64,000 nucleotides of DNA from Bacteroidales bacterium (GTDB lineage: Bacteria > Bacteroidota > Bacteroidia > Bacteroidales > Marinilabiliaceae), in assembly GCA_024401295.1 (NCBI GenBank), contig JAKSLG010000011.1, positions 1 to 64,000 on the forward strand, in the 5' to 3' direction. The notes under the pieces were generated by a model. It was not told the origin of the DNA. It searched no databases and was given only the letters and a program-made list of their open reading frames with translations. The stretch's first letter is position 1. Every line of letters begins with the position of its first letter. Of this stretch, positions 1-64,000 are shown one piece after another. The position numbers and the translations under genes were made by a program.

Positions 1-320
1 GCTTCAACCGCGACCGCGACAACGGCGGCGAAGAACGTCCACGTTTCAACCGCAGTTTCAACCGCGACAATAACGGCGGCGAAGAGCGCCCACGTTTCAA
101 CCGTGGCTTCAACCGCGACAACGGCGGCGAAGAGCGTCCACGTTTCAATCGCAGCTTCAACCGCGACAACAACGAAGATCCACGTCCACGATTCAACAAC
201 AGAGGCTATAACAACCGCAACAACAGCGAGGACCCACGTCCACGTTTCAACAATAACCGCGAAAACAGCTTCAACGACAGACGAAACAGTGGTTACAGCG
301 AAAGCCGTCCACGATTCAAC
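1..320 (+). repeat. In-frame minisatellite encoding FN/RPRFN repeats
   Basis: Near-identical units of 54, 51 and 48 bases begin at 1, 55 and 106, each opening with gcttcaaccg or gtttcaaccg and ending in cgtccacgtttcaa or a close variant. More degenerate copies continue to about base 320. Unit lengths are multiples of three and all units stay in the frame of the pseudouridine synthase, so this is a coding repeat and not a CRISPR array. It encodes a disordered, basic tail; an RNA-binding role is inference. Confidence 0.85.
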
Positions 321-1154
321 AAAGATGGTTTCCGTCAGAATGACATCCGCGATCGTCAGCAGTCTGTCATCAGCGAAGAACTTTTCGTCGATGCCGATGC
401 AGCTAATGTTGAAGAGACACAGGCAATCACAACACTTGAAAAGATTCGTTTGAATCGCTATATCGCCATGTCAGGCGTATGCAGCCGCCGCGAAGCCGAT
501 GAACTCATCAAGGATGGCAAGGTGACTGTCAATGGAAAAGTTGTATGCGAAATGGGTGTAACAGTCAGCAAAAACGACGTTGTCGAGTTTGAGGGCCGCA
601 CACTTCACGCAGAGCGCAAGGTCTATGTGCTTCTCAACAAGCCAAAAGATACTGTTACGACAACTGATGATCCAGAAGATCGTCGCACAGTCATGGACCT
701 TGTTTCTGATGCATGCGAAGAGCGCATCTATCCAATCGGCCGTCTCGACCGCAACACGACAGGTTTGCTCATTTTGACAAACGATGGCGACCTCGCTGAG
801 AAGTTGATGCATCCTCGTTATGGCGTCCGCAAGATCTATCACGTCTTCCTCGACAAGAATGTGACTGAAGAGGATATGCGCAAGATGGCCGATGGCTTGA
901 CACTCGAAGATGGTCCGATTGCTGTTGACGATGTCCGCTATGTTGAAGTTGGCGACAGAAAGCAGGTCGGCGTTCAGATTCACTCTGGCCGCAACCGTAT
1001 CGTGCGTCGTATATTCGAACATCTCGGCTATCAGGTTGAACGACTTGACCGCGTTTATTTCGCAGGCTTGACGAAACTCAACTTGCCTCGTGGCCGTTGG
1101 CGCTATCTGACTGATACAGAAATCAATAAGCTTAAGGCCGGTTTCTTCAAGTAG
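3..1154 (+). CDS. RsuA/RluB-family rRNA pseudouridine synthase with long FN/RPRF-repeat tail, 5' partial
   Basis: Isomerises a uridine in rRNA to pseudouridine. The frame is open from the first bases of the window, so the start lies outside; 383 residues are visible. Residues 1-120 are a low-complexity, Arg/Asn/Phe-rich tail built of repeats containing RPRFN and GGEE. An S4 RNA-binding domain follows at about residues 148-195 (LNRYIAMSGVCSRREADELI). The catalytic domain carries the family motif GRLDRNTTGLL, whose Asp (bases 747-749) is the expected nucleophile. A TTG at 450 could be taken as a start, but the S4 domain begins before it and the in-frame repeats upstream show the gene is longer. 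RsuA, RluB, RluE and RluF share this fold, so the exact target base is not decided here. Confidence 0.9.
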   Translation, partial: FNRDRDNGGEERPRFNRSFNRDNNGGEERPRFNRGFNRDNGGEERPRFNRSFNRDNNEDPRPRFNNRGYNNRNNSEDPRPRFNNNRENSFNDRRNSGYSESRPRFNKDGFRQNDIRDRQQSVISEELFVDADAANVEETQAITTLEKIRLNRYIAMSGVCSRREADELIKDGKVTVNGKVVCEMGVTVSKNDVVEFEGRTLHAERKVYVLLNKPKDTVTTTDDPEDRRTVMDLVSDACEERIYPIGRLDRNTTGLLILTNDGDLAEKLMHPRYGVRKIYHVFLDKNVTEEDMRKMADGLTLEDGPIAVDDVRYVEVGDRKQVGVQIHSGRNRIVRRIFEHLGYQVERLDRVYFAGLTKLNLPRGRWRYLTDTEINKLKAGFFK

Positions 1155-1183
1155 TAGTTACAGACATACATGTTAAAATAGGG

Positions 1184-1215
1184 TAGAGACGCGTAAAAAC
1201 GTCTCTATTCTTTTT
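1184..1215 (+). terminator. Rho-independent terminator after the pseudouridine synthase
   Basis: An 8-bp perfect stem, TAGAGACG (1184-1191) with CGTCTCTA (1200-1207), is followed by ttcttttt. It sits 30 bases after the stop codon and before the next start at 1242. Confidence 0.75.
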
Positions 1216-1241
1216 AGAATCAACCATATAGCAATATTGAA

Positions 1242-2057
1242 ATGGCTAATTGTAAACTCGTTGCACTCGACATTGACGGCACTCTGACCAACAGCAAAAA
1301 AGTTATTCCACAAGACAATATTGATGCTTTGATGCAGCTTCAGCAGAAAGGCGTCCGTCTGGCATTGGCTTCAGGCCGTCCTACATTCGGCATCAGGCAT
1401 CTCGCTGCCGAGCTGAAAATGGCCGAATACAACGGATTGATCATGGCCTACAATGGAGCACGCGTCGTCGATTGCGCGACGGATTCGACCATTGAATCGT
1501 TGTGTATTCCGCGCGATTTGCTTGTCGAGATATGCAAGGCATCTGTCGAATATGATGCTCCGTTTGCGACCTATGACGATGTTCACGATACCATTCTGAC
1601 ACAAACGTCTGGCAACAAATGGATTGAGCATGAGGCTATGATTAACAACAACATGAAGCTTCAGGCTGTTTCCGACATCAATTTGTCTGCTCCTGATATG
1701 CTCCATAAGTGTCTGATGGTTGGCGAGCCCGATTATCTGGCAACTGTTGAGCCAAAAATGCAGGCGCGTTTTCCGCAATTGGCCATTTATCGCTCTGCAC
1801 CTTTCTTTCTCGAGATTGTTCCACAAGGCGTCGATAAGGCTCAGACGCTCGACAAAGTCGGCCGTAAGCTTGGCATCGCTGCAAGTCAGATGGCTGCTTT
1901 TGGCGATGGATATAACGATGTCAGCATGATTGCCTATGCAGGAGTCGGAGTTGCCATGGCAAATGGATGTGACGAAGCCCGGAATGCTGCAGATTTTGTC
2001 AGCATCTCGAACGACGATTGTGGCGTAGCATACGCAATCAGACAACTCGGACTCTAA
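1242..2057 (+). CDS. Cof-type HAD-IIB phosphatase
   Basis: Probable cytoplasmic sugar-phosphate or nucleotide phosphatase of the HAD superfamily, subclass IIB (Cof/YidA type), 271 residues. Motif I is LDIDGTL with Asp10 as expected nucleophile and Asp12 as acid/base. Motif IV is GDGYND at 221-226, which binds Mg2+. The large middle segment (about 85-190) fits the IIB cap. It starts at an ATG directly after a terminator and is followed 43 bases later by an exported protein, with which it may be co-transcribed. Substrates of this family overlap widely, so none is assigned. Confidence 0.88.
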   Translation: MANCKLVALDIDGTLTNSKKVIPQDNIDALMQLQQKGVRLALASGRPTFGIRHLAAELKMAEYNGLIMAYNGARVVDCATDSTIESLCIPRDLLVEICKASVEYDAPFATYDDVHDTILTQTSGNKWIEHEAMINNNMKLQAVSDINLSAPDMLHKCLMVGEPDYLATVEPKMQARFPQLAIYRSAPFFLEIVPQGVDKAQTLDKVGRKLGIAASQMAAFGDGYNDVSMIAYAGVGVAMANGCDEARNAADFVSISNDDCGVAYAIRQLGL

Positions 2058-2100
2058 AAAACGGCACATTTATTGCATCGCTCATTGGAAAACTGACGAT

Positions 2101-2745
2101 ATGAAATTTTTCATCTTCATAATTGCTTTGATGCTTGCATTGCCGATTGGTGCCCAGAATAAGCACAAGACAATCAAGACAATCAAACGCACACAGAAAG
2201 TCGGTCTCTACACCGAAAAATTCTCTGTGCTTGCCAGCGATACGTCTGTTAAACATGGGCCTTATGCGCTCATTTACAAAAATAAAACCATCGAAAAAGG
2301 CGAATACAAGAAGGGTGAGCGCATCGGTGAATGGGCTTTCTACAACATACACGATGTCATTGAGTTTAAATACAACTATGACCAGCGCATCCCTTACCAG
2401 ATAATGCCGCACCGAGGCGCGACGTATAATGCAAAAACGTTCCCAAGCCTCTATCTCGGCAGCCCGATGGTGCCTTACCATTTCATTGTCCAGCACGCAT
2501 ACTATCCAGTCAAGGAATCTGGCAACAAAGAGGATTGCATGGTCGTTCTTGCACTCGAAATCAGCGAGACTGGCAAGATGACGGGATATCATCTTGAGGT
2601 GTCGTCGCACGACGCTTTCAACGAGGTCGTTCTGAATGCGGCGGCGCAGATTCCTAAGACGTGGCGATGGGTTCCAGCGCGCAAAAACGGCCGCAACGTG
2701 GCAAGCATATACCGCATAACGTTGATATTTGAGGCTGTTGATTGA
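2101..2745 (+). CDS. Exported protein with YwqK-like segment and TonB C-terminal-like domain
   Basis: A 214-residue secreted protein. Residues 1-19 form a signal peptide ending in GAQ. Residues 55-90 contain a MORN/YwqK-like pattern (GPYALIYKNKTIEKGEYKKGERIGEW). The last 80 residues resemble the TonB C-terminal fold: a strand of the type MVVLALEISETGKMTGYHLE, then a helix ending in NAAAQIPKTWRWVPARKNG, then a final strand. No transmembrane anchor or proline-rich spanning region is present, so this is not a functional energising TonB but one of the periplasmic proteins that reuse the domain. The role is unknown. Confidence 0.72.
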   Translation: MKFFIFIIALMLALPIGAQNKHKTIKTIKRTQKVGLYTEKFSVLASDTSVKHGPYALIYKNKTIEKGEYKKGERIGEWAFYNIHDVIEFKYNYDQRIPYQIMPHRGATYNAKTFPSLYLGSPMVPYHFIVQHAYYPVKESGNKEDCMVVLALEISETGKMTGYHLEVSSHDAFNEVVLNAAAQIPKTWRWVPARKNGRNVASIYRITLIFEAVD

Positions 2746-2806
2746 TTTTTTTTCAAAAACCGATATTTTTTAGCGATTTTATTTAATCTTTTTTAACTTT
2801 TTTAGC

Positions 2807-2814
2807 TAACTTTG
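2807..2814 (+). promoter_or_regulatory. Bacteroidetes -7 promoter element upstream of the DJ-1 gene
   Basis: TAACTTTG matches TAnnTTTG exactly. It lies 34 bases before the ATG at 2849 inside an AT-rich stretch. A clear TTTG at -33 is not visible. Confidence 0.65.
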
Positions 2815-2848
2815 CGCTCGAATATTGACTCAAACGCAATCGGACAAA

Positions 2849-3400
2849 ATGGCAAAGAAAGCTATCGTATATCTTGCTGACGGATTTGAAGAGACAGAAG
2901 CACTGGCACCTGTCGATCTGATGCGCAGATGCGGTGTCGAAGTGACACTGATTAGCATTAACCAGACAAAAACCGTCACCAGTTCGCATGGTATCATCAT
3001 TACGGCAGACCAGACTTTGGCAGAATCTCTGCCGATCTATGATTTGCTGATGCTTCCGGGAGGTATGCCTGGAACGTCGAACCTCAATGCCAATGAGATC
3101 GTTCGCAGCGAAATCCTGCGTGCCAACGACAATAAGAAGATTGTCGCTGCGATTTGTGCTGCACCAATGATTTTGGGACAACTCGGACTTCTCAAGGGTT
3201 GCGATGCAACATGTTTCCCTGGCTTTGAGCAATATCTTGAAGGCGCAAAAGTGACAGGCAAAGCCGTTGCTGTTTCCGGCAATAAAATCACAGGCATTGG
3301 CGCAGGTGCAGCCTTGACTTTTGGCGTTGAACTCGTTTCAGCTTTGCTCGGTCGCGAGGTGGCCGACAATGTGGCATCGCAAATTCAAATGAACAAATAA
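2849..3400 (+). CDS. DJ-1/PfpI family protein (DJ-1 type deglycase/glyoxalase-like)
   Basis: A 183-residue cytoplasmic protein of the DJ-1 branch of the PfpI superfamily, linked in the family to methylglyoxal detoxification, protein repair or oxidative stress. The nucleophile elbow is AAICAAP with Cys103. The conserved acidic segment is DGFEETEA (Glu14/15) and the oxyanion loop is LPGGMPG near 69-75. The ATG at 2849 is chosen over a TTG at 2825 because the conserved AKKAIVYLADGFEE strand begins there and the promoter element is upstream. A lipoprotein gene follows after 7 bases, so the two are probably one transcript. Confidence 0.88.
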   Translation: MAKKAIVYLADGFEETEALAPVDLMRRCGVEVTLISINQTKTVTSSHGIIITADQTLAESLPIYDLLMLPGGMPGTSNLNANEIVRSEILRANDNKKIVAAICAAPMILGQLGLLKGCDATCFPGFEQYLEGAKVTGKAVAVSGNKITGIGAGAALTFGVELVSALLGREVADNVASQIQMNK

Positions 3401-3407
3401 TCACGCA

Positions 3408-4094
3408 ATGATAAAGAGGATTATAGGGTGTCTGATGTTGTCGACTTTGCTGGCAAGTTGCAACTTGTTCTATCACAAGGCCGACATTCGCAATTCTGAA
3501 TTGCTTGGCATCATACCGGTGACCGAGCAGGAAAGTGGCGCCTACGCAATGGAAGCCAGATATTCGAATTGGCCTAATCCTGACACACTCATAATCTACA
3601 TCGATGGCATTCGTCACAAGATGACGTCGGAGGGTAGCATCTTGAACGGAGAAAATGAAGTGACATACAATCTTGGCAATGAGTTTCCCGTCGAGCAGCT
3701 TTATTTTATCCAGCGCGGACGCGACATGTTCTTCTTCTATACCGACGTCAATGAAGATGGCGCAGGCTCGTTCGTAAAGCGCATGTCTCTCGACACTGGC
3801 GAAACAATCTGGGCTCAGGAAATTGATGGTTTCTCATTCTCGAAACCTCTCGTACGCGGACAGTTCGCATATATCGGAACAATTGGTTTCATCGGTAAGA
3901 TGAAGCTTAAATCGGGCACGTTCGACTGGAAATATTCCGGATTGGGTGGCTCGAAAGGCCGTTTTAATCAGTTCCGCGAAATCGATTTTCCTAACGAAAA
4001 ACAAGTTCGTTTCGTATCTCCTCATCCATTCTCGTTCCAGTCTGATACGGTTGTCGTAAATGACATGACGGGCGAAATCGTTAAGATGAACTGA
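3408..4094 (+). CDS. Hypothetical lipoprotein
   Basis: A 228-residue protein with a lipoprotein signal peptide (lipobox LLASC, Cys18). The body is rich in beta-strand patterns; SLDTGETIWAQEI and LKSGTFDWKY resemble single blades of PQQ-type propellers, but there are too few for a full propeller. I do not recognise the family. It lies 7 bases after the DJ-1 gene in the same direction and is probably co-transcribed. It should be anchored in the envelope. Confidence 0.7.
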   Translation: MIKRIIGCLMLSTLLASCNLFYHKADIRNSELLGIIPVTEQESGAYAMEARYSNWPNPDTLIIYIDGIRHKMTSEGSILNGENEVTYNLGNEFPVEQLYFIQRGRDMFFFYTDVNEDGAGSFVKRMSLDTGETIWAQEIDGFSFSKPLVRGQFAYIGTIGFIGKMKLKSGTFDWKYSGLGGSKGRFNQFREIDFPNEKQVRFVSPHPFSFQSDTVVVNDMTGEIVKMN

Positions 4095-4163
4095 GAAATC
4101 TTCAGTTCGCTGAAATCTCCTTTGTTGAATATTCTACTGTGGCAGATGCGCGTTTGCATCACC

Positions 4164-4286
4164 ATGTTTCGTCTATTATATGAAAATCCTTATGCACAAA
4201 AGCTATATCGAAGTTGTGGCTATGAAGTGCGAGGTTATGCAGAATGGCGGAAAGGCCGTTTTGATCTTATGGAGAAAAAACTCTAA
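4164..4286 (+). pseudogene. Relic of a GNAT acetyltransferase, C-terminal 40 residues
   Basis: This short frame translates to a segment with YENPYAQKLYRSCGYEV followed by a C-terminal MEKKL and a stop. That is the motif-B/C-terminal pattern of GNAT N-acetyltransferases (acetyl-CoA-binding Asn-Pro-x-Ala-xx-Leu-Tyr, then Gly-Phe/Tyr). The N-terminal two thirds, including the pyrophosphate-binding motif A, is missing: the same frame upstream is not GNAT-like and meets the stop codon of the lipoprotein gene at 4092. It is best read as a decayed or truncated gene; expression as a mini-protein cannot be excluded. Confidence 0.6.
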
Positions 4287-4335
4287 GGAAATCGTTTGTT
4301 GGCGAGTGTTTCGGAATTCTTTATGCCGACTAGTC

Positions 4336-6072
4336 CTATTTTTCGAGGCTTTCAATCATGCGTCGGAAAAGATCGCACGATTGCATGAGTTCTTCGTATG
4401 TTCCCATTCCTGCTATGCCGTGGTTGTCGACGACCATTATTTTTGATGCCATTCTGATAGATGTGATGCGATGGCTGACGATGATAGCCGTTCGCCCGAT
4501 GGTGATCATCTTGAATTTGTCGATGAGTGATGCCTCTGTGAATGCGTCGAGTGCCGATGTAGGTTCGTCCATGACGATGATGTTGCTGTCGGCATAGAAA
4601 GAGCGTGCGAGCGCCACGCGTTGCCATTCTCCGCTACTGAGCATTTCGCTGTCAGGTGTGAGATTCCCGAGCATTGTGTCGTAGCTGTTTGGCATCGATT
4701 CGAATATCTTGTCAGCTCCGGCATCTCGTGCGGCAAGTTTGATTGCAGCGTCAGAAGCGTCTGGCTTATAGATATTTCCGAAGCGGATGTTGTTGAGCGC
4801 GGTGGCGTTGTAGAGCATGAAATCCTGGAAAATGGCCGAAATTTTTCCGTTGACCGCAACTTTGCCCTCCGTTGGTTCATAGAGTCCGCATATTAGCTTG
4901 ATAATCGTGCTTTTGCCACATCCGTTGCATCCGACGATGGCAAGACTTTCGCCTTTTTCAACCTTGAACGAAATGTCTTTGAGAACGATGCGTTCGGTGT
5001 TTGGATAGCTGAATGATACGTTTGTGAATTCGATGGCATTGTTGCTGGTCGAAGGTGCCGCCTTTGGCTGTTTCTTTTCGGCCGATGGCATGTCGATGAA
5101 TTCGAAGAAGTTCTTGAGGAAGAGATTGCTGTCGTAGAGCGATGCGAACCGTTGAAGGACGTCCTGTGCTGTGTTATAGCATCGTTGCAGAGCCATGAGA
5201 TACATGGCAATGAGACCGACGGACATGTGGCCAATGACGGCCTGGTAGATGACGATTCCAAAAACGGCAACGAAAGCCGCGGATGCCAATGTGCGGACAA
5301 TGCCTTCGCTGATGGCATCGCTGACAAGAAGTTTGACGAGTTTGTTCTGAAGTGTCTGGCGCGTTGAACAATAGAGATTGCGGAAATAGGCTGCGAGGTC
5401 GAACATGCGGACTTCTTTGGCAAACTCGCGTGCTGTCAGCACACGATTGTAATACTGTGCACGTCGTTCATCTATTGTCTGTTCGCGTTGCAGACGATAG
5501 AATTTTCGCGAAAAATATGTTCGAATGGCAACAATCGGAAGTCCAAGGCACAGAACAATCAGCGGAAGCGACCAGTGGATTGAAATCAGTATTGCGGCCA
5601 GCGAAATCAGTGTCAAGAGTTCTTGTATGAGTCCGATGATGTTGTAGAAGACGCCTTGCGGCTTGGATTGCGATTCGGCAACGGCTCTGAAAAAGACGTT
5701 GTGATAGTTGGCATCTTCAAAGAATCCGTAGTTTATTGATGTCGTCTTGCTGTGGATGATGTCTGCAATGAGCATCGAGACCTTGAAGCTGTGTTTTTGC
5801 TTGACGATGGTGTGTATGGACGAGAAAATCGTGTTTGCAACAAGGATTATACCCATCAGAATCAAGCCTTTGAGTGTCTCTTGAAGGTCGAATGCGTGTG
5901 TCGTAATCTGATCTGAAGCGATATCGATAATAATCTTAACTGCCCACAGTTGTGCAAGTGGAATCAAGCCGCATATCACCACAAGTGCTGCATTGGCCAA
6001 TGTCCACTTGATGCTGCTGCCCACGATGAGGCGCATGATGCGAATAAAATTATATGAGGTTAAGCTCTTCAT
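4336..6072 (-). CDS. ABC exporter, fused membrane and ATPase domains
   Basis: A 578-residue half-transporter with about six transmembrane helices in residues 1-310 and an ATPase domain in 345-575. Walker A is GCNGCGKST (381-389), the signature is LSSGEWQR (478-485), Walker B is IIVMDEPTSALD (498-509), and the H-loop is VSHRI. There is no C39 leader-peptidase domain, so leader removal must come from another protein. It overlaps the upstream peptidase-like gene by 4 bases and ends the tsaD/PqqD/HprK/S26 operon. In that setting a role in exporting a modified peptide is likely, but lipid or drug export cannot be excluded from sequence alone. Confidence 0.88.
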   Translation of the reverse strand: MKSLTSYNFIRIMRLIVGSSIKWTLANAALVVICGLIPLAQLWAVKIIIDIASDQITTHAFDLQETLKGLILMGIILVANTIFSSIHTIVKQKHSFKVSMLIADIIHSKTTSINYGFFEDANYHNVFFRAVAESQSKPQGVFYNIIGLIQELLTLISLAAILISIHWSLPLIVLCLGLPIVAIRTYFSRKFYRLQREQTIDERRAQYYNRVLTAREFAKEVRMFDLAAYFRNLYCSTRQTLQNKLVKLLVSDAISEGIVRTLASAAFVAVFGIVIYQAVIGHMSVGLIAMYLMALQRCYNTAQDVLQRFASLYDSNLFLKNFFEFIDMPSAEKKQPKAAPSTSNNAIEFTNVSFSYPNTERIVLKDISFKVEKGESLAIVGCNGCGKSTIIKLICGLYEPTEGKVAVNGKISAIFQDFMLYNATALNNIRFGNIYKPDASDAAIKLAARDAGADKIFESMPNSYDTMLGNLTPDSEMLSSGEWQRVALARSFYADSNIIVMDEPTSALDAFTEASLIDKFKMITIGRTAIIVSHRITSIRMASKIMVVDNHGIAGMGTYEELMQSCDLFRRMIESLEK

Positions 6073-6551
6073 CGCTTTTCATTTTTATGGAATAACGCAC
6101 CACGTATGCGCAATGCTGTGTTGGTAATCATGGCCAGAAGATGGTTGCACCAATGGCTCAATGGACTGAAACACAATATACTGCGGCCATATATCCTGGC
6201 GAATACGTTTGATGTGCTGCGCACGAATTTGCCATATCCAGCTTTAATGACAACGCCAACAACTTGTCCGTCTTCGACGAGTTGGTCGTTGTGGAGACAT
6301 GAGTCGCCGCGAGTGATGATTGTCTGTCCGTCTTTTCTGACAACACGATGCGCAATGAAAAAATCGGCTTCCGGCTTCTCGAAAATGACAATGTCACCGC
6401 GTTTTATCTCGCTCAATCTGCGTGGCTCGACAATGAGAATCATTTTTGGCCACAGCATCGGAAACATGCTCAATCCGCCTGCGCGCATTGTCACGCAATG
6501 ACCTTTGGCGAGGAGGTCGAGCAATACTTTCTTGATTGAGGCCTGTTGCAT
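6069..6551 (-). CDS. S24/S26-family signal-peptidase-like protein
   Basis: A 160-residue protein of the peptidase S24/S26 superfamily. The Ser motif is GGLSMFPML with Ser28. The region GDIVIFEKPEADFFIAHRVV matches the SipW/archaeal type, in which His (here His68) replaces the bacterial catalytic Lys. A later ITRGD motif completes the fold. No N-terminal membrane anchor precedes the active-site Ser, unlike classical signal peptidases; a hydrophobic stretch exists only near residues 120-145. The start is 6 bases after the HprK-like stop and the end overlaps the ABC exporter. The context suggests it may trim a leader peptide; this is inference. Confidence 0.8.
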   Translation of the reverse strand: MQQASIKKVLLDLLAKGHCVTMRAGGLSMFPMLWPKMILIVEPRRLSEIKRGDIVIFEKPEADFFIAHRVVRKDGQTIITRGDSCLHNDQLVEDGQVVGVVIKAGYGKFVRSTSNVFARIYGRSILCFSPLSHWCNHLLAMITNTALRIRGALFHKNEKR

Positions 6552-6557
6552 GATAAA

Positions 6558-7445
6558 TCAGAGATTTAGTTTCCTGACTTCGTCAACAATGTCTGTGTCG
6601 GGTTTGAAACCGAGTTCGAAAAGCCTGACATGCTGAACGCTCTCTGCAACCGACTTTATGTGTCGCGTTGAGTCCTCTTTCGTGAAAGGGTGGTATATCG
6701 TGTTGGCAGCCAGCTTGAGCACGGCTGTGGCACCGCTTATCGGACGAATGAAATTCGTCGGCGACTGGCTAATCAGGAATATGCCTCGAAGCGCAATTTT
6801 GCGTGGTTCCTGGTTGTAATATGACATCGGAATATTGTGCGCTTCAACCGTATTTTCGCCATTTGTTATGGCAATCATATCGTCGTTGACGATTGTTGCT
6901 CCTTTCTCCTTCCACAGCTTTGCCATCGTCGATTTGCCAGTGCCGGAAACGGCTGTGAACAGATAGCCCTTTCCGCCATCATCGACAACCGATGAGTGAA
7001 TCATAAATCCGTTACTCTTTGCTAACAGGTTAGAAATGAGAAGGTTGATTGTCGGAAAAATATACGGGTCAATCGTTGGCGATTGCTGCGGACGTCGGCA
7101 TATCTGAATCTTTCCGCAATTGCCTTTATAGCGCATTTTTACCCACGAATATTCAGAATCATGGCGATAGCTGTCAACGACAATATAGTTCTCGCCATTC
7201 TTCGTAACGCCAATCTCCCAGATGTTTTCTGAAAACTCCATATCGCGGCAATCGCCGACGATCCAGCTCTCTCTGTCGGCCTCGCTATGCGTGTCGCCAG
7301 TTGCATCACTAACGCTAATGCATATGTCAGCTTCATCGGCAGACGCAATCACGAAACCACGAAATCCGGCATCCGAAAAGTCGAGAGGCTCTTCTGCTGA
7401 CATGCGAATTGTGATGTTGGCAACTGATATGCAAATTGTCTTCAC
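6558..7445 (-). CDS. HprK-like P-loop kinase of the peptide-modification type
   Basis: A 295-residue protein with the P-loop AVSGTGKST (165-173) and the acidic motif IVNDD (185-189), as in the C-terminal catalytic domain of HPr kinase. The N-terminal 150 residues are a beta-rich domain opening with a strand of the type ISVANITIRM, seen in HprK-like proteins of lasso-peptide and exopolysaccharide clusters and not in true HPr kinase. No PTS gene is nearby. Members near lasso clusters can phosphorylate the peptide product, so this protein may modify a peptide here. It lies 18 bases after the PqqD-like gene in one operon. Confidence 0.8.
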   Translation of the reverse strand: MKTICISVANITIRMSAEEPLDFSDAGFRGFVIASADEADICISVSDATGDTHSEADRESWIVGDCRDMEFSENIWEIGVTKNGENYIVVDSYRHDSEYSWVKMRYKGNCGKIQICRRPQQSPTIDPYIFPTINLLISNLLAKSNGFMIHSSVVDDGGKGYLFTAVSGTGKSTMAKLWKEKGATIVNDDMIAITNGENTVEAHNIPMSYYNQEPRKIALRGIFLISQSPTNFIRPISGATAVLKLAANTIYHPFTKEDSTRHIKSVAESVQHVRLFELGFKPDTDIVDEVRKLNL

Positions 7446-7463
7446 GAGTGGAGTTCTTTGAGT

Positions 7464-7742
7464 TTATTCTTTTTCAGACAAATAGCCTAGTTCAATCATT
7501 CTGCTTGTGAATTTTTGGAAATCAGCTTCTATAAGCGATGATTCGGCATCGAAAGTCTTGACCATTTCTTCGATAATATCTTTAGAATCAACGCCTTTTG
7601 TGATGCGTTCAAGAATGAATTCACCGGTTTTGTTGATGGCAAGCATATTGCCGTTTTCCTTGACATCTTTGCCAACGGGAACGATGACCATTTCGCCAAG
7701 AACGTCTGTCGTTGTGAAATTATCGCTTGCTATGTATTTCAT
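7464..7742 (-). CDS. PqqD-family protein (RiPP recognition element-like)
   Basis: A 92-residue protein with the PqqD pattern: N-terminal strands, LGEMVIVPVGKDVKENGNMLAINKTGEFILERI, then a winged-helix part ending in MIELGYLSEKE. PqqD domains bind leader peptides and present them to modifying enzymes. The ATG at 7742 is used; an earlier in-frame start would overlap tsaD deeply and add non-homologous residues. It begins 2 bases after the tsaD stop, so it depends on the tsaD transcript. It is the first of four genes that look like a peptide modification and export set, although no precursor gene is visible. Confidence 0.82.
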   Translation of the reverse strand: MKYIASDNFTTTDVLGEMVIVPVGKDVKENGNMLAINKTGEFILERITKGVDSKDIIEEMVKTFDAESSLIEADFQKFTSRMIELGYLSEKE

Positions 7743-7744
7743 TG

Positions 7745-8758
7745 TCAGATGATTGTGCGTGAGAAAGGTGCAACTGTCTGGTCGCAGAACATTCCGCGCT
7801 GGAATTTGCGATATCCTGCTGATGCAACCATAGCCGCATTGTCGGTTGTAAACGCAAATTTTGGCACGAAGACATTCCATCCCCGATTGGTGTGGAGATC
7901 CTCAAAGGCCTTGCGCAAACCAGAGTTCGCCGAGACGCCGCCAGCTAGTGCAATCTCCGTGATTTTGAGGTCTTTGGCAGCCTTGATGAGTTTCTTCATC
8001 AGGATGTCAATGACAGTTTTCTGGAGCGATGCACAGAGGTCAGCTTTGTTTTTCTCGATGAAATCGGCATCCTCTTTGAGTCTGTCGCGAAGTGTGTAGA
8101 GAAACGAAGTCTTGAGTCCGCTGAAACTATAGTCGTAGTCCTTGATATTTGGCTTTGCAAATTCAAAAGCATCGGCATTGCCTTGCTGTGCAAGTTTGTC
8201 GATGAGCGGTCCACCAGGATAGCCAAGTCCCATGACTTTTGCACATTTGTCGAATGCTTCGCCGGCTGCATCATCAATTGTCTGGCCAATGATTTTCATG
8301 TCCATATAGTCGTTGACGAGCAAAATCTGGCTGTTACCACCCGAAACGAGCAGGCACAGAAATGGAAATTTTGGCAGTTCCCGGCCTTCTTCGATGATGA
8401 AATGTGCCGATACGTGTGCCTGCAAGTGATTGACGTCAATCATTGGCAGACCTTGTGCAAGCGCAAATCCTTTGGCAAATGACGTGCCGACGAGCAATGA
8501 ACCGAGCAATCCCGGGCCACGTGTGAATGCAATTGCATCGAGGTCGCCGGGTTTGATGCCGGCATCTGCAATGGCCTTATCGACCACTGGAATTATGTTT
8601 TGCTGGTGAGCGCGTGATGCCAGTTCTGGTACAACGCCACCATAGCGCAAATGCACAGCCTGACTCGCTGTAACGTTCGACAGCACACGGCCATCATCGA
8701 GCACCGCTGCCGACGTATCGTCGCACGATGACTCTATGCCAAGAATTTTTATTCCCAT
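7745..8758 (-). CDS. tsaD: tRNA N6-threonylcarbamoyladenosine synthase subunit TsaD
   Basis: Transfers the threonylcarbamoyl group to A37 of tRNAs that read ANN codons, together with TsaB and TsaE. The protein has 337 residues, the usual length. The N-terminus is ILGIESSCDDTS; the metal-binding HxxxH is His111 and His115 within NHLQAHVSAH; and the late Asp motif is TTDNAA near 306. It is the first gene of a five-gene minus-strand run that continues into PqqD-like, HprK-like, S26-like and ABC genes with gaps of 2 to 18 bases or overlaps. Confidence 0.97.
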   Translation of the reverse strand: MGIKILGIESSCDDTSAAVLDDGRVLSNVTASQAVHLRYGGVVPELASRAHQQNIIPVVDKAIADAGIKPGDLDAIAFTRGPGLLGSLLVGTSFAKGFALAQGLPMIDVNHLQAHVSAHFIIEEGRELPKFPFLCLLVSGGNSQILLVNDYMDMKIIGQTIDDAAGEAFDKCAKVMGLGYPGGPLIDKLAQQGNADAFEFAKPNIKDYDYSFSGLKTSFLYTLRDRLKEDADFIEKNKADLCASLQKTVIDILMKKLIKAAKDLKITEIALAGGVSANSGLRKAFEDLHTNRGWNVFVPKFAFTTDNAAMVASAGYRKFQRGMFCDQTVAPFSRTII

Positions 8759-8777
8759 CGTCTTTCTCTTATCATCG

Positions 8778-8785
8778 CAAAGTTA
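8778..8785 (-). promoter_or_regulatory. -7 promoter element for the tsaD operon
   Basis: The plus strand reads CAAAGTTA, so the minus strand reads TAACTTTG, an exact TAnnTTTG. It lies 19 bases before the tsaD ATG. I see no other such element between tsaD and the ABC exporter, so this is the likely promoter for all five genes. Confidence 0.7.
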
Positions 8786-8866
8786 CCGTTTTTTTCTGTG
8801 GCCATGCCGCATTCAAAAGGGGCTTTACTCGCGAAGAATGACGTTTTTTTATATTTTAACACACGA

Positions 8867-10528
8867 TTAGTCGTAGATGAACGAACTGCCACCCATGAAT
8901 TCGCGCAAAATGCTTGTTGGTGGAATGCTCTCGACGCCAAGCGGGCTGAAATAGCTCAGGAACTTGATCAGTCGGCGTGCCTCGGCATATTCTGCTGTGT
9001 TTGGTGCAACTTCGAGCAACATTGGCTCGGCTTTGGCCTTCAAAACGCACATCTCATAGATCAGATTTGAGTTGAACATGACGTCGGCTTCTTCCTGATT
9101 CGGATAGATGTATTTGTCTTCGCCACGACGCACGCTTGGCCATCGTGCGATGGTGTCTTTCGCAGAGTATCCGCGTGTCTGATAGTCGCGTACGATACGT
9201 CGAATAAGACGATTGTCTGTTGTGCTGATGCGTGTCGCAACGTCGAGGTTGATGCCTGAAAGTGGAGCTGCGTAGATGCAGAATTTTGCTTCGCGAGGAA
9301 TGAACTCTGTCAGACGTGGCGTGAGGCCGTGTGTGCCTTCAATCACGAGGACGCTGTTTTGGCTGATTTTCAGCTTCTCGCCATCATAATAGCGCTTGCC
9401 CTTTTCGAAGCTGAATTTTGGAATTTCAATCTCTTCGCCACGCATGAGTGCCAGCAACTGTTGGTTGAAAAGTTCAACGTCGATAGCCTCAACGGCTTCG
9501 AAATCATAGTCTCCGTTCTCATCGCGTGGAGTCTTTTCGCGATCAACAAAATAGTTGTCGATTGAGAGTGTGACAGGGCGTATGCCATTGACTGCGAGCT
9601 GAAGGCCGAGACGTTTGCTGAATGTTGTCTTTCCGCTCGATGATGGGCCGCTGATGAGCACCACTTTGACCTTGTCTTTGCGCTCTGCAATCATGTCGGC
9701 AATGCGACCGATTTTCTTCTCGTGGAGTGCTTCGGCAATCTGGATGATCTTATGGCCATAGCCATGCTTTATTGCTTCGTTGAGGTCGCATAAGTGGCTG
9801 ACATTCATCAATCCAAGCCATTCGTCGAACTCTTGGAAGATGCCGAACATCTTGTCTTGCTTAATCATGTTGCCAAGCACTTCCGGATTGCTCGAATCCG
9901 GCAGACGCAAAAGCATTCCATCGAAATATGGAATGAGATCCCAGACATCAACGATGCTCGTGTTTGGAACGAGGTCGCCATACATCACTGCAGCAACATT
10001 TTCGAGTTTGTGAACTGTCGTATAGACTTCACCGTGCTGCTCAATGAGTTTCTGCTGACTTGGACGACCCTTGAAAAGCTCAAGCGCCTCTGTCGTCATC
10101 ATCTCTTCACGCTCGATTGGCATGCCATTGTTGACGTACATTTTCATGTGCGACTTGATGTTGTCAATCTCGTCGAGTGTTGCTTCAACGGTCTTTCCGT
10201 CTTTGCGTAGCTCGCAGTATAAACCGCGTGATACAGAGTGGGTTATGCTTACTTCGTGCTCTGGCAAAACTTCTTTTACGGCAGCCATGAGCATGAGCGA
10301 AAGACTGCGGATATATGTGCGACGACCTTCTGGTGAGAGAATGTCGTAGAAGTTGATGCATTTCGGCTGATATAGTCTGTATGACAGACCGCAATTCTTA
10401 TTGTTGACGGCAGCGCCAAGAATTGAATATTTCAGTTTTATGCCGAGTTTTTTTGCTATTTCTGCAAGTGTCAAGCCTGCTTCAACTTCGTGAAACTGGC
10501 CAGTGTTCATACATTGGATTTTAATCAT
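8867..10528 (-). CDS. Nucleoside kinase fused to TGS and ThrRS-like N-terminal domains
   Basis: A 553-residue protein. Residues 1-60 resemble a TGS domain, residues 70-230 a threonyl-tRNA-synthetase-like second additional domain, and residues 285-500 a phosphoribulokinase/uridine kinase domain with Walker A GPSSSGKTT (294-302). The kinase part has conserved SIDNYFVDR and PKFSFEKGKR segments of the uridine kinase family. This architecture is common in Bacteroidetes and usually annotated as nucleoside kinase; the substrate is likely uridine or cytidine. It begins 23 bases after tex in the same direction, so it is probably co-transcribed. Confidence 0.88.
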   Translation of the reverse strand: MIKIQCMNTGQFHEVEAGLTLAEIAKKLGIKLKYSILGAAVNNKNCGLSYRLYQPKCINFYDILSPEGRRTYIRSLSLMLMAAVKEVLPEHEVSITHSVSRGLYCELRKDGKTVEATLDEIDNIKSHMKMYVNNGMPIEREEMMTTEALELFKGRPSQQKLIEQHGEVYTTVHKLENVAAVMYGDLVPNTSIVDVWDLIPYFDGMLLRLPDSSNPEVLGNMIKQDKMFGIFQEFDEWLGLMNVSHLCDLNEAIKHGYGHKIIQIAEALHEKKIGRIADMIAERKDKVKVVLISGPSSSGKTTFSKRLGLQLAVNGIRPVTLSIDNYFVDREKTPRDENGDYDFEAVEAIDVELFNQQLLALMRGEEIEIPKFSFEKGKRYYDGEKLKISQNSVLVIEGTHGLTPRLTEFIPREAKFCIYAAPLSGINLDVATRISTTDNRLIRRIVRDYQTRGYSAKDTIARWPSVRRGEDKYIYPNQEEADVMFNSNLIYEMCVLKAKAEPMLLEVAPNTAEYAEARRLIKFLSYFSPLGVESIPPTSILREFMGGSSFIYD

Positions 10529-10551
10529 ATGATTATCTTTGTTTTGGTTAT

Positions 10552-12666
10552 TTAATGTTGTGATATTCCTTTCATTGATAAGCCGATACGCCTGCGGACG
10601 ATATCGACCTCAACAACCTTTACGACGACATGCTGATGAAGTTTCAGAACGTCGTTAATGTCTTTTACGAATTTGTCGGAACATTGGCTGATGTGGACAA
10701 GTCCGTCCTGATGCACGCCGATGTCAACAAACGCTCCGAAAGCCGTCAGATTTGTGACGATGCCCGGCAATTCCATTCCGACAACGAGGTGCTCAATCTG
10801 CGAAATTCCTTCTGCAAAGTGAAACTCCTCAATCTGTTCGCGTGGATCGCGACCCGGCTTCTCCAACTCGCTCATGATGTCTTGCAGTGTCGGCAATCCG
10901 ACGGTTGCGCTGACGTATCGTTTGATGTCGATGGTCTTCTGCTTTTGTTTGTCGGCAATGAGTTGACTGACTGTAAGTTTTGCATCTTTAGCCATCTGCT
11001 CGACGATATGATATGACTCTGGATGTACGGCAGAATTGTCGAGCGGATTTTTGCCTTCAAGGCGAAGGAATCCGGCGCACTGTTCAAAAGCCTTCTGTCC
11101 CAGTCTAGGCACTTTCTTCAGTTCTGCTCTGCTCGAGAATGGACCGTTTTGTGTGCGATAGTCAACGATGTTTTGTGCCAATGTAGGTCCAAGTCCGGAC
11201 ACATAGGTCAGCAAATGCATGCTCGCTGTGTTTACATTCACGCCGACCATGTTGACGCAACTCTCGACAGTTGCCTCCAATGCCTCGCGCAATCGTGTCT
11301 GATCAACGTCATGTTGATATTGTCCTACGCCAATTGATTTTGGGTCAATCTTGACAAGCTCTGCCAACGGGTCCATCAGTCTTCGGCCGATCGACACTGC
11401 GCCACGGACTGTGACATCCTCGTTCGGAAATTCATCGCGTGCGGTTTTCGATGCTGAATAGACAGAAGCACCATCTTCCGAAACAACAAAAAACTGACAC
11501 TTCAAACCGAGCTGACGCACAAACTGTTCCGTCTCTCGACTTGCAGTTCCGTTGCCAATGGCGATGGCCTCAATCCTATGTTTCTCAGCCAAATGGCGTA
11601 CCGTCTGTTCTGCCTCCTGTCGACGCTGCATCGGGAAGATGACATCGTGGCAAAGTAACTGCCCCTGAGCGTCAAGACATACTGTCTTGCAACCAGTTCT
11701 TATGCCGGGGTCAATAGCCATGATTCGCTTCTGACCCAGAGGCGCAGCAAGCAATAGCTGACGCAAATTCTCCGTAAACACGCGGATGGCCTCTGTGTCG
11801 GCCTTCTCTTTCGACTGATTGATGAACTCCGTCTCGATTGACGGCTCAATCAGACGCGAATATGAATCTGAAATGGCTTGGCGAAGATGATTTGCCGAAC
11901 CATTGTTACTTCTCAAATATTTTCGGCCGATGCGCTCAACTGCACGTTCAGGCTCATCTGGAGCCACATGCAGGCTGACGACGCCCTCCTTTTCGGCACG
12001 CATCATAGCCAGCAGACGATGCGACGGACAGCGTCCAAGCGATTCGCTCCTGTCAAGATAATCGCGATATTTCTCCGCGTCGCCATCAAAACCTTTTGCC
12101 TTTTTCGTCGTGATGTTTGCATGTCGCGTGAATGCCTCGCGGACGATATCGCGGCTCTGCTTGTCTTCGCTAACCTTCTCTGCAATAATGTCACGCGCAC
12201 CTTGAAGGGCCTCTTCAACGGTTGGCACAGCGTCCGACAGATATTTCTCAGCCTCAAGCTCCATGTCTCTGTTCTGCTGAAGCATGATGACATTTGCCAA
12301 AGGCTCCAAACCGTTCTCGCGAGCCTTCGCTGCACGGGTCTTTCGCTTCGGCTTATACGGCAGATAAAGATCTTCTATCTCCGCCGCATTCCAGCTCTCT
12401 TCAATCTGACGCCTAAGCTCATCGGTCAGTTTCCCTTGCTCATCGATGGTCTTCAAAATGGTAGCCTTGCGCTCGCTCAACTCGCTCAAGCGCGTATGCT
12501 CATCCTTGATATACTGTATCTTAACCTCGTCGAGGTTACCCGTCATCTCTTTGCGATAGCGGCTGATGAACGGAACCGTCGCACCACCTTCAAGAAGCTT
12601 TATGACATTTTCGGCCTGATGCAGACTGACGCCTGCTGTTTGCGCCACAAGTTGTTCGATTGTCAC
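10552..12666 (-). CDS. tex: Tex-family RNA-binding transcription accessory protein
   Basis: A 704-residue protein of the Tex/Spt6 family, which binds nucleic acid and acts in transcription. The N-terminal HTH-like part begins at the start. The YqgF-like RNase H fold is marked by IMAIDPGIRTG near residue 320. A helix-hairpin-helix region is marked by YVSGLGPTLAQNIVDYR. A C-terminal S1 domain (about 630-700) is marked by GIVTNLTAFGAFVDIGVHQDGLVHIS. The length is slightly shorter than the E. coli relative. It is the first gene of a two-gene unit with the downstream kinase. Confidence 0.95.
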   Translation of the reverse strand: MTIEQLVAQTAGVSLHQAENVIKLLEGGATVPFISRYRKEMTGNLDEVKIQYIKDEHTRLSELSERKATILKTIDEQGKLTDELRRQIEESWNAAEIEDLYLPYKPKRKTRAAKARENGLEPLANVIMLQQNRDMELEAEKYLSDAVPTVEEALQGARDIIAEKVSEDKQSRDIVREAFTRHANITTKKAKGFDGDAEKYRDYLDRSESLGRCPSHRLLAMMRAEKEGVVSLHVAPDEPERAVERIGRKYLRSNNGSANHLRQAISDSYSRLIEPSIETEFINQSKEKADTEAIRVFTENLRQLLLAAPLGQKRIMAIDPGIRTGCKTVCLDAQGQLLCHDVIFPMQRRQEAEQTVRHLAEKHRIEAIAIGNGTASRETEQFVRQLGLKCQFFVVSEDGASVYSASKTARDEFPNEDVTVRGAVSIGRRLMDPLAELVKIDPKSIGVGQYQHDVDQTRLREALEATVESCVNMVGVNVNTASMHLLTYVSGLGPTLAQNIVDYRTQNGPFSSRAELKKVPRLGQKAFEQCAGFLRLEGKNPLDNSAVHPESYHIVEQMAKDAKLTVSQLIADKQKQKTIDIKRYVSATVGLPTLQDIMSELEKPGRDPREQIEEFHFAEGISQIEHLVVGMELPGIVTNLTAFGAFVDIGVHQDGLVHISQCSDKFVKDINDVLKLHQHVVVKVVEVDIVRRRIGLSMKGISQH

Positions 12667-12706
12667 GACTCTGATTCTAAACGATTAAGAAAAAACTTTA
12701 TCTCTG

Positions 12707-12714
12707 CAAAGATA
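12707..12714 (-). promoter_or_regulatory. -7 promoter element for tex
   Basis: The plus strand reads CAAAGATA (minus TATCTTTG), an exact TAnnTTTG, 40 bases before the tex start. Confidence 0.65.
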
Positions 12715-12939
12715 TAAAAATATTTTAGAGTTCTTGTATGTGTGCCGTGTCTTCAAGCAAAATGCGTGAACATTACTAATTTGGGTGAAAATCATAATGT
12801 TTCAAGGCGTTTTTCTGATGCTGTAAGTTCGTGTTGATTAATGATTGAAACGTCTGTTAATATGTGTTTTATTGTGAATGTACATTCGATTAAAACAACT
12901 ATGTTCCCATCTGTTTGAAAATTTTTGTGTTAAAATTCA

Positions 12940-12966
12940 AGGGTGGCACGAATGCTGAGCCACCCT
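12940..12966. other. Perfect 8-bp inverted repeat upstream of the HIRAN gene
   Basis: AGGGTGGC (12940-12947) pairs with GCCACCCT (12959-12966) across an 11-base loop. There is no T-run after it on the plus strand. It lies immediately upstream of a -7 element, so it may be an operator or, less likely, an isolated terminator. Confidence 0.55.
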
Positions 12967-12971
12967 CCGGA

Positions 12972-12979
12972 TATATTTG
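12972..12979 (+). promoter_or_regulatory. -7 promoter element for the HIRAN gene
   Basis: TATATTTG is an exact TAnnTTTG, 32 bases before the ATG at 13012 and 5 bases after the inverted repeat. Confidence 0.6.
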
Positions 12980-13011
12980 CAAAAATTGATAACCACTAAA
13001 ACAAATATGCC

Positions 13012-13341
13012 ATGAAAAAGGACAAGGTTTATTATACTGAATTTCATATTGCCGGGGTTCAGTACCATGAGGCCATCGAAGTTATGGATCAGATGAAGGT
13101 CGGCGATATGCTCAGACTTGTGCGCGATGAGGATAATAACTACGACAAAAACGCAGTCGCTATTTTCTTTGGCGATACTCATATCGGTTACGTTCCGCGT
13201 TGCGAGACAGAGGCATTTTGTCAGTTTCTCGATGTGGGCTGGGGCGACATTTTCGAAGTGCGTTTAAGCAAGAAGCTTGTCGATGCTCATCCAGAGAACC
13301 GGCTATGGGCTGTGGCTAAGATTTTGCGCAGAAAGGAGTAG
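13012..13341 (+). CDS. Stand-alone HIRAN-domain protein
   Basis: A 109-residue protein consisting almost only of a HIRAN domain: FHIAGVQYHEA at the start, LVRDEDNNYDKNAVAIFF in the middle, then IGYVPRCE. HIRAN domains bind DNA ends or damaged sites and are otherwise found fused to SNF2 helicases or nucleases; small stand-alone versions are known in bacteria, with unknown partners. It is monocistronic, with its own promoter element and a hairpin upstream. No nuclease or helicase gene is adjacent. Confidence 0.85.
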   Translation: MKKDKVYYTEFHIAGVQYHEAIEVMDQMKVGDMLRLVRDEDNNYDKNAVAIFFGDTHIGYVPRCETEAFCQFLDVGWGDIFEVRLSKKLVDAHPENRLWAVAKILRRKE

Positions 13342-13437
13342 ATTCTTGACTGTGCTTAATATAGTTGCAGGATTCATTCTCGTGCATGCAAATCATTCGT
13401 AACTGCAGACATTGTTATATCCTAGCATATAAATGAT

Positions 13438-13445
13438 TAACTTTG
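13438..13445 (+). promoter_or_regulatory. -7 promoter element for the LEA-like lipoprotein
   Basis: TAACTTTG is an exact TAnnTTTG, 68 bases before the ATG at 13514. A possible ATTG lies 23 bases upstream. Confidence 0.55.
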
Positions 13446-13513
13446 GTGTGTGCAATTAATGCCGTCAGGCACGATTTTTGTCGTGTCAATGGCAAAAAAA
13501 ACAGACTTGGAAA

Positions 13514-14089
13514 ATGAAAAAGTGCTTTGGGGTATTGGTGGCATTCGCCATGATGGTTGCGATTTGCGGATGTGGCTCGGTTCGACGAGCAACGGCAATG
13601 AAGGACTGCAACTATAAATTTAAGAGTATTGGCAACATATCTTTTATGGGCAAAGGTCAAAGCGCGGCTATGGGAATTCTGGGCGTACTGACGGGATTTG
13701 TACCAGAAGAGATGCCACTCGATTTTACGCTATATCTCAATGTCGAGAATCCAAACGACAGTCGCGCTGCCGTTGAGAGTCTCGAATATTCCGTCGATGT
13801 TGATGGCGTAGAGTTTGCAAAAGGTAAGACTGATACGGATTTCAGTGTTGATGGCAATTCAACGGCAGTGCTGGCTTTGCCAATCTCGACAGACATAAGG
13901 CGTATTATGAATACGGAACATCGAAAGGCTATGGCCAATGTCGTGCGCAATATGATCGGTGTCAAAGCCGATAATGTGTCAAGTGTCAGAGTGAAAATAA
14001 AGCCATCTGTCAGAATCAAACGCTCGACAATCAAGTCGCCGGTGTTCATTCCGATTACATTTGAGTATGGCGGGAGCAAAAAGCAGTAA
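13514..14089 (+). CDS. LEA type 2 (WHy-like) lipoprotein
   Basis: A 191-residue protein. The ATG at 13514 is chosen over an upstream start because it opens the signal peptide MKKCFGVLVAFAMMVAICGC, a lipobox with Cys20. Residues 60-180 follow the WHy/LEA14 pattern: DFTLYLNVENPNDSRAAVES, then a strand with DGVEFAKGKTDTDFSV, then TAVLALPIS. Such proteins are periplasmic lipoproteins of unknown function, sometimes linked to desiccation or stress. It is convergent with the DUF493 gene, whose stop lies directly after this stop, with no terminator between. Confidence 0.8.
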   Translation: MKKCFGVLVAFAMMVAICGCGSVRRATAMKDCNYKFKSIGNISFMGKGQSAAMGILGVLTGFVPEEMPLDFTLYLNVENPNDSRAAVESLEYSVDVDGVEFAKGKTDTDFSVDGNSTAVLALPISTDIRRIMNTEHRKAMANVVRNMIGVKADNVSSVRVKIKPSVRIKRSTIKSPVFIPITFEYGGSKKQ

Positions 14090-14380
14090 CTAGAGCGAGA
14101 TTACGCCTTCGATGGCTGTTGCACGTTCAATGGCTGCAATGATTTCATCAGCCGAGCGCATGTAGTTGACGTGCGTCACTGAGACATAGTGTATGTCCTT
14201 GCTCGGTTTGAACGAAGTCTGACCGCCGGATGGCAATGTCGCTACAACGGCATTTACACGGTCGTTGCTGTTTGGTACGATGAATTTGAACATATACTTG
14301 AGAGGCCACTTCTTCGTCTGAAGCAATACGTTTCTCAAGCGGTTTAGAGTATCAATGTTCCTCTGTTCTATTGTTGTCAT
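14090..14380 (-). CDS. DUF493 (YbeD-like) family protein
   Basis: A 96-residue cytoplasmic protein with the small alpha-beta fold of the DUF493/YbeD family: KYMFKFIVPNSNDRVNAVVATL, then TSFKPSKDIHYVSVTHVNYM and a final helix. The ATG at 14380 is chosen because the longer frame would overlap the upstream gene and adds residues unlike the family. E. coli YbeD is linked to lipoate metabolism only by position; no such context exists here. It starts 2 bases after the stop of the repeat protein upstream. Confidence 0.8.
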   Translation of the reverse strand: MTTIEQRNIDTLNRLRNVLLQTKKWPLKYMFKFIVPNSNDRVNAVVATLPSGGQTSFKPSKDIHYVSVTHVNYMRSADEIIAAIERATAIEGVISL

Positions 14381-14382
14381 TC

Positions 14383-15705
14383 TTAATAATAGTGCGTTGT
14401 TGAGACGATTTTCCAATGGCCGTCTTCCCACATGAATTCTTGTGCGGTGCGCACGTTGTCGTTGCCGTCATAGGCATATTCATACTTGCCTTTGTAGAAT
14501 TCGTCCCACTGCTTTGTCACCTTGTTCCACGAGAATGTACTTTCACGAATTTTATTGTGATTGTCGTCATATTCGTAAGTCATCTTTGAGTTCTTCTGCC
14601 AATCGCGTGTGACTGGGTTCCACTTGCATTTTATGTCGAGAATCATGTTGCCCATTGCATCGTAGTCGAACTCGCTGTTGACCTGACCGCGCCAATCGTT
14701 GGTGTAGTTGTCCCACTTCAGTGAAACGTCTTTTAGAATGTCTCCATAGTCGTTGAAAGACTGAGAGATACGCGATATGCCGATCCACTCATCGCCACCA
14801 TTCCACTGCTGTTCTTCTTCGAAGATCTTGTTGTCCTGGCTGTCATATTCAAGCTTCGAGCGACCTTGCGTTGAGATTGTCCATCTGCCGTTTTTGAATC
14901 GCTCTGTTTTGCTTAGAATCTCGTTGTTGTGGCGATCGTTGACAACAGTGTTTCTTTCTGAATCGACAAAACTGCCTGTGCTTTCGTCATATTTTGAAAT
15001 CTGCTTTACAACGGAATTGTCGCCATTGGACTGTGCAATATATGTTATTGCAGTCTGCTCTACTGGACGCCATTGGTTTCCGCTCCACTTTTCGGACGTG
15101 ATGCGACTGCGTTTTTTCTTGTCGTTATATTCGTACAGGCTGCGGGTGTCGTTTCCCCATTCGCTGCCATTGAATTTCTGCTCTGTTCTGGATTTCTCCA
15201 ATCCGTTTTCGTTGTATTCAATGACTGTGCGATGGTCTTCGGCCCAGTCGTTGTCGTCCTCGTCCCAATCCATCTGTGACATGGATGAAATGAGGCCTAA
15301 TCCGTTGTATTCCAATTTGGTACATTCTGTGCCGATCCATGCATTTCGCTCGCGATTCCACTTTCTTACATCGTGAAGCGTGCGTCGGCCTTTGCTGTCG
15401 AAGACATTGCATTCTCGCGACATTTCAACCCATGCGTTTTTCTCCCAGTACGAGACTTTTTTCGATGTGATTCTTCCGTCATTGTCATAAACAGCCTCTT
15501 CGCGGTATGTTCCGCTCCAAGTCTGCTCTTTGCGGTTGAATGTATAGTGCATCACAGATGTCTGATATCCATTTGAATCATACGTAAAATAAGAGCGCAA
15601 CACCATCTGTCCCTCGCGATCGATCTTGATGATGCTGTCCGTTTGATGTTGAGCAATTGCCGAAATCGACAACATTGCAAATATTAATAATCCTATATAT
15701 TTCAT
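14383..15705 (-). CDS. Exported YD-type repeat protein (DUF3836-like)
   Basis: A 440-residue secreted protein; residues 1-18 are a signal peptide ending in AIAQ. The rest is about ten imperfect repeats of roughly 40 residues, each with a Tyr-Asp/Asn-x-x-Gly/Asn turn (YDSNGY, YDNDGR, YNENGL, YDAMGN, YDDNHN) followed by a strand with a conserved Trp (W.....W). This resembles RHS/YD shells and the DUF3836 group common in Bacteroides and Prevotella. It lacks a toxin domain, so it is not a full Rhs protein. Its start at 15705 is preferred to a TTG two codons earlier. Confidence 0.72.
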   Translation of the reverse strand: MKYIGLLIFAMLSISAIAQHQTDSIIKIDREGQMVLRSYFTYDSNGYQTSVMHYTFNRKEQTWSGTYREEAVYDNDGRITSKKVSYWEKNAWVEMSRECNVFDSKGRRTLHDVRKWNRERNAWIGTECTKLEYNGLGLISSMSQMDWDEDDNDWAEDHRTVIEYNENGLEKSRTEQKFNGSEWGNDTRSLYEYNDKKKRSRITSEKWSGNQWRPVEQTAITYIAQSNGDNSVVKQISKYDESTGSFVDSERNTVVNDRHNNEILSKTERFKNGRWTISTQGRSKLEYDSQDNKIFEEEQQWNGGDEWIGISRISQSFNDYGDILKDVSLKWDNYTNDWRGQVNSEFDYDAMGNMILDIKCKWNPVTRDWQKNSKMTYEYDDNHNKIRESTFSWNKVTKQWDEFYKGKYEYAYDGNDNVRTAQEFMWEDGHWKIVSTTHYY

Positions 15706-15837
15706 GCACAAGGTGTTAATAAGACTTTCGCTCCCTTATACGACGATGGCTGTCGTTTGTTACCTCATTTTTGCTTTTTTTTATAACATGAGTGGTGTTT
15801 TCTTGGGTTGCTATGTGTAAATGCCCTTTGAAAAGCG

Positions 15838-15845
15838 TAATTTTG
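15838..15845 (+). promoter_or_regulatory. -7-like element immediately before tamB
   Basis: TAATTTTG matches TAnnTTTG exactly but ends only 6 bases before the ATG at 15852. If used, the transcript would be almost leaderless. A chance match is possible. Confidence 0.35.
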
Positions 15846-15851
15846 CATGCA

Positions 15852-18800
15852 ATGAGAAAGTTTTTCAGCAAAATAATTCGCTTCATCTCCGTAAGCATTA
15901 CCCTGGCCGTGATCACAGCGACATTGGCTTTGGGTGCTTTTATGCTTCCGCCGGTGCAGAAATATATGCGAAATACGGCTAAAGACGCTCTCGAAAAGTC
16001 GTTTGGCGTATCCGTCAGCATTGGCTCGTTGCGCTATTTCCCGTTCAAGACAATAGGTCTTGGTGATCTTGAGATTCATGGGCGGGACAGTCTCAAGATG
16101 ATTGCGTGCAAACAGGCGACACTCAACGTCGGATTAGAGACGTTTTGGCGCAAAGGCATCATACTATCTTCGCTGATAATCGACAGTCTCGATGTTGATA
16201 TTCACATGGTTGGCGATTCTTGTCTCAACATCGAAGCTCTTCAGATAAAAAATGACAATGATACGATTGAAAGTCCCGATTTGAAAGTTGAAATAGGTTC
16301 AATCGAACTGAAGCGCGGCCGTCTGAAGGGTATCCCTGTAGAGCAAATTCGCGAAATCGATGATTTCTGTTTCTTGATCAAGGACATAGATGTTGCGCCG
16401 GAGGCTATGCACATGGATATCAGCCGAATGCATTTCAATGATGTGACAAACGGGCTGAAGGCTCAGATGCAGGGCGATGTGAGACTCGATGGCGACACGC
16501 TTCGCATCGGCTTTTTGAATGCAGGTTATGGCGAGTGTGACGTGGCTGTGAAGATTGCCGAAATTGACATAAGCAAAAAAGATCCGACAGGTAAAATCGA
16601 CATAACGAAGGCGAAAATTGCATCGAATACGTTGGCGCATTTTGTTGCCGGCATGCCTTCAGATATCGTTGCAACGGTCTCGTGTACGGCGGAGTTGGAC
16701 GGCGTGGATTTTTTCGCCAAGAACATCGAAATAGATGCTGGAGCATCGTCACACGCAAGTGCCGACGTCACTATTATGAGCTATAACAATCGCAATGCGA
16801 CTTCGGTGTATGTCAACTGCAAAAATGCCCGCACGACAATGATTGATATCGCGCAGTTCACTGGTAGTGAGCTTGATATGCACCTGGCGAATGCGATAGG
16901 CGTTGCGGAATACAGCGGAAAAATACAGGGAAAAATCAGTGATATGCAGCTTGATGGCGTTCTGCGGAGCGGCATCGGAACGGTCAAGACTGATGGCCAT
17001 GTCAATATGAAGAGCAATAATGACGTGTATTTTACTGGAAATATTGCATCTAACGATATGAATCTCAACGTGTTGACTGACGGATCTGTCGGTACGTTCG
17101 CATTCAATAGCGGTTTTGACGGTCAATTGGCTGCACGCGAAGGTTCGTTTGCTCACGCTCATGGCGAGGCATCGCACATTACGATTAATGGCTATGCCTA
17201 TGAAAGTCTCGTGCTTGATGCGATGCTCGGCGAACATACGGCCAACGGCGTCGTGAGATTGTCCGACGAAAACGGAATTTTTACGATTGTTGGCGAACTC
17301 GAGCATGGCAATCAGGCGCAACTTGTCGTCACTGCCCGTGCCGAAGATTTCATGACGGGAAGAACGAAATTGACACCGGATATCGACGGCAAACTCAATT
17401 TTGCTTTGCAGGCGAACTTGGAAGGAAATGACATCGATGATGCGCATGGCGAGATTTGGATTGACGATCTTGTGTTTGCCGATTCTTCGCGTATTGCAAA
17501 TTCTTCCAACATTACGATAAACATCGAGACTGGCGACGACAACTACAAGAAAATCAAACTGACGAGCGATAAGGCAAACGGTCATGCTGAAGGCTTTTTC
17601 AAATATGCGGATCTCGGAAACGAACTGTATGCGCAGGTATTTGAACATCTTGGCAATATGTTGCAGGATAAACCGCAGAAAATCAGTGCACCGGTCAAAG
17701 TCGATGGTCATATTGACTATACAGATGTCAACCAGTATCTGCAGTTTTTCAGCGACGATATTGCTCTGAAAGAAAATGGCAATATCGATTTCAGCATCAA
17801 CTCTGAAAAGCACAGTTCAAAGATTGCCGTTGAGATCGGCGATATGCAAAGCGGAAGCATCAGAATGACGGATCTGCGAGGTTCGATTACGAACGATTCG
17901 ACGGGCTGCAATGCGAGCGTAACGACGGCAGATATGATCTTGCCGGGTTTTGGCGATATCGGACGTGTTGGTATTAATAACAGGTTGTGGCACAATGGTT
18001 TGAAGACTTGGTTCGATTGGGATAATACTGGTAATAAACGTTCAGGAGGAAGTCTTATTGCGCAGACACAATTTGACAAAGACCGAACGATTATCGAACT
18101 TCTGCCAACGTCTATCTTCATAAGCGACAAGGAATGGCAGTTGAATGCCAATACGATTGAACTGCGCGATAAATACGTAGGAATCAATGGATTCCGTCTT
18201 GAAAATGGTGAAAAGTTCATTAGTCTGAATGGCCGCGCTTCAGATACTATGAGCGACACACTGTATATCGGAATGAACAACATTACAATTGAGAATCTTC
18301 TTGGTCGCGATCCGCTTGAGCGTTATTCGCTCGGTGGCGATATCAGTGCCGATATCAAGATGATGGCTCCGTTTGGTGATCCTGCGGCAGACTGTGACGT
18401 GAAAATTGACAGATTCATAGTTTGCGATGACAATTTGGATCATCTTGACCTCAAGACGAAATGGTCTGCTGAAAGGAAACAGATTGATATTGAGACAAGT
18501 ATAGTGACAAATGGTCATGTGGTAGCGCATGCCGTAGGTGGAATCGACAGCCAGAATGGTCTCGATTTACCGTTTGATATAGACAGCCTTTCGACCGGAT
18601 TCCTCAATTTCTATCTCGGAGCATCGGTGTCAGACGTGCGTGGAACAACATCTGGTAAATGTAGGCTATATGGCGCTCTCAGCGACATCAAATTTGAAGC
18701 GCAGTTGGCCATCAACAGCACGGATTTCAATGTAAAATCTACAAAAGTCGGCTATTCTTATTGTGGACGCGATTCTGTTATTCTTACGCCAAACGATATG

Positions 18801-20183
18801 ATTTTCAAGCACATGAAAGTGTGTGACAGATATGGCAATGTCGGATATTTTGGCGGAAACATCGCCCACGATATGTTCTCCAATTTGAAGATCAATATCT
18901 ATTTCGATGTCAATGGCATGCTCGTCATGGACCTCAAGCCTGAAGATGACATGCCTTATTATGGAACGATATTCGCCGACGGTCGTCTCGATATCACTGG
19001 TGTCACTTCGAACTGCGACATAAAAATCAAGGCACAGACACGCCCGCAGACCGTATTTAGCATTTTGCCAACGAGTAGGGGAGAGTTGCAAAGTAATAGC
19101 TATATCAAGTTCAAGAGTAGCACAGACAGTGATGAAGAAAACGATGCGAAGAGCATAGCTCAGACGAACTATGTCACTGCGGATATTGACGTCTCTATTG
19201 ATCCTTCTGCAAAGATTGACGTCGTGCTTGATCAGCGTACAGGCAATAAGTTGAGCGTCAATGGACGAGGCGATCTCGGGCTTGTCGTTGATAAGGCTGG
19301 CGATCTGACGATGCTTGGCGACTATCTGATTGAAAATGGAACCTATAATTTCGTGCTTGGAATCATCAGCAAGCAGTTCTCCATCGTGGACGGCAGCCGA
19401 CTGACTTGGGACGGTGCTCCATTCAATCCTATGGTTGATATCACGGCAAAATACGGTCTTAAGGCATCGCTTTATGATCTCGTTCAGGATGCGCAGAATC
19501 CTGATCTTAAAAAACGTGTGCCTGTCAATTGTAACATGTTTTTGACCAACCGACTTTCTGACCCGACGGTCAAGTTCGGAATCGAAATTCCGTCGTCGAT
19601 GAACTTCAACCAATATACCATTGATCAGTATATCAGTACTGAAGATGAGATGAATCAGCAGGTTTTTTCACTTCTGCTGGCCAATAAGTTTGCAGCCTCG
19701 GAAAGTACGACTGGTACGCAGAGCACGACTACGGGCACTAGCTATATCGGAACGACTGTGTCGGAATTGCTCTCGAATCAGTTGAGCAACTGGATCTCGC
19801 AAAACAAATATAATCTTGGTGTCGGAGTCAACTATCGTCCGGGCGATGACGTGACGCAGGAAGAGTACGAACTGGCACTCAGCACACAGGTGCTCAATAA
19901 TAAGATTATCCTTTCCGGCAATATCGGTTATGGTCGTAGCACGAAGGAAGAAAACGAGGGTACGTTCATCGGCGATTTCGATATCGAATATAAAATAAAT
20001 GCCAAAGGCAATCTGCGAGCTAAGGCATATACGCATTCCAACAACGATGTGATCTACGAAACCTCGCCGACAACTCAAGGTATAGGCATCTCATTCCGCG
20101 AAGAGTTTAATTCGTTCAGCGAATTAATCAAGCGATATCGTGAAGCCATCCGCCGTCGCCGTGAAGGCAGAAAAAACAAGTGA
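15852..20183 (+). CDS. tamB: TamB-like translocation/assembly module protein
   Basis: A 1443-residue envelope protein. Residues 1-40 are a membrane anchor (KIIRFISVSITLAVITATLALGAFML), followed by an AsmA-like start (FGVSVSIGSLRYFPFKTIGLGDLEI), then a very long beta-rich body and a C-terminal TamB domain (DUF490, about residues 1080-1440) with LTWDGAPFNPMVDITAKYGLKASL. TamB proteins form periplasmic bridges for phospholipid transport and outer-membrane protein assembly with a BamA-family partner, which is not in the window. The ATG at 15852 is chosen because it opens the anchor; a GTG at 15792 adds 20 unlikely residues. Several long antisense frames here are shadows. Confidence 0.92.
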   Translation: MRKFFSKIIRFISVSITLAVITATLALGAFMLPPVQKYMRNTAKDALEKSFGVSVSIGSLRYFPFKTIGLGDLEIHGRDSLKMIACKQATLNVGLETFWRKGIILSSLIIDSLDVDIHMVGDSCLNIEALQIKNDNDTIESPDLKVEIGSIELKRGRLKGIPVEQIREIDDFCFLIKDIDVAPEAMHMDISRMHFNDVTNGLKAQMQGDVRLDGDTLRIGFLNAGYGECDVAVKIAEIDISKKDPTGKIDITKAKIASNTLAHFVAGMPSDIVATVSCTAELDGVDFFAKNIEIDAGASSHASADVTIMSYNNRNATSVYVNCKNARTTMIDIAQFTGSELDMHLANAIGVAEYSGKIQGKISDMQLDGVLRSGIGTVKTDGHVNMKSNNDVYFTGNIASNDMNLNVLTDGSVGTFAFNSGFDGQLAAREGSFAHAHGEASHITINGYAYESLVLDAMLGEHTANGVVRLSDENGIFTIVGELEHGNQAQLVVTARAEDFMTGRTKLTPDIDGKLNFALQANLEGNDIDDAHGEIWIDDLVFADSSRIANSSNITINIETGDDNYKKIKLTSDKANGHAEGFFKYADLGNELYAQVFEHLGNMLQDKPQKISAPVKVDGHIDYTDVNQYLQFFSDDIALKENGNIDFSINSEKHSSKIAVEIGDMQSGSIRMTDLRGSITNDSTGCNASVTTADMILPGFGDIGRVGINNRLWHNGLKTWFDWDNTGNKRSGGSLIAQTQFDKDRTIIELLPTSIFISDKEWQLNANTIELRDKYVGINGFRLENGEKFISLNGRASDTMSDTLYIGMNNITIENLLGRDPLERYSLGGDISADIKMMAPFGDPAADCDVKIDRFIVCDDNLDHLDLKTKWSAERKQIDIETSIVTNGHVVAHAVGGIDSQNGLDLPFDIDSLSTGFLNFYLGASVSDVRGTTSGKCRLYGALSDIKFEAQLAINSTDFNVKSTKVGYSYCGRDSVILTPNDMIFKHMKVCDRYGNVGYFGGNIAHDMFSNLKINIYFDVNGMLVMDLKPEDDMPYYGTIFADGRLDITGVTSNCDIKIKAQTRPQTVFSILPTSRGELQSNSYIKFKSSTDSDEENDAKSIAQTNYVTADIDVSIDPSAKIDVVLDQRTGNKLSVNGRGDLGLVVDKAGDLTMLGDYLIENGTYNFVLGIISKQFSIVDGSRLTWDGAPFNPMVDITAKYGLKASLYDLVQDAQNPDLKKRVPVNCNMFLTNRLSDPTVKFGIEIPSSMNFNQYTIDQYISTEDEMNQQVFSLLLANKFAASESTTGTQSTTTGTSYIGTTVSELLSNQLSNWISQNKYNLGVGVNYRPGDDVTQEEYELALSTQVLNNKIILSGNIGYGRSTKEENEGTFIGDFDIEYKINAKGNLRAKAYTHSNNDVIYETSPTTQGIGISFREEFNSFSELIKRYREAIRRRREGRKNK

Positions 20184-20186
20184 TAG

Positions 20187-20915
20187 CTACTTTATCAATG
20201 CGACAATGCCGCTGATGGCAATGTAAACATAGACAACTTTGCGCAGAACTGGTAGCGTTAGTCTGTCATATACTCGGCCGCCTATCCATGTGCCAAGTAG
20301 AACGGCCGGAACTCCATAGAACCACGAAACAATAACGGTTTCGGTCAGAAAGCCTGAATTTGCACGATAGAAAGTCATCACGACGTTGCCTATTAAAAAA
20401 TATGTCTGACACAGCGCGGTGTATTCGTCTTTGTCTTTGCACGCCGAAAGGAAATAGAGAACTGCGGGTGGACCTTGCATGCCGAAAAGTCCGCCCATGC
20501 TGCCGGAAATAACGCCAAGCGACATTTGCGTTCCAACGCCAGTGCTCATGCGTATATTGTCCGAGAAAAACCAAAAGTAAATTGCAGCGGCAATCAACGT
20601 TATGCCAAGTATGATACGCATGATTTTGCCACTCAAGACAGGTATGAGCTGGATTGCCAAAAAACTGACAACAAGGAATGTTGTCAATATCACGACAAGT
20701 TTACGCCATGGAATGAATGAACGATAGCGAATGCTGATTATCAGCGAAGTGATCATGGCCAGCATGCCCGAAAGAGCGGTTGCTTCGCCATACGACGGCA
20801 TCAGATATGGCAACATCGTCATAATGAAAATGCCAAAACCAAACCCTGTCGTACGCTGAATAAATGCTGCACCAAGTGCAAACACAAATAGTATTATTAT
20901 CGCCGTTGTCGTCAT
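20187..20915 (-). CDS. TauE/SafE family membrane permease
   Basis: A 242-residue inner membrane protein with about eight hydrophobic segments and the family signatures AAFIQRTTGFGFGIFIM near the N-terminus and SGSMGGLFGMQGPPAVLYF in the second repeat. The family exports sulfite, sulfonates or other organic anions; the substrate is unknown. The ATG at 20915 is used because the first helix begins there; the longer frame adds 22 polar residues. It is convergent with tamB (3 bases between stops) and has no obvious partner genes. Confidence 0.87.
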   Translation of the reverse strand: MTTTAIIILFVFALGAAFIQRTTGFGFGIFIMTMLPYLMPSYGEATALSGMLAMITSLIISIRYRSFIPWRKLVVILTTFLVVSFLAIQLIPVLSGKIMRIILGITLIAAAIYFWFFSDNIRMSTGVGTQMSLGVISGSMGGLFGMQGPPAVLYFLSACKDKDEYTALCQTYFLIGNVVMTFYRANSGFLTETVIVSWFYGVPAVLLGTWIGGRVYDRLTLPVLRKVVYVYIAISGIVALIK

Positions 20916-21149
20916 TATATCCAAGCTGTTCGGATGGCAAAATTCGACAAAAGTCAATTGTTTTGCAAAACGGAAATGCAATTTTTGTTCATAATGTTTG
21001 TTCGATTTCTGAATGAAGAAGTAAATCGAGGCTTATTAATGACGGGTGAAATCCTAAGTTTAAGACGAAATTACAAGCCGATACATATCTATCGTTGATG
21101 GCAAACTCTATATGTTTCCTTTTTTATCCGCAATTAGCATTATTTTTTT

Positions 21150-21157
21150 TACATTTG
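21150..21157 (+). promoter_or_regulatory. -7 promoter element for mltG-ftsE-dapF
   Basis: TACATTTG is an exact TAnnTTTG, 21 bases before the ATG at 21179. This position supports that ATG over an earlier in-frame start at 21095. Confidence 0.7.
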
Positions 21158-21178
21158 CAGTGTTTAATGCTTATATTG

Positions 21179-22240
21179 ATGCCAATCAAGCAAATACATA
21201 TTGCAAAACCGAGCGGGAAAGCTCTTGTAGTGGCAGCAGTTGCAGCTGTAATCATCGTTGCAGTTGGACTTTGGGCTATCAGTTTTTTGCGACGTCCGGT
21301 AATTGATCTCAAAGGCGAGCAAAAGGCATATCTCTATATTCCTACAGGTTCGACGTTTGATGATGTGTGCCAGCTTTTGAATCTCGATGGATGGCTTTCA
21401 GATGAACAGCAGTTCCGCCTTATTGCTGGCTTGAAGCACTATGATGGAAATGTCCGCGCAGGACGTTATTTGGTCGAAAATGGAATGTCGGCCAACACTC
21501 TCATCAACATGCTTCGTAGCGGAAATCAGGCTCCGGTCCGTATCACATTCAATAATATCCGAACTATTCCTCAGCTCGCAGGAGTTGCTTCGCGCAACAT
21601 CGAATCGGATTCCGCACAGTTGCTGGCGGCAATGACCGATACAGAACTTGTTCGTCGTTTGGGTTTCGATGAACCAACGCTCTTTGCTATGTTTATTCCG
21701 AACACTTATGAATTCAATTGGAATACAAGCGGTGAGCAGTGGATGGAGCGAATGAAGCGCGAATATGATCGTTTCTGGAATGATCGTCGAAAACATAAGG
21801 CCGATTCTCTCGGACTCTCGCCTGTACAGGTGGCAATAATTGCATCAATCATCGAAGAAGAGACGAATAAGGCCGATGAGTTGCCGATAATTGCAGGCAT
21901 ATATATCAACCGTCTGCGTCGCGGAATGTTGCTTCAGGCTTGTCCGACAATCAAGTTCGCACTCGGTGATTTCACGATTCGCCGTGTACTCAAGAAGGAT
22001 CAGGAAATCGATTCCCCATACAATACGTACAAGTATGTCGGCCTTCCTCCAGGTCCGATTCGTATCCCTTCCGGAGCTGCAATAGATGCAGTTCTTGGTG
22101 CGGAAAATCACGACTATCTCTTTATGTGCGCGCGTCCTGATGGCTCTGGACGACACAATTTTGCGAAGACGAATGCCGAACATGCGCGTAATGCTCGCAT
22201 ATATCAAGAGGAACTCAATAAACGGAAAATCTACAGATGA
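21179..22240 (+). CDS. mltG: Endolytic murein transglycosylase MltG
   Basis: Cleaves nascent glycan strands in the inner-membrane-proximal cell wall and so sets glycan length. The protein has 353 residues: one transmembrane helix at about 15-37, a LysM-like segment and the YceG/MltG catalytic domain. The catalytic Glu is in ASIIEEET (Glu226), with the family motifs MFIPNTYEFNW before it and SPYNTYKYVGLPPGPI after it. The ATG at 21179 fits the promoter element and the start of the conserved N-terminus. The stop overlaps the ftsE start by 4 bases, giving translational coupling. Confidence 0.95.
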   Translation: MPIKQIHIAKPSGKALVVAAVAAVIIVAVGLWAISFLRRPVIDLKGEQKAYLYIPTGSTFDDVCQLLNLDGWLSDEQQFRLIAGLKHYDGNVRAGRYLVENGMSANTLINMLRSGNQAPVRITFNNIRTIPQLAGVASRNIESDSAQLLAAMTDTELVRRLGFDEPTLFAMFIPNTYEFNWNTSGEQWMERMKREYDRFWNDRRKHKADSLGLSPVQVAIIASIIEEETNKADELPIIAGIYINRLRRGMLLQACPTIKFALGDFTIRRVLKKDQEIDSPYNTYKYVGLPPGPIRIPSGAAIDAVLGAENHDYLFMCARPDGSGRHNFAKTNAEHARNARIYQEELNKRKIYR

Positions 22241-22968
22241 TGCAAAATATAAAACCTATAACAAGCGATTCTGGCAGCATCGTTTCGATAAATGGTGCAA
22301 TGGTTATGCAAGAGGAAAACATCGTCTTGCGTGACGTTAATATCGACATCAAGCAAGGCGAGTTTGTCTATATAATAGGTCGTGTCGGCAGTGGTAAGTC
22401 GAGCTTCCTCAAAACTCTTTATGCAGAACTTCCATTTACTGGCGATTCAAGCTTTGTTGTCGGCTATGATTTGGCAACAATATCTCAGAATGAAATACCT
22501 TTCTTGCGCCGACGCATGGGAGTCGTCTTCCAGGATTTTCAGCTCCTTTCCGATCGTACGATTTATGACAATCTGGCCTTTGTCCTTCGTGCAACAGGTT
22601 GGAAGTCAAAGACTGAGATTGATGCTCGCATCCGCGAAGTGCTCACTCAGGTCGATATGGATCACAAAGGCTATAAAAAGCCTCATCAGCTTTCGGGTGG
22701 TGAGCAGCAGCGCATCGCAATAGCCCGTGCATTGCTTAATAGTCCGGACCTTATCATCGCTGACGAGCCTACTGGAAACCTTGACCCGGATACGACGGAT
22801 GCTCTCATGCAGTTGTTTGTCAGCATCAACAAAGAAGGCCGGACAATAATAATGGCAACTCACAATCAGAATGTTGTCCATTCGTTCCCGGCAAGAACGC
22901 TCAAATGCGAAAATTCAAAGATTGAAGAATATACTGACGAACCTTTCGAGTTCGACTTTATGGGCTGA
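22237..22968 (+). CDS. ftsE: Cell-division ABC ATPase FtsE
   Basis: ATPase partner of FtsX, which activates septal peptidoglycan hydrolysis. The protein has 243 residues: Walker [10 protein letters not shown] (48-56), Q-loop VVFQDFQLL, signature LSGGEQQR, Walker [13 protein letters not shown], and H-loop ATHN. The [12 protein letters not shown]-type segment and overall length fit FtsE better than a lipoprotein-release ATPase. ftsX is not adjacent, as in many Bacteroidetes. It overlaps mltG by 4 bases and precedes the antiterminator gene by 19 bases. Confidence 0.88.
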
Positions 22969-22987
22969 AGCTTAAGACATTATCCTG

Positions 22988-23518
22988 ATGGAAAATAGAA
23001 CGCATTGGTATGCGATTTACACCAAAAGCCGTTGCGAAAAAAAGGTTGAAGAGTATCTTCGGGCATGTGGCGTAAGGACATATCTGCCTATCAAGAAGGA
23101 ACTGCACAAGTGGTCCGACCGAAAGAAGTTGGTCGAGGTCCCAATGATCAATTCATATTGCTTTGTTCGTATCGACATCGCGGAGGAGAAAGATAGAATT
23201 TATGCTGCTCCGGGATTTGTGGCATTCGTATGCGATCATGGTAAACCTTGTCCTATCCCGCAGTCGGAGATGGATATGATGAAGAAAACTGTTGACAGCA
23301 CGCTCGAAATACAAGTCGAGATGCGACGTTTGCGTGTTGGCAAGAAGGTGAGAATCTTGACAGGACCGATGACTGGAACGATCGGAACCATCGATCAGCT
23401 CAATAAAAACAAAGTGTATATTCATCTCGAAGTTATCGGCATCACGATGATTGTAGATCTTAAGGATGAGCCTGTTTTCGAGACGTATATAGAAAAAGAT
23501 GAAGATGAAGAATCTTAA
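22988..23518 (+). CDS. UpxY/RfaH-type NusG-paralogue transcription antiterminator
   Basis: A 176-residue protein with an NGN domain (about 1-105: HWYAIYTKSRCEKKVEEYL, then MINSYCFVRI) and a KOW domain (about 113-165: LRVGKKVRILTGPMTGTIGTI). The core matches specialised NusG paralogues, UpxY of Bacteroides capsule loci and LoaP/RfaH elsewhere, not housekeeping NusG, which is longer and linked to secE and ribosomal genes. It lies in a cell-envelope operon rather than at the head of a capsule cluster, and its 3' end overlaps dapF by 20 bases. Confidence 0.82.
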   Translation: MENRTHWYAIYTKSRCEKKVEEYLRACGVRTYLPIKKELHKWSDRKKLVEVPMINSYCFVRIDIAEEKDRIYAAPGFVAFVCDHGKPCPIPQSEMDMMKKTVDSTLEIQVEMRRLRVGKKVRILTGPMTGTIGTIDQLNKNKVYIHLEVIGITMIVDLKDEPVFETYIEKDEDEES

Positions 23519-24290
23519 ATTCCGTAAATATCAAGGCGCTGGAAACGATTTCGTGATGCTCGACAATCTGGATGGAAAATTGCCGGAGTTATCCACATCA
23601 GACATAGCGTCAATGTGTGACCGCCGTTTCGGAATAGGCGCCGATGGCATTTTGATAATCAGCAGGGAAAACTCATATAGTTTTCGCATGAAATATTACA
23701 ACAGCGATGGTTCGCTGGCGTCGTTTTGCGGAAACGGTGCAAGGTGTATTTGCGCATTTGCACAGGAGCTTGGCGTAGTTGAATTCGGAAAAACTTTCGA
23801 TTTTATAGCTGACGACGGCTCTCATAAAGCCGTGTGTTCCGTGCAATGGGTCGATCTTCAAATGATTGATGTCGATGAGGTAAGGTCGGTTCTTGGTGGA
23901 TGTTTCCTCAATACGGGTGTCCCTCATTTTGTCAAAATTGTCAGCGATGTTGATTCTGTTGACATCATGCACGAAGCTCCCTCCTACCGCCATGCCGAGG
24001 AATTTGGTACGGCTGGTACCAATGTTAACTTTATCTCAATCGAAGCGCCATCATCTATCCGCGTAAGAACATTTGAACGAGGTGTTGAAGGTGAAACCTT
24101 GGCTTGTGGAACAGGTATTGTCGCCTCGTCGATTGCTGCGTCAATACAGACGGGCAAAAATGATTTTGACGTTCATGCGCAAGGCGGTAAGCTCAAGGTC
24201 CATTTTGTGTCGGATGGCCGAAAATATTCCGACGTATGGCTTTCTGGTCCAGCTGTCAAGGTCTTTGATGGTGTCTGGAATATGGCGTAA
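23499..24290 (+). CDS. dapF: Diaminopimelate epimerase
   Basis: Converts LL- to meso-diaminopimelate for lysine and peptidoglycan synthesis. The protein has 263 residues. The two catalytic cysteines are visible: Cys77 in FCGNGARC and Cys203 in ACGTG. The N-terminal motif KYQGAGNDFV is typical. The start could be 23499 or 23505 (both ATG); either overlaps the upstream antiterminator gene, showing tight coupling. It follows mltG and ftsE, so the operon joins wall synthesis and division. Confidence 0.95.
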   Translation: MKMKNLKFRKYQGAGNDFVMLDNLDGKLPELSTSDIASMCDRRFGIGADGILIISRENSYSFRMKYYNSDGSLASFCGNGARCICAFAQELGVVEFGKTFDFIADDGSHKAVCSVQWVDLQMIDVDEVRSVLGGCFLNTGVPHFVKIVSDVDSVDIMHEAPSYRHAEEFGTAGTNVNFISIEAPSSIRVRTFERGVEGETLACGTGIVASSIAASIQTGKNDFDVHAQGGKLKVHFVSDGRKYSDVWLSGPAVKVFDGVWNMA

Positions 24291-24304
24291 TTTTTTCACA
24301 TTTG

Positions 24305-24336
24305 TTTGCATTTGACATATAATATGTATACCTTTG
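24305..24336 (+). promoter_or_regulatory. Promoter of the aldose epimerase gene
   Basis: TTTG at 24305-24308 and TACCTTTG at 24329-24336 are separated by 20 bases, a full Bacteroidetes -33/-7 pair. The ATG at 24365 is 29 bases downstream. Confidence 0.75.
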
Positions 24337-24364
24337 ACACACAATATCAAACAATCATTTGATC

Positions 24365-25408
24365 ATGAAGGTTTCAAAGGTATTAAAAGGCAATCTTGAC
24401 GGGAAAGATGTTTTCCTCTATCAGCTTTGTGCAGATAATGGAACTTCGATTTGTTTGACAAATATTGGAGGTACGGTTACAAGCATAAAGACTGCTGATC
24501 GCAATGGTAAGATAGGAGAGATTACGCTCGGTTTTGACGATCCGATGACTTATGCAGATCCTGAATATCTCTCTTGCGGTTTTTATCTCGGAGCAACGAT
24601 AGGCCGTTTTGCAAATCGTATCGCAGGCGGTAAATTTACTCTTAATGGAAAGACTTATGAGTTGGAAACCAACGATGGAGAAAACCATTTGCACGGTGGT
24701 TCCGGCTCTTTCAATACTAAAATCTGGGATTCGGAAGATTTTAGTTCTGAGGATCGTGTCGGTGTCCGTATGACATACGTAAGTCCTAATATGGAAAACG
24801 GTTATCCAGGTGAACTTACAGTTATTGTCGTATTTACACTTAACAGTCGCAACGAATTTATTATCAATTATCAGGCGAAGACGGATAGAGCGACAATCGT
24901 AAACCTCACAAATCATAGCTATTTCAACCTTCGTGGTGAAGGTGATATCTTTGACACGAATGTGGTTATGCAAGCCAATAACTACACGCCAAGAGAAGAT
25001 GATTGCATACCAGACGGAACTATTGAATCAGTCAAGGGAACTCCATTCGATTTTACTTTGGAACATCGTATAGGTGAGCGCATTGCGATGCTTGATGATG
25101 GATATGACCATAACTTTGTCATTAATGGCAATGCTGGCGAACTTCGACTTGCTGCAGAAGTCTGGGATGATGAAACAGGTCGAAAAATGGAATTCCTGAC
25201 GACAGAGCCTGCGTTCCAATTTTATACAGGTTATTATCTCAATGGTAAATATAGTCGTGGCCCATTGAAATTCAATCAGTTCTGTGGTTTTTGCCTTGAG
25301 GCACAGCACTATCCTGATTCACCGAATCAGAAGACGTTCCCATCTGTTGTATTGCGTCCGGGTGAGACCTATTCGCAAACGACAGTGTATAAGTTTGGCA
25401 TAAAGTAA
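24365..25408 (+). CDS. galM: Aldose 1-epimerase (galactose mutarotase)
   Basis: Interconverts alpha and beta anomers of free hexoses or pentoses in the cytoplasm. The protein has 347 residues with no signal peptide. Substrate-binding YLGATIGRFANRI, catalytic His in LTNHSYFNLRG and catalytic Glu in CLEAQHYPDSPNQ are all present. The ATG at 24365 is preferred to a TTG two codons upstream. It is monocistronic between its own promoter and a terminator. Two further mutarotase copies follow the arabinose genes at 40401 and 41779; this one is more distant from them than they are from each other. Confidence 0.92.
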   Translation: MKVSKVLKGNLDGKDVFLYQLCADNGTSICLTNIGGTVTSIKTADRNGKIGEITLGFDDPMTYADPEYLSCGFYLGATIGRFANRIAGGKFTLNGKTYELETNDGENHLHGGSGSFNTKIWDSEDFSSEDRVGVRMTYVSPNMENGYPGELTVIVVFTLNSRNEFIINYQAKTDRATIVNLTNHSYFNLRGEGDIFDTNVVMQANNYTPREDDCIPDGTIESVKGTPFDFTLEHRIGERIAMLDDGYDHNFVINGNAGELRLAAEVWDDETGRKMEFLTTEPAFQFYTGYYLNGKYSRGPLKFNQFCGFCLEAQHYPDSPNQKTFPSVVLRPGETYSQTTVYKFGIK

Positions 25409-25430
25409 TGTCTTGATTATAAATAAATTT

Positions 25431-25469
25431 GGGCATCTCGACGCTATCGTTGGTGCCCATTTCTTTTTT
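25431..25469 (+). terminator. Rho-independent terminator after galM
   Basis: GGGCATC (25431-25437) pairs with GGTGCCC (25452-25458), one wobble, followed by a T-rich run ending in ttttttt. Confidence 0.7.
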
Positions 25470-25476
25470 TGCGATT

Positions 25477-26880
25477 ATGGTATTTAGATGTTGTTGGAAA
25501 TATTTGATATTGAGCTGCATTGCCCTCGTGTTATTCTCGTGCAAGCGTCACGCACATTCTTCAGATTCAATGGATTACGTCGATGTGGATCTCGATAGCA
25601 TAACTCGTAGAGGAACTTTGAGGGTTTTGACCGATTTTAATTCTGTCAACTATTTCGTTGTCAAGGATATTGCTGTGGGATATCAATATGATTTGACGGC
25701 AGAATATGCGAAACATCTTGGGCTCGATGTCGAACTTATTGTATCTAACGATTATGAGAAAAATATTGAACTCATAGCGTCGGGGAAAGCAGATATTATT
25801 GCCACTAGTCTGATTGCTGATACGATAAATGAACATCGAATATCTTTCACAGAGCCGTACGGAAATAGTCGAATAGTGCTCGTTCAGCGCATTAATGAGA
25901 ATGGTGAACTGATCGAATCTGGCGGTCTTGACCACTTGGCTGAAGATACAGTAAGTGTCCTAGCCAATTCGTTCTATCAGACTGCAATAGAGCAAATTAA
26001 TGATACGTCATCATTCGATGATATACTGATAGACCCGATAGAATTCTATGACGTTGAGCAATTGATTCAGCTCGTTGCTGAAAGCGAAATCAAATATACT
26101 TTTGCTCTGGAAAATATAGCACGTGCAAACAAATGGTACTATTCAAATATCGACGTCCGTACTCCTGTCTCGCCAGACTATGATTTGTCGTGGGGCGTGC
26201 GTCCTAATGCAGTAAATCTCAAGTCGGATATCGACAATTGGCTGAGCGAATTCAAGGAAACGCAGCGTTTTAAGCAGATTTTCAGAAAATATGTCATCGA
26301 TCCTCGCGAACATCGTAGTGCAGTGCAGAAGACATCTGCCGATACGTATTGTTCCGATTTTGAGGATATTATCAAACAGTATTCTGAGGAAGGTCGCTTC
26401 GATTGGATGCTTATATCGGCCATAGTCTATCAGGAGTCTCATTTTAATCCTGACGCAAAGAGCTGGGCTGGCGCTTGCGGTTTGATGCAGCTGATGCCAG
26501 AAACCGCAGCTCGCTTTGGAGTTGACGATATAAGCCATCCAGAGCAAAATATACAGGCGGGCATACGTTTTTTGAATTGGCTCGATCAGCGACTTGTTAG
26601 TTATGTCCCAGACTCAAATGAGCGTACCAAGTTTGCATTGGCAGCCTATAATATTGGATTGGGACATGTCATGGATGCGATGCGTCTTGCGGAAAAACAG
26701 GGCTTGAAACCGGATGTGTGGCAATCGAATGTTGAAGTGGCTTTGCTTATGAAGGCAAATGCACAGTTTTATTCCGATCCAGTTGTCAAGCATGGCTATT
26801 GCCGTGGTTCAGAGACCATTAATTACGTTCGTAATGTGGTTGAGCGCTATGCAAATTACAAAAGAGAGCTTGGACGATAA
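25477..26880 (+). CDS. MltF-like membrane-bound lytic transglycosylase
   Basis: A 467-residue lipoprotein: signal peptide with lipobox LFSC (Cys22), a type-3 solute-binding-like domain at about 40-270 (RRGTLRVLTDFNSVNYFV, ADIIATSL), and a C-terminal SLT lysozyme-like domain at about 305-460. The catalytic Glu is in VYQESHFNPDA, and GLMQLMPETAARFG and FALAAYNIGLGHV are the typical SLT motifs. This two-domain order is that of MltF (YfhD). It cleaves peptidoglycan from the envelope face. The ATG at 25477 is used because the signal peptide begins there; an earlier start would lie inside the terminator of the preceding gene. Confidence 0.9.
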   Translation: MVFRCCWKYLILSCIALVLFSCKRHAHSSDSMDYVDVDLDSITRRGTLRVLTDFNSVNYFVVKDIAVGYQYDLTAEYAKHLGLDVELIVSNDYEKNIELIASGKADIIATSLIADTINEHRISFTEPYGNSRIVLVQRINENGELIESGGLDHLAEDTVSVLANSFYQTAIEQINDTSSFDDILIDPIEFYDVEQLIQLVAESEIKYTFALENIARANKWYYSNIDVRTPVSPDYDLSWGVRPNAVNLKSDIDNWLSEFKETQRFKQIFRKYVIDPREHRSAVQKTSADTYCSDFEDIIKQYSEEGRFDWMLISAIVYQESHFNPDAKSWAGACGLMQLMPETAARFGVDDISHPEQNIQAGIRFLNWLDQRLVSYVPDSNERTKFALAAYNIGLGHVMDAMRLAEKQGLKPDVWQSNVEVALLMKANAQFYSDPVVKHGYCRGSETINYVRNVVERYANYKRELGR

Positions 26881-26896
26881 TTTTGGCACTCATATT

Positions 26897-26927
26897 TTTG
26901 CGTTTTTTTAAAACCATTGTAAATTTG
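26897..26927 (+). promoter_or_regulatory. Promoter of the LytS/LytTR pair
   Basis: TTTG (26897-26900), 19 bases, then TAAATTTG (26920-26927): an exact -33/-7 pair, 29 bases before the ATG at 26957. Confidence 0.78.
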
Positions 26928-26956
26928 TGAACTCTCGAAAAATATAACATTGCAAA

Positions 26957-28003
26957 ATGAAACAGCGATCTGATATTTCAATTCATTTGATAATCTGTTT
27001 TGCATTAGTGGTTATTCCATTTGCAATTCAGTTGGAAAGTTCGATAACGCTTCGATTTATGCGCCATTTTTGGCTTATGGTTTTCGGACTTATCTTGACT
27101 TTCTATTCGAATTATCTCTATGCAATAGACAAACTGCTCTATAAGCGTAAGTATTTTTTCTTCTTGCTCTTTAATTTGGCGATGTTTGCAATATACTACT
27201 TTGTAGATGTCGCTGTGGAACAGATTGTTATCACTCTCGACGGAATCCCGCGTCACCATCATCGTTCCGGTTTGATGCAGACAATGTATTTCTACAACAA
27301 GATTATCCTTATGGCTCTTGGTGTCGGAACAGCTATCGCTTTGCGATACTACAAGCATCTTGCGGATATCGAAAAAGAACGTGAACAGCTTAAGACTGAG
27401 AAACTTACATCTGAAATTTCAATGCTGAAATATCAGATTCAACCGCATTTTCTTTTCAATACGCTAAATAATATCTACGCGCTGGTTGCAAAGTCTCCGT
27501 CCGATGCACAGAAAGCAATACATTGTCTTTCAAAGATGATGCGTTACATTTTGTATGAAAACACGACAGATACGATTGGATTGTCAAAGGAAATCGAATT
27601 TATTGAAAATTATAATAGCCTCATGCTTTTGCGTTTGTCGCATTGTGTTGATGTGAAATTCGATGTGCCAGAACTAAATGGTGATGAGCAGATTCCACCT
27701 TTGTTGCTTATTCCTCTTATCGAAAATGCGTATAAGCATGGTGTTTTGCCAGAAGGCAATTCGTTTATTCATAGCAAGTTGACTATGGATGGAACAAATG
27801 TAGTATTTGAAGTGAGCAATAGTATGTGTGCACAGCCGATGGAAGACCGTTCGCATTCTGGCATCGGAATCCAGAATCTTCAGAAACGATTAGACATAAT
27901 CTATGGCGATAGTGCATCGTTTACGGCAGCACCAAGTGCTGACGGTACGTCTTTTGACGCAAAACTCACAATACCGATAATAAAGAATAACGGGATAGAT
28001 TAA
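26957..28003 (+). CDS. LytS/YesM-type sensor histidine kinase
   Basis: A 348-residue membrane kinase with four hydrophobic segments in residues 10-130, a short coiled coil (LADIEKEREQLKTEKLTSEI), and a His_kinase domain with the phosphoacceptor His164 in YQIQPHFLFNTLNN. The ATPase region has N-box LIENAYKHGVLP and GIGIQNLQKRL. There is no periplasmic sensor domain, so the signal probably acts in or near the membrane. The stop codon shares one base with the start of the response regulator, the usual arrangement in this family. Confidence 0.92.
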   Translation: MKQRSDISIHLIICFALVVIPFAIQLESSITLRFMRHFWLMVFGLILTFYSNYLYAIDKLLYKRKYFFFLLFNLAMFAIYYFVDVAVEQIVITLDGIPRHHHRSGLMQTMYFYNKIILMALGVGTAIALRYYKHLADIEKEREQLKTEKLTSEISMLKYQIQPHFLFNTLNNIYALVAKSPSDAQKAIHCLSKMMRYILYENTTDTIGLSKEIEFIENYNSLMLLRLSHCVDVKFDVPELNGDEQIPPLLLIPLIENAYKHGVLPEGNSFIHSKLTMDGTNVVFEVSNSMCAQPMEDRSHSGIGIQNLQKRLDIIYGDSASFTAAPSADGTSFDAKLTIPIIKNNGID

Positions 28004-28770
28004 TGGAGAAGATAAGAACTCTCGTTGTCGACGATGAGCCGCTTGCGCTTGAAATGGTCGCTGACTATGTAAATCAAACACCTTTTTTGTCATTAGTGTC
28101 AAGCTGTGCGAATGCCAAGGATGCTTTTGATGAGATTTCTAAAGGCGATATACAACTTGTGTTTTGCGATATCCAGATGCCTGGTGTTTCGGGGCTTACA
28201 CTAACGAAGATGCTTTCGGCACTCGAAAAGCGTCCGCATGTCATTTTTACAACAGCCTATCCCCAATATGCCCTTGATGGATTTAAACTTGATGTAATCG
28301 ATTATCTCCTCAAGCCATTCGATATGGACGAATTCCTAAAGGCCGCAACGAAAGCAAAGCGTATGCTCGAATTGGAAGAACAGGCAAGTGTCAGCTTGTC
28401 TGGCTCTACTTCAGCGCAGCAGCCTACTGAACCAGTTGAAGGACAGGACTTCTTCTTTGTAAAAAGCGAGTATAAGCTTGTTAGGATTAATAAATCAGAG
28501 GTGATATACATTGAAGGATTGAAGGATTATATCAAGATTCATCTTGATCAGGCTCCAAAACCTATTCTTACATTGATGAGTCTTAAAGATATGATGCAGA
28601 AGCTAAATGGTTCGCCTTTCGTACGCGTTCATCGTTCTTTTATTGTCAATACATCTTTCATTCGTGGTGTTGAACGTGGACAGATTGCGATGTCGCAAGG
28701 CTCGTGTGTGCCTATTGGCGACCAGTATAAGCAGCAGTTTAACGAAGTTATAAGCGGTAAAATATTCTAG
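28003..28770 (+). CDS. LytTR-family response regulator
   Basis: A 255-residue regulator: receiver domain 1-125 with acidic pocket VVDDEP and phosphoacceptor Asp56 in VFCDIQMPG, then a Ser/Gln/Pro-rich linker at about 128-148, then a LytTR DNA-binding domain at 150-250 (FFFVKSEYKLVRI, VIYIEGLKDYIKIHL, FVRVHRSFIVNTSFI). It is translationally coupled to the sensor kinase. The target genes are not evident; in Bacteroidetes such pairs often regulate envelope or transport genes. Confidence 0.93.
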   Translation: MEKIRTLVVDDEPLALEMVADYVNQTPFLSLVSSCANAKDAFDEISKGDIQLVFCDIQMPGVSGLTLTKMLSALEKRPHVIFTTAYPQYALDGFKLDVIDYLLKPFDMDEFLKAATKAKRMLELEEQASVSLSGSTSAQQPTEPVEGQDFFFVKSEYKLVRINKSEVIYIEGLKDYIKIHLDQAPKPILTLMSLKDMMQKLNGSPFVRVHRSFIVNTSFIRGVERGQIAMSQGSCVPIGDQYKQQFNEVISGKIF

Positions 28771-28781
28771 TACAGAGCTGT

Positions 28782-29054
28782 ATGAATGTTTGGTATTTGG
28801 TTGCTATCTATATCGTACTGATCTCCATCATAACATTTATTGCTTACGCAATTGACAAAAGGAAGGCAAGGAAAGGAAAATGGAGAACGCCGGAATCGAC
28901 TTTGATTGGTCTTGCGGTTGTCGGCGGTTCGGTTGGAGCGCTTCTGGCCATGAAATTCTTGCGTCATAAGACACAGCATAAGAAGTTCTATATTGGAGTT
29001 CCTTTGATATTCTGTATTCAAATTGTACTTGTTGTCTATGCATTGTTTGTATAG
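28782..29054 (+). CDS. DUF1294 small membrane protein
   Basis: A 90-residue protein with three hydrophobic segments and the family motif IDKRKARKGKWRTPESTLIGLAV followed by GGSVGALLAMKFLRHKT. DUF1294 proteins are inner membrane proteins of unknown function, sometimes fused to cold-shock domains; here it stands alone. It lies 11 bases after the response regulator and is probably in the same transcript. Confidence 0.85.
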   Translation: MNVWYLVAIYIVLISIITFIAYAIDKRKARKGKWRTPESTLIGLAVVGGSVGALLAMKFLRHKTQHKKFYIGVPLIFCIQIVLVVYALFV

Positions 29055-29100
29055 ACAAGTAAATTTTGTCGCAGTAGTCTTCTCTCTTTTTGGTGATAAA

Positions 29101-29134
29101 AAAAGCCTTGCTTTCCCGAAGAAAAGCAAGGCTT
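29101..29134 (-). terminator. Strong terminator of gdhA, possibly bidirectional
   Basis: AAGCCTTGCTTT (29103-29114) pairs with AAAGCAAGGCTT (29123-29134), a 12-bp perfect stem. On the minus strand it is followed by a U-run (the plus strand has aaaaaaa before it). The plus-strand side has only a weak T-rich tail, so it mainly serves gdhA. Confidence 0.85.
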
Positions 29135-29157
29135 ATCTATTTTAGATCAGTATTGAC

Positions 29158-30513
29158 TTATACAAGACCCTGAGCGATCATTGAGTCAGCAACCTTGATG
29201 AAGCCGCCGATGTTAGCGCCCTTCACGTAGTTGATACGACCGTCAGCTTCCTTACCGTACTTAACACAAGTAGCGTGGATGTTGACCATGATCTGGTGGA
29301 GCTTAGCATCAACTTCCTCACGTGTCCATGGAAGACGCATTGAGTTCTGAGTCATTTCGAGACCTGAAGTTGCTACACCACCTGCGTTAGATGCCTTACC
29401 TGGAGCGTAGAGAATCTTAGCTGCCTGGTAAACTGCGATTGCCTCGTTTGTTGAAGGCATGTTAGCACCCTCAGCGATGAGCTTAACACCATTTGCGATG
29501 AGAGCCTTAGCGTCATCCTCCTGGATTTCGTTCTGAGTTGCACATGGGAGAGCTACGTCTGCCTTAGTGTTCTTCCAAGGCTTCTGGCCCTCGAAGTACT
29601 TAGCTGAAGGATACTTGTCAGCATATTCCTTGATACGGCCACGCTTAACGTTCTTGAGCTCCATGATGTATGCGAGCTTCTCAGCTGTGATACCGTCTGC
29701 ATCGTAGATATAGCCGTTAGAGTCAGATGCTGTAACAACCTTTGCACCGAGCTGAGTTGCCTTTTCGATAGCGTACTGAGCAACGTTACCAGAACCTGAT
29801 ACCATAACAGTCTTGCCCTTGAAGTCCTGACCCTGAGTTGCGAGCATTTCAGCAGCGAAGTAAACTACGCCATAACCTGTTGCTTCAGGACGGATGAGTG
29901 AACCACCCCACTCGAGAGCCTTACCAGTGAGGACACCAGTGAACTCGTTGCGGAGACGCTTGTACTGACCGAAGAGATAACCGATCTCACGACCACCTAC
30001 GCCGATATCACCTGCAGGAACGTCAGTGTCAGCACCGATATGCTTAGAGAGCTCTGTCATGAAGCTCTGGCAGAAACGCATTACTTCAGCGTCAGACTTG
30101 CCCTTTGGATCGAAGTCTGAACCACCTTTGCCACCACCCATTGGGAGGGTAGTCAAGCTGTTCTTGAGAACCTGCTCGAAAGCAAGGAACTTGAGGACAC
30201 CAAGGTTTACAGTTGGGTGAAGACGGAGACCGCCTTTGTAAGGACCGATAGCGCTGCTCATCTGGATACGGAAACCGCGGTTGATCTGGATTTCGCCCTT
30301 GTCGTCCATCCAAGGTACACGGAAGATGATTACACGCTCTGGCTCTGCCATGCGCTCAAGAATCTTAGCCTTTGCATACTTAGGATTCTCGTTGATGAAT
30401 GGGAGGAGCGATTCAGCTACCTCACGAACTGCCTGGTGGAATTCAGGCTCACCTGGGTTCTTAGCGATGATTTTCGCCATGAACTCGTTCAACTGTGCTT
30501 CAATGTTTGCCAT
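29158..30513 (-). CDS. gdhA: NADP-type glutamate dehydrogenase
   Basis: Assimilates ammonium by reductive amination of 2-oxoglutarate. The protein has 451 residues, the usual hexameric form. Motifs include GGLRLHPTVNLGVLKFLAFEQ, the catalytic Lys region PMGGGKGGSDFDPKGKS, and the nucleotide-binding fold VSGSGNVAQYA. Codon use is strongly biased compared with most neighbours, as in highly expressed genes. It has its own promoter at 30554-30588 and a strong terminator. A non-PQQ, ammonium-assimilating role fits rumen or gut Bacteroidales. Confidence 0.97.
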   Translation of the reverse strand: MANIEAQLNEFMAKIIAKNPGEPEFHQAVREVAESLLPFINENPKYAKAKILERMAEPERVIIFRVPWMDDKGEIQINRGFRIQMSSAIGPYKGGLRLHPTVNLGVLKFLAFEQVLKNSLTTLPMGGGKGGSDFDPKGKSDAEVMRFCQSFMTELSKHIGADTDVPAGDIGVGGREIGYLFGQYKRLRNEFTGVLTGKALEWGGSLIRPEATGYGVVYFAAEMLATQGQDFKGKTVMVSGSGNVAQYAIEKATQLGAKVVTASDSNGYIYDADGITAEKLAYIMELKNVKRGRIKEYADKYPSAKYFEGQKPWKNTKADVALPCATQNEIQEDDAKALIANGVKLIAEGANMPSTNEAIAVYQAAKILYAPGKASNAGGVATSGLEMTQNSMRLPWTREEVDAKLHQIMVNIHATCVKYGKEADGRINYVKGANIGGFIKVADSMIAQGLV

Positions 30514-30553
30514 TTTTTTATATGGTTAAAGTTGTTATTTTTAGTTTAACGAT

Positions 30554-30588
30554 TGCAAAGTTAAAGTAAAAGTGTGGAATAAACAACA
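30554..30588 (-). promoter_or_regulatory. Promoter of gdhA
   Basis: On the minus strand TTTG (30588-30585), 23 bases, then TAACTTTG (30561-30554); the gdhA ATG lies 40 bases further on. Confidence 0.75.
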
Positions 30589-30716
30589 AATTGGCGAAAA
30601 TTTTAACAAAAAATATAAAAACTATTAGCGTGGGCGTTTTTTCAACTGTTGCAGCATGTTCCCCGATGTCCTATTTCTTGTCTTGTATTATAATCTATTG
30701 TCGCTTTTTTGATTTT

Positions 30717-30750
30717 TTTGTCCATTTTTGAATATCTTTCAGTATTTTTG
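30717..30750 (+). promoter_or_regulatory. Promoter of the TPR/PP2C phosphatase gene
   Basis: TTTG (30717-30720), 22 bases, then TATTTTTG (30743-30750). The ATG at 30772 lies 21 bases downstream. Confidence 0.65.
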
Positions 30751-30771
30751 CAATGTTGTGTATTTTGGAAT

Positions 30772-33018
30772 ATGATGTATAGATTTTTATTGATATTCAG
30801 TTTAATCGGATGTTTCTTCCTCTCAGCATGTGATGATATTTCGCATGAGACTAAGGAGTATCATGAAGACGATACTTATTCTGATGAGTTGGAAGCTGCG
30901 ATGGAACTTCTCGATGCAAACATGGGAAATTCCAAGGCTTTGACGTATGCGGACGTTGTGATTTCATTGGCAAACGACGAGAATGCCACAGAACAATTGT
31001 ATTATGGTATTACTCAGAAAATGACCATTTACATGGGTATGGCTGAGTATGGCAAGCTCGAGAACTTTGTCGACAGCGTATATGAGCATACGGGTTTGGC
31101 CAATGATGAATATTACTATGGATATAGCGTTTTTCTGCGCTCGTTGTCAAATATTGAGCAGGGTAAGTTTAAAATTGCGATCCGATATGCTCAGGAGTTA
31201 TATGATGCGAGCAAGGATGAGTCGTATATTGCGCGTGCGGTAGAGGACAGTTTGGATATCAATCTGCCTCAGTATATACGAAACAGATGTAACGCCTTGA
31301 CATGTCTTGGCCTTGCAAATCGAGAAATGGGACAGGTCGATGCAGCCATGTCTTTCTTCGATGAAGGTATTTCCATCTGTAGCGAATTCTTGTCGGGGTC
31401 TGATTCTCGTGTGGCAGAACAGGCAATGTTGCTCCAGCTCGAGATGATGAGTTATAAGATGGAGAGTGCATTGAAGTATTCTGATAAAGATGCTGCTTTG
31501 AATATAACAAGATCTTTTGAATCGGCTTTGGAATCTTACGAGGCTAATTTGGTCTCTTTAGAGGAGAATGAAGAAGACGATTATGACAACAACGCAATGA
31601 AGATGCAGCAACTCCATTTGATCATTCAAACAACATACGCATCAATATATTGCGACTTGAATAATCCTGAAGCGGCTAGAGAGCATCTTGAGAAAGCACG
31701 CGGTATTCTTGAAAACGTGGATATGATGGACCACTCGTCTGCAGGATTGCATGCGGCGAGGGCAAAATATTATACCCTTGTTGGTCAGGAAAGATTGGCA
31801 ATCGCTTATTCCGATAGTGCGGCGTCATATTTCCATAGAGCATCAAAACCTTCTGCTGAAATTGAAATGCTCAAATTGAAAGTCCATTCGATTCATAAGG
31901 CCCGTGCCTTTGAGGATGAATATGGCATTTTCCAAAGAATATTGGCATTGAGCGATTCTGTTGCTGATCAACGTCAGAATTCGCAGATTGAGCAGATGCA
32001 GACAATATATGGTTTTGATAAATTGTCGGCCGATAATGAAAGACTTGCGCAAGAACGTATGCTCTGGATTTTGATTTCGATAGTTGTCGTCATGGGCGCA
32101 TTGATCGTTATTGTCTTTCTTAATCACCGAAAGAGTAAAGAGAAACAGAAGATATTGAGCCAGCAAAAAGAATTGCTCGAGACAGAAGTTGCTCGCCAGA
32201 CTGCCGAGTTGCGTGAACAGAAGAATGAAATTGAACAGAAGAATAGAGATATTACAGATAGTATTACGTATGCTGAGCGAATTCAGAGTTCGATTTTGCC
32301 GGATTTGGCTACGTATAATCACGGTATAGAAGGAGCGTTTGCCTTCTTTATACCGTGCAATATCGTCAGTGGTGACTTCTATTGGGCAACAAAGCATGGC
32401 GATAATCTGGTAATAGCATGTTCTGACTGTACGGGTCATGGTGTTCCCGGTGCATTCGTGTCGATGATCGGTTCTACGAGTCTTAACGAGATTACGTCTG
32501 GACCAGAACTGATGGAGCCGGGTGAAATCTTGGAATCGCTTGATAGAAACATATTCAAGGTGCTTGGACAGAATGGTGGCGAAGCACGAGATGGTATGGA
32601 TATATCTCTGATTTCATACAATCCAAACACACATATAGTGAAGTGTGCAGGAGCTAAGCGTCCTGTCTATCTTTTCCGTGCAGACGGAGAACTCGTTGAG
32701 TTTAAGGGAACAAAACGAAGTATTGGCGATACCGATGAGTTGAGCCGAACAAAACCATTTGAAACGCAGGAGTTCGAAGTGTCGGCAGGAGATACGATCT
32801 ATATGTGTTCTGATGGTTTGGGTGACCAGTTTGGAGGTCAGGAAAAGAATGGTCCTAACGGAAAGCGACTTATGTCCGGCGGTTTAAAGAAGATGCTTGC
32901 ACAAGTTCGTACTGTACCGATTGCTCAACAGCGCGATTTGACAGAGAAGCTTTATTGGGAATGGCGAGGAACGTGCCCGCAACTTGATGACATCTCATTG
33001 GTTGGTATCCGTTTCTAA
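30772..33018 (+). CDS. Lipid-anchored/transmembrane TPR protein with SpoIIE-type PP2C phosphatase domain
   Basis: A 748-residue signalling protein. Residues 1-20 form a lipoprotein-like signal (GCFFLSAC), residues 50-420 a helical TPR-like region, about 440-465 a transmembrane helix (WILISIVVVMGALIVIVFLNH), then a coiled coil (KEKQKILSQQKELLETEVARQTAELREQ in pieces) and a SpoIIE/RsbU-type Ser/Thr phosphatase at about 510-745. Metal-binding motifs are SGDFYWA and CSDCTGHGVPGAFVSMIG, and SDGLGDQFGG near the end. The periplasmic TPR part probably senses and the cytoplasmic phosphatase acts on an anti-anti-sigma-like or other partner that is not in the window. The start at 30772 opens the signal; an ATG at 30775 is equally possible. 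Confidence 0.87.
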   Translation: MMYRFLLIFSLIGCFFLSACDDISHETKEYHEDDTYSDELEAAMELLDANMGNSKALTYADVVISLANDENATEQLYYGITQKMTIYMGMAEYGKLENFVDSVYEHTGLANDEYYYGYSVFLRSLSNIEQGKFKIAIRYAQELYDASKDESYIARAVEDSLDINLPQYIRNRCNALTCLGLANREMGQVDAAMSFFDEGISICSEFLSGSDSRVAEQAMLLQLEMMSYKMESALKYSDKDAALNITRSFESALESYEANLVSLEENEEDDYDNNAMKMQQLHLIIQTTYASIYCDLNNPEAAREHLEKARGILENVDMMDHSSAGLHAARAKYYTLVGQERLAIAYSDSAASYFHRASKPSAEIEMLKLKVHSIHKARAFEDEYGIFQRILALSDSVADQRQNSQIEQMQTIYGFDKLSADNERLAQERMLWILISIVVVMGALIVIVFLNHRKSKEKQKILSQQKELLETEVARQTAELREQKNEIEQKNRDITDSITYAERIQSSILPDLATYNHGIEGAFAFFIPCNIVSGDFYWATKHGDNLVIACSDCTGHGVPGAFVSMIGSTSLNEITSGPELMEPGEILESLDRNIFKVLGQNGGEARDGMDISLISYNPNTHIVKCAGAKRPVYLFRADGELVEFKGTKRSIGDTDELSRTKPFETQEFEVSAGDTIYMCSDGLGDQFGGQEKNGPNGKRLMSGGLKKMLAQVRTVPIAQQRDLTEKLYWEWRGTCPQLDDISLVGIRF

Positions 33019-33046
33019 ATGTATGATTTCAATAAATTTTAATCAT

Positions 33047-34024
33047 ATGAAGAAGGTCGCATTAGGCATAGATATCGGTGGTACTAATACAGCCGTTGGT
33101 GTCGTTGATCAAGAAGGATCTGTTTTGTCGAAAACGTCAATTCCAACTCCTAAGAATGGAAATGTGGATAGTTATGTCGCAGGTATAACTTCAACGGTAC
33201 GTGGACTGATCAAGGATTTGAAAGAGTCTGTTGACGTAGAAGGTATTGGTATCGGTGCGCCAAATGCGAATTATTATACTGGCAATATTGAGCAGGCACC
33301 AAATCTGTCGTTCAAGGGAGTCGTACCGCTTGTCGAGCTTTTGAAAAAGGCAATGCCGGAGATGAAGAATATCGCGCTAACAAATGATGCAAATGCGGCA
33401 GCAATGGGCGAGATGATTTACGGCGGAGCAAAGGGTATGAAAAACTTTGTGATGTACACTCTTGGCACTGGAGTCGGTTCTGGTCTTATTGTAAATGGTG
33501 ATCTCGTATATGGCCATGATGGCTTTGCAGGTGAGTGTGGACACACGATGCTTGTGCCTGGTGGCCGCGCCTGTGGTTGTGGCATAAATGGCCATCTTGA
33601 GTCGTATTGCTCTGCGGGCGGCATGAAGCGAACAGCTTTTGAGCTTATGGCATATTATAATGCAAATGATTCGCTCCTCGCCGAGAAATCATTCAAGGAT
33701 CTTGAGTCTAAAGATATTTATGATGCGGCAGTCAAGGGTGATAAGATAGCTCTTCAGGTATTCGAGGTGACAGGTGATTATCTCGCACGAGGTTTGGCTG
33801 ATACCATACATCACACAAGTCCTGAGGCAATTTTCATTTTTGGAGGTCCAACGGCGGCGGGTGATTTGATTTTTGAACCAATCAGAAAGAATCTTGACAA
33901 ATATTTGCTCCCGACATTCCGTGGTAAGGTAAAAATACTTCCGTCAAAATTGAAACTCGGTGATGCCGCTATCGTCGGGGCTTCGTCATTGGTTTGGAAA
34001 GAAATACAAAAAACATTGAGTTAA
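33047..34024 (+). CDS. ROK-family sugar kinase (glucokinase-like)
   Basis: A 325-residue cytoplasmic kinase. ATP-binding GIDIGGTNTAVGVVD lies at the start, and the catalytic Asp is in LTNDANAAAMGE. The zinc motif is CGCGINGHLE: the usual third Cys of CxCGxxGCxE is His here, a variant compatible with zinc binding. Glucose or a related hexose is the likely substrate. The ATG at 33047 lies 28 bases after the phosphatase stop and is likely in the same transcript; no sugar locus is upstream. Confidence 0.88.
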   Translation: MKKVALGIDIGGTNTAVGVVDQEGSVLSKTSIPTPKNGNVDSYVAGITSTVRGLIKDLKESVDVEGIGIGAPNANYYTGNIEQAPNLSFKGVVPLVELLKKAMPEMKNIALTNDANAAAMGEMIYGGAKGMKNFVMYTLGTGVGSGLIVNGDLVYGHDGFAGECGHTMLVPGGRACGCGINGHLESYCSAGGMKRTAFELMAYYNANDSLLAEKSFKDLESKDIYDAAVKGDKIALQVFEVTGDYLARGLADTIHHTSPEAIFIFGGPTAAGDLIFEPIRKNLDKYLLPTFRGKVKILPSKLKLGDAAIVGASSLVWKEIQKTLS

Positions 34025-34190
34025 TAGAGTTTGAAAACAAACAGCGTAAATCGAACAATCCGTTGTGCCTGGGAAACGATGATTAAATACAATCCAAACT
34101 GATGTTTTTTTTTGTGTGTGTATTCTCGATTGCTCGGGATGTAATGAGTCCGATTTTTACCATTTTTAAGAAAAAAGTACATTTGTATTG

Positions 34191-34221
34191 TTGAAACATT
34201 GACTTTTTATACATGTTTCAA
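34191..34221. promoter_or_regulatory. Inverted repeat, candidate operator of the arabinose operon
   Basis: TTGAAACAT (34191-34199) and ATGTTTCAA (34213-34221) form a perfect 9-bp inverted repeat with 13 bases between. The right arm ends 11 bases before the -7 element, so the repeat covers the -33 region of the symporter promoter. Binding by a sugar-responsive regulator is inference; no regulator gene is adjacent. Confidence 0.6.
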
Positions 34222-34232
34222 TGTTTTTAAAC

Positions 34233-34240
34233 TATCTTTG
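34233..34240 (+). promoter_or_regulatory. -7 promoter element of the arabinose operon
   Basis: TATCTTTG is an exact TAnnTTTG. It gives an 80-base leader before the ATG at 34323. No TTTG lies at the usual -33 distance; the inverted repeat occupies that place, which fits an activated or repressed promoter. Confidence 0.7.
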
Positions 34241-34322
34241 CAGACGTCAAGTAGATGCGTACAAATTACAACGCTTGAAATAATTCATAATTTAATAAAC
34301 CAAATAATACACGTAACAAAAA

Positions 34323-36260
34323 ATGAGTGTAATTGAAGCTCTTTCGAACAATGGCTTTGAGACAATTGATTACATTGTTTTCGCTGTTTACATTGTTATT
34401 CTTGTCGGCATGGGTATGTTCCTAAGCCGTGGCAAAAAAGGCGAGGAGAAATCTTCTACGGATTACTTCCTTGCAGGTAATACTCTTACATGGTGGGCTG
34501 TCGGTGCTTCGCTTATTGCTGCGAACATTTCTGCAGAGCAGTTCATTGGAATGTCGGGTTCTGCGTTTAATAGCGGTATCGCTATGGCGGCATACGAACT
34601 TATGGCAGCTGCGACATTGATTGTCGTCGGCAAATTCCTTTTGCCTCTCATGATTGAGAAGAAGATTTTTACCATTCCTCAGTTCCTTTCAGATCGTTAC
34701 AATTGGGGTGTGGGTTTGTCATTCTCCATCTTCTGGCTCTTCCTCTATGTGTTCATTAACCTTACATCTGTAGCATGGTTGGGTGCATTAGCGATTAAGC
34801 AAATTCTTGGTCTGCCTGCTGTCGCTGGTACGCTATTCGGTATGCAGGTTGATTTCACATTGCTCGTGATAATCCTCTTCCTGTTCTTGATTGCCGGTAT
34901 ATACTCAATTTATGGAGGTCTTGCTTCTGTGGCATGGACTGACGTTATGCAGGTAACATTCCTTGTTGGTGGCGGCCTTGTCACTGCATATGCAGCACTC
35001 AGTGTTATTGCGACAGATATGAATCTTGACGGAGGCGCAATAGGTGCATTGGGACACATCACGGACTATCTCGCGACAATTCCGGGTGACCACCATTTTA
35101 ATCTTGTGGTAACTCGTAATCCGGAAATCGCAAACATTACGGAAGATCCATATTTTGATATCCCGGGTATCGTTGTAATTGTTGGTGCTCTTTGGTTGAC
35201 AAACCTCGGTTATTGGGGCTTTAATCAGTATATTATCCAGAAGGGTCTTGCTGCAAAATCACTTGCAGAAGCGAAGAAAGGTATGATTTTCGCAGCATTC
35301 CTCAAGATTCTCATTCCGTTCATTGTTTGTATTCCTGGTGTATGTGCATTCTACATTATGAATGCACCAGAGTGTGCAGATCTTAGAGCCACTCTCGCAG
35401 GTAGCATCGAGCGTTCAGATGATGCGTATCCATTCCTTATTCGCAACTTTACTCCAGTGTTTGTTAAGGGTCTCAGCTTTGCAGCCCTTGCTGCCGCTGT
35501 AATTTCTTCGTTGGCATCAATGTTCAACTCTACTTCTACGATCTTTACAATGGACGTGTACAAGAAGTTCATAAACAAGAACTGTCCAGATGAAAAGCTC
35601 GTAGGTGTTGGTCGAATCACATCTATATGTGCGCTTCTTTTGGCTCTTCTCGCGGTATATCCAATTATGGGAGGCGCAGACCAGGCATTCCAGGTTATTC
35701 AGGAATATTCAGGATTTGTATATCCGGGTATTGTTGTGATATTTGGTCTTGGTCTTCTCTGGAAACGTGCAAGTGGTGCTGCTGCCGTTGCTGCTGCAAT
35801 TGGAACGTTTGCATTCTCAATACTCTTTAAATTCGCACTTCCAGATGTTCCATTCCTTCTCCGAATGGGTTACGTATTCGTATGCCTCGTCGTTGTATTC
35901 TTGGGCATGTCGCTTATGAGTAAAAAGACGGTTGCTGCAGAGGAGCTTACGGAGAGTCAGGTTAAGACACAGTTGTTCTGGTCATATGTATGCCTTGCAG
36001 TTGGAGCAATTTGCATTGTTGTCGGTCTTGTCTCAATGTCTGTAGATTGGATGGTATATTATGGTTTTGAAGCAATATTCTTCACGGCAGCCATGTTCCT
36101 GACATTAGGAATTTACCTCCGTTCAAATGCACTTGACAAAGTTCAGGACGAAAAGTCTATCGGCATTGATCTTGATATCTTTAAGACAGATCGTGCATTT
36201 AATATCGGAGCAATCGGAGTTGTTGTTATCCTTGTTGTACTTTATGCTGCACTTTGGTAA
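34323..36260 (+). CDS. Na+/sugar symporter, SSS family (SGLT-like)
   Basis: A 645-residue inner membrane protein with about 14 transmembrane helices. Family signatures include DYFLAGNTLTWWAVGASLIAANISAEQFIGMSG near the N-terminus and LSFAALAAAVISSLASMFNSTSTIFTMDVYK in the middle. It imports a sugar with sodium. It heads a run with araD, araA and a ribulokinase-like gene, so L-arabinose is the likely substrate. A hairpin separates it from araD. Confidence 0.92.
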   Translation: MSVIEALSNNGFETIDYIVFAVYIVILVGMGMFLSRGKKGEEKSSTDYFLAGNTLTWWAVGASLIAANISAEQFIGMSGSAFNSGIAMAAYELMAAATLIVVGKFLLPLMIEKKIFTIPQFLSDRYNWGVGLSFSIFWLFLYVFINLTSVAWLGALAIKQILGLPAVAGTLFGMQVDFTLLVIILFLFLIAGIYSIYGGLASVAWTDVMQVTFLVGGGLVTAYAALSVIATDMNLDGGAIGALGHITDYLATIPGDHHFNLVVTRNPEIANITEDPYFDIPGIVVIVGALWLTNLGYWGFNQYIIQKGLAAKSLAEAKKGMIFAAFLKILIPFIVCIPGVCAFYIMNAPECADLRATLAGSIERSDDAYPFLIRNFTPVFVKGLSFAALAAAVISSLASMFNSTSTIFTMDVYKKFINKNCPDEKLVGVGRITSICALLLALLAVYPIMGGADQAFQVIQEYSGFVYPGIVVIFGLGLLWKRASGAAAVAAAIGTFAFSILFKFALPDVPFLLRMGYVFVCLVVVFLGMSLMSKKTVAAEELTESQVKTQLFWSYVCLAVGAICIVVGLVSMSVDWMVYYGFEAIFFTAAMFLTLGIYLRSNALDKVQDEKSIGIDLDIFKTDRAFNIGAIGVVVILVVLYAALW

Positions 36261-36287
36261 TAACAGACAATAGTCAAAGATAAAAAA

Positions 36288-36326
36288 GATAACCACGGAT
36301 TAACCTTTTGGCCTTCCGTGGTTATC
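36288..36326 (+). other. Hairpin between symporter and araD
   Basis: GATAACCACGGA (36288-36299) pairs perfectly with TCCGTGGTTATC (36315-36326), a 12-bp stem with a 15-base loop. No T-run follows, so it is not a standard terminator. It may stabilise the symporter mRNA end or reduce read-through to araD. Confidence 0.65.
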
Positions 36327-36365
36327 ATATTATAAAAGGTATTTTGTCACAATAAAGATATTATT

Positions 36366-37076
36366 ATGTTGGAAGAATTAAAAGAAAAGGTATTTAAGGC
36401 CAACCTCGACTTGGTGAAGCAGGGCCTTGTAATCTTTACATGGGGAAATGTTTCAGGTATCGACCGCGAGAAGGGTCTCGTGGTAATAAAGCCATCGGGC
36501 GTCGACTATGACTCTATGAAGGCTTCTGATATGGTGGTAGTGGACCTCAACACCGGCAAGGTAGTGGAGGGCGACCTCAATCCATCGTCAGACACCCCAA
36601 CCCACCTCGTGCTCTACAGGGCATTCCCAAACATCAAGGGTGTGGTTCACACTCACTCTACCTACGCCACAGCATTCGCTCAGGCAGGTCAGGACATTCC
36701 AAACATCGGCACCACACACGCCGACTACTTTTACAAGGCTATCCCTTGCACACGCGACATGACTAAGGAAGAGGTTGAAGGTCAGTATGAGCTTGAGACT
36801 GGCAACGTTATCGTTGACGAGATTCTCAACATCCGCAAGATCAACCCAGACCACACTCCTGCCGTTCTCGTTAAGAACCACGGTCCTTTCTCATGGGGTA
36901 CTTCGCCAGACAACGCTGTGTATAACGCAAAGGTTATGGAGCAGGTAGCTCAGATGGCTTTCATCAGCTTTAGCATAAACCCTATGACAACGATGAATCC
37001 ATTGCTGGTTGAGAAGCATTACATGCGCAAGCATGGTCCAAACGCATACTATGGCCAGAAAGGACAGAAACACTAG
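36366..37076 (+). CDS. araD: L-ribulose-5-phosphate 4-epimerase
   Basis: Converts L-ribulose-5-phosphate to D-xylulose-5-phosphate, the last step that feeds arabinose into the pentose phosphate pathway. The protein has 236 residues of the class II aldolase/epimerase fold. GNVSGIDRE and [10 protein letters not shown] near the start, and the zinc ligands in [14 protein letters not shown] and NHGPFSWG, are typical of AraD. The gene is richer in C-ending codons than the symporter before it. It is 105 bases downstream of the symporter and 100 bases before araA. Confidence 0.95.
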
Positions 37077-37176
37077 TTGTTAATAAAAACTACGAAATTA
37101 AAAATAAATAATAACAACAAGAAATAGGAATTGAGCTTGTCTCTTAATTCTTAAATCTTAATTCTTGATTAGAATT

Positions 37177-38709
37177 ATGTTTGAAAATTTAGAACTTTGG
37201 TGGGTGACTGGTGCGCAGTTGCTTTATGGAGGTGACGCAGTCGTAGCTGTCGATGGTCACTCAAAGGAAATGGTAGAAGGTCTTAACAAGACAGGCATCA
37301 TTCCTATCAAGGTAGTATATAAGGGCACTGCAAACAGCAGCAAAGAAGTTGAGGCTGTAATGTCAGAGGCAAGCAACTCTCCAAAGTGTGCAGGTGTTAT
37401 CACTTGGATGCATACATTCTCTCCAGCCAAGATGTGGATCAAGGGACTTCAGGCTCTCAAGAAGCCTCTTCTCCATTTCCACACTCAGTATAATGCAGAG
37501 ATTCCATGGGACACAATGGATATGGACTTCATGAACCTCAACCAGTCGGCTCACGGCGATATCGAGTTTGGCCACATCTGCACTCGTATGCGTGTGCCTC
37601 GTAAGGTTGTCGTTGGCTACTGGAAGAGCGAAGAGGCTCAGAAGAAGATAGCTGTTTGGGCTCGTGCCGCAGCTGCTGTAGCCGATGCTCACGACGTTCG
37701 CTGCTTGATGTTTGGTATGAACATGAACAATGTTGCCGTAACTGATGGCGACCGCGTTGAGTTCGAGCAGCGTCTCGGCTACCACGTTGACTACTATCCA
37801 GTTTCTTCTTTGATGGACTACTTCAAGAAGGTGACTGACGCTGAGGCTGACGCTCTCGTTGAGGAGTACAAGAAGCTCTATACTATCAAGATCGACGAGA
37901 GTGGTGAGAAGGTATATTGGGAGAAGGTTAAGAATGCTGCAAAGGCTGAAATCGCTATCCGTCGTGTTTTGAAGGACGAGAATGCTACTGCATTCACTAC
38001 TAACTTCGACGACCTTGGCGACGCTGATATCAACGATCCAAACTTCTGTGGTTTCGACCAGATTCCGGGTCTCGCTTCACAGCGTCTGATGGCCGATGGT
38101 ATCGGTTTCGGTGCTGAAGGTGACTGGAAGACTGCTTGTCTCTACCGCTCAATATGGTTCATGAACCAGGGCTTGCCAAAGGGTTGCTCATTCCTCGAGG
38201 ACTATACTCTCAACTTTGCTGCTGACTGCACTTCTTCACTTCAGAGCCACATGCTCGAGGTTACTCCACTCATCGCTTCTGATAAGCCAAAACTCGAGGT
38301 TCACCACCTCGGTATCGGTATCCGCAAGCAGCAGACTGCTCGTCTCGTGTTCACTTCAAAGACTGGCGCTGGTTGCAAGGCTACTATCGTTGACCTCGGC
38401 AACCGTTTCCGTCTCATCACAAGCGATGTAGAGTGCATCGAGCCTAAGCCAATGCCTAAGCTCCCTGTAGCTTCTGCTCTCTGGGTTCCACAGCCAACAT
38501 TCGAGATCGGTGCTGGCGCTTGGATTCTCGCTGGTGGTACTCACCACTCTGCATTCTCATACGACATCACTGCCGAGTACTGGGAGGATTTCGCTGAGAT
38601 GACTGGCATCGAGTTTATCGGCATCAGCAAGGATACCACAATCAGTGGCTTCAAGCAGCAGCTCAGAAATAACGAAGTATATTATATACTTAATAAAGCA
38701 CTTAAATAA
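37177..38709 (+). CDS. araA: L-arabinose isomerase
   Basis: Isomerises L-arabinose to L-ribulose. The protein has 510 residues, the usual length. MFENLELWWVTGAQLLYGG is the family N-terminus; NAEIPWDTMDMDFMNLNQSAHGDIEFG holds substrate-binding residues, and the metal ligands are in ADGIGFGAEGDWKT (Glu), EDYTL and a late GGTHHSAF (His). The ATG at 37177 is preferred to a TTG four codons upstream. It is followed 11 bases later by the FGGY kinase. Confidence 0.97.
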   Translation: MFENLELWWVTGAQLLYGGDAVVAVDGHSKEMVEGLNKTGIIPIKVVYKGTANSSKEVEAVMSEASNSPKCAGVITWMHTFSPAKMWIKGLQALKKPLLHFHTQYNAEIPWDTMDMDFMNLNQSAHGDIEFGHICTRMRVPRKVVVGYWKSEEAQKKIAVWARAAAAVADAHDVRCLMFGMNMNNVAVTDGDRVEFEQRLGYHVDYYPVSSLMDYFKKVTDAEADALVEEYKKLYTIKIDESGEKVYWEKVKNAAKAEIAIRRVLKDENATAFTTNFDDLGDADINDPNFCGFDQIPGLASQRLMADGIGFGAEGDWKTACLYRSIWFMNQGLPKGCSFLEDYTLNFAADCTSSLQSHMLEVTPLIASDKPKLEVHHLGIGIRKQQTARLVFTSKTGAGCKATIVDLGNRFRLITSDVECIEPKPMPKLPVASALWVPQPTFEIGAGAWILAGGTHHSAFSYDITAEYWEDFAEMTGIEFIGISKDTTISGFKQQLRNNEVYYILNKALK

Positions 38710-38720
38710 ACCTAAATTCA

Positions 38721-40319
38721 ATGAACGCAAAAGATATAATTTCGTCTGGTAAGGCCATCCTTGGTATTGAGTTTGGCTCTACACGTATCAAGGCCGTATT
38801 GGTCGACCAGGATAATAAGCCTATCGCTCAGGGTAGCTTCGGCTGGGAAAACCAGTTGGTTGATAACCTCTGGACGTATAGCATCGACATCATCTGGAAA
38901 GGTCTTCAGGATTGTTATGCCGACCTCTGCAATGACGTTAAGAAGCAGTATGGCTGTGAGATAACCAATCTCGCAGCAATAGGTATCAGCGCCATGATGC
39001 ACGGTTATATGGCTTTCAACGAGAAGGACGAAATCCTCGTGCCATTCCGCACATGGAGAAACACTAATACAGGTGCCGCAGCTGCTGAGCTCTCTAAGCT
39101 CTTCAACTACAATATTCCTCTCCGTTGGTCTATCTCGCACCTCTATCAGTGCATCCTCAACAACGATGCTCACGTCAAGGACATCAAGTTCCAGACTACT
39201 CTTGCTGGTTACATCCACTGGCAGCTCACTGGCGAGAAGGTTCTCGGCGTAGGCGACGCTTCAGGTATGATTCCTGTTGACCCACAGACTAAGACTTACA
39301 ATGCCGAGATGGTCAACAAGTTCAACAAGCTCATCGCTCCTAAGGGCTACAACTGGACTCTCCTCGACATCTTCCCTAAGGTGCTCGTCGCAGGTGAAAA
39401 CGCAGGTAAGCTGACTGCAGAGGGTGCTAAGAAGCTCGACGTTTCTGGCAAGCTCCAGGCTGGTATCCCATTCTGTGCTCCAGAAGGTGACGCAGGCACT
39501 GGTATGGTTGCTACCAACGCTGTTAAGCAGCGCACTGGTAATGTCTCGGCTGGTACTTCTTCGTTCTCGATGATCGTTCTCGAGAAGGACCTCACTAAGC
39601 CATACGAAGCTATCGATATGGTGACTACACCAGACGGCAGCCTCGTGGCTATGGTTCATTGCAACAACTGTACTTCCGACCTCAATGCTTGGGTTGGTCT
39701 CTTCAAGGAGTCACTCGAACTCATGGGACAGAAGGTCGATATGGACGAACTCTATGGCAAGCTCTATAACAACGCTCTTACTGGCGATGCCGATTGTGGT
39801 GGCCTCTTGGCTTACAACTATATCTCTGGTGAGCCTGTAGCCGATGCTTCTCTTACTGAGGGTCGTCCTATGTTCGTTCGCTCTGCCAACGACAAGTTCA
39901 ACCTCGCTAACTTCATGCGCGTTCACCTCTATGGTTCTATCGGTGTGTTGAAGCTCGGCAACGACATCCTTCTCAAGGAAGAGAAGATCAAGATCGACCG
40001 CATCACTGGTCATGGTGGTCTGTTCCGCACTAAGGGCGTCGGTCAGCGCGTTCTCGCTGCTGCTCTCAACTCACCAATCTCTGTAATGGAGACTGCTGGC
40101 GAGGGTGGTGCTTGGGGTATCGCACTCCTCGCTGCATACGTTGTCAACAACGACAAGAAGCAGAATCTTGCCGATTGGCTCGATGCCAAGGTATTTGCAG
40201 GCAACACTGGTGTCTCTATTGCTCCTACTAAGGAGGATGTTGAAGGCTTCAACAAGTACATCGAGACATACAAGGCAGGTCTCGCAATCGAGAAGATGGC
40301 CGTTCAAGCTAAGTCTTAA
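38721..40319 (+). CDS. FGGY-family carbohydrate kinase, likely L-ribulokinase
   Basis: A 532-residue sugar kinase of the FGGY family. The N-terminal ATPase motif is AILGIEFGSTRIKAVLVD, and the adenosine motif region is GNVSAGTSSFSMIV. By overall sequence type it is nearer to xylulokinase-like kinases than to classic AraB, but its place between araA and the mutarotases makes L-ribulose the likely substrate; bifunctional use on xylulose is possible. Codon use is as biased as in araA. Transcription continues from araA with an 11-base gap. Confidence 0.85.
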   Translation: MNAKDIISSGKAILGIEFGSTRIKAVLVDQDNKPIAQGSFGWENQLVDNLWTYSIDIIWKGLQDCYADLCNDVKKQYGCEITNLAAIGISAMMHGYMAFNEKDEILVPFRTWRNTNTGAAAAELSKLFNYNIPLRWSISHLYQCILNNDAHVKDIKFQTTLAGYIHWQLTGEKVLGVGDASGMIPVDPQTKTYNAEMVNKFNKLIAPKGYNWTLLDIFPKVLVAGENAGKLTAEGAKKLDVSGKLQAGIPFCAPEGDAGTGMVATNAVKQRTGNVSAGTSSFSMIVLEKDLTKPYEAIDMVTTPDGSLVAMVHCNNCTSDLNAWVGLFKESLELMGQKVDMDELYGKLYNNALTGDADCGGLLAYNYISGEPVADASLTEGRPMFVRSANDKFNLANFMRVHLYGSIGVLKLGNDILLKEEKIKIDRITGHGGLFRTKGVGQRVLAAALNSPISVMETAGEGGAWGIALLAAYVVNNDKKQNLADWLDAKVFAGNTGVSIAPTKEDVEGFNKYIETYKAGLAIEKMAVQAKS

Positions 40320-40329
40320 ATGAAAATAA

Positions 40330-40363
40330 ATCCTGATTTCTGTCTTGCAACAGGAGTCGGGAT
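40330..40363 (+). other. Hairpin between kinase and mutarotase genes
   Basis: ATCCTGA (40330-40336) with TCGGGAT (40357-40363), plus an inner CTGT/ACAG stem, form a stable hairpin just after the kinase stop. There is no T-run, so read-through to the mutarotase is expected. Confidence 0.5.
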
Positions 40364-40400
40364 GTTTTCGAATTGATAAACAAATAAGAAAATTAAATCT

Positions 40401-41576
40401 ATGAAACTTAAGATTATTGGTGCAAGCGCAATGGCCGCTTTGTTGGTCGCTTGTGCACAGCCTGCAAAGGAGGAGTGCGGAAAGCAACTCGGTCTTTGTC
40501 CAAAGTCATTCGGTGAGGCCACAGTTGATGGCAAGACCGTTAAGCTCTACACATTGAAGAACGATTCTACCGGTATGGTGGCTCAGTTTACAAATATTGG
40601 TGCAAAACTGGTTTCTCTCTATGTGCCTGATGCTAATGGCGAATTTGCAGATGTGGTTTGTGGCTATGCAACAGTTGGCGAGTATGTCGCATGTGATCAG
40701 AAAGCCGGTGTCGGTGAGTCTTTCTTCGGCGCAACAATAGGCCGTTATGGCAACCGTATTAATGGTGGCAAATTCTCTATTGATGGTGTTGAATATCAGG
40801 TTGAAATCAACGAAAATGGCGTTAATTCGCTCCATGGCGGCAGCAAGGGTTTCTTTGGCGTGATTTTCGATGCAAATCAGGTTGATGACAAGACGATTGA
40901 GTTTACATATAAGTCGATTGATGGCGAAATGGGTTATCCTGGTAACCTTGACATGAAGCTCACATATTCACTTTGTGATTGTGGCTCGTTGAAGCTTGAG
41001 TATGAGGCAACAACAGATAAGCCAACGGTTGTGAACTTGACACACCATTCATTCTTCAATCTTGGTGGCGAAGGCGATTCGACGATCTGTGACGAGAAGA
41101 TACAGATTTTTGCCGACAATATCACTCCAGTTGATGGAAATCTTATTCCAACAGGCGAGTTGATGCCAGTAGAAGGCACTCCATTTGATCTTCGCGAGTC
41201 TGCATTGATTGGCGATGGAATCAATGCAGATGATGAGCAGATTAAGCTCGGTGGCGGCTATGACCACAACTGGGTTCTCTCTTCGGAAATTGATGCAGAA
41301 ACAGGTCTTCGCATGGCTGCAAAAGTTGTTGATCCAAGTGGTCGCACAATGACTGTACTCACAACAGAACCAGGCTTGCAGTTCTATGCTGGCAACTTCA
41401 TGAATGCTACTCAGAAGGGCAAGTCAGGCGTGCTTTATCCATATCGCTCGGCAATCTGTCTTGAGACTCAGCATTTCCCAGATTCGCCAAACCACGAGAA
41501 CTTCCCATCGACAGTTCTTCGTCCTGGTGAAAAATACAGCCATGTTTGTATCTACAAGTTTGGCGTAGAAAAGTAA
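40401..41576 (+). CDS. Aldose 1-epimerase, predicted lipoprotein
   Basis: A 391-residue mutarotase with a lipoprotein signal peptide (AALLVAC, Cys18), so it acts in the periplasm or on the outer membrane. Catalytic motifs are FFGATIGRYGNRI, LTHHSFFNLGGEG (His) and CLETQHFPDSPNH (Glu). From LGLCPKSFGEATVDGK onward it is close to the cytoplasmic copy that follows, so the two arose by tandem duplication with gain or loss of the export signal. It is probably the last gene of the arabinose operon and could convert sugar anomers before uptake. Confidence 0.93.
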   Translation: MKLKIIGASAMAALLVACAQPAKEECGKQLGLCPKSFGEATVDGKTVKLYTLKNDSTGMVAQFTNIGAKLVSLYVPDANGEFADVVCGYATVGEYVACDQKAGVGESFFGATIGRYGNRINGGKFSIDGVEYQVEINENGVNSLHGGSKGFFGVIFDANQVDDKTIEFTYKSIDGEMGYPGNLDMKLTYSLCDCGSLKLEYEATTDKPTVVNLTHHSFFNLGGEGDSTICDEKIQIFADNITPVDGNLIPTGELMPVEGTPFDLRESALIGDGINADDEQIKLGGGYDHNWVLSSEIDAETGLRMAAKVVDPSGRTMTVLTTEPGLQFYAGNFMNATQKGKSGVLYPYRSAICLETQHFPDSPNHENFPSTVLRPGEKYSHVCIYKFGVEK

Positions 41577-41599
41577 GAAATGTTTTTTCCCATAAGTCA

Positions 41600-41631
41600 A
41601 AGAGCGGCAGGTTTTTGTCGCTCTTTTTTTT
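41600..41631 (+). terminator. Terminator after the lipoprotein mutarotase
   Basis: AGAGCG (41601-41606) pairs with CGCTCT (41619-41624), preceded by aa and followed by tttttttt. It separates the two mutarotase genes into different transcripts. Confidence 0.8.
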
Positions 41632-41665
41632 GTTCTTGCGAAATGATGAACCGATGGCAATTATT

Positions 41666-41696
41666 TTTGTTTCTTTACATAAATTATGTATATTTG
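41666..41696 (+). promoter_or_regulatory. Promoter of the second tandem mutarotase
   Basis: TTTG (41666-41669), 19 bases, then TATATTTG (41689-41696), an exact -33/-7 pair, 82 bases before the ATG at 41779. Confidence 0.75.
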
Positions 41697-41778
41697 CGTA
41701 GGAAAGGTGCGTTGCAAAAGGTGTCTTTCTGGGCTCTCGTGAGCAATGCAAATGAATTTTTATTTTACAAATTAATAG

Positions 41779-42897
41779 ATGCAAAGCGCAATGGCAACAT
41801 TGAATGAAAAATTGGGTCTTTGTCCAAAGGCCTTTGGTGAAGCCACAGTTGATGGCAAGGTAGTAAAGCTCTATACTCTCAAGAATGAGAAAACTGGTAT
41901 GGTAGCGCAGTTGATCAATCACGGTGCAAAGTTGGTTACTCTTTATGTGCCAGATGCAAAGGGCGAATTTGCCGACGTCGTTCTTGGCTATAGCACATTG
42001 GCAGAATATCTTGCATGTGACAATGCAAAGGGAGTAGGCGAACCATTTTTCGGTGCAACAATCGGTCGCTACGGCAACCGTATCGGCAAGGGTAAGTTCT
42101 CTATCGATGGCGTAGAATATCAAGTTGAAATCAATGAGAACCAAAACTCTCTCCATGGCGGTACACAGGGTTTCTATGCAAAAGCCTTCGATGCAAATCA
42201 GATTGATGACAAGACAATTGAGTTTACATACACTTCTGCCGACGGCGAAATGGGCTACCCAGGCAACCTCACAATGAAACTCACATACACTCTCTGTGAC
42301 TGTGGTTCATTGAAGCTTATCTACTCGGCTACAACAGATAAGCCTACACTTTGCAACCTCACTCACCACTCGTTCTTTAACCTCTCTGGTGAGGGCAACC
42401 CAACAATCTGCGACGAAAAAATCCAGATCTTTGCCGACAATATTACCCCAGTAGATAACGCTCTTATCCCAACAGGCGAAATCATGCCAGTTGACGGAAC
42501 TCCATTCGACCTCCGTAAACTTACTGTAATCGGCGATGGCATCGATGCCAACCACGAGCAGATCAAACTCGGTGGCGGTTACGACCACAACTGGGTTCTT
42601 TCAGAAAAACCTGATGCCGAGGGCCTCCGTAAGGCTGCTTTGGTAGTCGACGACAAGAGCGGTCGTACTATGACCGTCCTCACAACTGAGCCTTCTATGC
42701 AGTTCTATGCTGGCAACTTCCTCAATGGTACTCAGAAGGGAAAGAGCGGCATCATGTACGCTCGCCGTTCTGCATTGTGTCTCGAAACACAGCATTATCC
42801 AGATTCACCAAACCATGCGAACTTCCCATCGACAGTTCTTCGTCCTGGTGAGACATACAATCATGTATGTATTTACAAGTTTGATGTTAAGAAGTGA
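41779..42897 (+). CDS. Aldose 1-epimerase, cytoplasmic tandem copy
   Basis: A 372-residue mutarotase without a signal peptide. Motifs FFGATIGRYGNRI, LTHHSFFNLSGEG (His) and CLETQHYPDSPNH (Glu) are intact. It aligns with the lipoprotein copy from GLCPKAFGEATVDGK to the end with few gaps. The start could also be an ATG four codons later at 41791. The second half of the gene uses more C-ending codons than the first half. It has its own promoter and terminator. Confidence 0.92.
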   Translation: MQSAMATLNEKLGLCPKAFGEATVDGKVVKLYTLKNEKTGMVAQLINHGAKLVTLYVPDAKGEFADVVLGYSTLAEYLACDNAKGVGEPFFGATIGRYGNRIGKGKFSIDGVEYQVEINENQNSLHGGTQGFYAKAFDANQIDDKTIEFTYTSADGEMGYPGNLTMKLTYTLCDCGSLKLIYSATTDKPTLCNLTHHSFFNLSGEGNPTICDEKIQIFADNITPVDNALIPTGEIMPVDGTPFDLRKLTVIGDGIDANHEQIKLGGGYDHNWVLSEKPDAEGLRKAALVVDDKSGRTMTVLTTEPSMQFYAGNFLNGTQKGKSGIMYARRSALCLETQHYPDSPNHANFPSTVLRPGETYNHVCIYKFDVKK

Positions 42898-42925
42898 TCT
42901 TCTGAAAATTCAATAAAATGGACTG

Positions 42926-42962
42926 CGAGCAACGAGATTTTTCTTGTTGCTCGTTTTTTTTT
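42926..42962 (+). terminator. Strong terminator after the cytoplasmic mutarotase
   Basis: CGAGCAAC (42926-42933) pairs with GTTGCTCG (42946-42953), extended inward by three more pairs, and followed by nine T. Confidence 0.9.
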
Positions 42963-43257
42963 AGAGCGTTAGTTTTTCGTTAAAAATGTGTGATATTTGT
43001 AAATGTGCATGTCAAAAATTGGGCAAAATTGAAAAGTGGACTTTGCAAAATCGTGCAAAATAAAAAAGATGTTTTGTAACATTTTTATTGTAATTTTTTG
43101 AAAAATAAGATGTTGCGTGAGTATGTGTCCAAAAAGTTTATTTAAAATCTCTTTAAATAGGTTGACGCGCTTTTCTATTTGACGTGGGAGTTATAAATTT
43201 GACGTAGCAAATGTGGGAAAATGCAGTGTATGGAATGCATTTTTCGATGTATGTCTG
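42963..43257 (+). promoter_or_regulatory. AT-rich leader of the rnf operon with a -7 element and TTGACG repeats
   Basis: No gene is visible. TAAATTTG at 43194-43201 is an exact TAnnTTTG, 57 bases before the rseC-like ATG. Three TTGACG copies lie at 43162, 43179 and 43199, the last two within the longer repeat ATTTGACGT. The segment 43000-43150 is very AT-rich with no clear element. Confidence 0.6.
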
Positions 43258-43686
43258 ATGGCAAATAGAAAAGTCATAGAGCACGAAGGCATTGTCAGAG
43301 AGGTGCGAGGCACATTGTTGACGGTCGAAATTCTGAGCAAGTCTGCTTGTTCGGGATGTGAGGCGAGGTCTTTGTGTTCGTCGTCGGAACAGAAGACGAA
43401 GTTGGTTGAAACCGAAGCCGCAGATGGCGAGACATATTCCATTGATGAAGAAGTTGTCGTTGTCGGTTCGGAATCTATGGGCATTGTCGCAGTTGTTTTG
43501 TGCTATGTCGTTCCTGTAGTCTTGATGGTTGTGATGATGGCTGTATTAGGTGGTATGGGGCAGAGCGATGTTGTCTGTGGCTTGGCGGCAATTGGCGTTC
43601 TGGTTCCATATTTTTGTGTGATTTATCTGCTCAGAGATACACTGAAGAGGAATTTTAAGTTTAAAACAAAAAAAATAAATAAATAA
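43258..43686 (+). CDS. RseC/SoxR-reducing-system-like membrane protein
   Basis: A 142-residue protein: a cytoplasmic N-terminal part with the family cysteine cluster SACSGCEARSLC, then two transmembrane helices (about 75-100 and 105-125). RseC-family proteins occur at the head of rnf operons in Bacteroidetes and are linked to redox maintenance of SoxR in enterobacteria; the role here is unknown. The ATG at 43258 is used because the conserved IEHEGIVREV strand follows it. The stop is 2 bases before rnfB. Confidence 0.82.
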   Translation: MANRKVIEHEGIVREVRGTLLTVEILSKSACSGCEARSLCSSSEQKTKLVETEAADGETYSIDEEVVVVGSESMGIVAVVLCYVVPVVLMVVMMAVLGGMGQSDVVCGLAAIGVLVPYFCVIYLLRDTLKRNFKFKTKKINK

Positions 43687-43688
43687 AC

Positions 43689-44618
43689 ATGGAAGCTGTT
43701 TTTATAACAATTGCAGTCTTGGCTGTGCTAGGCTGCGTGGCAGCAGTGATACTCTATTTTGTTTCGCAGAAATTCAAGGTCTATGAAGATCCGAAAATCG
43801 GCGAAGTGGAAGAGGTATTGCCAGGTGCCAATTGTGGCGGATGCGGTTTCGCGGGATGTCATGCAATGGCAGAGGCATTGGCCAAGGCCGATGACATAAG
43901 CGCATTGTCTTGTCCTGTAGGTGGTTCTGCTGTGATGTCTCAGGTTGCCGCCATTTTAGGCAAGAGCGTTGCAGAATCGGCACCGAAATTGGCCGTGGTC
44001 CGTTGTTCTGGTTGCACGGTTGGCGAAAATGCTAATCGCCAGAAGACGTTGAGCTATGATGGCGCAAAGTCATGCGCAATTGCTTCGACACATTTTGCAG
44101 GTGATACGGCTTGTTCATACGGCTGTCTCGGTCTTGGCGATTGTGTCAAGGTGTGTCAGTTCAATGCAATCAAGGTGAATCCTGAGACGGGGCTTGCTGA
44201 AGTTGATGAAGCGAAATGTGTTGCGTGTGGCGCTTGTGCAAAGGCTTGTCCAAAGCAGATCATAGAGATCCGCGACAAGGGCCGTGTCGTGAAAGATCAG
44301 GCACGTCGCGTGTGGGTAAGCTGCGTAAATAAGGACAAGGGTGCGGTTGCAATGAAAGCTTGTAAATCGTCATGTATCGGTTGTGGCAAGTGTGCAAAGG
44401 TTTGCAAGTTTGAGGCCATTACAATTGAAGGCAATGTTGCTCATATCGACAATGACAAGTGTAAGGCTTGTGGTATGTGCATCAATGAGTGTCCAAAGAA
44501 AGCAATTCTGGCGACTTTTGAACCACCTGTAAAGCCTGCTCCAAAGCCTGCGGAGACTCCTGCTCCAACAGAGCAGAAAGTTGCAGCAGCCGAGGTGAAT
44601 AAACCAGATCAGCAGTAG
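43689..44618 (+). CDS. rnfB: Ion-translocating oxidoreductase subunit RnfB
   Basis: Ferredoxin-binding subunit of the Rnf complex, which couples ferredoxin oxidation with NAD+ reduction and ion export. The protein has 309 residues: N-terminal membrane helix (1-27), a four-Cys cluster motif NCGGCGFAGCHAM followed by SCPVGG, then two paired ferredoxin modules, each with two CxxCxxC-type motifs (CLGLGDCVKVC, CVACGACAKAC, CIGCGKCAKVC, CKACGMCINEC). The tail is Pro/Ala-rich. The order rnfB-C-D-G-E-A after rseC is typical of Bacteroidetes. Confidence 0.96.
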   Translation: MEAVFITIAVLAVLGCVAAVILYFVSQKFKVYEDPKIGEVEEVLPGANCGGCGFAGCHAMAEALAKADDISALSCPVGGSAVMSQVAAILGKSVAESAPKLAVVRCSGCTVGENANRQKTLSYDGAKSCAIASTHFAGDTACSYGCLGLGDCVKVCQFNAIKVNPETGLAEVDEAKCVACGACAKACPKQIIEIRDKGRVVKDQARRVWVSCVNKDKGAVAMKACKSSCIGCGKCAKVCKFEAITIEGNVAHIDNDKCKACGMCINECPKKAILATFEPPVKPAPKPAETPAPTEQKVAAAEVNKPDQQ

Positions 44619-44672
44619 TATTCCGAATTATTTTGCGATAATTCGTATTTCATAAATCGTAATAAAGATTTT

Positions 44673-46058
44673 ATGTTGAAGACATTTTCAATAGGAGGCA
44701 TACATCCGGAAGAGAATAAACTCTCGGCTGGAAATGCTCTGAAACAATTCAAGTTGCCTGCCGACATAAAGGAAGTGAAAATTCCTGTGGCTCAGCATAT
44801 TGGCGCTCCTGCTCAGCCTGTCGTGGCTGTTGGCGATGATGTAAGAGTCGGCCAAGTAATTGCACAGGCAGGCGGATTTGTTTCTGCCAACATTCATGCG
44901 CCATTTTCTGGCAAAGTAAAGAAAATTGAGGCAACAACAGGAGATGATGGCAAACCTGCCATGATGATCACCATCGCTATCGAAGGCGATGAATGGGTTG
45001 AAACCATAGATCGCTCTGCAGGCATCAAACGTGAGATAACGTTGTCGGCCGAGGAAATCGTCAAGAAGATTGGCGAGATGGGTATTGTCGGCATGGGTGG
45101 CGCACGCTTCCCTGCTCAGGTTAAACTTGCAGTTAAGCCGGGTCAGGCTCAGGCACTCATCATCAATGGCGTTGAATGTGAACCATATTTGACCGCCGAC
45201 CATCGTCTGATGCTCGAAAAGAGCGAAGAGGTCCTCATCGGTGTCAAGATCTTGATGAAGGCGATCGGCGTTTCTGAGGCATTTATCGGCATCGAGAATA
45301 ACAAGAAAGATGCAATTGACTTGCTCAGCAAGCTCGCAGCCGGCTATCCTGGCATTCATGTTCAGCCGCTCAAAATGAAATATCCACAGGGTGGCGAGAA
45401 GCAGCTCATTGATGCTTGTATCGGTCGTCAGGTGGCAAGCGGTGCTTTGCCGATTTCGGTCGGTGCTGTTGTCCAGAACGTCGGAACGGCATTTGCCGTT
45501 TATGAGGCTGTTCAGAAGAACAAGCCGCTCATTGAGCGTGTCGTTTGCGTGACTGGTAAGCCATTGCAGAATCCAACAAACTTCTGGGCTCGTATCGGTA
45601 CTCCTGTCAAGGCTCTCATTGAAGCAGCTGGTGGAATTCCTGAAGATTGCGAAAAGATCATCGGCGGTGGTCCAATGATGGGTCGTGCATTTGCAAATAT
45701 TGATGTGCCAATCCACAAGGGTTCATCGGGCATCTTGCTCATGAGCAAGGAAGAATCGAAGCGTGGTGAGATTGCCAATTGTATCCGTTGTGCAAAATGT
45801 GTTTCTGTTTGTCCGATGGGTCTTGAGCCATTCCTCTTGTCTAAGGTTTCAGCCAAGAGTTTGTGGGATATGGCTGAAGAAAACCACATTGCAGATTGTA
45901 TTGAGTGCGGCTCTTGTAGCTTTACATGTCCTTCCAATCGTCCATTGCTCGACTATATCCGCTTGGGCAAGGGCAAGGTCATGGGTATCATGAGAGCACG
46001 CGCAGCGGCTGCCAAGGCTGCGGCAGAAGCTGCTAAACCTGCAGAAGAAAAGAAATGA
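44673..46058 (+). CDS. rnfC: Ion-translocating oxidoreductase subunit RnfC
   Basis: Peripheral NADH-oxidising subunit with FMN and two [4Fe-4S] clusters, 461 residues. The N-terminal biotinyl-lipoyl-like fold has HIGAPAQPVVAVGDDVRVGQ, the nucleotide region has GIVGMGGARFPAQVKL, and the clusters are CIRCAKCVSVCP and CIECGSCSFTCP. The C-terminus is Ala-rich. It starts 54 bases after rnfB and ends 70 bases before rnfD. Confidence 0.96.
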   Translation: MLKTFSIGGIHPEENKLSAGNALKQFKLPADIKEVKIPVAQHIGAPAQPVVAVGDDVRVGQVIAQAGGFVSANIHAPFSGKVKKIEATTGDDGKPAMMITIAIEGDEWVETIDRSAGIKREITLSAEEIVKKIGEMGIVGMGGARFPAQVKLAVKPGQAQALIINGVECEPYLTADHRLMLEKSEEVLIGVKILMKAIGVSEAFIGIENNKKDAIDLLSKLAAGYPGIHVQPLKMKYPQGGEKQLIDACIGRQVASGALPISVGAVVQNVGTAFAVYEAVQKNKPLIERVVCVTGKPLQNPTNFWARIGTPVKALIEAAGGIPEDCEKIIGGGPMMGRAFANIDVPIHKGSSGILLMSKEESKRGEIANCIRCAKCVSVCPMGLEPFLLSKVSAKSLWDMAEENHIADCIECGSCSFTCPSNRPLLDYIRLGKGKVMGIMRARAAAAKAAAEAAKPAEEKK

Positions 46059-46128
46059 AGTATAATGATGAATTCAGATTGAGAGGTTATCTCTTTTATC
46101 TCTATTCTTAATTCTTATAATATTAGAA

Positions 46129-47088
46129 ATGAATACATTAACCGTATCTCCATCGCCACATGTGCATAGCAGCGACTCTGTGAAGCGCAATATGTATGGC
46201 GTTGTCATCGCGCTCCTTCCTGCGCTGGCTGCGTCGTTGTGGTTCTTCGGTTTGGGCGCTCTGACGGTTTTGCTGACATCCATCGTGTCGTGCGTCTTGA
46301 TAGAGTTCCTCATTCAGAAATTCGTACTTAAAGTTCCAACAACAATCACCGATGGCTCTGCTGCTGTGACAGGTTTGATTCTAGCATTTAACCTCCCGGC
46401 AGGCCTTCCTTTGTGGATCGTGGTTGTTGGTGCTCTTGTAGCAATAGGCATCGGTAAAATGACATTTGGTGGACTTGGTCAAAACATTGCGAATCCTGCG
46501 ATTCTTGGTCGAGTGTTCCTCCTTGTCTCTTTCCCAGCTCAGATGACCACTTGGCCTGTACCTGGTGATGCTGATGGCGCAACAGGCGCAACTCCTCTTG
46601 GATTGTTGAAAGAGGGTGGTGTAGGTGCTCTCTCAAATCTTCAGACGAGTGATCTGCTCTATGGCAATATTGGCGGTTCACTTGGTGAGGTCGCTGCAAT
46701 CTGTCTCATCATTGGCGGTCTTTTCCTCATCTTTGCAAAGATTATAACATGGCACATTCCTGTGAGCATACTTGCGACAGTTGCAATCTTCTCCGGCATT
46801 CTTTGGGGCGTTGATCCAACGACATACGCCGATCCAATGTTCCACATTCTGACTGGTGGTATGCTTCTTGGCGCGTTCTTTATGGCAACGGATTATGTTA
46901 CATCACCAATGTCTCATAGCGGTATGATCGTATATGGCGTAGGTATAGGCCTTATCACGATGCTTATTCGTACGTTCGGTGCATATCCAGAAGGAATGTC
47001 ATTCGCTATTCTGATCATGAATATCGTAACGCCGCTCATCAACACATATTGTAAACCAAAGCGCTTCGGGGAGGTAGTGAAGAAATGA
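46129..47088 (+). CDS. rnfD: Ion-translocating oxidoreductase subunit RnfD
   Basis: Membrane subunit, 319 residues, with about nine helices. The motif TGATPL holds the Thr (residue 155) that is expected to carry covalently linked FMN, added by ApbE; no apbE gene is in the window. It overlaps rnfG by 4 bases. An AT-rich stretch with cttaattctta precedes its ATG. Confidence 0.95.
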   Translation: MNTLTVSPSPHVHSSDSVKRNMYGVVIALLPALAASLWFFGLGALTVLLTSIVSCVLIEFLIQKFVLKVPTTITDGSAAVTGLILAFNLPAGLPLWIVVVGALVAIGIGKMTFGGLGQNIANPAILGRVFLLVSFPAQMTTWPVPGDADGATGATPLGLLKEGGVGALSNLQTSDLLYGNIGGSLGEVAAICLIIGGLFLIFAKIITWHIPVSILATVAIFSGILWGVDPTTYADPMFHILTGGMLLGAFFMATDYVTSPMSHSGMIVYGVGIGLITMLIRTFGAYPEGMSFAILIMNIVTPLINTYCKPKRFGEVVKK

Positions 47089-47750
47089 AAAAGTTAGAAT
47101 CTACATTGCCAAACATGGTGATGGTGCTCACCGGCATAGCAATCATCGCAGCAGCACTCCTTGGCGTGATGAATGAAGTGACAAAAGATCCAATTGCGCA
47201 AATTGAGCAGCAGAATCTTGAAAATGGTATCAAGAAAGTTCTCGGCGTTGACGGAGAACTCAAGGTTGCTTCGATTGACACAATAGTTGATGCAAAGCAG
47301 TTTTTTGTCGTGTATAACACAGAACTTGGTCGTGCCGTGAAAACTGCAGTTCAAGGCTTCTCGCCTGATTTGACCGTTCTTGTCGGTTTTGATGGCGAGG
47401 GCAACATCATGGGTTATGATGTGCTCAAGCATGGCGAAACTCCAGGTCTTGGCGCACAGGCTCCTGAGTGGTTCTGCGACAAGGAAAATAATCCAGGCAG
47501 CTATGTTATTGGAAAAAATCCAGGCAAGAACAAATTGACGGTTAGCAAGGATGGTGGTGAAATTGATGCAATCACTGCATCGACAATCACGAGCCGTGCA
47601 TTCTTGAAGGCCATCAATCTGGAATATAATGCTATCTTCAATGCTGAAGTGTCAACCGGTGCAACACAGACGACTCCTGCTCCAGCAGAGTCTGTTTCAG
47701 TCAGCGATTCTTTGGCACTTTCGCCGGACTCAGTTGCCGTTGTTGAATAA
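47085..47750 (+). CDS. rnfG: Ion-translocating oxidoreductase subunit RnfG
   Basis: Periplasm-facing flavoprotein subunit, 221 residues: one N-terminal helix (10-30) and an FMN-binding domain with GETPGLGAQ and the flavinylation motif ITASTITS (Thr167 expected to bind FMN). The tail after 185 is low-complexity. The start overlaps rnfD, so translation is coupled. Confidence 0.94.
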   Translation: MKKLESTLPNMVMVLTGIAIIAAALLGVMNEVTKDPIAQIEQQNLENGIKKVLGVDGELKVASIDTIVDAKQFFVVYNTELGRAVKTAVQGFSPDLTVLVGFDGEGNIMGYDVLKHGETPGLGAQAPEWFCDKENNPGSYVIGKNPGKNKLTVSKDGGEIDAITASTITSRAFLKAINLEYNAIFNAEVSTGATQTTPAPAESVSVSDSLALSPDSVAVVE

Positions 47751-47772
47751 TTAAACATAAAAAAACAGGAAG

Positions 47773-48357
47773 ATGAATAAGTTTAAGATAATACTCAACG
47801 GACTTGTAAAGGAGAATCCGACATTCGTGTTGCTCCTTGGCATGTGTCCAACACTTGGTACAACGACGTCTGCCATCAACGGCCTCGGCATGGGTCTCGC
47901 AACGACTTTCGTGCTCATCTGCTCAAATGTTGTACTTTCGGCCATCAAGAAGCTTGTTCCTGATATGGTGCGAATTCCTTCGTTTATCGTTGTGATAGCC
48001 ACATTCGTGACAGTCCTTCAGATGCTTATGCAGGCATATCTGCCATCGCTTTATGCTTCGCTTGGACTCTTTATTCCGCTCATCGTTGTGAACTGCATTG
48101 TACTCGGTCGAGCTGAATCATTTGCTGTAAAAAATACTCCACTCGATTCACTTTTCGATGGCATAGGCATCGGTCTCGGTTTCACTTTTGCACTCACACT
48201 TCTTGGTGCATGTCGCGAACTTTTGGGTTCAGGCAACATTTTCGGAATCGATCTCTGGAGCAAGGAATATGGAGCTTTGGCATTCGTGCTCGCTCCTGGC
48301 GCATTCATCGTGCTTGGCTACCTCATAGCTATTGTTAACAAAATTAGAAAGGCGTAA
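47773..48357 (+). CDS. rnfE: Ion-translocating oxidoreductase subunit RnfE
   Basis: Membrane subunit of the Rnf complex, 194 residues and six helices, with ENPTFVLLLGMCPTLGTTTSA near the start. This is the Cys-containing half-helix repeat that, with RnfA, binds a [2Fe-2S] cluster in the membrane. It lies 22 bases after rnfG and 3 bases before rnfA. Confidence 0.95.
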   Translation: MNKFKIILNGLVKENPTFVLLLGMCPTLGTTTSAINGLGMGLATTFVLICSNVVLSAIKKLVPDMVRIPSFIVVIATFVTVLQMLMQAYLPSLYASLGLFIPLIVVNCIVLGRAESFAVKNTPLDSLFDGIGIGLGFTFALTLLGACRELLGSGNIFGIDLWSKEYGALAFVLAPGAFIVLGYLIAIVNKIRKA

Positions 48358-48360
48358 GTT

Positions 48361-48954
48361 ATGGAATATATATTGATTGTAATCTCGGCAATCTTCGTCA
48401 ATAATGTCGTATTGTCGCAGTTCCTCGGAATATGTCCGTTCCTCGGCGTTTCGAAGAAAGTAAGCACTGCTGCCGGCATGGGCGCAGCCGTGACATTCGT
48501 TCTTACATTGGCTACAATAGTGACCTATCTTGTTCAGAAGTGCATCCTTGAGCCATTTGACCTCAAATATCTTCAGACAATTGCTTTCATTCTCATTATT
48601 GCAGCTCTTGTTCAGATGGTTGAGATTATCCTCAAGAAGGTTTCGCCTTCGCTCTATCAGGCGCTTGGCGTGTTCTTGCCACTCATCACAACAAACTGCT
48701 GCATCCTTGGTGTCGCAATTATGGTTGGTGATGGAACATACAGCACTTTTGGCATCGAGCCAGGCCTTCTCAGTGGTGTTGTATATGCGATTGCAACGGC
48801 CATTGGTTTCGCTCTCGCACTTGTCATCTTTGCGGGTGTCCGTGAGCATCTCGAATTGATGGATGTTCCAGAAGGAATGAAAGGAATGCCAATCGCACTT
48901 ATCGTTGCGGGCATCATGGCTCTTGCTTTCATCGGCTTCTCTGGCCTCGTATAG
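48361..48954 (+). CDS. rnfA: Ion-translocating oxidoreductase subunit RnfA
   Basis: Membrane subunit, 197 residues and six helices, the inverted-topology paralogue of RnfE. Motifs are NNVVLSQFLGICPFLGVSKK and PLITTNCCILGVAI with the conserved cysteines. It is the last gene of the operon; a strong terminator follows 20 bases later. It is 3 bases after rnfE. Confidence 0.96.
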   Translation: MEYILIVISAIFVNNVVLSQFLGICPFLGVSKKVSTAAGMGAAVTFVLTLATIVTYLVQKCILEPFDLKYLQTIAFILIIAALVQMVEIILKKVSPSLYQALGVFLPLITTNCCILGVAIMVGDGTYSTFGIEPGLLSGVVYAIATAIGFALALVIFAGVREHLELMDVPEGMKGMPIALIVAGIMALAFIGFSGLV

Positions 48955-48973
48955 AGACTTTGATTTTCAATAT

Positions 48974-49008
48974 AAAAAGGATGTCGCATGTTCGGCATCC
49001 TTTTTTTT
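48974..49008 (+). terminator. Terminator of the rnf operon
   Basis: AAAAAGGATG (48974-48983) pairs with CATCCTTTTT (48996-49005), a 10-bp stem extended inward, and the T-run continues to 49008. Confidence 0.9.
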
Positions 49009-49110
49009 GTTTTAAGGGGCATTAAATATTTTTTGTTGTGCTCTTTACTTTGTTCATGATGTGTCAAGGTTACAAGTGTTTGTCCTTCTGTCAGAAAATA
49101 CTAAAAGTTT

Positions 49111-49141
49111 TTTGTCGTTTAGAATAATGTTTATACTTTTG
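49111..49141 (+). promoter_or_regulatory. Promoter of the serine hydrolase lipoprotein gene
   Basis: TTTG (49111-49114), 19 bases, then TACTTTTG (49134-49141). The ATG at 49208 is 66 bases downstream. Confidence 0.72.
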
Positions 49142-49207
49142 AGGATGTACTAACGACGTTGCCGATAGTTGGCAATAAAAAATGAATTTAATCAATCATT
49201 TCAAACT

Positions 49208-50314
49208 ATGAAATTTGCATTTTTAACAGTTGCAGCTCTTGTCGCAGCTTTAGTGACAGGTTGTTCAAAGACTGCTCAGACGGAGAATACTGAGATTGTC
49301 GATTTACCACGTGGCGAGTCGGTTGAAGCTATCGAGAAGGCTGTCGATTCATTCGTTGAAGCCACTCGTACTGTTCCTGTGTCACCGGATTCTATTACGA
49401 TTCACAGTGTCATGATTATCAAGCATGGCAAGGTGCTTTCAGAGCATTGGTATAATGGTCAGGCTGCGGATATGCCACACAAAATGTTTTCTGTGAGCAA
49501 GACGTTTACAGCAACAGCTGTCGGAATGGCAATTGAGGAAGGCAAGCTTGCTTTGACCGATAAGGTTATAAGCTTTTTCCCGGATAAGGTGCCTGCAGAA
49601 GTGAGCGAGAATTTGGCAGCAATGTCTGTCCGTGATCTTTTGACAATGACTTGTGGACATGATTCAGAGCCTCAGATCTCACGATTCCTCGATCCTGACA
49701 ATGTGGATTCTCCTGATTTGGATTGGGTGAAGGCTTTTCTAGCATGGCCTGTTGACCACAAACCTGGCGAGTATTATCTGTACAATTCATTTGGCACGTA
49801 TATGCTTTCGGCAATCGTACAAAAGGTGACAGGCGAAAAGATTATCGATTACTTGAATACACGTCTTTTTGAACCTTTGCATATCAAGCGTCCAGTGTGG
49901 GACGAGAGTCCACAAGGCATTTGCTGTGGCGGCTGGGGACTTAATCTGACGACCGAAGATATGGGTAAGATGGGTCAGCTTTTCCTTCAGAAAGGTATGT
50001 GGAATGGCAAGCAGCTTGTTTCAGCTGAATGGCTCAAGGAAATGTCTTCATATCAGGTGCCTTCTGCTCCATCAGGAACACGTTTTGAAGATCTTGAGAA
50101 GGTCGGCCTCAACAAGGATAATAATGAATGGGTGCAAGGCTATGGATATCAGATGTGGGTTTCGCGTCATAATTCGTTCCGTGCCGATGGTTATGCCGGA
50201 CAATATTTCATGGTGTTTCCGGATCGTGACGCCGTGCTTGTCTTGACGACATCTTCATCGCTTTATCAGCCATATATGGAGATTATTTGGGAGCATCTTT
50301 TGCCAGTGCTCTAA
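49208..50314 (+). CDS. Class C beta-lactamase-like serine hydrolase, lipoprotein
   Basis: A 368-residue lipoprotein (lipobox LVTGC, Cys19) of the beta-lactamase/DD-peptidase/esterase fold. The nucleophile motif is SVSK (Ser95, Lys98). The second motif is Tyr192-Asn-Ser where many relatives have Tyr-x-Asn. CCGGWGLNLTTEDMGKMGQLF and a late DGYAGQYFMVFP fit the esterase/NylB-like branch, so a periplasmic esterase or amidase is more likely than resistance to beta-lactams. The ATG at 49208 opens the signal peptide; an earlier in-frame start is not supported. Confidence 0.85.
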   Translation: MKFAFLTVAALVAALVTGCSKTAQTENTEIVDLPRGESVEAIEKAVDSFVEATRTVPVSPDSITIHSVMIIKHGKVLSEHWYNGQAADMPHKMFSVSKTFTATAVGMAIEEGKLALTDKVISFFPDKVPAEVSENLAAMSVRDLLTMTCGHDSEPQISRFLDPDNVDSPDLDWVKAFLAWPVDHKPGEYYLYNSFGTYMLSAIVQKVTGEKIIDYLNTRLFEPLHIKRPVWDESPQGICCGGWGLNLTTEDMGKMGQLFLQKGMWNGKQLVSAEWLKEMSSYQVPSAPSGTRFEDLEKVGLNKDNNEWVQGYGYQMWVSRHNSFRADGYAGQYFMVFPDRDAVLVLTTSSSLYQPYMEIIWEHLLPVL

Positions 50315-50338
50315 TGTGTAAGACCATAGAGAAAATAT

Positions 50339-50369
50339 AAGCACATGCTCGCAAGGCGTGTGCTTTTTT
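50339..50369 (+). terminator. Terminator after the serine hydrolase gene
   Basis: AAGCACATGC (50339-50348) pairs with GCGTGTGCTT (50356-50365), one wobble, ending in tttttt. Confidence 0.85.
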
Positions 50370-50384
50370 ATGGAATTTTCAATT

Positions 50385-50783
50385 ATGAATAAGGAAGAAT
50401 ATAAGCAGAAAAACATTGATTTTCTCAGAGCTATGCGCGGAGAGAATGGTGTGGAGCATCTTTCAAAGGGTGTGCTATATAGAGTCGTCAAATCGGGTGA
50501 GGGCAAAGGTGTTGTGACACCTGGCAGCGTGGTGAGCTGCTATTACAAGGGTTCGCTGATTAACGGCAAGGTGTTTGATGATACATTTGGACAAGGTTAT
50601 CCTGAAGCGCTGCGACTGCGCGATCTTATTGATGGATTTCAAATAGCATTGCTTGCGATGCATATAGGCGACAGATGGATCGTATATATACCGAGTGAAA
50701 TGGGTTATGGTAGCCGTGGAGACAGCACCATACCGGGAAATTCAACGCTCGTTTTCGAGATAGAGGTCGTTAATGTTGTTTAG
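50385..50783 (+). CDS. FKBP-type peptidyl-prolyl isomerase
   Basis: A 132-residue cis-trans prolyl isomerase without a signal peptide. The FKBP domain (about 35-130) has GSVVSCYYKGSLINGKVFDDT, then MHIGDRWIVYIPSEMGYGSRG and the final strand STLVFEIEVVNV. The ATG at 50385 follows a terminator. The 3' end overlaps the start of the TonB-dependent receptor by 11 bases, so the receptor is translated from the same mRNA. A functional link to cobalamin uptake is not known. Confidence 0.88.
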   Translation: MNKEEYKQKNIDFLRAMRGENGVEHLSKGVLYRVVKSGEGKGVVTPGSVVSCYYKGSLINGKVFDDTFGQGYPEALRLRDLIDGFQIALLAMHIGDRWIVYIPSEMGYGSRGDSTIPGNSTLVFEIEVVNVV

Positions 50784-52812
50784 AGGATTCCGATATTTTT
50801 TTGTTTTCGCATCTCTTTGGAGTGCTCCCGTATTGTCGTATGCCTTGTGCGAAACTGACAGTATCGTTGAACGCACTGTGCAGGAAGTGTCGGTTGTTAC
50901 AGATAGGCAGCGTGAAGTTGTTGCGCCACAGCGTCTTGGTGGCAAACAGTTGCAGCAACTTAGTGCTCATTCTGTCGCTGATGCGGTGCGCTATTTTTCA
51001 GGTGTGCAGATGAAAGACTATGGCGGTGTCGGCGGCATGAAAACGGTCGATGTACGTTCGATGGGGTCAAATCATCTCGGCGTTTTTTTTGATGGGCTTC
51101 CCGTTGGCAATGCACAGAATGGCATTGTTGATTTGGGGCGTTTCTCGCTCGACAATATGGAGGAAGTGACCATATATAATGGTCAGAAATCTGAGATATT
51201 TCAGCCGGCGCGTGATTTCGGCGTGTCGGCAAGTCTCTACCTTAAGACGCGTCGTCCGCATTTTGCATCTGGCAAACGGAGCAACGTAACGGCCACGGTA
51301 CGTGGAGGTTCTTTTGGACTTATAAATCCTAGTTTGACGTTCGAGAAAAAGATTGGCTCAAGCACCTCTTTTGTAGCCAATGCCGAATATACTCATGCTC
51401 ATGGTCGATATGAGTTCAGCTACCATAAGGTTGGAGTGAATGCCAATGGCAATGCTGTGACCGCATGGGATACAGTCGGAACGCGTCAAAATGGTGATGT
51501 GAAGGCGTTGCGCATTGAAGGTGCTCTCTTGGGAACCACGTCGGACGGAGAGTGGCAGATTAAGGGTTATTACTATGATTCAGAGCGAGGTATTCCACGA
51601 GCAATAGTTCGTAATGTCTGGACGAGTTCTCAGCGCCAATGGGATACCGATATCTTTGTTCAAGGTGGTGTAAGACATTCGTTTTCGGCATTTCTTGATC
51701 ATAAGGTAAACGCGAAATATGCATATAGTCACATGCGCTATCTTAATCCCGATACCACGTTGCTTTATGTTGACAACAGTTTTACCCAGCAGTCGTTTTA
51801 CGTCTCTTCGGCCAATGTCGCACATTTGGCTGACAATCATCTCGATTTTGATGTGAGTGTGGATTATGAGCGTAATTGGATGTCGTCGGATATGGTGAAT
51901 TTTGCATATCCGGTCCGCAATACTTTGCTTGCTGCCATAGCTGTCGCATTCAATTCCCGCAATATGAAGATGCAAGCGTCGATGCTTGGAAATTTTATTA
52001 AGGATGACAGCACGCAAGGTCGCGAAGATCTGCATCAATGGACAAAACGTCTCACGCCATACGTGATTGCAAATTATGACGTAAACAGGTCGTTCTCATT
52101 GCATGCTTTCTATAAGAAAATGTTCCGTATGCCGACATTTAATGACTTGTATTATACAGATATAGGTAATATACGCCTGCGTCCGGAATATGCTTCGCAG
52201 TTCGATCTTGGCGCACGTTTGCGTATTGCCGGTCCTTTGTCTTTTGAGGTGAATGCAGACGTGTATCACAATCGCATAACCGATAAAATTCTGGCGGTGC
52301 CAAAGGGTAATTCACAATATCGCTGGATGATGATGAATATTGGAAAAGTCCATATCAATGGTATTGACATCAGTGGGAATGTGGCATCGAAGAATGCAGA
52401 AGATGCTGATGCATTTTCCTATGGCCTTAGGATTGCCTACACATATCAGCGGGCAATGGATATGAGCGATCCAAGCGACAATGGTCCACGTGGCACGTAC
52501 AAAGGTCAGATAAGCTACATTCCGTGTCATAGTGGTTCTGTTATTGTGAATGCAGGTTTTCATGGCTGGAGCGCATGCTATAGTTTTATCTACGTAGGCG
52601 AACGCTATCATGTCTCAGCAAATATTGCGGAAAACTATGAACCATCCTGGTATACGCATGACATGACCGTTGCAAAACACTTTGAACTGCACAAAGTAAA
52701 GCTTGATATTACAGGCGAATTGAACAATATCTTCGACCAACGCTACGACGTCGTTCTCAACTATCCTATGCCTGGCCGCAATTGGAAAGCTATTCTTAGA
52801 ATAGGGTGGTGA
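50773..52812 (+). CDS. TonB-dependent outer membrane receptor, BtuB-like
   Basis: A 679-residue receptor with signal peptide 1-24, a TonB-box-like VQEVSVVT near 36-43, a plug domain (about 50-160; SVADAVRYFSGVQMKDYGG, VDVRSMGSNHLGVFFDGLPV) and a 22-strand-type barrel ending in a terminal aromatic residue (AILRIGW). No CarboxypepD-like or STN domain is present. It is small and BtuB-like in plug and barrel, and it lies next to a cobalamin riboswitch and a BtuG-like gene, so cobamide uptake is likely. It overlaps the FKBP gene and lies upstream of the riboswitch, not under it. Confidence 0.82.
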   Translation: MLFRGFRYFFVFASLWSAPVLSYALCETDSIVERTVQEVSVVTDRQREVVAPQRLGGKQLQQLSAHSVADAVRYFSGVQMKDYGGVGGMKTVDVRSMGSNHLGVFFDGLPVGNAQNGIVDLGRFSLDNMEEVTIYNGQKSEIFQPARDFGVSASLYLKTRRPHFASGKRSNVTATVRGGSFGLINPSLTFEKKIGSSTSFVANAEYTHAHGRYEFSYHKVGVNANGNAVTAWDTVGTRQNGDVKALRIEGALLGTTSDGEWQIKGYYYDSERGIPRAIVRNVWTSSQRQWDTDIFVQGGVRHSFSAFLDHKVNAKYAYSHMRYLNPDTTLLYVDNSFTQQSFYVSSANVAHLADNHLDFDVSVDYERNWMSSDMVNFAYPVRNTLLAAIAVAFNSRNMKMQASMLGNFIKDDSTQGREDLHQWTKRLTPYVIANYDVNRSFSLHAFYKKMFRMPTFNDLYYTDIGNIRLRPEYASQFDLGARLRIAGPLSFEVNADVYHNRITDKILAVPKGNSQYRWMMMNIGKVHINGIDISGNVASKNAEDADAFSYGLRIAYTYQRAMDMSDPSDNGPRGTYKGQISYIPCHSGSVIVNAGFHGWSACYSFIYVGERYHVSANIAENYEPSWYTHDMTVAKHFELHKVKLDITGELNNIFDQRYDVVLNYPMPGRNWKAILRIGW

Positions 52813-52833
52813 GAGAAAATCGTGTTTTTTTCC

Positions 52834-52841
52834 TATCTTTG
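52834..52841 (+). promoter_or_regulatory. -7 promoter element of the riboswitch transcript
   Basis: TATCTTTG is an exact TAnnTTTG, just upstream of the riboswitch core. It gives a second transcript for the genes at 53118 onward, separate from the FKBP/receptor transcript. Confidence 0.7.
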
Positions 52842-52847
52842 CGGTCA

Positions 52848-53024
52848 GTTATTGGTTCGCATGAGTAACGTCTGCGATTAATAGGGAACCATGTGTGAAT
52901 CATGGACAGTCCACGCTGCTGTTAGTCAGCTATATGGCTTTTGGAAAATGCGATGTCACTGTGCCGGTATCTGTTGCCGATGCGGGAAGACCTCTGAAAG
53001 TGCTGACGAGTCAGAAGACCTGCC
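52848..53024 (+). ncRNA. Cobalamin riboswitch
   Basis: A class of AdoCbl-type aptamer. Conserved elements in order are TTGGTT (52852-52857), ATTAATAGGGAA (52877-52888), GTGTGAATCATGGACAGT with CCACGCTGCTGT near 52893-52922, GCCGGT near 52963, and the B12 box AGTCAGAAGACCTGCC at 53009-53024. The known effect of this RNA is to reduce expression of downstream cobalamin uptake genes when the vitamin is present. Confidence 0.9.
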
Positions 53025-53035
53025 AACAACAACGC

Positions 53036-53090
53036 CTCATATCTGTTTTCCCGTGGGATGGCAACAATGAGACACAAAGACAATTTTTTT
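53036..53090 (+). promoter_or_regulatory. Candidate expression-platform hairpin of the cobalamin riboswitch
   Basis: CTCAT (53036-53040) pairs with ATGAG (53067-53071), with inner TGTT (53044-53047) and AACA (53063-53066). A run of seven T follows at 53084-53090. The gap between stem and T-run makes a classic terminator uncertain; control of translation is also possible. Confidence 0.5.
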
Positions 53091-53117
53091 GACGTTTAGT
53101 TGGAATTCTTGAGGTTC

Positions 53118-54290
53118 ATGAAGAACTTGTTTGCAACAGGGATAAGAGTTGCAATCTTTGTCGTCGTTGTTATGCTTTTTGTAGGCTGTCGCGATGACAA
53201 GGAGATTGTTGTGCCTGAAAACGAGAAGGTGAATGACGTCGAAATTCAGACATCAGTTGCAGGTTTCTACCTTCTCAACGAGGGAAATATGGGCAGCAAT
53301 AAGGCGTCGCTCGATTACTATGATTATGAAACAGGCACTTATACTCGCAACATCTTTGCAGCAGCGAATCCTGATGTCGTGCAGGACCTCGGAGATGTGG
53401 GCAACGACCTTCAGATTTATGGTTCGCGCCTCTATGCCGTCATCAATTGTTCGAATCTTGTTGAGGTGATGGACGCTCGCAGTGCACGCCACATTGGCAC
53501 GATTGAAGTGCCTAATTGCCGCTATTTGGCGTTCAGCGGAGCGTATGCATATCTCACGAGCTATGCCGGACCCGTACAGATAAGCCCAACGTATGAGCAA
53601 TTAGGTTATGTTGCAAAAATCGATACGGCAACGCTTGCGGTTATTGCAACGTGCAATGTCGGTTTTCAGCCGGATGAGATTGAGATTGTCGGAAATCGAA
53701 TCTATGTGGCAAATTCCGGTGGCTATATGACGCCGAACTACGAGTCGACGGTGTCGATTATTGACATCGACTCGTTTACGGAGATAGGTCGCATCGAAGT
53801 CGCTAAAAACCTGCATAGGCTTTGTGCAGATTCGCATGGACAGTTATGGGTGAGCAGCCGTGGCGATTATTATGACACGCCTTCGCGTCTCTATTGCATC
53901 GACATCGCGACATCCGAGGTCGTCGATTCTGTGATGACTGCCGTAAGCGACTTGTGCCTGTCTGGTGATTCTCTCTTCGTAATTGGAACCGAATTTAGCT
54001 ATGAAACATACGAAACAGCAGTTAGCTATGGCATCGTCGATGTCGTGAAACACGAACTTGTAATCGATAAATTCATCACGGATGGCACGGATGAAAAAAT
54101 AAAAATCCCGTACGGATTGGCTGTAAATCCTTCATCGCACGAGATATTTGTCACCGATGCCAAAAACTACGTTTCGCCAGGCAAATTATATTGTTTTGAT
54201 TCCAATGGCGTTATGAAATGGAATGTGACAACTGGCGACATACCGGCGCATTTCGCCTTCTTATACGAACAAGTTAAACAGGAAAAATGA
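53118..54290 (+). CDS. BtuG-like surface lipoprotein, YncE/DUF5074-type beta-propeller
   Basis: A 390-residue lipoprotein (Cys24 in LFVGC) whose first residues after the Cys are RDDKE, an acidic stretch like the Bacteroidetes surface-export signal. The mature part has repeated blades: AGFYLLNEGNMGSNKASLDYYD, LQIYGSRLYAVINCSNLVEVMD, YVAKIDTATLAVIATCNVG and IPYGLAVNPSSHEIFVTDAKNYVSPG. This is the propeller type of BtuG, which captures B12 with very high affinity and sits on BtuB. The ATG at 53118 is used; a TTG at 53100 is also in frame. It is directly under the cobalamin riboswitch. Confidence 0.85.
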   Translation: MKNLFATGIRVAIFVVVVMLFVGCRDDKEIVVPENEKVNDVEIQTSVAGFYLLNEGNMGSNKASLDYYDYETGTYTRNIFAAANPDVVQDLGDVGNDLQIYGSRLYAVINCSNLVEVMDARSARHIGTIEVPNCRYLAFSGAYAYLTSYAGPVQISPTYEQLGYVAKIDTATLAVIATCNVGFQPDEIEIVGNRIYVANSGGYMTPNYESTVSIIDIDSFTEIGRIEVAKNLHRLCADSHGQLWVSSRGDYYDTPSRLYCIDIATSEVVDSVMTAVSDLCLSGDSLFVIGTEFSYETYETAVSYGIVDVVKHELVIDKFITDGTDEKIKIPYGLAVNPSSHEIFVTDAKNYVSPGKLYCFDSNGVMKWNVTTGDIPAHFAFLYEQVKQEK

Positions 54291-55408
54291 AACTGAAAGA
54301 ACTATTGTTTGTTTGCGCGTTATCAGGCCTTTCTGTGGTTGCCGGCCATGCGCAGAGCAGTCCATACATAAGTCGTGTTTATGACTATATGCCTGCGCCA
54401 GGGCAGTTTACCAACATGCTGCCCGAATATGAGGCAGGTGATACGAAAGCATCGATGGCCAAAAAGGCTGAGGATTGCATCGCCAACAATAACCAAGTGA
54501 TGATCTCGCTGGGAGGCTTTGGCGGTTATGTCGTTTTCGGATTTGACCATCGCGTGAACAATGTCAAAGGCCATTATGATTTCTCGGTTCTAGGCAATGC
54601 CTTTTATGCCAATGCCAATCCAAATCCTAATGCATCGGCAGAAGGTGGAAGTTCAGAGCCGGGCATTGTTATGGTTAGTCGTGACGACAATGGCAATGGC
54701 GTTCCCGATGACAAATGGTATGAAATCGCAGGTTCGGAATATTATAAAAACACAACGCGCCACAATTATACGCTGACCTACTATCGCACGCCGAGCAATC
54801 ATGTTGCAACGCCTGTCAAAGGTTCGGCAATAATCGATGATACATACATCGAATGGAGTAGCAGTGATGGTGAACATGGATACATGCCTCAGAACTCGTT
54901 TCACAGGCAGAATTATTATCCGTTGTGGATTGATAATGACGAGCTGTCTTTCACTGGCACAATATTGCCGAATAATGCAGTTGACGAAAGCGGGAAGGGT
55001 ACGTACTACGTGCTTTATTGCTATGGTTTTGGCTATGCCGATAATCATCCCAATGCAGACAATCGTTCGAAGTTTAACATCGAGTGGGCTGTTGATGAAA
55101 ACGGGAAACATGTAAATCTCGATGGCATAGATTTCGTGAAGGTCTATACCGGTGTCAATCAGCATGCAGGACAGCTTGGTGATACTTCGACAGAGATATT
55201 GGGTGCAAACGATTTGCATTTGCTTGGTGGTGATGATGTCGATGTCTATGACAGGAACGATCATCCGACACGTGTCCAGCGTGTTGTTGTCGGCAATGGA
55301 AACAGGCAGATATACAATATTTTAGGGCAAAAGGTTGAAGATATGTCACGGCCTGGCATTTACATCATATATGAAAATGGGAAAACTAGAAAAACTATAA
55401 CTCACTAA
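54287..55408 (+). CDS. Secreted companion protein of the cobalamin locus, with sorting-like C-terminus
   Basis: A 373-residue exported protein: signal peptide 1-23 (ending in GHAQ), a large domain with GGFGGYVVFGFDHRV, NASAEGGSSEPGIVMVSRDDNGNGVPDDKWYEIAGSEYY (in pieces) and GDDVDVYDRNDHP, and a final segment IYNILGQKVEDMSRPGIYII followed by a basic end. That end resembles C-terminal sorting or anchoring segments of Bacteroidetes secreted proteins. The start overlaps the BtuG-like gene by 4 bases. I do not recognise the fold; context suggests cobamide binding or support of the surface complex. Confidence 0.7.
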   Translation: MKLKELLFVCALSGLSVVAGHAQSSPYISRVYDYMPAPGQFTNMLPEYEAGDTKASMAKKAEDCIANNNQVMISLGGFGGYVVFGFDHRVNNVKGHYDFSVLGNAFYANANPNPNASAEGGSSEPGIVMVSRDDNGNGVPDDKWYEIAGSEYYKNTTRHNYTLTYYRTPSNHVATPVKGSAIIDDTYIEWSSSDGEHGYMPQNSFHRQNYYPLWIDNDELSFTGTILPNNAVDESGKGTYYVLYCYGFGYADNHPNADNRSKFNIEWAVDENGKHVNLDGIDFVKVYTGVNQHAGQLGDTSTEILGANDLHLLGGDDVDVYDRNDHPTRVQRVVVGNGNRQIYNILGQKVEDMSRPGIYIIYENGKTRKTITH

Positions 55409-55425
55409 TAAATAATTGTTTAATA

Positions 55426-56397
55426 ATGAAGAAAATTACTCTTTTTCTGTCGGCTTTGATGGCCGTAGGCGCATGGGCGCAAGAAGAAAGCTATGAACTT
55501 CGCGTCCTTACATTTGAAGATGAAGATGCGAATGGCATTGTGAACTACAATGGTGGCGTTGACACATGGTCGTCACTTATTGAAAATGTTCAGTATGGTG
55601 GACCTATGTTGTATCCTAATGATTTTGATGAAGACGAAGATGTCCTGTATGGATGGTATGACGAGGGCAATACGGAAATCATGTCTGAGCTCATCAACAA
55701 TTATTTAGATGGCTGCTTCTGGGGCGGTGGCATTGCTATTTCAAACTATATTGACGACAATTTGGGAAATGGAGATTATTTGCACCAGTTGTCAGTCCCA
55801 ACGTCGAATGGTTCTGATAATTTTGCTGTAGTATATTGCAATTCAAATCCTACTATATCGGAATATAATCCACAGGCTTATATTGCATTTGCCGATGAAG
55901 CTCATGTTATTGAATCTGTTAACGTTGGACCAACAACATATCAGCTCAATGTTGCCAAAAATGGAAATTCTCCAGCAAGAGCCTTGACTGAAGAAGGTGA
56001 CTATTTGACAATTACATTCTATGGTTATAACGAGGAAACACAAACTGGTTCAGTATCTTTCGATCTTGCAAGAGATGGCTCTTTTGTAGAAGACTGGACA
56101 GAGGTTTCTCTTCTGCCATTGGGCAAGGTGACTATGGTCCTATTTGCGATGAGTTCAAATGATTCTGGCACATACGGAGTTAATCAGGCTTCTTATTTCG
56201 CAATAGATGACATCAAGGTCCGTTTTGCAAAGGAAGATATTCAAACATCTGTTGATGATGTAGAATCAGAAGTCGTCTCTGTTGAATACTTCTCTGTAGC
56301 CGGTCAGAAGTTTGATGCACCTCAGAAGGGTGTCAATATCGTTAAGAAGACATATTCCGATGGAACTTCGAAGACATCGAAGGTTGTCGTGAAATAA
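55426..56397 (+). CDS. DUF4465 protein of the cobalamin locus
   Basis: A 323-residue secreted protein: signal peptide 1-18 (AWAQ), then a DUF4465 domain (about 25-270) with RVLTFEDEDANGIVNY, SLIENVQYGGPMLYP, YGWYDEGNTEIMSELINNY and GCFWGGGIAISNY. A C-terminal EYFSVAGQKFDAPQKGVNIV segment is like the sorting-type tail of the previous gene. DUF4465 proteins accompany B12 uptake genes in Bacteroides, but whether this one binds cobamides is not visible here. It is 17 bases downstream of the companion gene and closes the unit. Confidence 0.85.
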   Translation: MKKITLFLSALMAVGAWAQEESYELRVLTFEDEDANGIVNYNGGVDTWSSLIENVQYGGPMLYPNDFDEDEDVLYGWYDEGNTEIMSELINNYLDGCFWGGGIAISNYIDDNLGNGDYLHQLSVPTSNGSDNFAVVYCNSNPTISEYNPQAYIAFADEAHVIESVNVGPTTYQLNVAKNGNSPARALTEEGDYLTITFYGYNEETQTGSVSFDLARDGSFVEDWTEVSLLPLGKVTMVLFAMSSNDSGTYGVNQASYFAIDDIKVRFAKEDIQTSVDDVESEVVSVEYFSVAGQKFDAPQKGVNIVKKTYSDGTSKTSKVVVK

Positions 56398-56418
56398 ACG
56401 CAACATTTCAACAATGCA

Positions 56419-56456
56419 AAATCGCCATCGCAGTTAAAAAGCTGTGATGGCGATTT
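56419..56456. terminator. Bidirectional terminator between the cobalamin and hexuronate operons
   Basis: AAATCGCCATCGCAG (56419-56433) pairs with CTGTGATGGCGATTT (56442-56456), a 15-bp stem with one wobble. It lies between convergent genes and is AT-rich on both sides. Confidence 0.85.
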
Positions 56457-56479
56457 GGTAATTATAGAAGTACTACGTT

Positions 56480-56953
56480 TTACATTTTGACCTTAAATAC
56501 AATTTTCTTGGCTATCTTTTGTTCGCCAATCATCATGCATGGCGCGTGAAGGTCTGATGGCTCAAGAAGTGCAGCCTCGCCTTCGGAAAGTACAATATGG
56601 CTGATTTGTTTCTTGGCTGTGCAGAAGAAAATGTCCTTCTCGGCGTTGTATTCCGGCTCTTCGCTGATATTGCTAAGATCGGTGCAACCGATGATTTCCT
56701 GTCCTTCAAATATGTACTGCACGTCGGCAAATGCACGATGTCCTTCGAGTCGGGCCTGCGTGTGTGCTTTAGTGTTGTACACCTGAAAAATTGCCTTGCA
56801 GTTGTCGTCAATGGCGATTGTTTTTTTGTCGCCGACGTTCATTCCTGCAAATTCTGCAGCAATATTGTGATTCTTGATAAAGTCGAATACTTTGCCGTAT
56901 TTTTTGTTGCAAGCTTGCTTTTCGAGGGTTGCAACGGTTCCGAAAATTGCCAT
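56480..56953 (-). CDS. YhcH/YjgK/YiaL family sugar-metabolism protein
   Basis: A 157-residue cupin-like protein with RLEGHRAFADVQYIFEGQE and a late LEPSDLHAPCMMIGE, the family's metal-site region. Members are anomerases or lyase-like proteins in sialic acid and uronate operons. It is the last gene of the hexuronate operon, 24 bases after the LacI-type regulator. A role on uronate or ketouronate intermediates is inference. Confidence 0.85.
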   Translation of the reverse strand: MAIFGTVATLEKQACNKKYGKVFDFIKNHNIAAEFAGMNVGDKKTIAIDDNCKAIFQVYNTKAHTQARLEGHRAFADVQYIFEGQEIIGCTDLSNISEEPEYNAEKDIFFCTAKKQISHIVLSEGEAALLEPSDLHAPCMMIGEQKIAKKIVFKVKM

Positions 56954-56977
56954 TTTCTATAATTTTTTGCTAATCGA

Positions 56978-58015
56978 TTAATAGAAGCAGAGACTCTCAG
57001 CATTTACAATCTCAACTTTCTGATATTCATTCTGAACAGGCTGCTGCTTTTGTGTGATGTAGTCAATCATCGCTTTCAGTGATCTGCGTCCTTGGTCTTT
57101 CGGTTGCTGGGCAATAAGGAAGTTGATGCTGTTTCGTTTTAGATATTCAATGTTTTTGTCATAAACATCATATCCTACAACAACGATGTCGCTCTTACCC
57201 ATCTCTTCGAGACATTTCGCAATGATATATGAACGCGATCCCGACACCCATATTGCACCGATGTTGCTGTTCGTCAGCACTTGATTGAGTTTCTGACGTA
57301 CGAGCTCTGTGTCTGCTTCGGTAATGTCGAGTGCTATTTTCATGCCGTGGTTGCGTCCTTCGTCAAGGAAATAGCTGAGGAAGCCCTGATTGCGCTGGTT
57401 AAGATGATGCATGTTTCCTATGTTTCTCGCAAGATTGATCATCAGAATGTCTTTGCTCGCTTCGATACCGAAATCAATGAGGCTTGCAGCAACGCGACCG
57501 CTTTGATATGCATCTTCGCCGATGAAACAGAGTGGAGATGTTCCGTCGATCATTGTGTCGATGAATATATATGGGATGTTCCTCTGATCGAGTTCTGCTA
57601 TAAATTCCTGCGACTCTTTCTTGAAGACCGGTGCAACGATAACTCCATCTGGATTCATTGCAATCACTTTCTCTGCCTGTTTGCAGAAATCGTTTTCGTT
57701 CTGTATGCTGAAGTTGACAATGTTCAACTTGAGCGAATGTTTAGGCATCTGCTGGGCCTGCTGCTCGATACCTTCACGGTGGCATGCCCAGAATGTATTT
57801 TCTGTATCGACCAAAGGAATCATTGCAACGATGTTGACGACGAACGACGATGTGCGCAGAACTTCATCGACAGGATAGTTCATCTCGTCAATGAGTCTGA
57901 TGATTCTGTCTCTTGTTCGTTTTGCAACGCCGTCGCGTCCATGCAACACTCTGTCAACAGTACCAGGTGATACTAAAGCTGCTTCTGCAATATCTTTTAT
58001 GGTTTTACGTTTCAT
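56978..58015 (-). CDS. LacI-family transcriptional regulator of the hexuronate operon
   Basis: A 345-residue regulator: N-terminal HTH (TIKDIAEAALVSPGTVDRVLHG) with hinge, then a periplasmic-binding-protein-like sensor (about 65-340: VAMIPLVDTENTFWACHREGI, FGIEASKDILMINLARN, VVVGYDVYD). The ATG at 58015 is used because the HTH begins there; the longer frame adds 8 residues. The gene follows exuT in the same direction with a hairpin between, so it likely senses a uronate or ketodeoxygluconate. Its operator could be the imperfect repeat upstream of uxaC. Confidence 0.88.
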   Translation of the reverse strand: MKRKTIKDIAEAALVSPGTVDRVLHGRDGVAKRTRDRIIRLIDEMNYPVDEVLRTSSFVVNIVAMIPLVDTENTFWACHREGIEQQAQQMPKHSLKLNIVNFSIQNENDFCKQAEKVIAMNPDGVIVAPVFKKESQEFIAELDQRNIPYIFIDTMIDGTSPLCFIGEDAYQSGRVAASLIDFGIEASKDILMINLARNIGNMHHLNQRNQGFLSYFLDEGRNHGMKIALDITEADTELVRQKLNQVLTNSNIGAIWVSGSRSYIIAKCLEEMGKSDIVVVGYDVYDKNIEYLKRNSINFLIAQQPKDQGRRSLKAMIDYITQKQQPVQNEYQKVEIVNAESLCFY

Positions 58016-58035
58016 CTTTGTCTGTTTTTGCGAAA

Positions 58036-58069
58036 GCATGACTATCTCTTTGGAACGAGATAGCCATGC
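58036..58069 (-). other. Hairpin between exuT and the LacI-type gene
   Basis: GCATG-CTATCTC (58036-58048) pairs with GAGATAG-CATGC (58057-58069) with one internal mismatch. There is no U-run on the minus strand, so it is likely an mRNA-processing or stability element. Confidence 0.55.
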
Positions 58070-58117
58070 GTTTACGAAACACTTGTCAAAAATAATCTAT
58101 GTCTGTATCTTAACTAA

Positions 58118-59560
58118 TCAGATCGTGATAGGTTTGTATTTAGGAACCAGTATCTTCATGGAAATCCATGCAATCAGGTATGCTACGCTGCATACACAGA
58201 AAACTATGAAATAAGCAGCAGGCTTGCCTGTGAATCCCATGAAAGAGAACGACTGTCCGAGTTTTTCGGCATATTCGAAGAACATACCTGAACCGCGGTT
58301 GATAAGGAATGAGCTGATACCTCCAGCCATTGTGCCGATGCCGACAATAGTTGCCACAGCATTCTTTGGGAACATATCGCCGATAGTGCTATAGAGATTC
58401 GCGCTCCAAGCCTGATGGCCGGCACCGACGAGGCCGATGATAATCGCAGGCCACCATGCAGAGAGACTGCCCATAGGCTGAGCCAAAAGACCTATGATAG
58501 GAATAAAGGCAATGATAAGCATGGCTCTCATGCGTCCGGAATAAGTCTCCATTCCTTTCTTCTCGACAAAGTAGTTAGGTAACTTGCAGAGGAAGATTGA
58601 GAGGCCTGTGACGATGAGGTAGAGCGTCATGATAAGGAACATGCCTGTTCCTGAAGATGCCTTAAATCCATATACATCCTGGAAATAGCCTGGAGCCCAG
58701 AAGAGCAGGAACCACCATACTCCATCGGTAAAGAACTTGCCTGCACAGAAACTCCATGTCTGCTTGTAAGTGAAGCATTTGAGGAATGAGATTGGTTTCT
58801 CGTCGCTGGCATTGCTTTGAACATTGGCATCAACCTGATCGTCTTGACGGATATAGTCGAGTTCCGCACTATTGACATGCTTGGAAAGTTCCGGCTTTTC
58901 ATACCACTTGACAAAGAAGCCCATCCATAGGAAGCCGAGAGCACCGATGATGATGAACGAAGCTTCCCATCCCATAGCCTTGGCAAGAGGTGGAATGATG
59001 AGAGGCGCAACGCAGGCACCAACTGAAGCACCGGCATTGAAAAGAGACGTAGCAAATGCGCGGTCTTTCTTCGGGAAATATTCTGCGGTGACCTTAATGG
59101 CTGCAGGGAAGTTGCCGCTCTCGCCGAGACCAAGAAGGGCTCGGCAAGCGAGGAAGAGCCATACACCGGTTGAGGCGATAGCAAGAGCTGCGGCAGATCC
59201 GCTTTCGACATTGCGCATAGCCTCCATTGACTCAAAGCCATGAATGTTTTGCGTGATTACGCCACACAAAGCATGAATGCATGCGGCGAAGCTCCACAGT
59301 CCGATGGCCCAGAGATAACCTTTCTTGGTGCCAATCCAATCGACAAACTTGCCGACAAAGAGAGTGCAGATGGCATAGAACAACGAGAAATAGGCTGTGA
59401 TGATGCCGTAATCATCGTCGGTCCAATGGAAATCTGGGTATATAAACTCTTTGGCCGTCAGACTCAGCACTTGACGGTCGAGATAGTTGACCGTTGTTGC
59501 GACGAATAGCAATGCGCAGATATACCATCGCCAGTTGGTCATTGTAGATGTGTTTTTCAT
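58118..59560 (-). CDS. exuT: Hexuronate transporter, MFS superfamily
   Basis: A 480-residue inner membrane protein with 12 transmembrane helices, of the anion:cation symporter branch. NYLDRQVLSLTAKEF near the start, and RALLGLGESGNFPAAIKVTAEYFPKKDRAFAT and LFNAGASVGACVAPLIIPPL in the middle are the ExuT/GudP signature regions. It imports galacturonate and/or glucuronate with protons. It starts 18 bases after kdgA in the operon. Confidence 0.92.
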   Translation of the reverse strand: MKNTSTMTNWRWYICALLFVATTVNYLDRQVLSLTAKEFIYPDFHWTDDDYGIITAYFSLFYAICTLFVGKFVDWIGTKKGYLWAIGLWSFAACIHALCGVITQNIHGFESMEAMRNVESGSAAALAIASTGVWLFLACRALLGLGESGNFPAAIKVTAEYFPKKDRAFATSLFNAGASVGACVAPLIIPPLAKAMGWEASFIIIGALGFLWMGFFVKWYEKPELSKHVNSAELDYIRQDDQVDANVQSNASDEKPISFLKCFTYKQTWSFCAGKFFTDGVWWFLLFWAPGYFQDVYGFKASSGTGMFLIMTLYLIVTGLSIFLCKLPNYFVEKKGMETYSGRMRAMLIIAFIPIIGLLAQPMGSLSAWWPAIIIGLVGAGHQAWSANLYSTIGDMFPKNAVATIVGIGTMAGGISSFLINRGSGMFFEYAEKLGQSFSFMGFTGKPAAYFIVFCVCSVAYLIAWISMKILVPKYKPITI

Positions 59561-59578
59561 AGATTAGTGAAATTTTGG

Positions 59579-60247
59579 TTATGCACGTGCAGCCTTGATG
59601 ATATCAAGACATTCCTTGCACTTGTCTGTGACATATTTCCAGTCGCCGGCCTTCACTTTGTCGCTTGGGAAGAGTTTTGAACCCATGCCAACGCAGAAGA
59701 CACCTGAGGCAAACCACTTCTCGAGGTTCTCTTTTTCTGGAGCAACACCGCCAGTGACCATAATCTTTGACCATGGCATTGGAGCCTTGAGACCTTTGAC
59801 CATGTTTGGGCCATATACGTCGCCAGGGAAGAGCTTTGTGAGGTCGCATCCGAGTTCCTGTGCCTTGCCGATTTCGCTGACTGTACCGCAGCCTGGGCAA
59901 TATGGGACGAGACGACGGTTACAGATCGGTGCAATCTCTTCGTTGAAGAGTGGACCAACGACGAAGTTCGCGCCAAGCTGAATGTAGAGAGCTGCTGTTG
60001 GGGCATCAACAACAGAACCGATGCCGAGAGCAAGTTCCGGACATTCTGTGTTGGCCCATTTTACGAGCTCGCCAAAGATTTCGTGCGCAAAGTCACCTCG
60101 GTTTGTAAACTCAAATGCTCGCACGCCACCCTCGTAGCAGGCCTTGACTACGTTTTTGCATGTTTCGAGGTCTTTGTGGTAGAATACAGGAACCATTCCA
60201 GTCTCGCCGATCTTTGCGAGAACTTTTATCTTATCGAATTTTGCCAT
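59579..60247 (-). CDS. kdgA: 2-dehydro-3-deoxy-phosphogluconate aldolase
   Basis: Splits KDPG into pyruvate and glyceraldehyde-3-phosphate, and may also act on 4-hydroxy-2-oxoglutarate. The protein has 222 residues of the class I aldolase TIM barrel. GGVRAFEFTNRGD, GANFVVGPLFNEEIAPICNRR, PYCPGCGTVSEIGKAQELG and the Schiff-base region DLTKLFPGD (Lys) are present. It lies between kdgK and exuT with gaps of 30 and 18 bases. Confidence 0.93.
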   Translation of the reverse strand: MAKFDKIKVLAKIGETGMVPVFYHKDLETCKNVVKACYEGGVRAFEFTNRGDFAHEIFGELVKWANTECPELALGIGSVVDAPTAALYIQLGANFVVGPLFNEEIAPICNRRLVPYCPGCGTVSEIGKAQELGCDLTKLFPGDVYGPNMVKGLKAPMPWSKIMVTGGVAPEKENLEKWFASGVFCVGMGSKLFPSDKVKAGDWKYVTDKCKECLDIIKAARA

Positions 60248-60277
60248 TTTCTGTTTTGTGTTTTCAAGGTTGTTATA

Positions 60278-61318
60278 TTAGCGTGATACTCGTCCGGAAC
60301 CGTCGCCCTTCATGAGATTCTCGACCTCAGCTACTGTGACGAGGTTGAAGTCGCCATAGATAGTATGCTTGAGGCATGAGGCTGCAACAGCGAAATCGAG
60401 AGCCTTCTGATCGTCGCCAGGATAAGCGATGAGACCATAAAGTAATCCACCCATAAATGAGTCGCCGCCACCAACGCGGTCAACGATGTGTGTGATGTCG
60501 TAGCGCTTGCTCTGCTTGAGTGTGCCGTCGCTATAGAGAACACCGCCCCAAGTGTTGTGGTTCGCATTGATTGCACCGCGGAGAGTGACAATCATCTTCT
60601 TGCAACGAGGGAATTTCTTCATCATCTGAGTGCAGACAGACTCGAATTCGGCTGCGTTGACTTCGCCGTTTGTTGCCGTAACATCGAAGCCTTCAGGCTT
60701 GATGCCGAACACCTTCTCGCAATCTTCTTCGTTGCCGAGGATGACATCACATCCTTCAACGAGTGCAGGCATGACCTCAGATGCTGTCTTGCCGTACTTC
60801 CATAGATTCTTGCGATAGTTGAGGTCGCATGAAACCTTAACGCCAAGTTTGTTGGCAACCTTGATTGCCTCAAGACATGCGTCTGCAGCACCCTGCGAGA
60901 GAGCTGGAGTAATACCTGTCCAATGGAAATAGTCTGCGCCTTTGAGCACCTCTTCCCAGTTGATCATGCCTGGCTGAATCTCTGCTATTGAAGAATTTGC
61001 GCGGTCATAAACAACTTTTGATGCACGTGCGACGGCACCTGTCTCAAGGAAATATATGCCAACACGATTGCCACCACGAATGATGTCGCTTGTGCCGACA
61101 TTGTGTGAGCGCAAGTCCATGATACATGACTCTGCGATGTCGTTCTGTGGAAGGCGTGTTACAAACGATGTCTCTACGCCATAGTTGGCGAGTGATACGG
61201 CTACATTTGCTTCACCGCCACCGAATGTTGCGCTGAATTCTTTCGCCTGAGAAAAACGAAGGTAGCCTGGAGTGGCCAAACGGAGCATTATCTCTCCAAA
61301 AGTTACAACTTTTGCCAT
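60278..61318 (-). CDS. kdgK: 2-dehydro-3-deoxygluconate kinase, PfkB family
   Basis: Phosphorylates KDG to KDPG. The protein has 346 residues of the ribokinase/PfkB family, with FGGGEANVAVSLANYG in the first signature and VDRVGGGDSFMGGLLYGL in the second, including the catalytic Asp. It lies 53 bases after uxaC and 30 bases before kdgA. The length is at the high end for the family but matches Bacteroidetes members. Confidence 0.92.
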   Translation of the reverse strand: MAKVVTFGEIMLRLATPGYLRFSQAKEFSATFGGGEANVAVSLANYGVETSFVTRLPQNDIAESCIMDLRSHNVGTSDIIRGGNRVGIYFLETGAVARASKVVYDRANSSIAEIQPGMINWEEVLKGADYFHWTGITPALSQGAADACLEAIKVANKLGVKVSCDLNYRKNLWKYGKTASEVMPALVEGCDVILGNEEDCEKVFGIKPEGFDVTATNGEVNAAEFESVCTQMMKKFPRCKKMIVTLRGAINANHNTWGGVLYSDGTLKQSKRYDITHIVDRVGGGDSFMGGLLYGLIAYPGDDQKALDFAVAASCLKHTIYGDFNLVTVAEVENLMKGDGSGRVSR

Positions 61319-61371
61319 TGTCTCTATAATTATTTTTTTGTTTCTCTTTTTATGCTAAATCGTTGGTCGAC

Positions 61372-62790
61372 TTAGAATTTGAAATATTGTTTTGCGTTGT
61401 TGTAGCAGATGTCTTCAACCATCTGGTTCATGCGTTTCTCTTCGTATCCGCTATATGGAATCTCTCCGTTTTCAATGTCTGTTCCAAGAAGGTTGCAGAG
61501 TATGCGACGGAAATATTCGTGACGTGGATATGAAAGGAATGAGCGTGAGTCTGTGAGCATGCCGACAAAGCGACTGAGCAATCCGAGCACCGAAAGTGCG
61601 TTCATCTGTTTCTGCATGCCGTCTTTCTGGTCGAGGAACCACCATGCTGCACCAAATTGTATTTTGCCGGCTATCGTGCCGTCCTGGAAGTTGCCGATCA
61701 TCGTTGCGAGCACTTCATTTGCGCATGGATTGAGGTTGTAGAGAATTGTCTTCGCAAGCTTGTCCTCGGAATTGAGTCTGTCGAGGAATTTTGCGCAGTT
61801 CTTTGCTGTCGCAAATTCGCCAATCGAGTCAAAGCCTGTATCCGCGCCAATGAGTTTGAACATTTTGCTGTTGTTGTTGCGGATTGTGCCGTAGTGAAAT
61901 TGCTGTGTCCAACCTGAAGCGGCATCCTGACGTCCGAACACGAGCATCATTGCGCTCTTGAACTTGCGTATCTCTTCGTCGCTGAGCTCCTTTCCGCCAT
62001 ATACTTTGTTGAAAATGGCGCTTATCTCCGAGTCCGTGAAGTCTTCGGCATAGAACTCCTCGATGCCGTGGTCGGAAAGGCGACAGCCCATTGACTCGAA
62101 AAAGTCGTGGCGGTTCTGCAAGGCGTCAATGAATTCGTTGTAGTTCGAGATGTTCATGCCCGAGGCCTTTGAAAGACTCTCTACGTATGCTCTGAAGTCA
62201 GCAGGTTTCTCAACCATCATGGCCTTGTCTGGACGCCACGTCGGCAACATTTGTGTCTTCGTGCCGTCTTCCTTGACTTTCTTGTGCCATTCGAGCGAGT
62301 CTATCGGATCGTCTGTCGTGCAGACTGTCTCTACGTTGTAGAACTCCATCAGACCTTTTGGCGTAAACTTCGGATCATTCTTGATTATGTCGTTACACTG
62401 GTCGTAAATCTCTCTTGCTGTCTCTGGATTCAATGTCTTCTCGATTCCGAAGGCGGTCTTCAACTCAAGGTGTGTCCAGTGATATAATGGATTGCGGAAT
62501 GTATATGGAACTGTCTCTGCCCATTTCTCGAATTTCTCCCAGTCCGACGAATCTTTTCCTGTGATGTATTTTTCTGCAATTCCGTTTGAGCGCAATGCAC
62601 GCCATTTGTAGTGGTCGCCCATAAGCCATATTTGTGCAATCGACTCGAATTTCTTGTTCTCGGCAACCATCTGCGGACTCAGGTGGCAGTGGTAATCAAT
62701 AATCGGCATCTTCTCAGCGTGCTCGTGATAGAGCTTCTTTGCTGTCTCGTTGGTGAGAATGAAGTCTGGATGAATGAATGGTTTTGCCAT
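61372..62790 (-). CDS. uxaC: Glucuronate (uronate) isomerase
   Basis: Isomerises D-glucuronate to D-fructuronate and D-galacturonate to D-tagaturonate. The protein has 472 residues, the usual length, in the amidohydrolase-related TIM barrel. IIDYHCHLSPQMVAEN holds metal-binding His residues, and TVCTTDDPIDSLEWHK and RILCNLLGTDIENGEIPYS are family segments. It is the first gene of the hexuronate operon. Confidence 0.96.
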   Translation of the reverse strand: MAKPFIHPDFILTNETAKKLYHEHAEKMPIIDYHCHLSPQMVAENKKFESIAQIWLMGDHYKWRALRSNGIAEKYITGKDSSDWEKFEKWAETVPYTFRNPLYHWTHLELKTAFGIEKTLNPETAREIYDQCNDIIKNDPKFTPKGLMEFYNVETVCTTDDPIDSLEWHKKVKEDGTKTQMLPTWRPDKAMMVEKPADFRAYVESLSKASGMNISNYNEFIDALQNRHDFFESMGCRLSDHGIEEFYAEDFTDSEISAIFNKVYGGKELSDEEIRKFKSAMMLVFGRQDAASGWTQQFHYGTIRNNNSKMFKLIGADTGFDSIGEFATAKNCAKFLDRLNSEDKLAKTILYNLNPCANEVLATMIGNFQDGTIAGKIQFGAAWWFLDQKDGMQKQMNALSVLGLLSRFVGMLTDSRSFLSYPRHEYFRRILCNLLGTDIENGEIPYSGYEEKRMNQMVEDICYNNAKQYFKF

Positions 62791-62988
62791 TTTCTATGCT
62801 TTTTTTTGTATAGTTTCCCTTTCTGAAATTTTCCGCTAATTTACACGCATCACACGTAATATCCAAAATAATTCGTATATTTTTTTAAATATGTTGAAAA
62901 TCAATACATTTGGTACTTGGTATGAATAATGGGCTGCTTTGTGTGTTTTCGTGTCTTTTATGCATGCTGTGTGCGTTTACACGTTTTT

Positions 62989-63756
62989 TTATAGCTCAAT
63001 TCCTATCTCTTCAGCCAGCATTGCAAAGGCTTCGCCTGCTTTTGCAGCAATGTGTATATCTGTGTATTGTGTCGTTAAGGCTGATTTCGTCGGGTTTATT
63101 TCAATTATTGTCGCGCCATGTCTTTTGGCTATGATAGGTATCATTCCGGCTGGCATAACTTCGCCCGTTGTGCCTACAACGACGACGACATCGGCTTTCT
63201 CCGCATCGCTCATCGATTTTTCATATACGTCATGCGGTATGCCTTCGCCAAAGAATACGAAGTCTGGCTTCAACAGCGAACCGCATTTCGGACATTTTGG
63301 TGGCATGCTGTTCAGGTCAATGTCTTGTGGCTTCATGACATTTCCGCACCTTTTGTTCGTGCATATCACTCTTCCTGCTGTTCCGTGAAACTCATAGACG
63401 TGTTTCGAGCCGGCCTCTTGATGCAGAAAATCAATGTTTTGCGTAACCACACTTTTGATGATTCCCATGCTCTCCATTTTCGCCAAAGCGATATGTGCCG
63501 TGTTCGGATGGATTTCAGTCTTGAACATGAAATTATAGAAAATCTCTTTGATGACCTCCCACGACTGCGCCGGGTGAGCATAGAAATAATCGAGGTCAAG
63601 GCATTCCGGATCATATTTGCTCCATATCGAATTCTCCGAACCTCTGAACGGAGGAACACCGCTCTCTACCGATATTCCGGCACCTGTGAAAGCAATGGCA
63701 TATCGCGCATCTTTTAATGCTTTCGCTGCATTCTCTATCTGTTTTCTCGTCTCCAT
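62989..63756 (-). CDS. Sirtuin NAD-dependent protein deacylase
   Basis: A 255-residue SIR2-family enzyme. The NAD-binding motif is TGAGISVESGVPPFRG (24-39), then TQNIDFLHQEAG, the catalytic His124 in FHGTAG, and the zinc ligands Cys132, Cys137, Cys155 and Cys158. It deacylates lysine on metabolic enzymes. The ATG at 63756 is used; a TTG 11 codons earlier is less likely. It lies downstream of the terminator of the RNase gene, so it has its own promoter, which I could not place. Confidence 0.93.
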   Translation of the reverse strand: METRKQIENAAKALKDARYAIAFTGAGISVESGVPPFRGSENSIWSKYDPECLDLDYFYAHPAQSWEVIKEIFYNFMFKTEIHPNTAHIALAKMESMGIIKSVVTQNIDFLHQEAGSKHVYEFHGTAGRVICTNKRCGNVMKPQDIDLNSMPPKCPKCGSLLKPDFVFFGEGIPHDVYEKSMSDAEKADVVVVVGTTGEVMPAGMIPIIAKRHGATIIEINPTKSALTTQYTDIHIAAKAGEAFAMLAEEIGIEL

Positions 63757-63787
63757 TTCAAAACCATTTTTCAATTCGCCAATATAC

Positions 63788-63824
63788 AAAAAAATCGGGA
63801 CATCCCCGTTCAGGAATGTCCCGA
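63788..63824 (-). terminator. Terminator of the RNase E/G gene
   Basis: TCGGGACAT (63795-63803) pairs with ATGTCCCGA (63816-63824). On the minus strand it is followed by seven U (plus strand a-run at 63788-63794). Confidence 0.85.
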
Positions 63825-63854
63825 TATGTTATCGTTTTTTTTCGATACGAAATG

Positions 63855-64000
63855 CTAGTCAATACGGAATTCGACAATTCCGAGCGATTCGCTCTGCTCG
63901 ACCTTCAGCTTTCCAAAGCCATATTTTGCTTTCCAGCGCAATATTTGTGAAGGGAAGCCTTTCTTGAGGTGTGAATAGACGTAAGGATGACAATGGACTG
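63855..64000 (-). CDS. RNase E/G family ribonuclease, C-terminal end only
   Basis: The minus strand is open from the window edge to a TAG at 63857-63855. The visible 48 residues include VHCHPYVYSHLKKGFPSQIL, then RWKAKYGFGKLKVEQSESLG and a final VEFRID. This matches the C-terminal part of Bacteroidetes Rne/Rng proteins (His-Pro-Tyr/Phe-Val, Lys-Gly, Trp, Lys-Tyr, Ser-Leu). The catalytic S1 and RNase H parts would lie outside the window. A terminator follows the stop. Confidence 0.72.
   Translation of the reverse strand, partial: VHCHPYVYSHLKKGFPSQILRWKAKYGFGKLKVEQSESLGIVEFRID

Follow-up and report, generated by a model that had tools for sequence, protein, structure and literature searches.

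We identified, in a 64,000-nucleotide stretch of DNA (the window), a four-gene operon that is very probably the Bacteroidota version of the machinery for linear polyphosphorylated peptides (LPP), with proposed phosphorylation, cleavage and export of linear peptides. LPP were described in May 2026 from Bacillota (lpp cluster of Paenibacillus alginolyticus; PMC13381572) and, according to the accessible text of that paper, LppK phosphorylates S3 and LppS cleaves together with LppB. In the pathway that we propose, a PqqD-like protein would grip the leader of a precursor through the motif Y-x2-P-x-[ILV], and an HprK-like kinase would put a phosphate on the Ser or Thr located 20 residues past the leader Tyr (Y+20), where a core begins that is rich in proline and almost devoid of cysteine. 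The leader would then be cut off by an S26 peptidase, and an ABC protein would export the linear phosphopeptide, probably into the periplasm. Decoration of the phosphate may fall to a nucleotidyltransferase (NTase) of the NTP_transf_5 type, which most genomes of the family encode at another site. In many relatives, the precursor genes lie between pqqD and hprK; others, including the genome of the window, carry them in trans.

Inspection of the open reading frames of the window located the four genes on the minus strand, downstream of a housekeeping gene:

4336..6072, minus strand: MsbA-like ABC exporter, 578 aa (ABC_tran 2e-26, ABC_membrane 2e-13)
6069..6551, minus strand: S26 peptidase, 160 aa (Pfam Peptidase_S26 6e-6, above cut-off)
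6558..7445, minus strand: HprK-like kinase, 295 aa, GTG start (Hpr_kinase_C E=2e-4, below the Pfam cut-off)
7464..7742, minus strand: PqqD-like RiPP recognition element (RRE), 92 aa (Pfam PqqD E=1e-10)
7745..8758, minus strand: tsaD, housekeeping t6A gene, upstream of pqqD with a 2-base gap

Successive genes of the four are spaced by 18 and 6 bases, and the last pair overlaps by 4 bases. The coordinates, the tight spacing and the domain names given in an earlier, sequence-only reading were all confirmed, the names by Pfam and NCBIfam matches. The top NCBIfam matches were the archaeal-type signal peptidase I for the S26 protein (TIGR02228, 7e-12) and MsbA for the ABC protein (TIGR02203), each below the cut-off of its model. 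No C39 protease domain was found among the Pfam domains of the ABC protein, as expected from the claim that this exporter lacks a protease of its own. The tsaD gene is a common upstream neighbour in the family and lies outside the function of the operon. The window forms part of a contig (C3) of a 2.3 Mb genome that is 75% complete and contains one kinase match.

Judging from its sequence, the PqqD-like protein is a predicted binder of the YxxP leader, of the LppB/lasso-B1 type. When the single window protein was compared with the PDB by phmmer, no match was obtained up to E=1, and the family profile alone (46 rows, from 56 available proteins) gave matches, namely TbiB1, 9x90 (PbaB1), 9x8z (LppB) and TfuB1. 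Within the alignment, N37 is kept in 46/46 rows and D74 and F78 in 44/46 each; when positions are counted manually along the alignment, these residues correspond, with the same spacing, to the leader contacts N33, D70 and F74 given for LppB (PMC13381572). A tree of the RREs (27 rows, 97 columns) was barely resolved, with the single Bacillota row on a long branch.

The kinase alignment comprised 63 of the 76 available sequences. Its catalytic residues, for which the motif was compared with that of BsfK, are intact in the family, and structure prediction yielded a model with a PEPCK/HprK-type fold. Although the P-loop and the DD motif are shared with HPr kinase/phosphorylase (PDB 1jb1, 2qmh), only ~58 residues could be aligned by sequence, and a role in regulating HPr is not indicated; an HPr kinase structure was not among the 50 matches listed in a fold search with the kinase. 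The S26 protein, whose top PDB matches were SEC11C/A, is predicted to be the leader peptidase, of the archaeal/SipW/SEC11 type. Its residues S28, H68, D83 and D89 are invariant in 20/20 aligned rows, compared with S29/H68/D93 in the LPP signal peptidase (PMC13381572). Four loci (L065, L166, L186 and L264) encode the S26 protein and the exporter as a fusion.

A first contig scan of the genomes with a single-protein query gave no match. The HprK-like kinase was found in one copy each in 36/37 genomes of the window's family (inferred to be Marinilabiliaceae), the sole genome without a kinase match being 72% complete (G027), and at E<=1e-3 in 5/24 genomes from other families of the order. Using tblastn with the window proteins, we detected tsaD at 27 of the 36 kinase loci of relatives, PqqD near the kinase at 17 (27/37 loci by clustering), an S26 gene adjoining it at 26 (no match there in 10) and an ABC gene adjoining it at 18 (no match there in 18). 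This recurrence near the kinase argues that the grouping of the four genes is not due to chance, and the counts indicate that the complete four-gene run is common, though not universal. The order tsaD-pqqD-hprK-S26-(ABC) was found repeatedly among relatives and a short peptide family co-occurs with the kinase, in line with the RiPP-type system suggested from the sequence.

For 80 of 81 named loci, pqqD lies upstream of hprK in 74 and tsaD in 43, S26 is located at most 700 bases from hprK in 48, and an ABC gene follows within 6 kb downstream in 34; PqqD, S26 and ABC are all present in 30. Flavobacteriales loci display the arrangement pqqD-hprK-NTP_transf_5, with S26 and peptides close by on the opposite strand. 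One Lachnospiraceae locus (L201) reads kinase-RRE-S26-ABC-NTase, matching the order that the construct name lppAKBSDN spells out (PMC13381572). A mobile or phage origin was considered separately and rejected, with weak partial matches only, to two phage records and four plasmid-collection records.

As candidates for the previously missing substrates, we identified a family of short peptides with the leader YxxPx[ILV]x5D and the consensus KKxYxxPxxExxxxDxxISLxMxS. A short ORF is located between pqqD and hprK in 13/37 core loci of the first set, and a peptide ORF immediately upstream of hprK in 35 of the 80 loci. Further peptides outside the core locus were recovered by profile searches, the first fetch of such non-core matches in the family covering 20 of 55. 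Comparison of five peptides with NCBIfam and of four with Pfam produced nothing above chance-level matches. In 8/8 peptide pairs of our choosing, dN was lower than dS both in the leader and in the core, from which we conclude that the peptide ORFs behave as genes.

No precursor was detected within the window when its six-frame translation was scanned with profiles and motifs. The window's genome holds two peptides, G000:C37:37850-38065(+) and G000:C23:7766-7963(-). They scored E=1.8e-5 and 0.0084 when neither was part of the profile, and E=1e-12 and 8e-13 with a profile including both as rows. Within the genus, 9/15 genomes have a peptide match by a wider profile, and a genus profile added weak matches in G001, G002 and G009; three genomes (G006, G012 and G014) showed no peptide even with the genus profile at E<=1. 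Sampling the order (197 genomes), we found the kinase in 19 (E<1e-33, a threshold chosen after a gap was seen in the list), the peptide in 19 and both in 16 (Fisher 7e-18; 5e-14 with family f1 and G048 removed). With the original search cut-off of 1e-10, the numbers were 39, 19 and 17. No peptide was detected in three strong-kinase genomes (G073, G086 and G143), and two genomes with a peptide (G154 and G187) have no kinase at E<=1e-10.

To compare positions, the peptides were anchored on YxxPx7D, an anchor that itself demanded Y, P/T/A and D. After retaining 73 of the 105 gathered peptides at <70% identity, we found that Y+20 is occupied by Ser or Thr in 72 (51 S, 21 T), the sole exception, L183:9090, having Glu. 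The second-best position reaches 59% Ser/Thr, and the region beyond, taken as background, averages 17%. A hydrophobic residue occupies Y+5 in 73/73 peptides, and Cys occurs at or beyond Y+20 in one. In a second set of 28 peptides, which leaves out one training peptide and one match without the anchor, Ser/Thr was present at Y+20 in 27 as scripted; the miss (L237) had been mis-anchored by the script and has Ser by eye. The regions of this set were picked with a profile containing Y+20, while the scan profile stops at Y+17. One region (L250), unmatched by the leader-only profile, holds a variant with Phe in place of Tyr and, by eye, Ser at +20.

Signal peptidases require small residues at the cleavage site, which counts in favour of Y+20 being the P1 position of S26 cleavage in a peptide that is mainly trimmed and exported, with the kinase acting elsewhere. 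The S26-exporter fusions, which connect the peptidase with export, are consistent with such a scheme. However, Ala and Gly never occur at Y+20 in the 73 peptides, a choice of residues that is kinase-like rather than signal-peptidase-like. Moreover, known kinase sites lie at a nearly equal distance from the leader Tyr, at 19 residues in the lasso precursor BsfA (PMC10368454, PMC8498205, as far as accessible) and at 18 in LppA, where S3 is phosphorylated (PMC13381572). We thus regard cleavage at Y+20 as unlikely and favour its Ser/Thr as the predicted target of the HprK-like kinase, two residues farther from the Tyr than the Ser of LPP. A point against the LPP reading is that 21 peptides have Thr at this position, whereas LppK did not phosphorylate an S3T variant (PMC13381572).

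Several of the same features would also be explained by a lasso peptide cluster, whether complete or degenerate. Phosphorylated lasso peptides (paeninodin, Bsf and pseudomycoidin) share with the present system the YxxP leader (YxxPx[L]), a PqqD-like B1 protein, an HprK-like kinase and an NTase, according to the accessible parts of PMC10368454 and PMC8498205, and lasso B1 proteins are among the best PDB matches of the PqqD profile. Those systems, in contrast, use a B2 protease, and the B2 domain PF13471 was above cut-off in 0/37 genomes of the family, with one sub-cut-off match in G014. Its place is occupied by S26. We therefore rejected a lasso cluster, to which we assign next to no probability, in favour of LPP-like machinery.

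The putative decorating enzyme, NTP_transf_5, is present in 35/37 genomes of the family, unlinked to the operon, and is linked to the kinase in the Flavobacteriales and Lachnospiraceae loci. Among 61 genomes, 39 contain both NTP_transf_5 and the kinase, 2 the kinase only, 3 the NTase only and 17 neither. The NTase of the window's genome belongs to a different subfamily, and its locus appears polysaccharide-like by eye. Acyltransferase- or glycosyltransferase-like genes lie by this copy and by 3/15 main-subfamily copies, and a glycosyltransferase-like family (T4) lies close to 4/20 trans peptide loci (both by eye). These neighbours, together with the frequent position of Bacilli LPP clusters within capsule loci (PMC13381572), would fit an operon that is part of a polysaccharide system or acts as a kinase-based regulator. 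Against this stand the linkage of the peptides and their co-occurrence with the kinase, as well as the absence of a glycosyltransferase among the recurrent core-locus neighbours inspected. An exopolysaccharide cluster had been kept as an alternative in the sequence-only reading; we consider a polysaccharide or regulatory role highly improbable.

The best lead to the role of the phosphopeptides comes from the genes paired with peptides located away from the core site. Of these, 27/32 have a same-strand neighbour of at least 500 aa, and a T9SS type A sorting domain was found in 23/26 such tails compared with 2/33 other neighbours (Fisher 5e-11; 34 controls minus one duplicate, the test and control sets differing in length). 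One locus, L102, was dropped from this test as it is clipped by the region end, and its full tail was read by eye. Among the 20 peptides of a second set, a CTD-like tail was seen by eye upstream in 8 and not in 12, several of which sit at contig ends. At L104-L117, the peptide gene lies 16-49 bases behind the cargo gene in 13/14 loci and 334 bases behind it in L117. No such upstream neighbour was found for the trans peptides of L259-L261, which carry the tail of the core-site class, NPFGGxxPxY. In the window's genome, each of the two peptides immediately precedes a gene for a T9SS-tailed protein (994 aa in one case and ~3,280 aa in the other, the latter tail by eye); this genome encodes 19 type A-tailed proteins, and nine relatives encode 20-112. 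The translocon model SprA matched in 57/61 genomes, and this near ubiquity makes co-occurrence with the T9SS non-discriminating, so that the link rests on gene adjacency. A tentative explanation, which we hold with more doubt than confidence, is that the matured phosphopeptides, perhaps phosphoglycopeptides, are partners of, or tags for, particular T9SS surface proteins: certain cargo genes would have a peptide gene of their own alongside, a single core machine would mature every peptide of the cell, and peptide and cargo would come together at the cell surface or in the periplasm. If true, LPP-type peptides would gain a first biological role and the T9SS an unknown step.

The operon would work like the LPP system and fits most of its features. 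As far as the accessible text of PMC13381572 describes them, LPP share with the Bacteroidota system the RRE, the HprK-like kinase, an archaeal-type signal peptidase and an MsbA-like exporter, a linear precursor whose YxxPx[V] leader is followed by a conserved Ser, and the RRE contacts and catalytic residues. The fifth function that defines LPP is an NTP transferase in the cluster; the family here has its NTase unlinked to the operon, and the copy in the window's genome is of another subfamily. The earlier proposal that a linear peptide undergoes phosphorylation, trimming and export is thus well supported by the gene set, the precursor family and their co-occurrence, but this kind of peptide is no longer new, since LPP with the same gene set had already been described. 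The full LPP consensus YxxPxVLxHQxIxFETxxS differs from that of the peptides here, in which the remainder VLxHQxIxFETxxS is absent. Furthermore, LPP were described as Bacillota-restricted and patchy in Bacilli, and the main text of the paper, as accessible, contains no word starting with "Bacteroid", whereas the present system is core in its family; our searches of open-access PMC papers listed no report of a Bacteroidota version. Its precursors are frequently encoded in trans, often adjoining T9SS cargo genes, its NTase is unlinked in the window's family, and S26-ABC fusions occur in some relatives. Because most features of LPP recur while the leader motif, the phylogenetic spread and the linkage of the genes are different, we class the operon as a Bacteroidota variant of LPP. 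Although LPP had been called Bacillota-restricted (PMC13381572), a counterpart is accordingly conserved, in single copy, across an entire Bacteroidota family. With it come a family of defined substrates, the prediction of a phosphosite and a gene partner that recurs, T9SS-sorted surface proteins, so that isolates, for example of Marinilabilia and Carboxylicivirga, offer a direct test of what such peptides do.

Two features were noted by eye in the window:

4122-4286, plus strand, short ORF resembling the end of a GNAT acetyltransferase
14383-15711, minus strand, 442-aa protein that looks secreted and carries numerous repeats rich in W and Y

The short ORF is convergent with the ABC gene of the core operon and is probably a GNAT remnant.

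Away from the core operon, a T2-family gene lies upstream of the T9SS cargo gene in 7 of the 20 trans peptide loci (L107-L111, L116, L117); the single member scanned, that of L110, is a methyltransferase. In the Flavobacteriales loci L170, L192 and L198, the S26 gene is overlapped or abutted by the peptide gene, which suggests that the two are translationally coupled.

Further gene sets containing an HprK-like kinase were found at other loci:

L069:9238-11022, minus strand, more distant locus with PqqD and S26 matches
L067:6955-10383, plus strand, more distant locus with PqqD and S26 matches
L201:179-4552, plus strand, HprK-PqqD-S26-ABC-NTP_transf_5 gene run, Lachnospiraceae

The first two are likely additional variants of the system, L069 having a YxxP peptide upstream and NTP_transf_5 in the vicinity. 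At L070 and G043:C15:51432-51704, a lasso B2 protease stands close to an HprK-like kinase, PqqD and NTP_transf_5, probably forming a Bacteroidales lasso cluster. The gene set of L201 is an LPP-like cluster, resembling those of the linear polyphosphorylated peptides of Bacillota (PMC13381572); it sits at a contig edge, where no precursor is visible.
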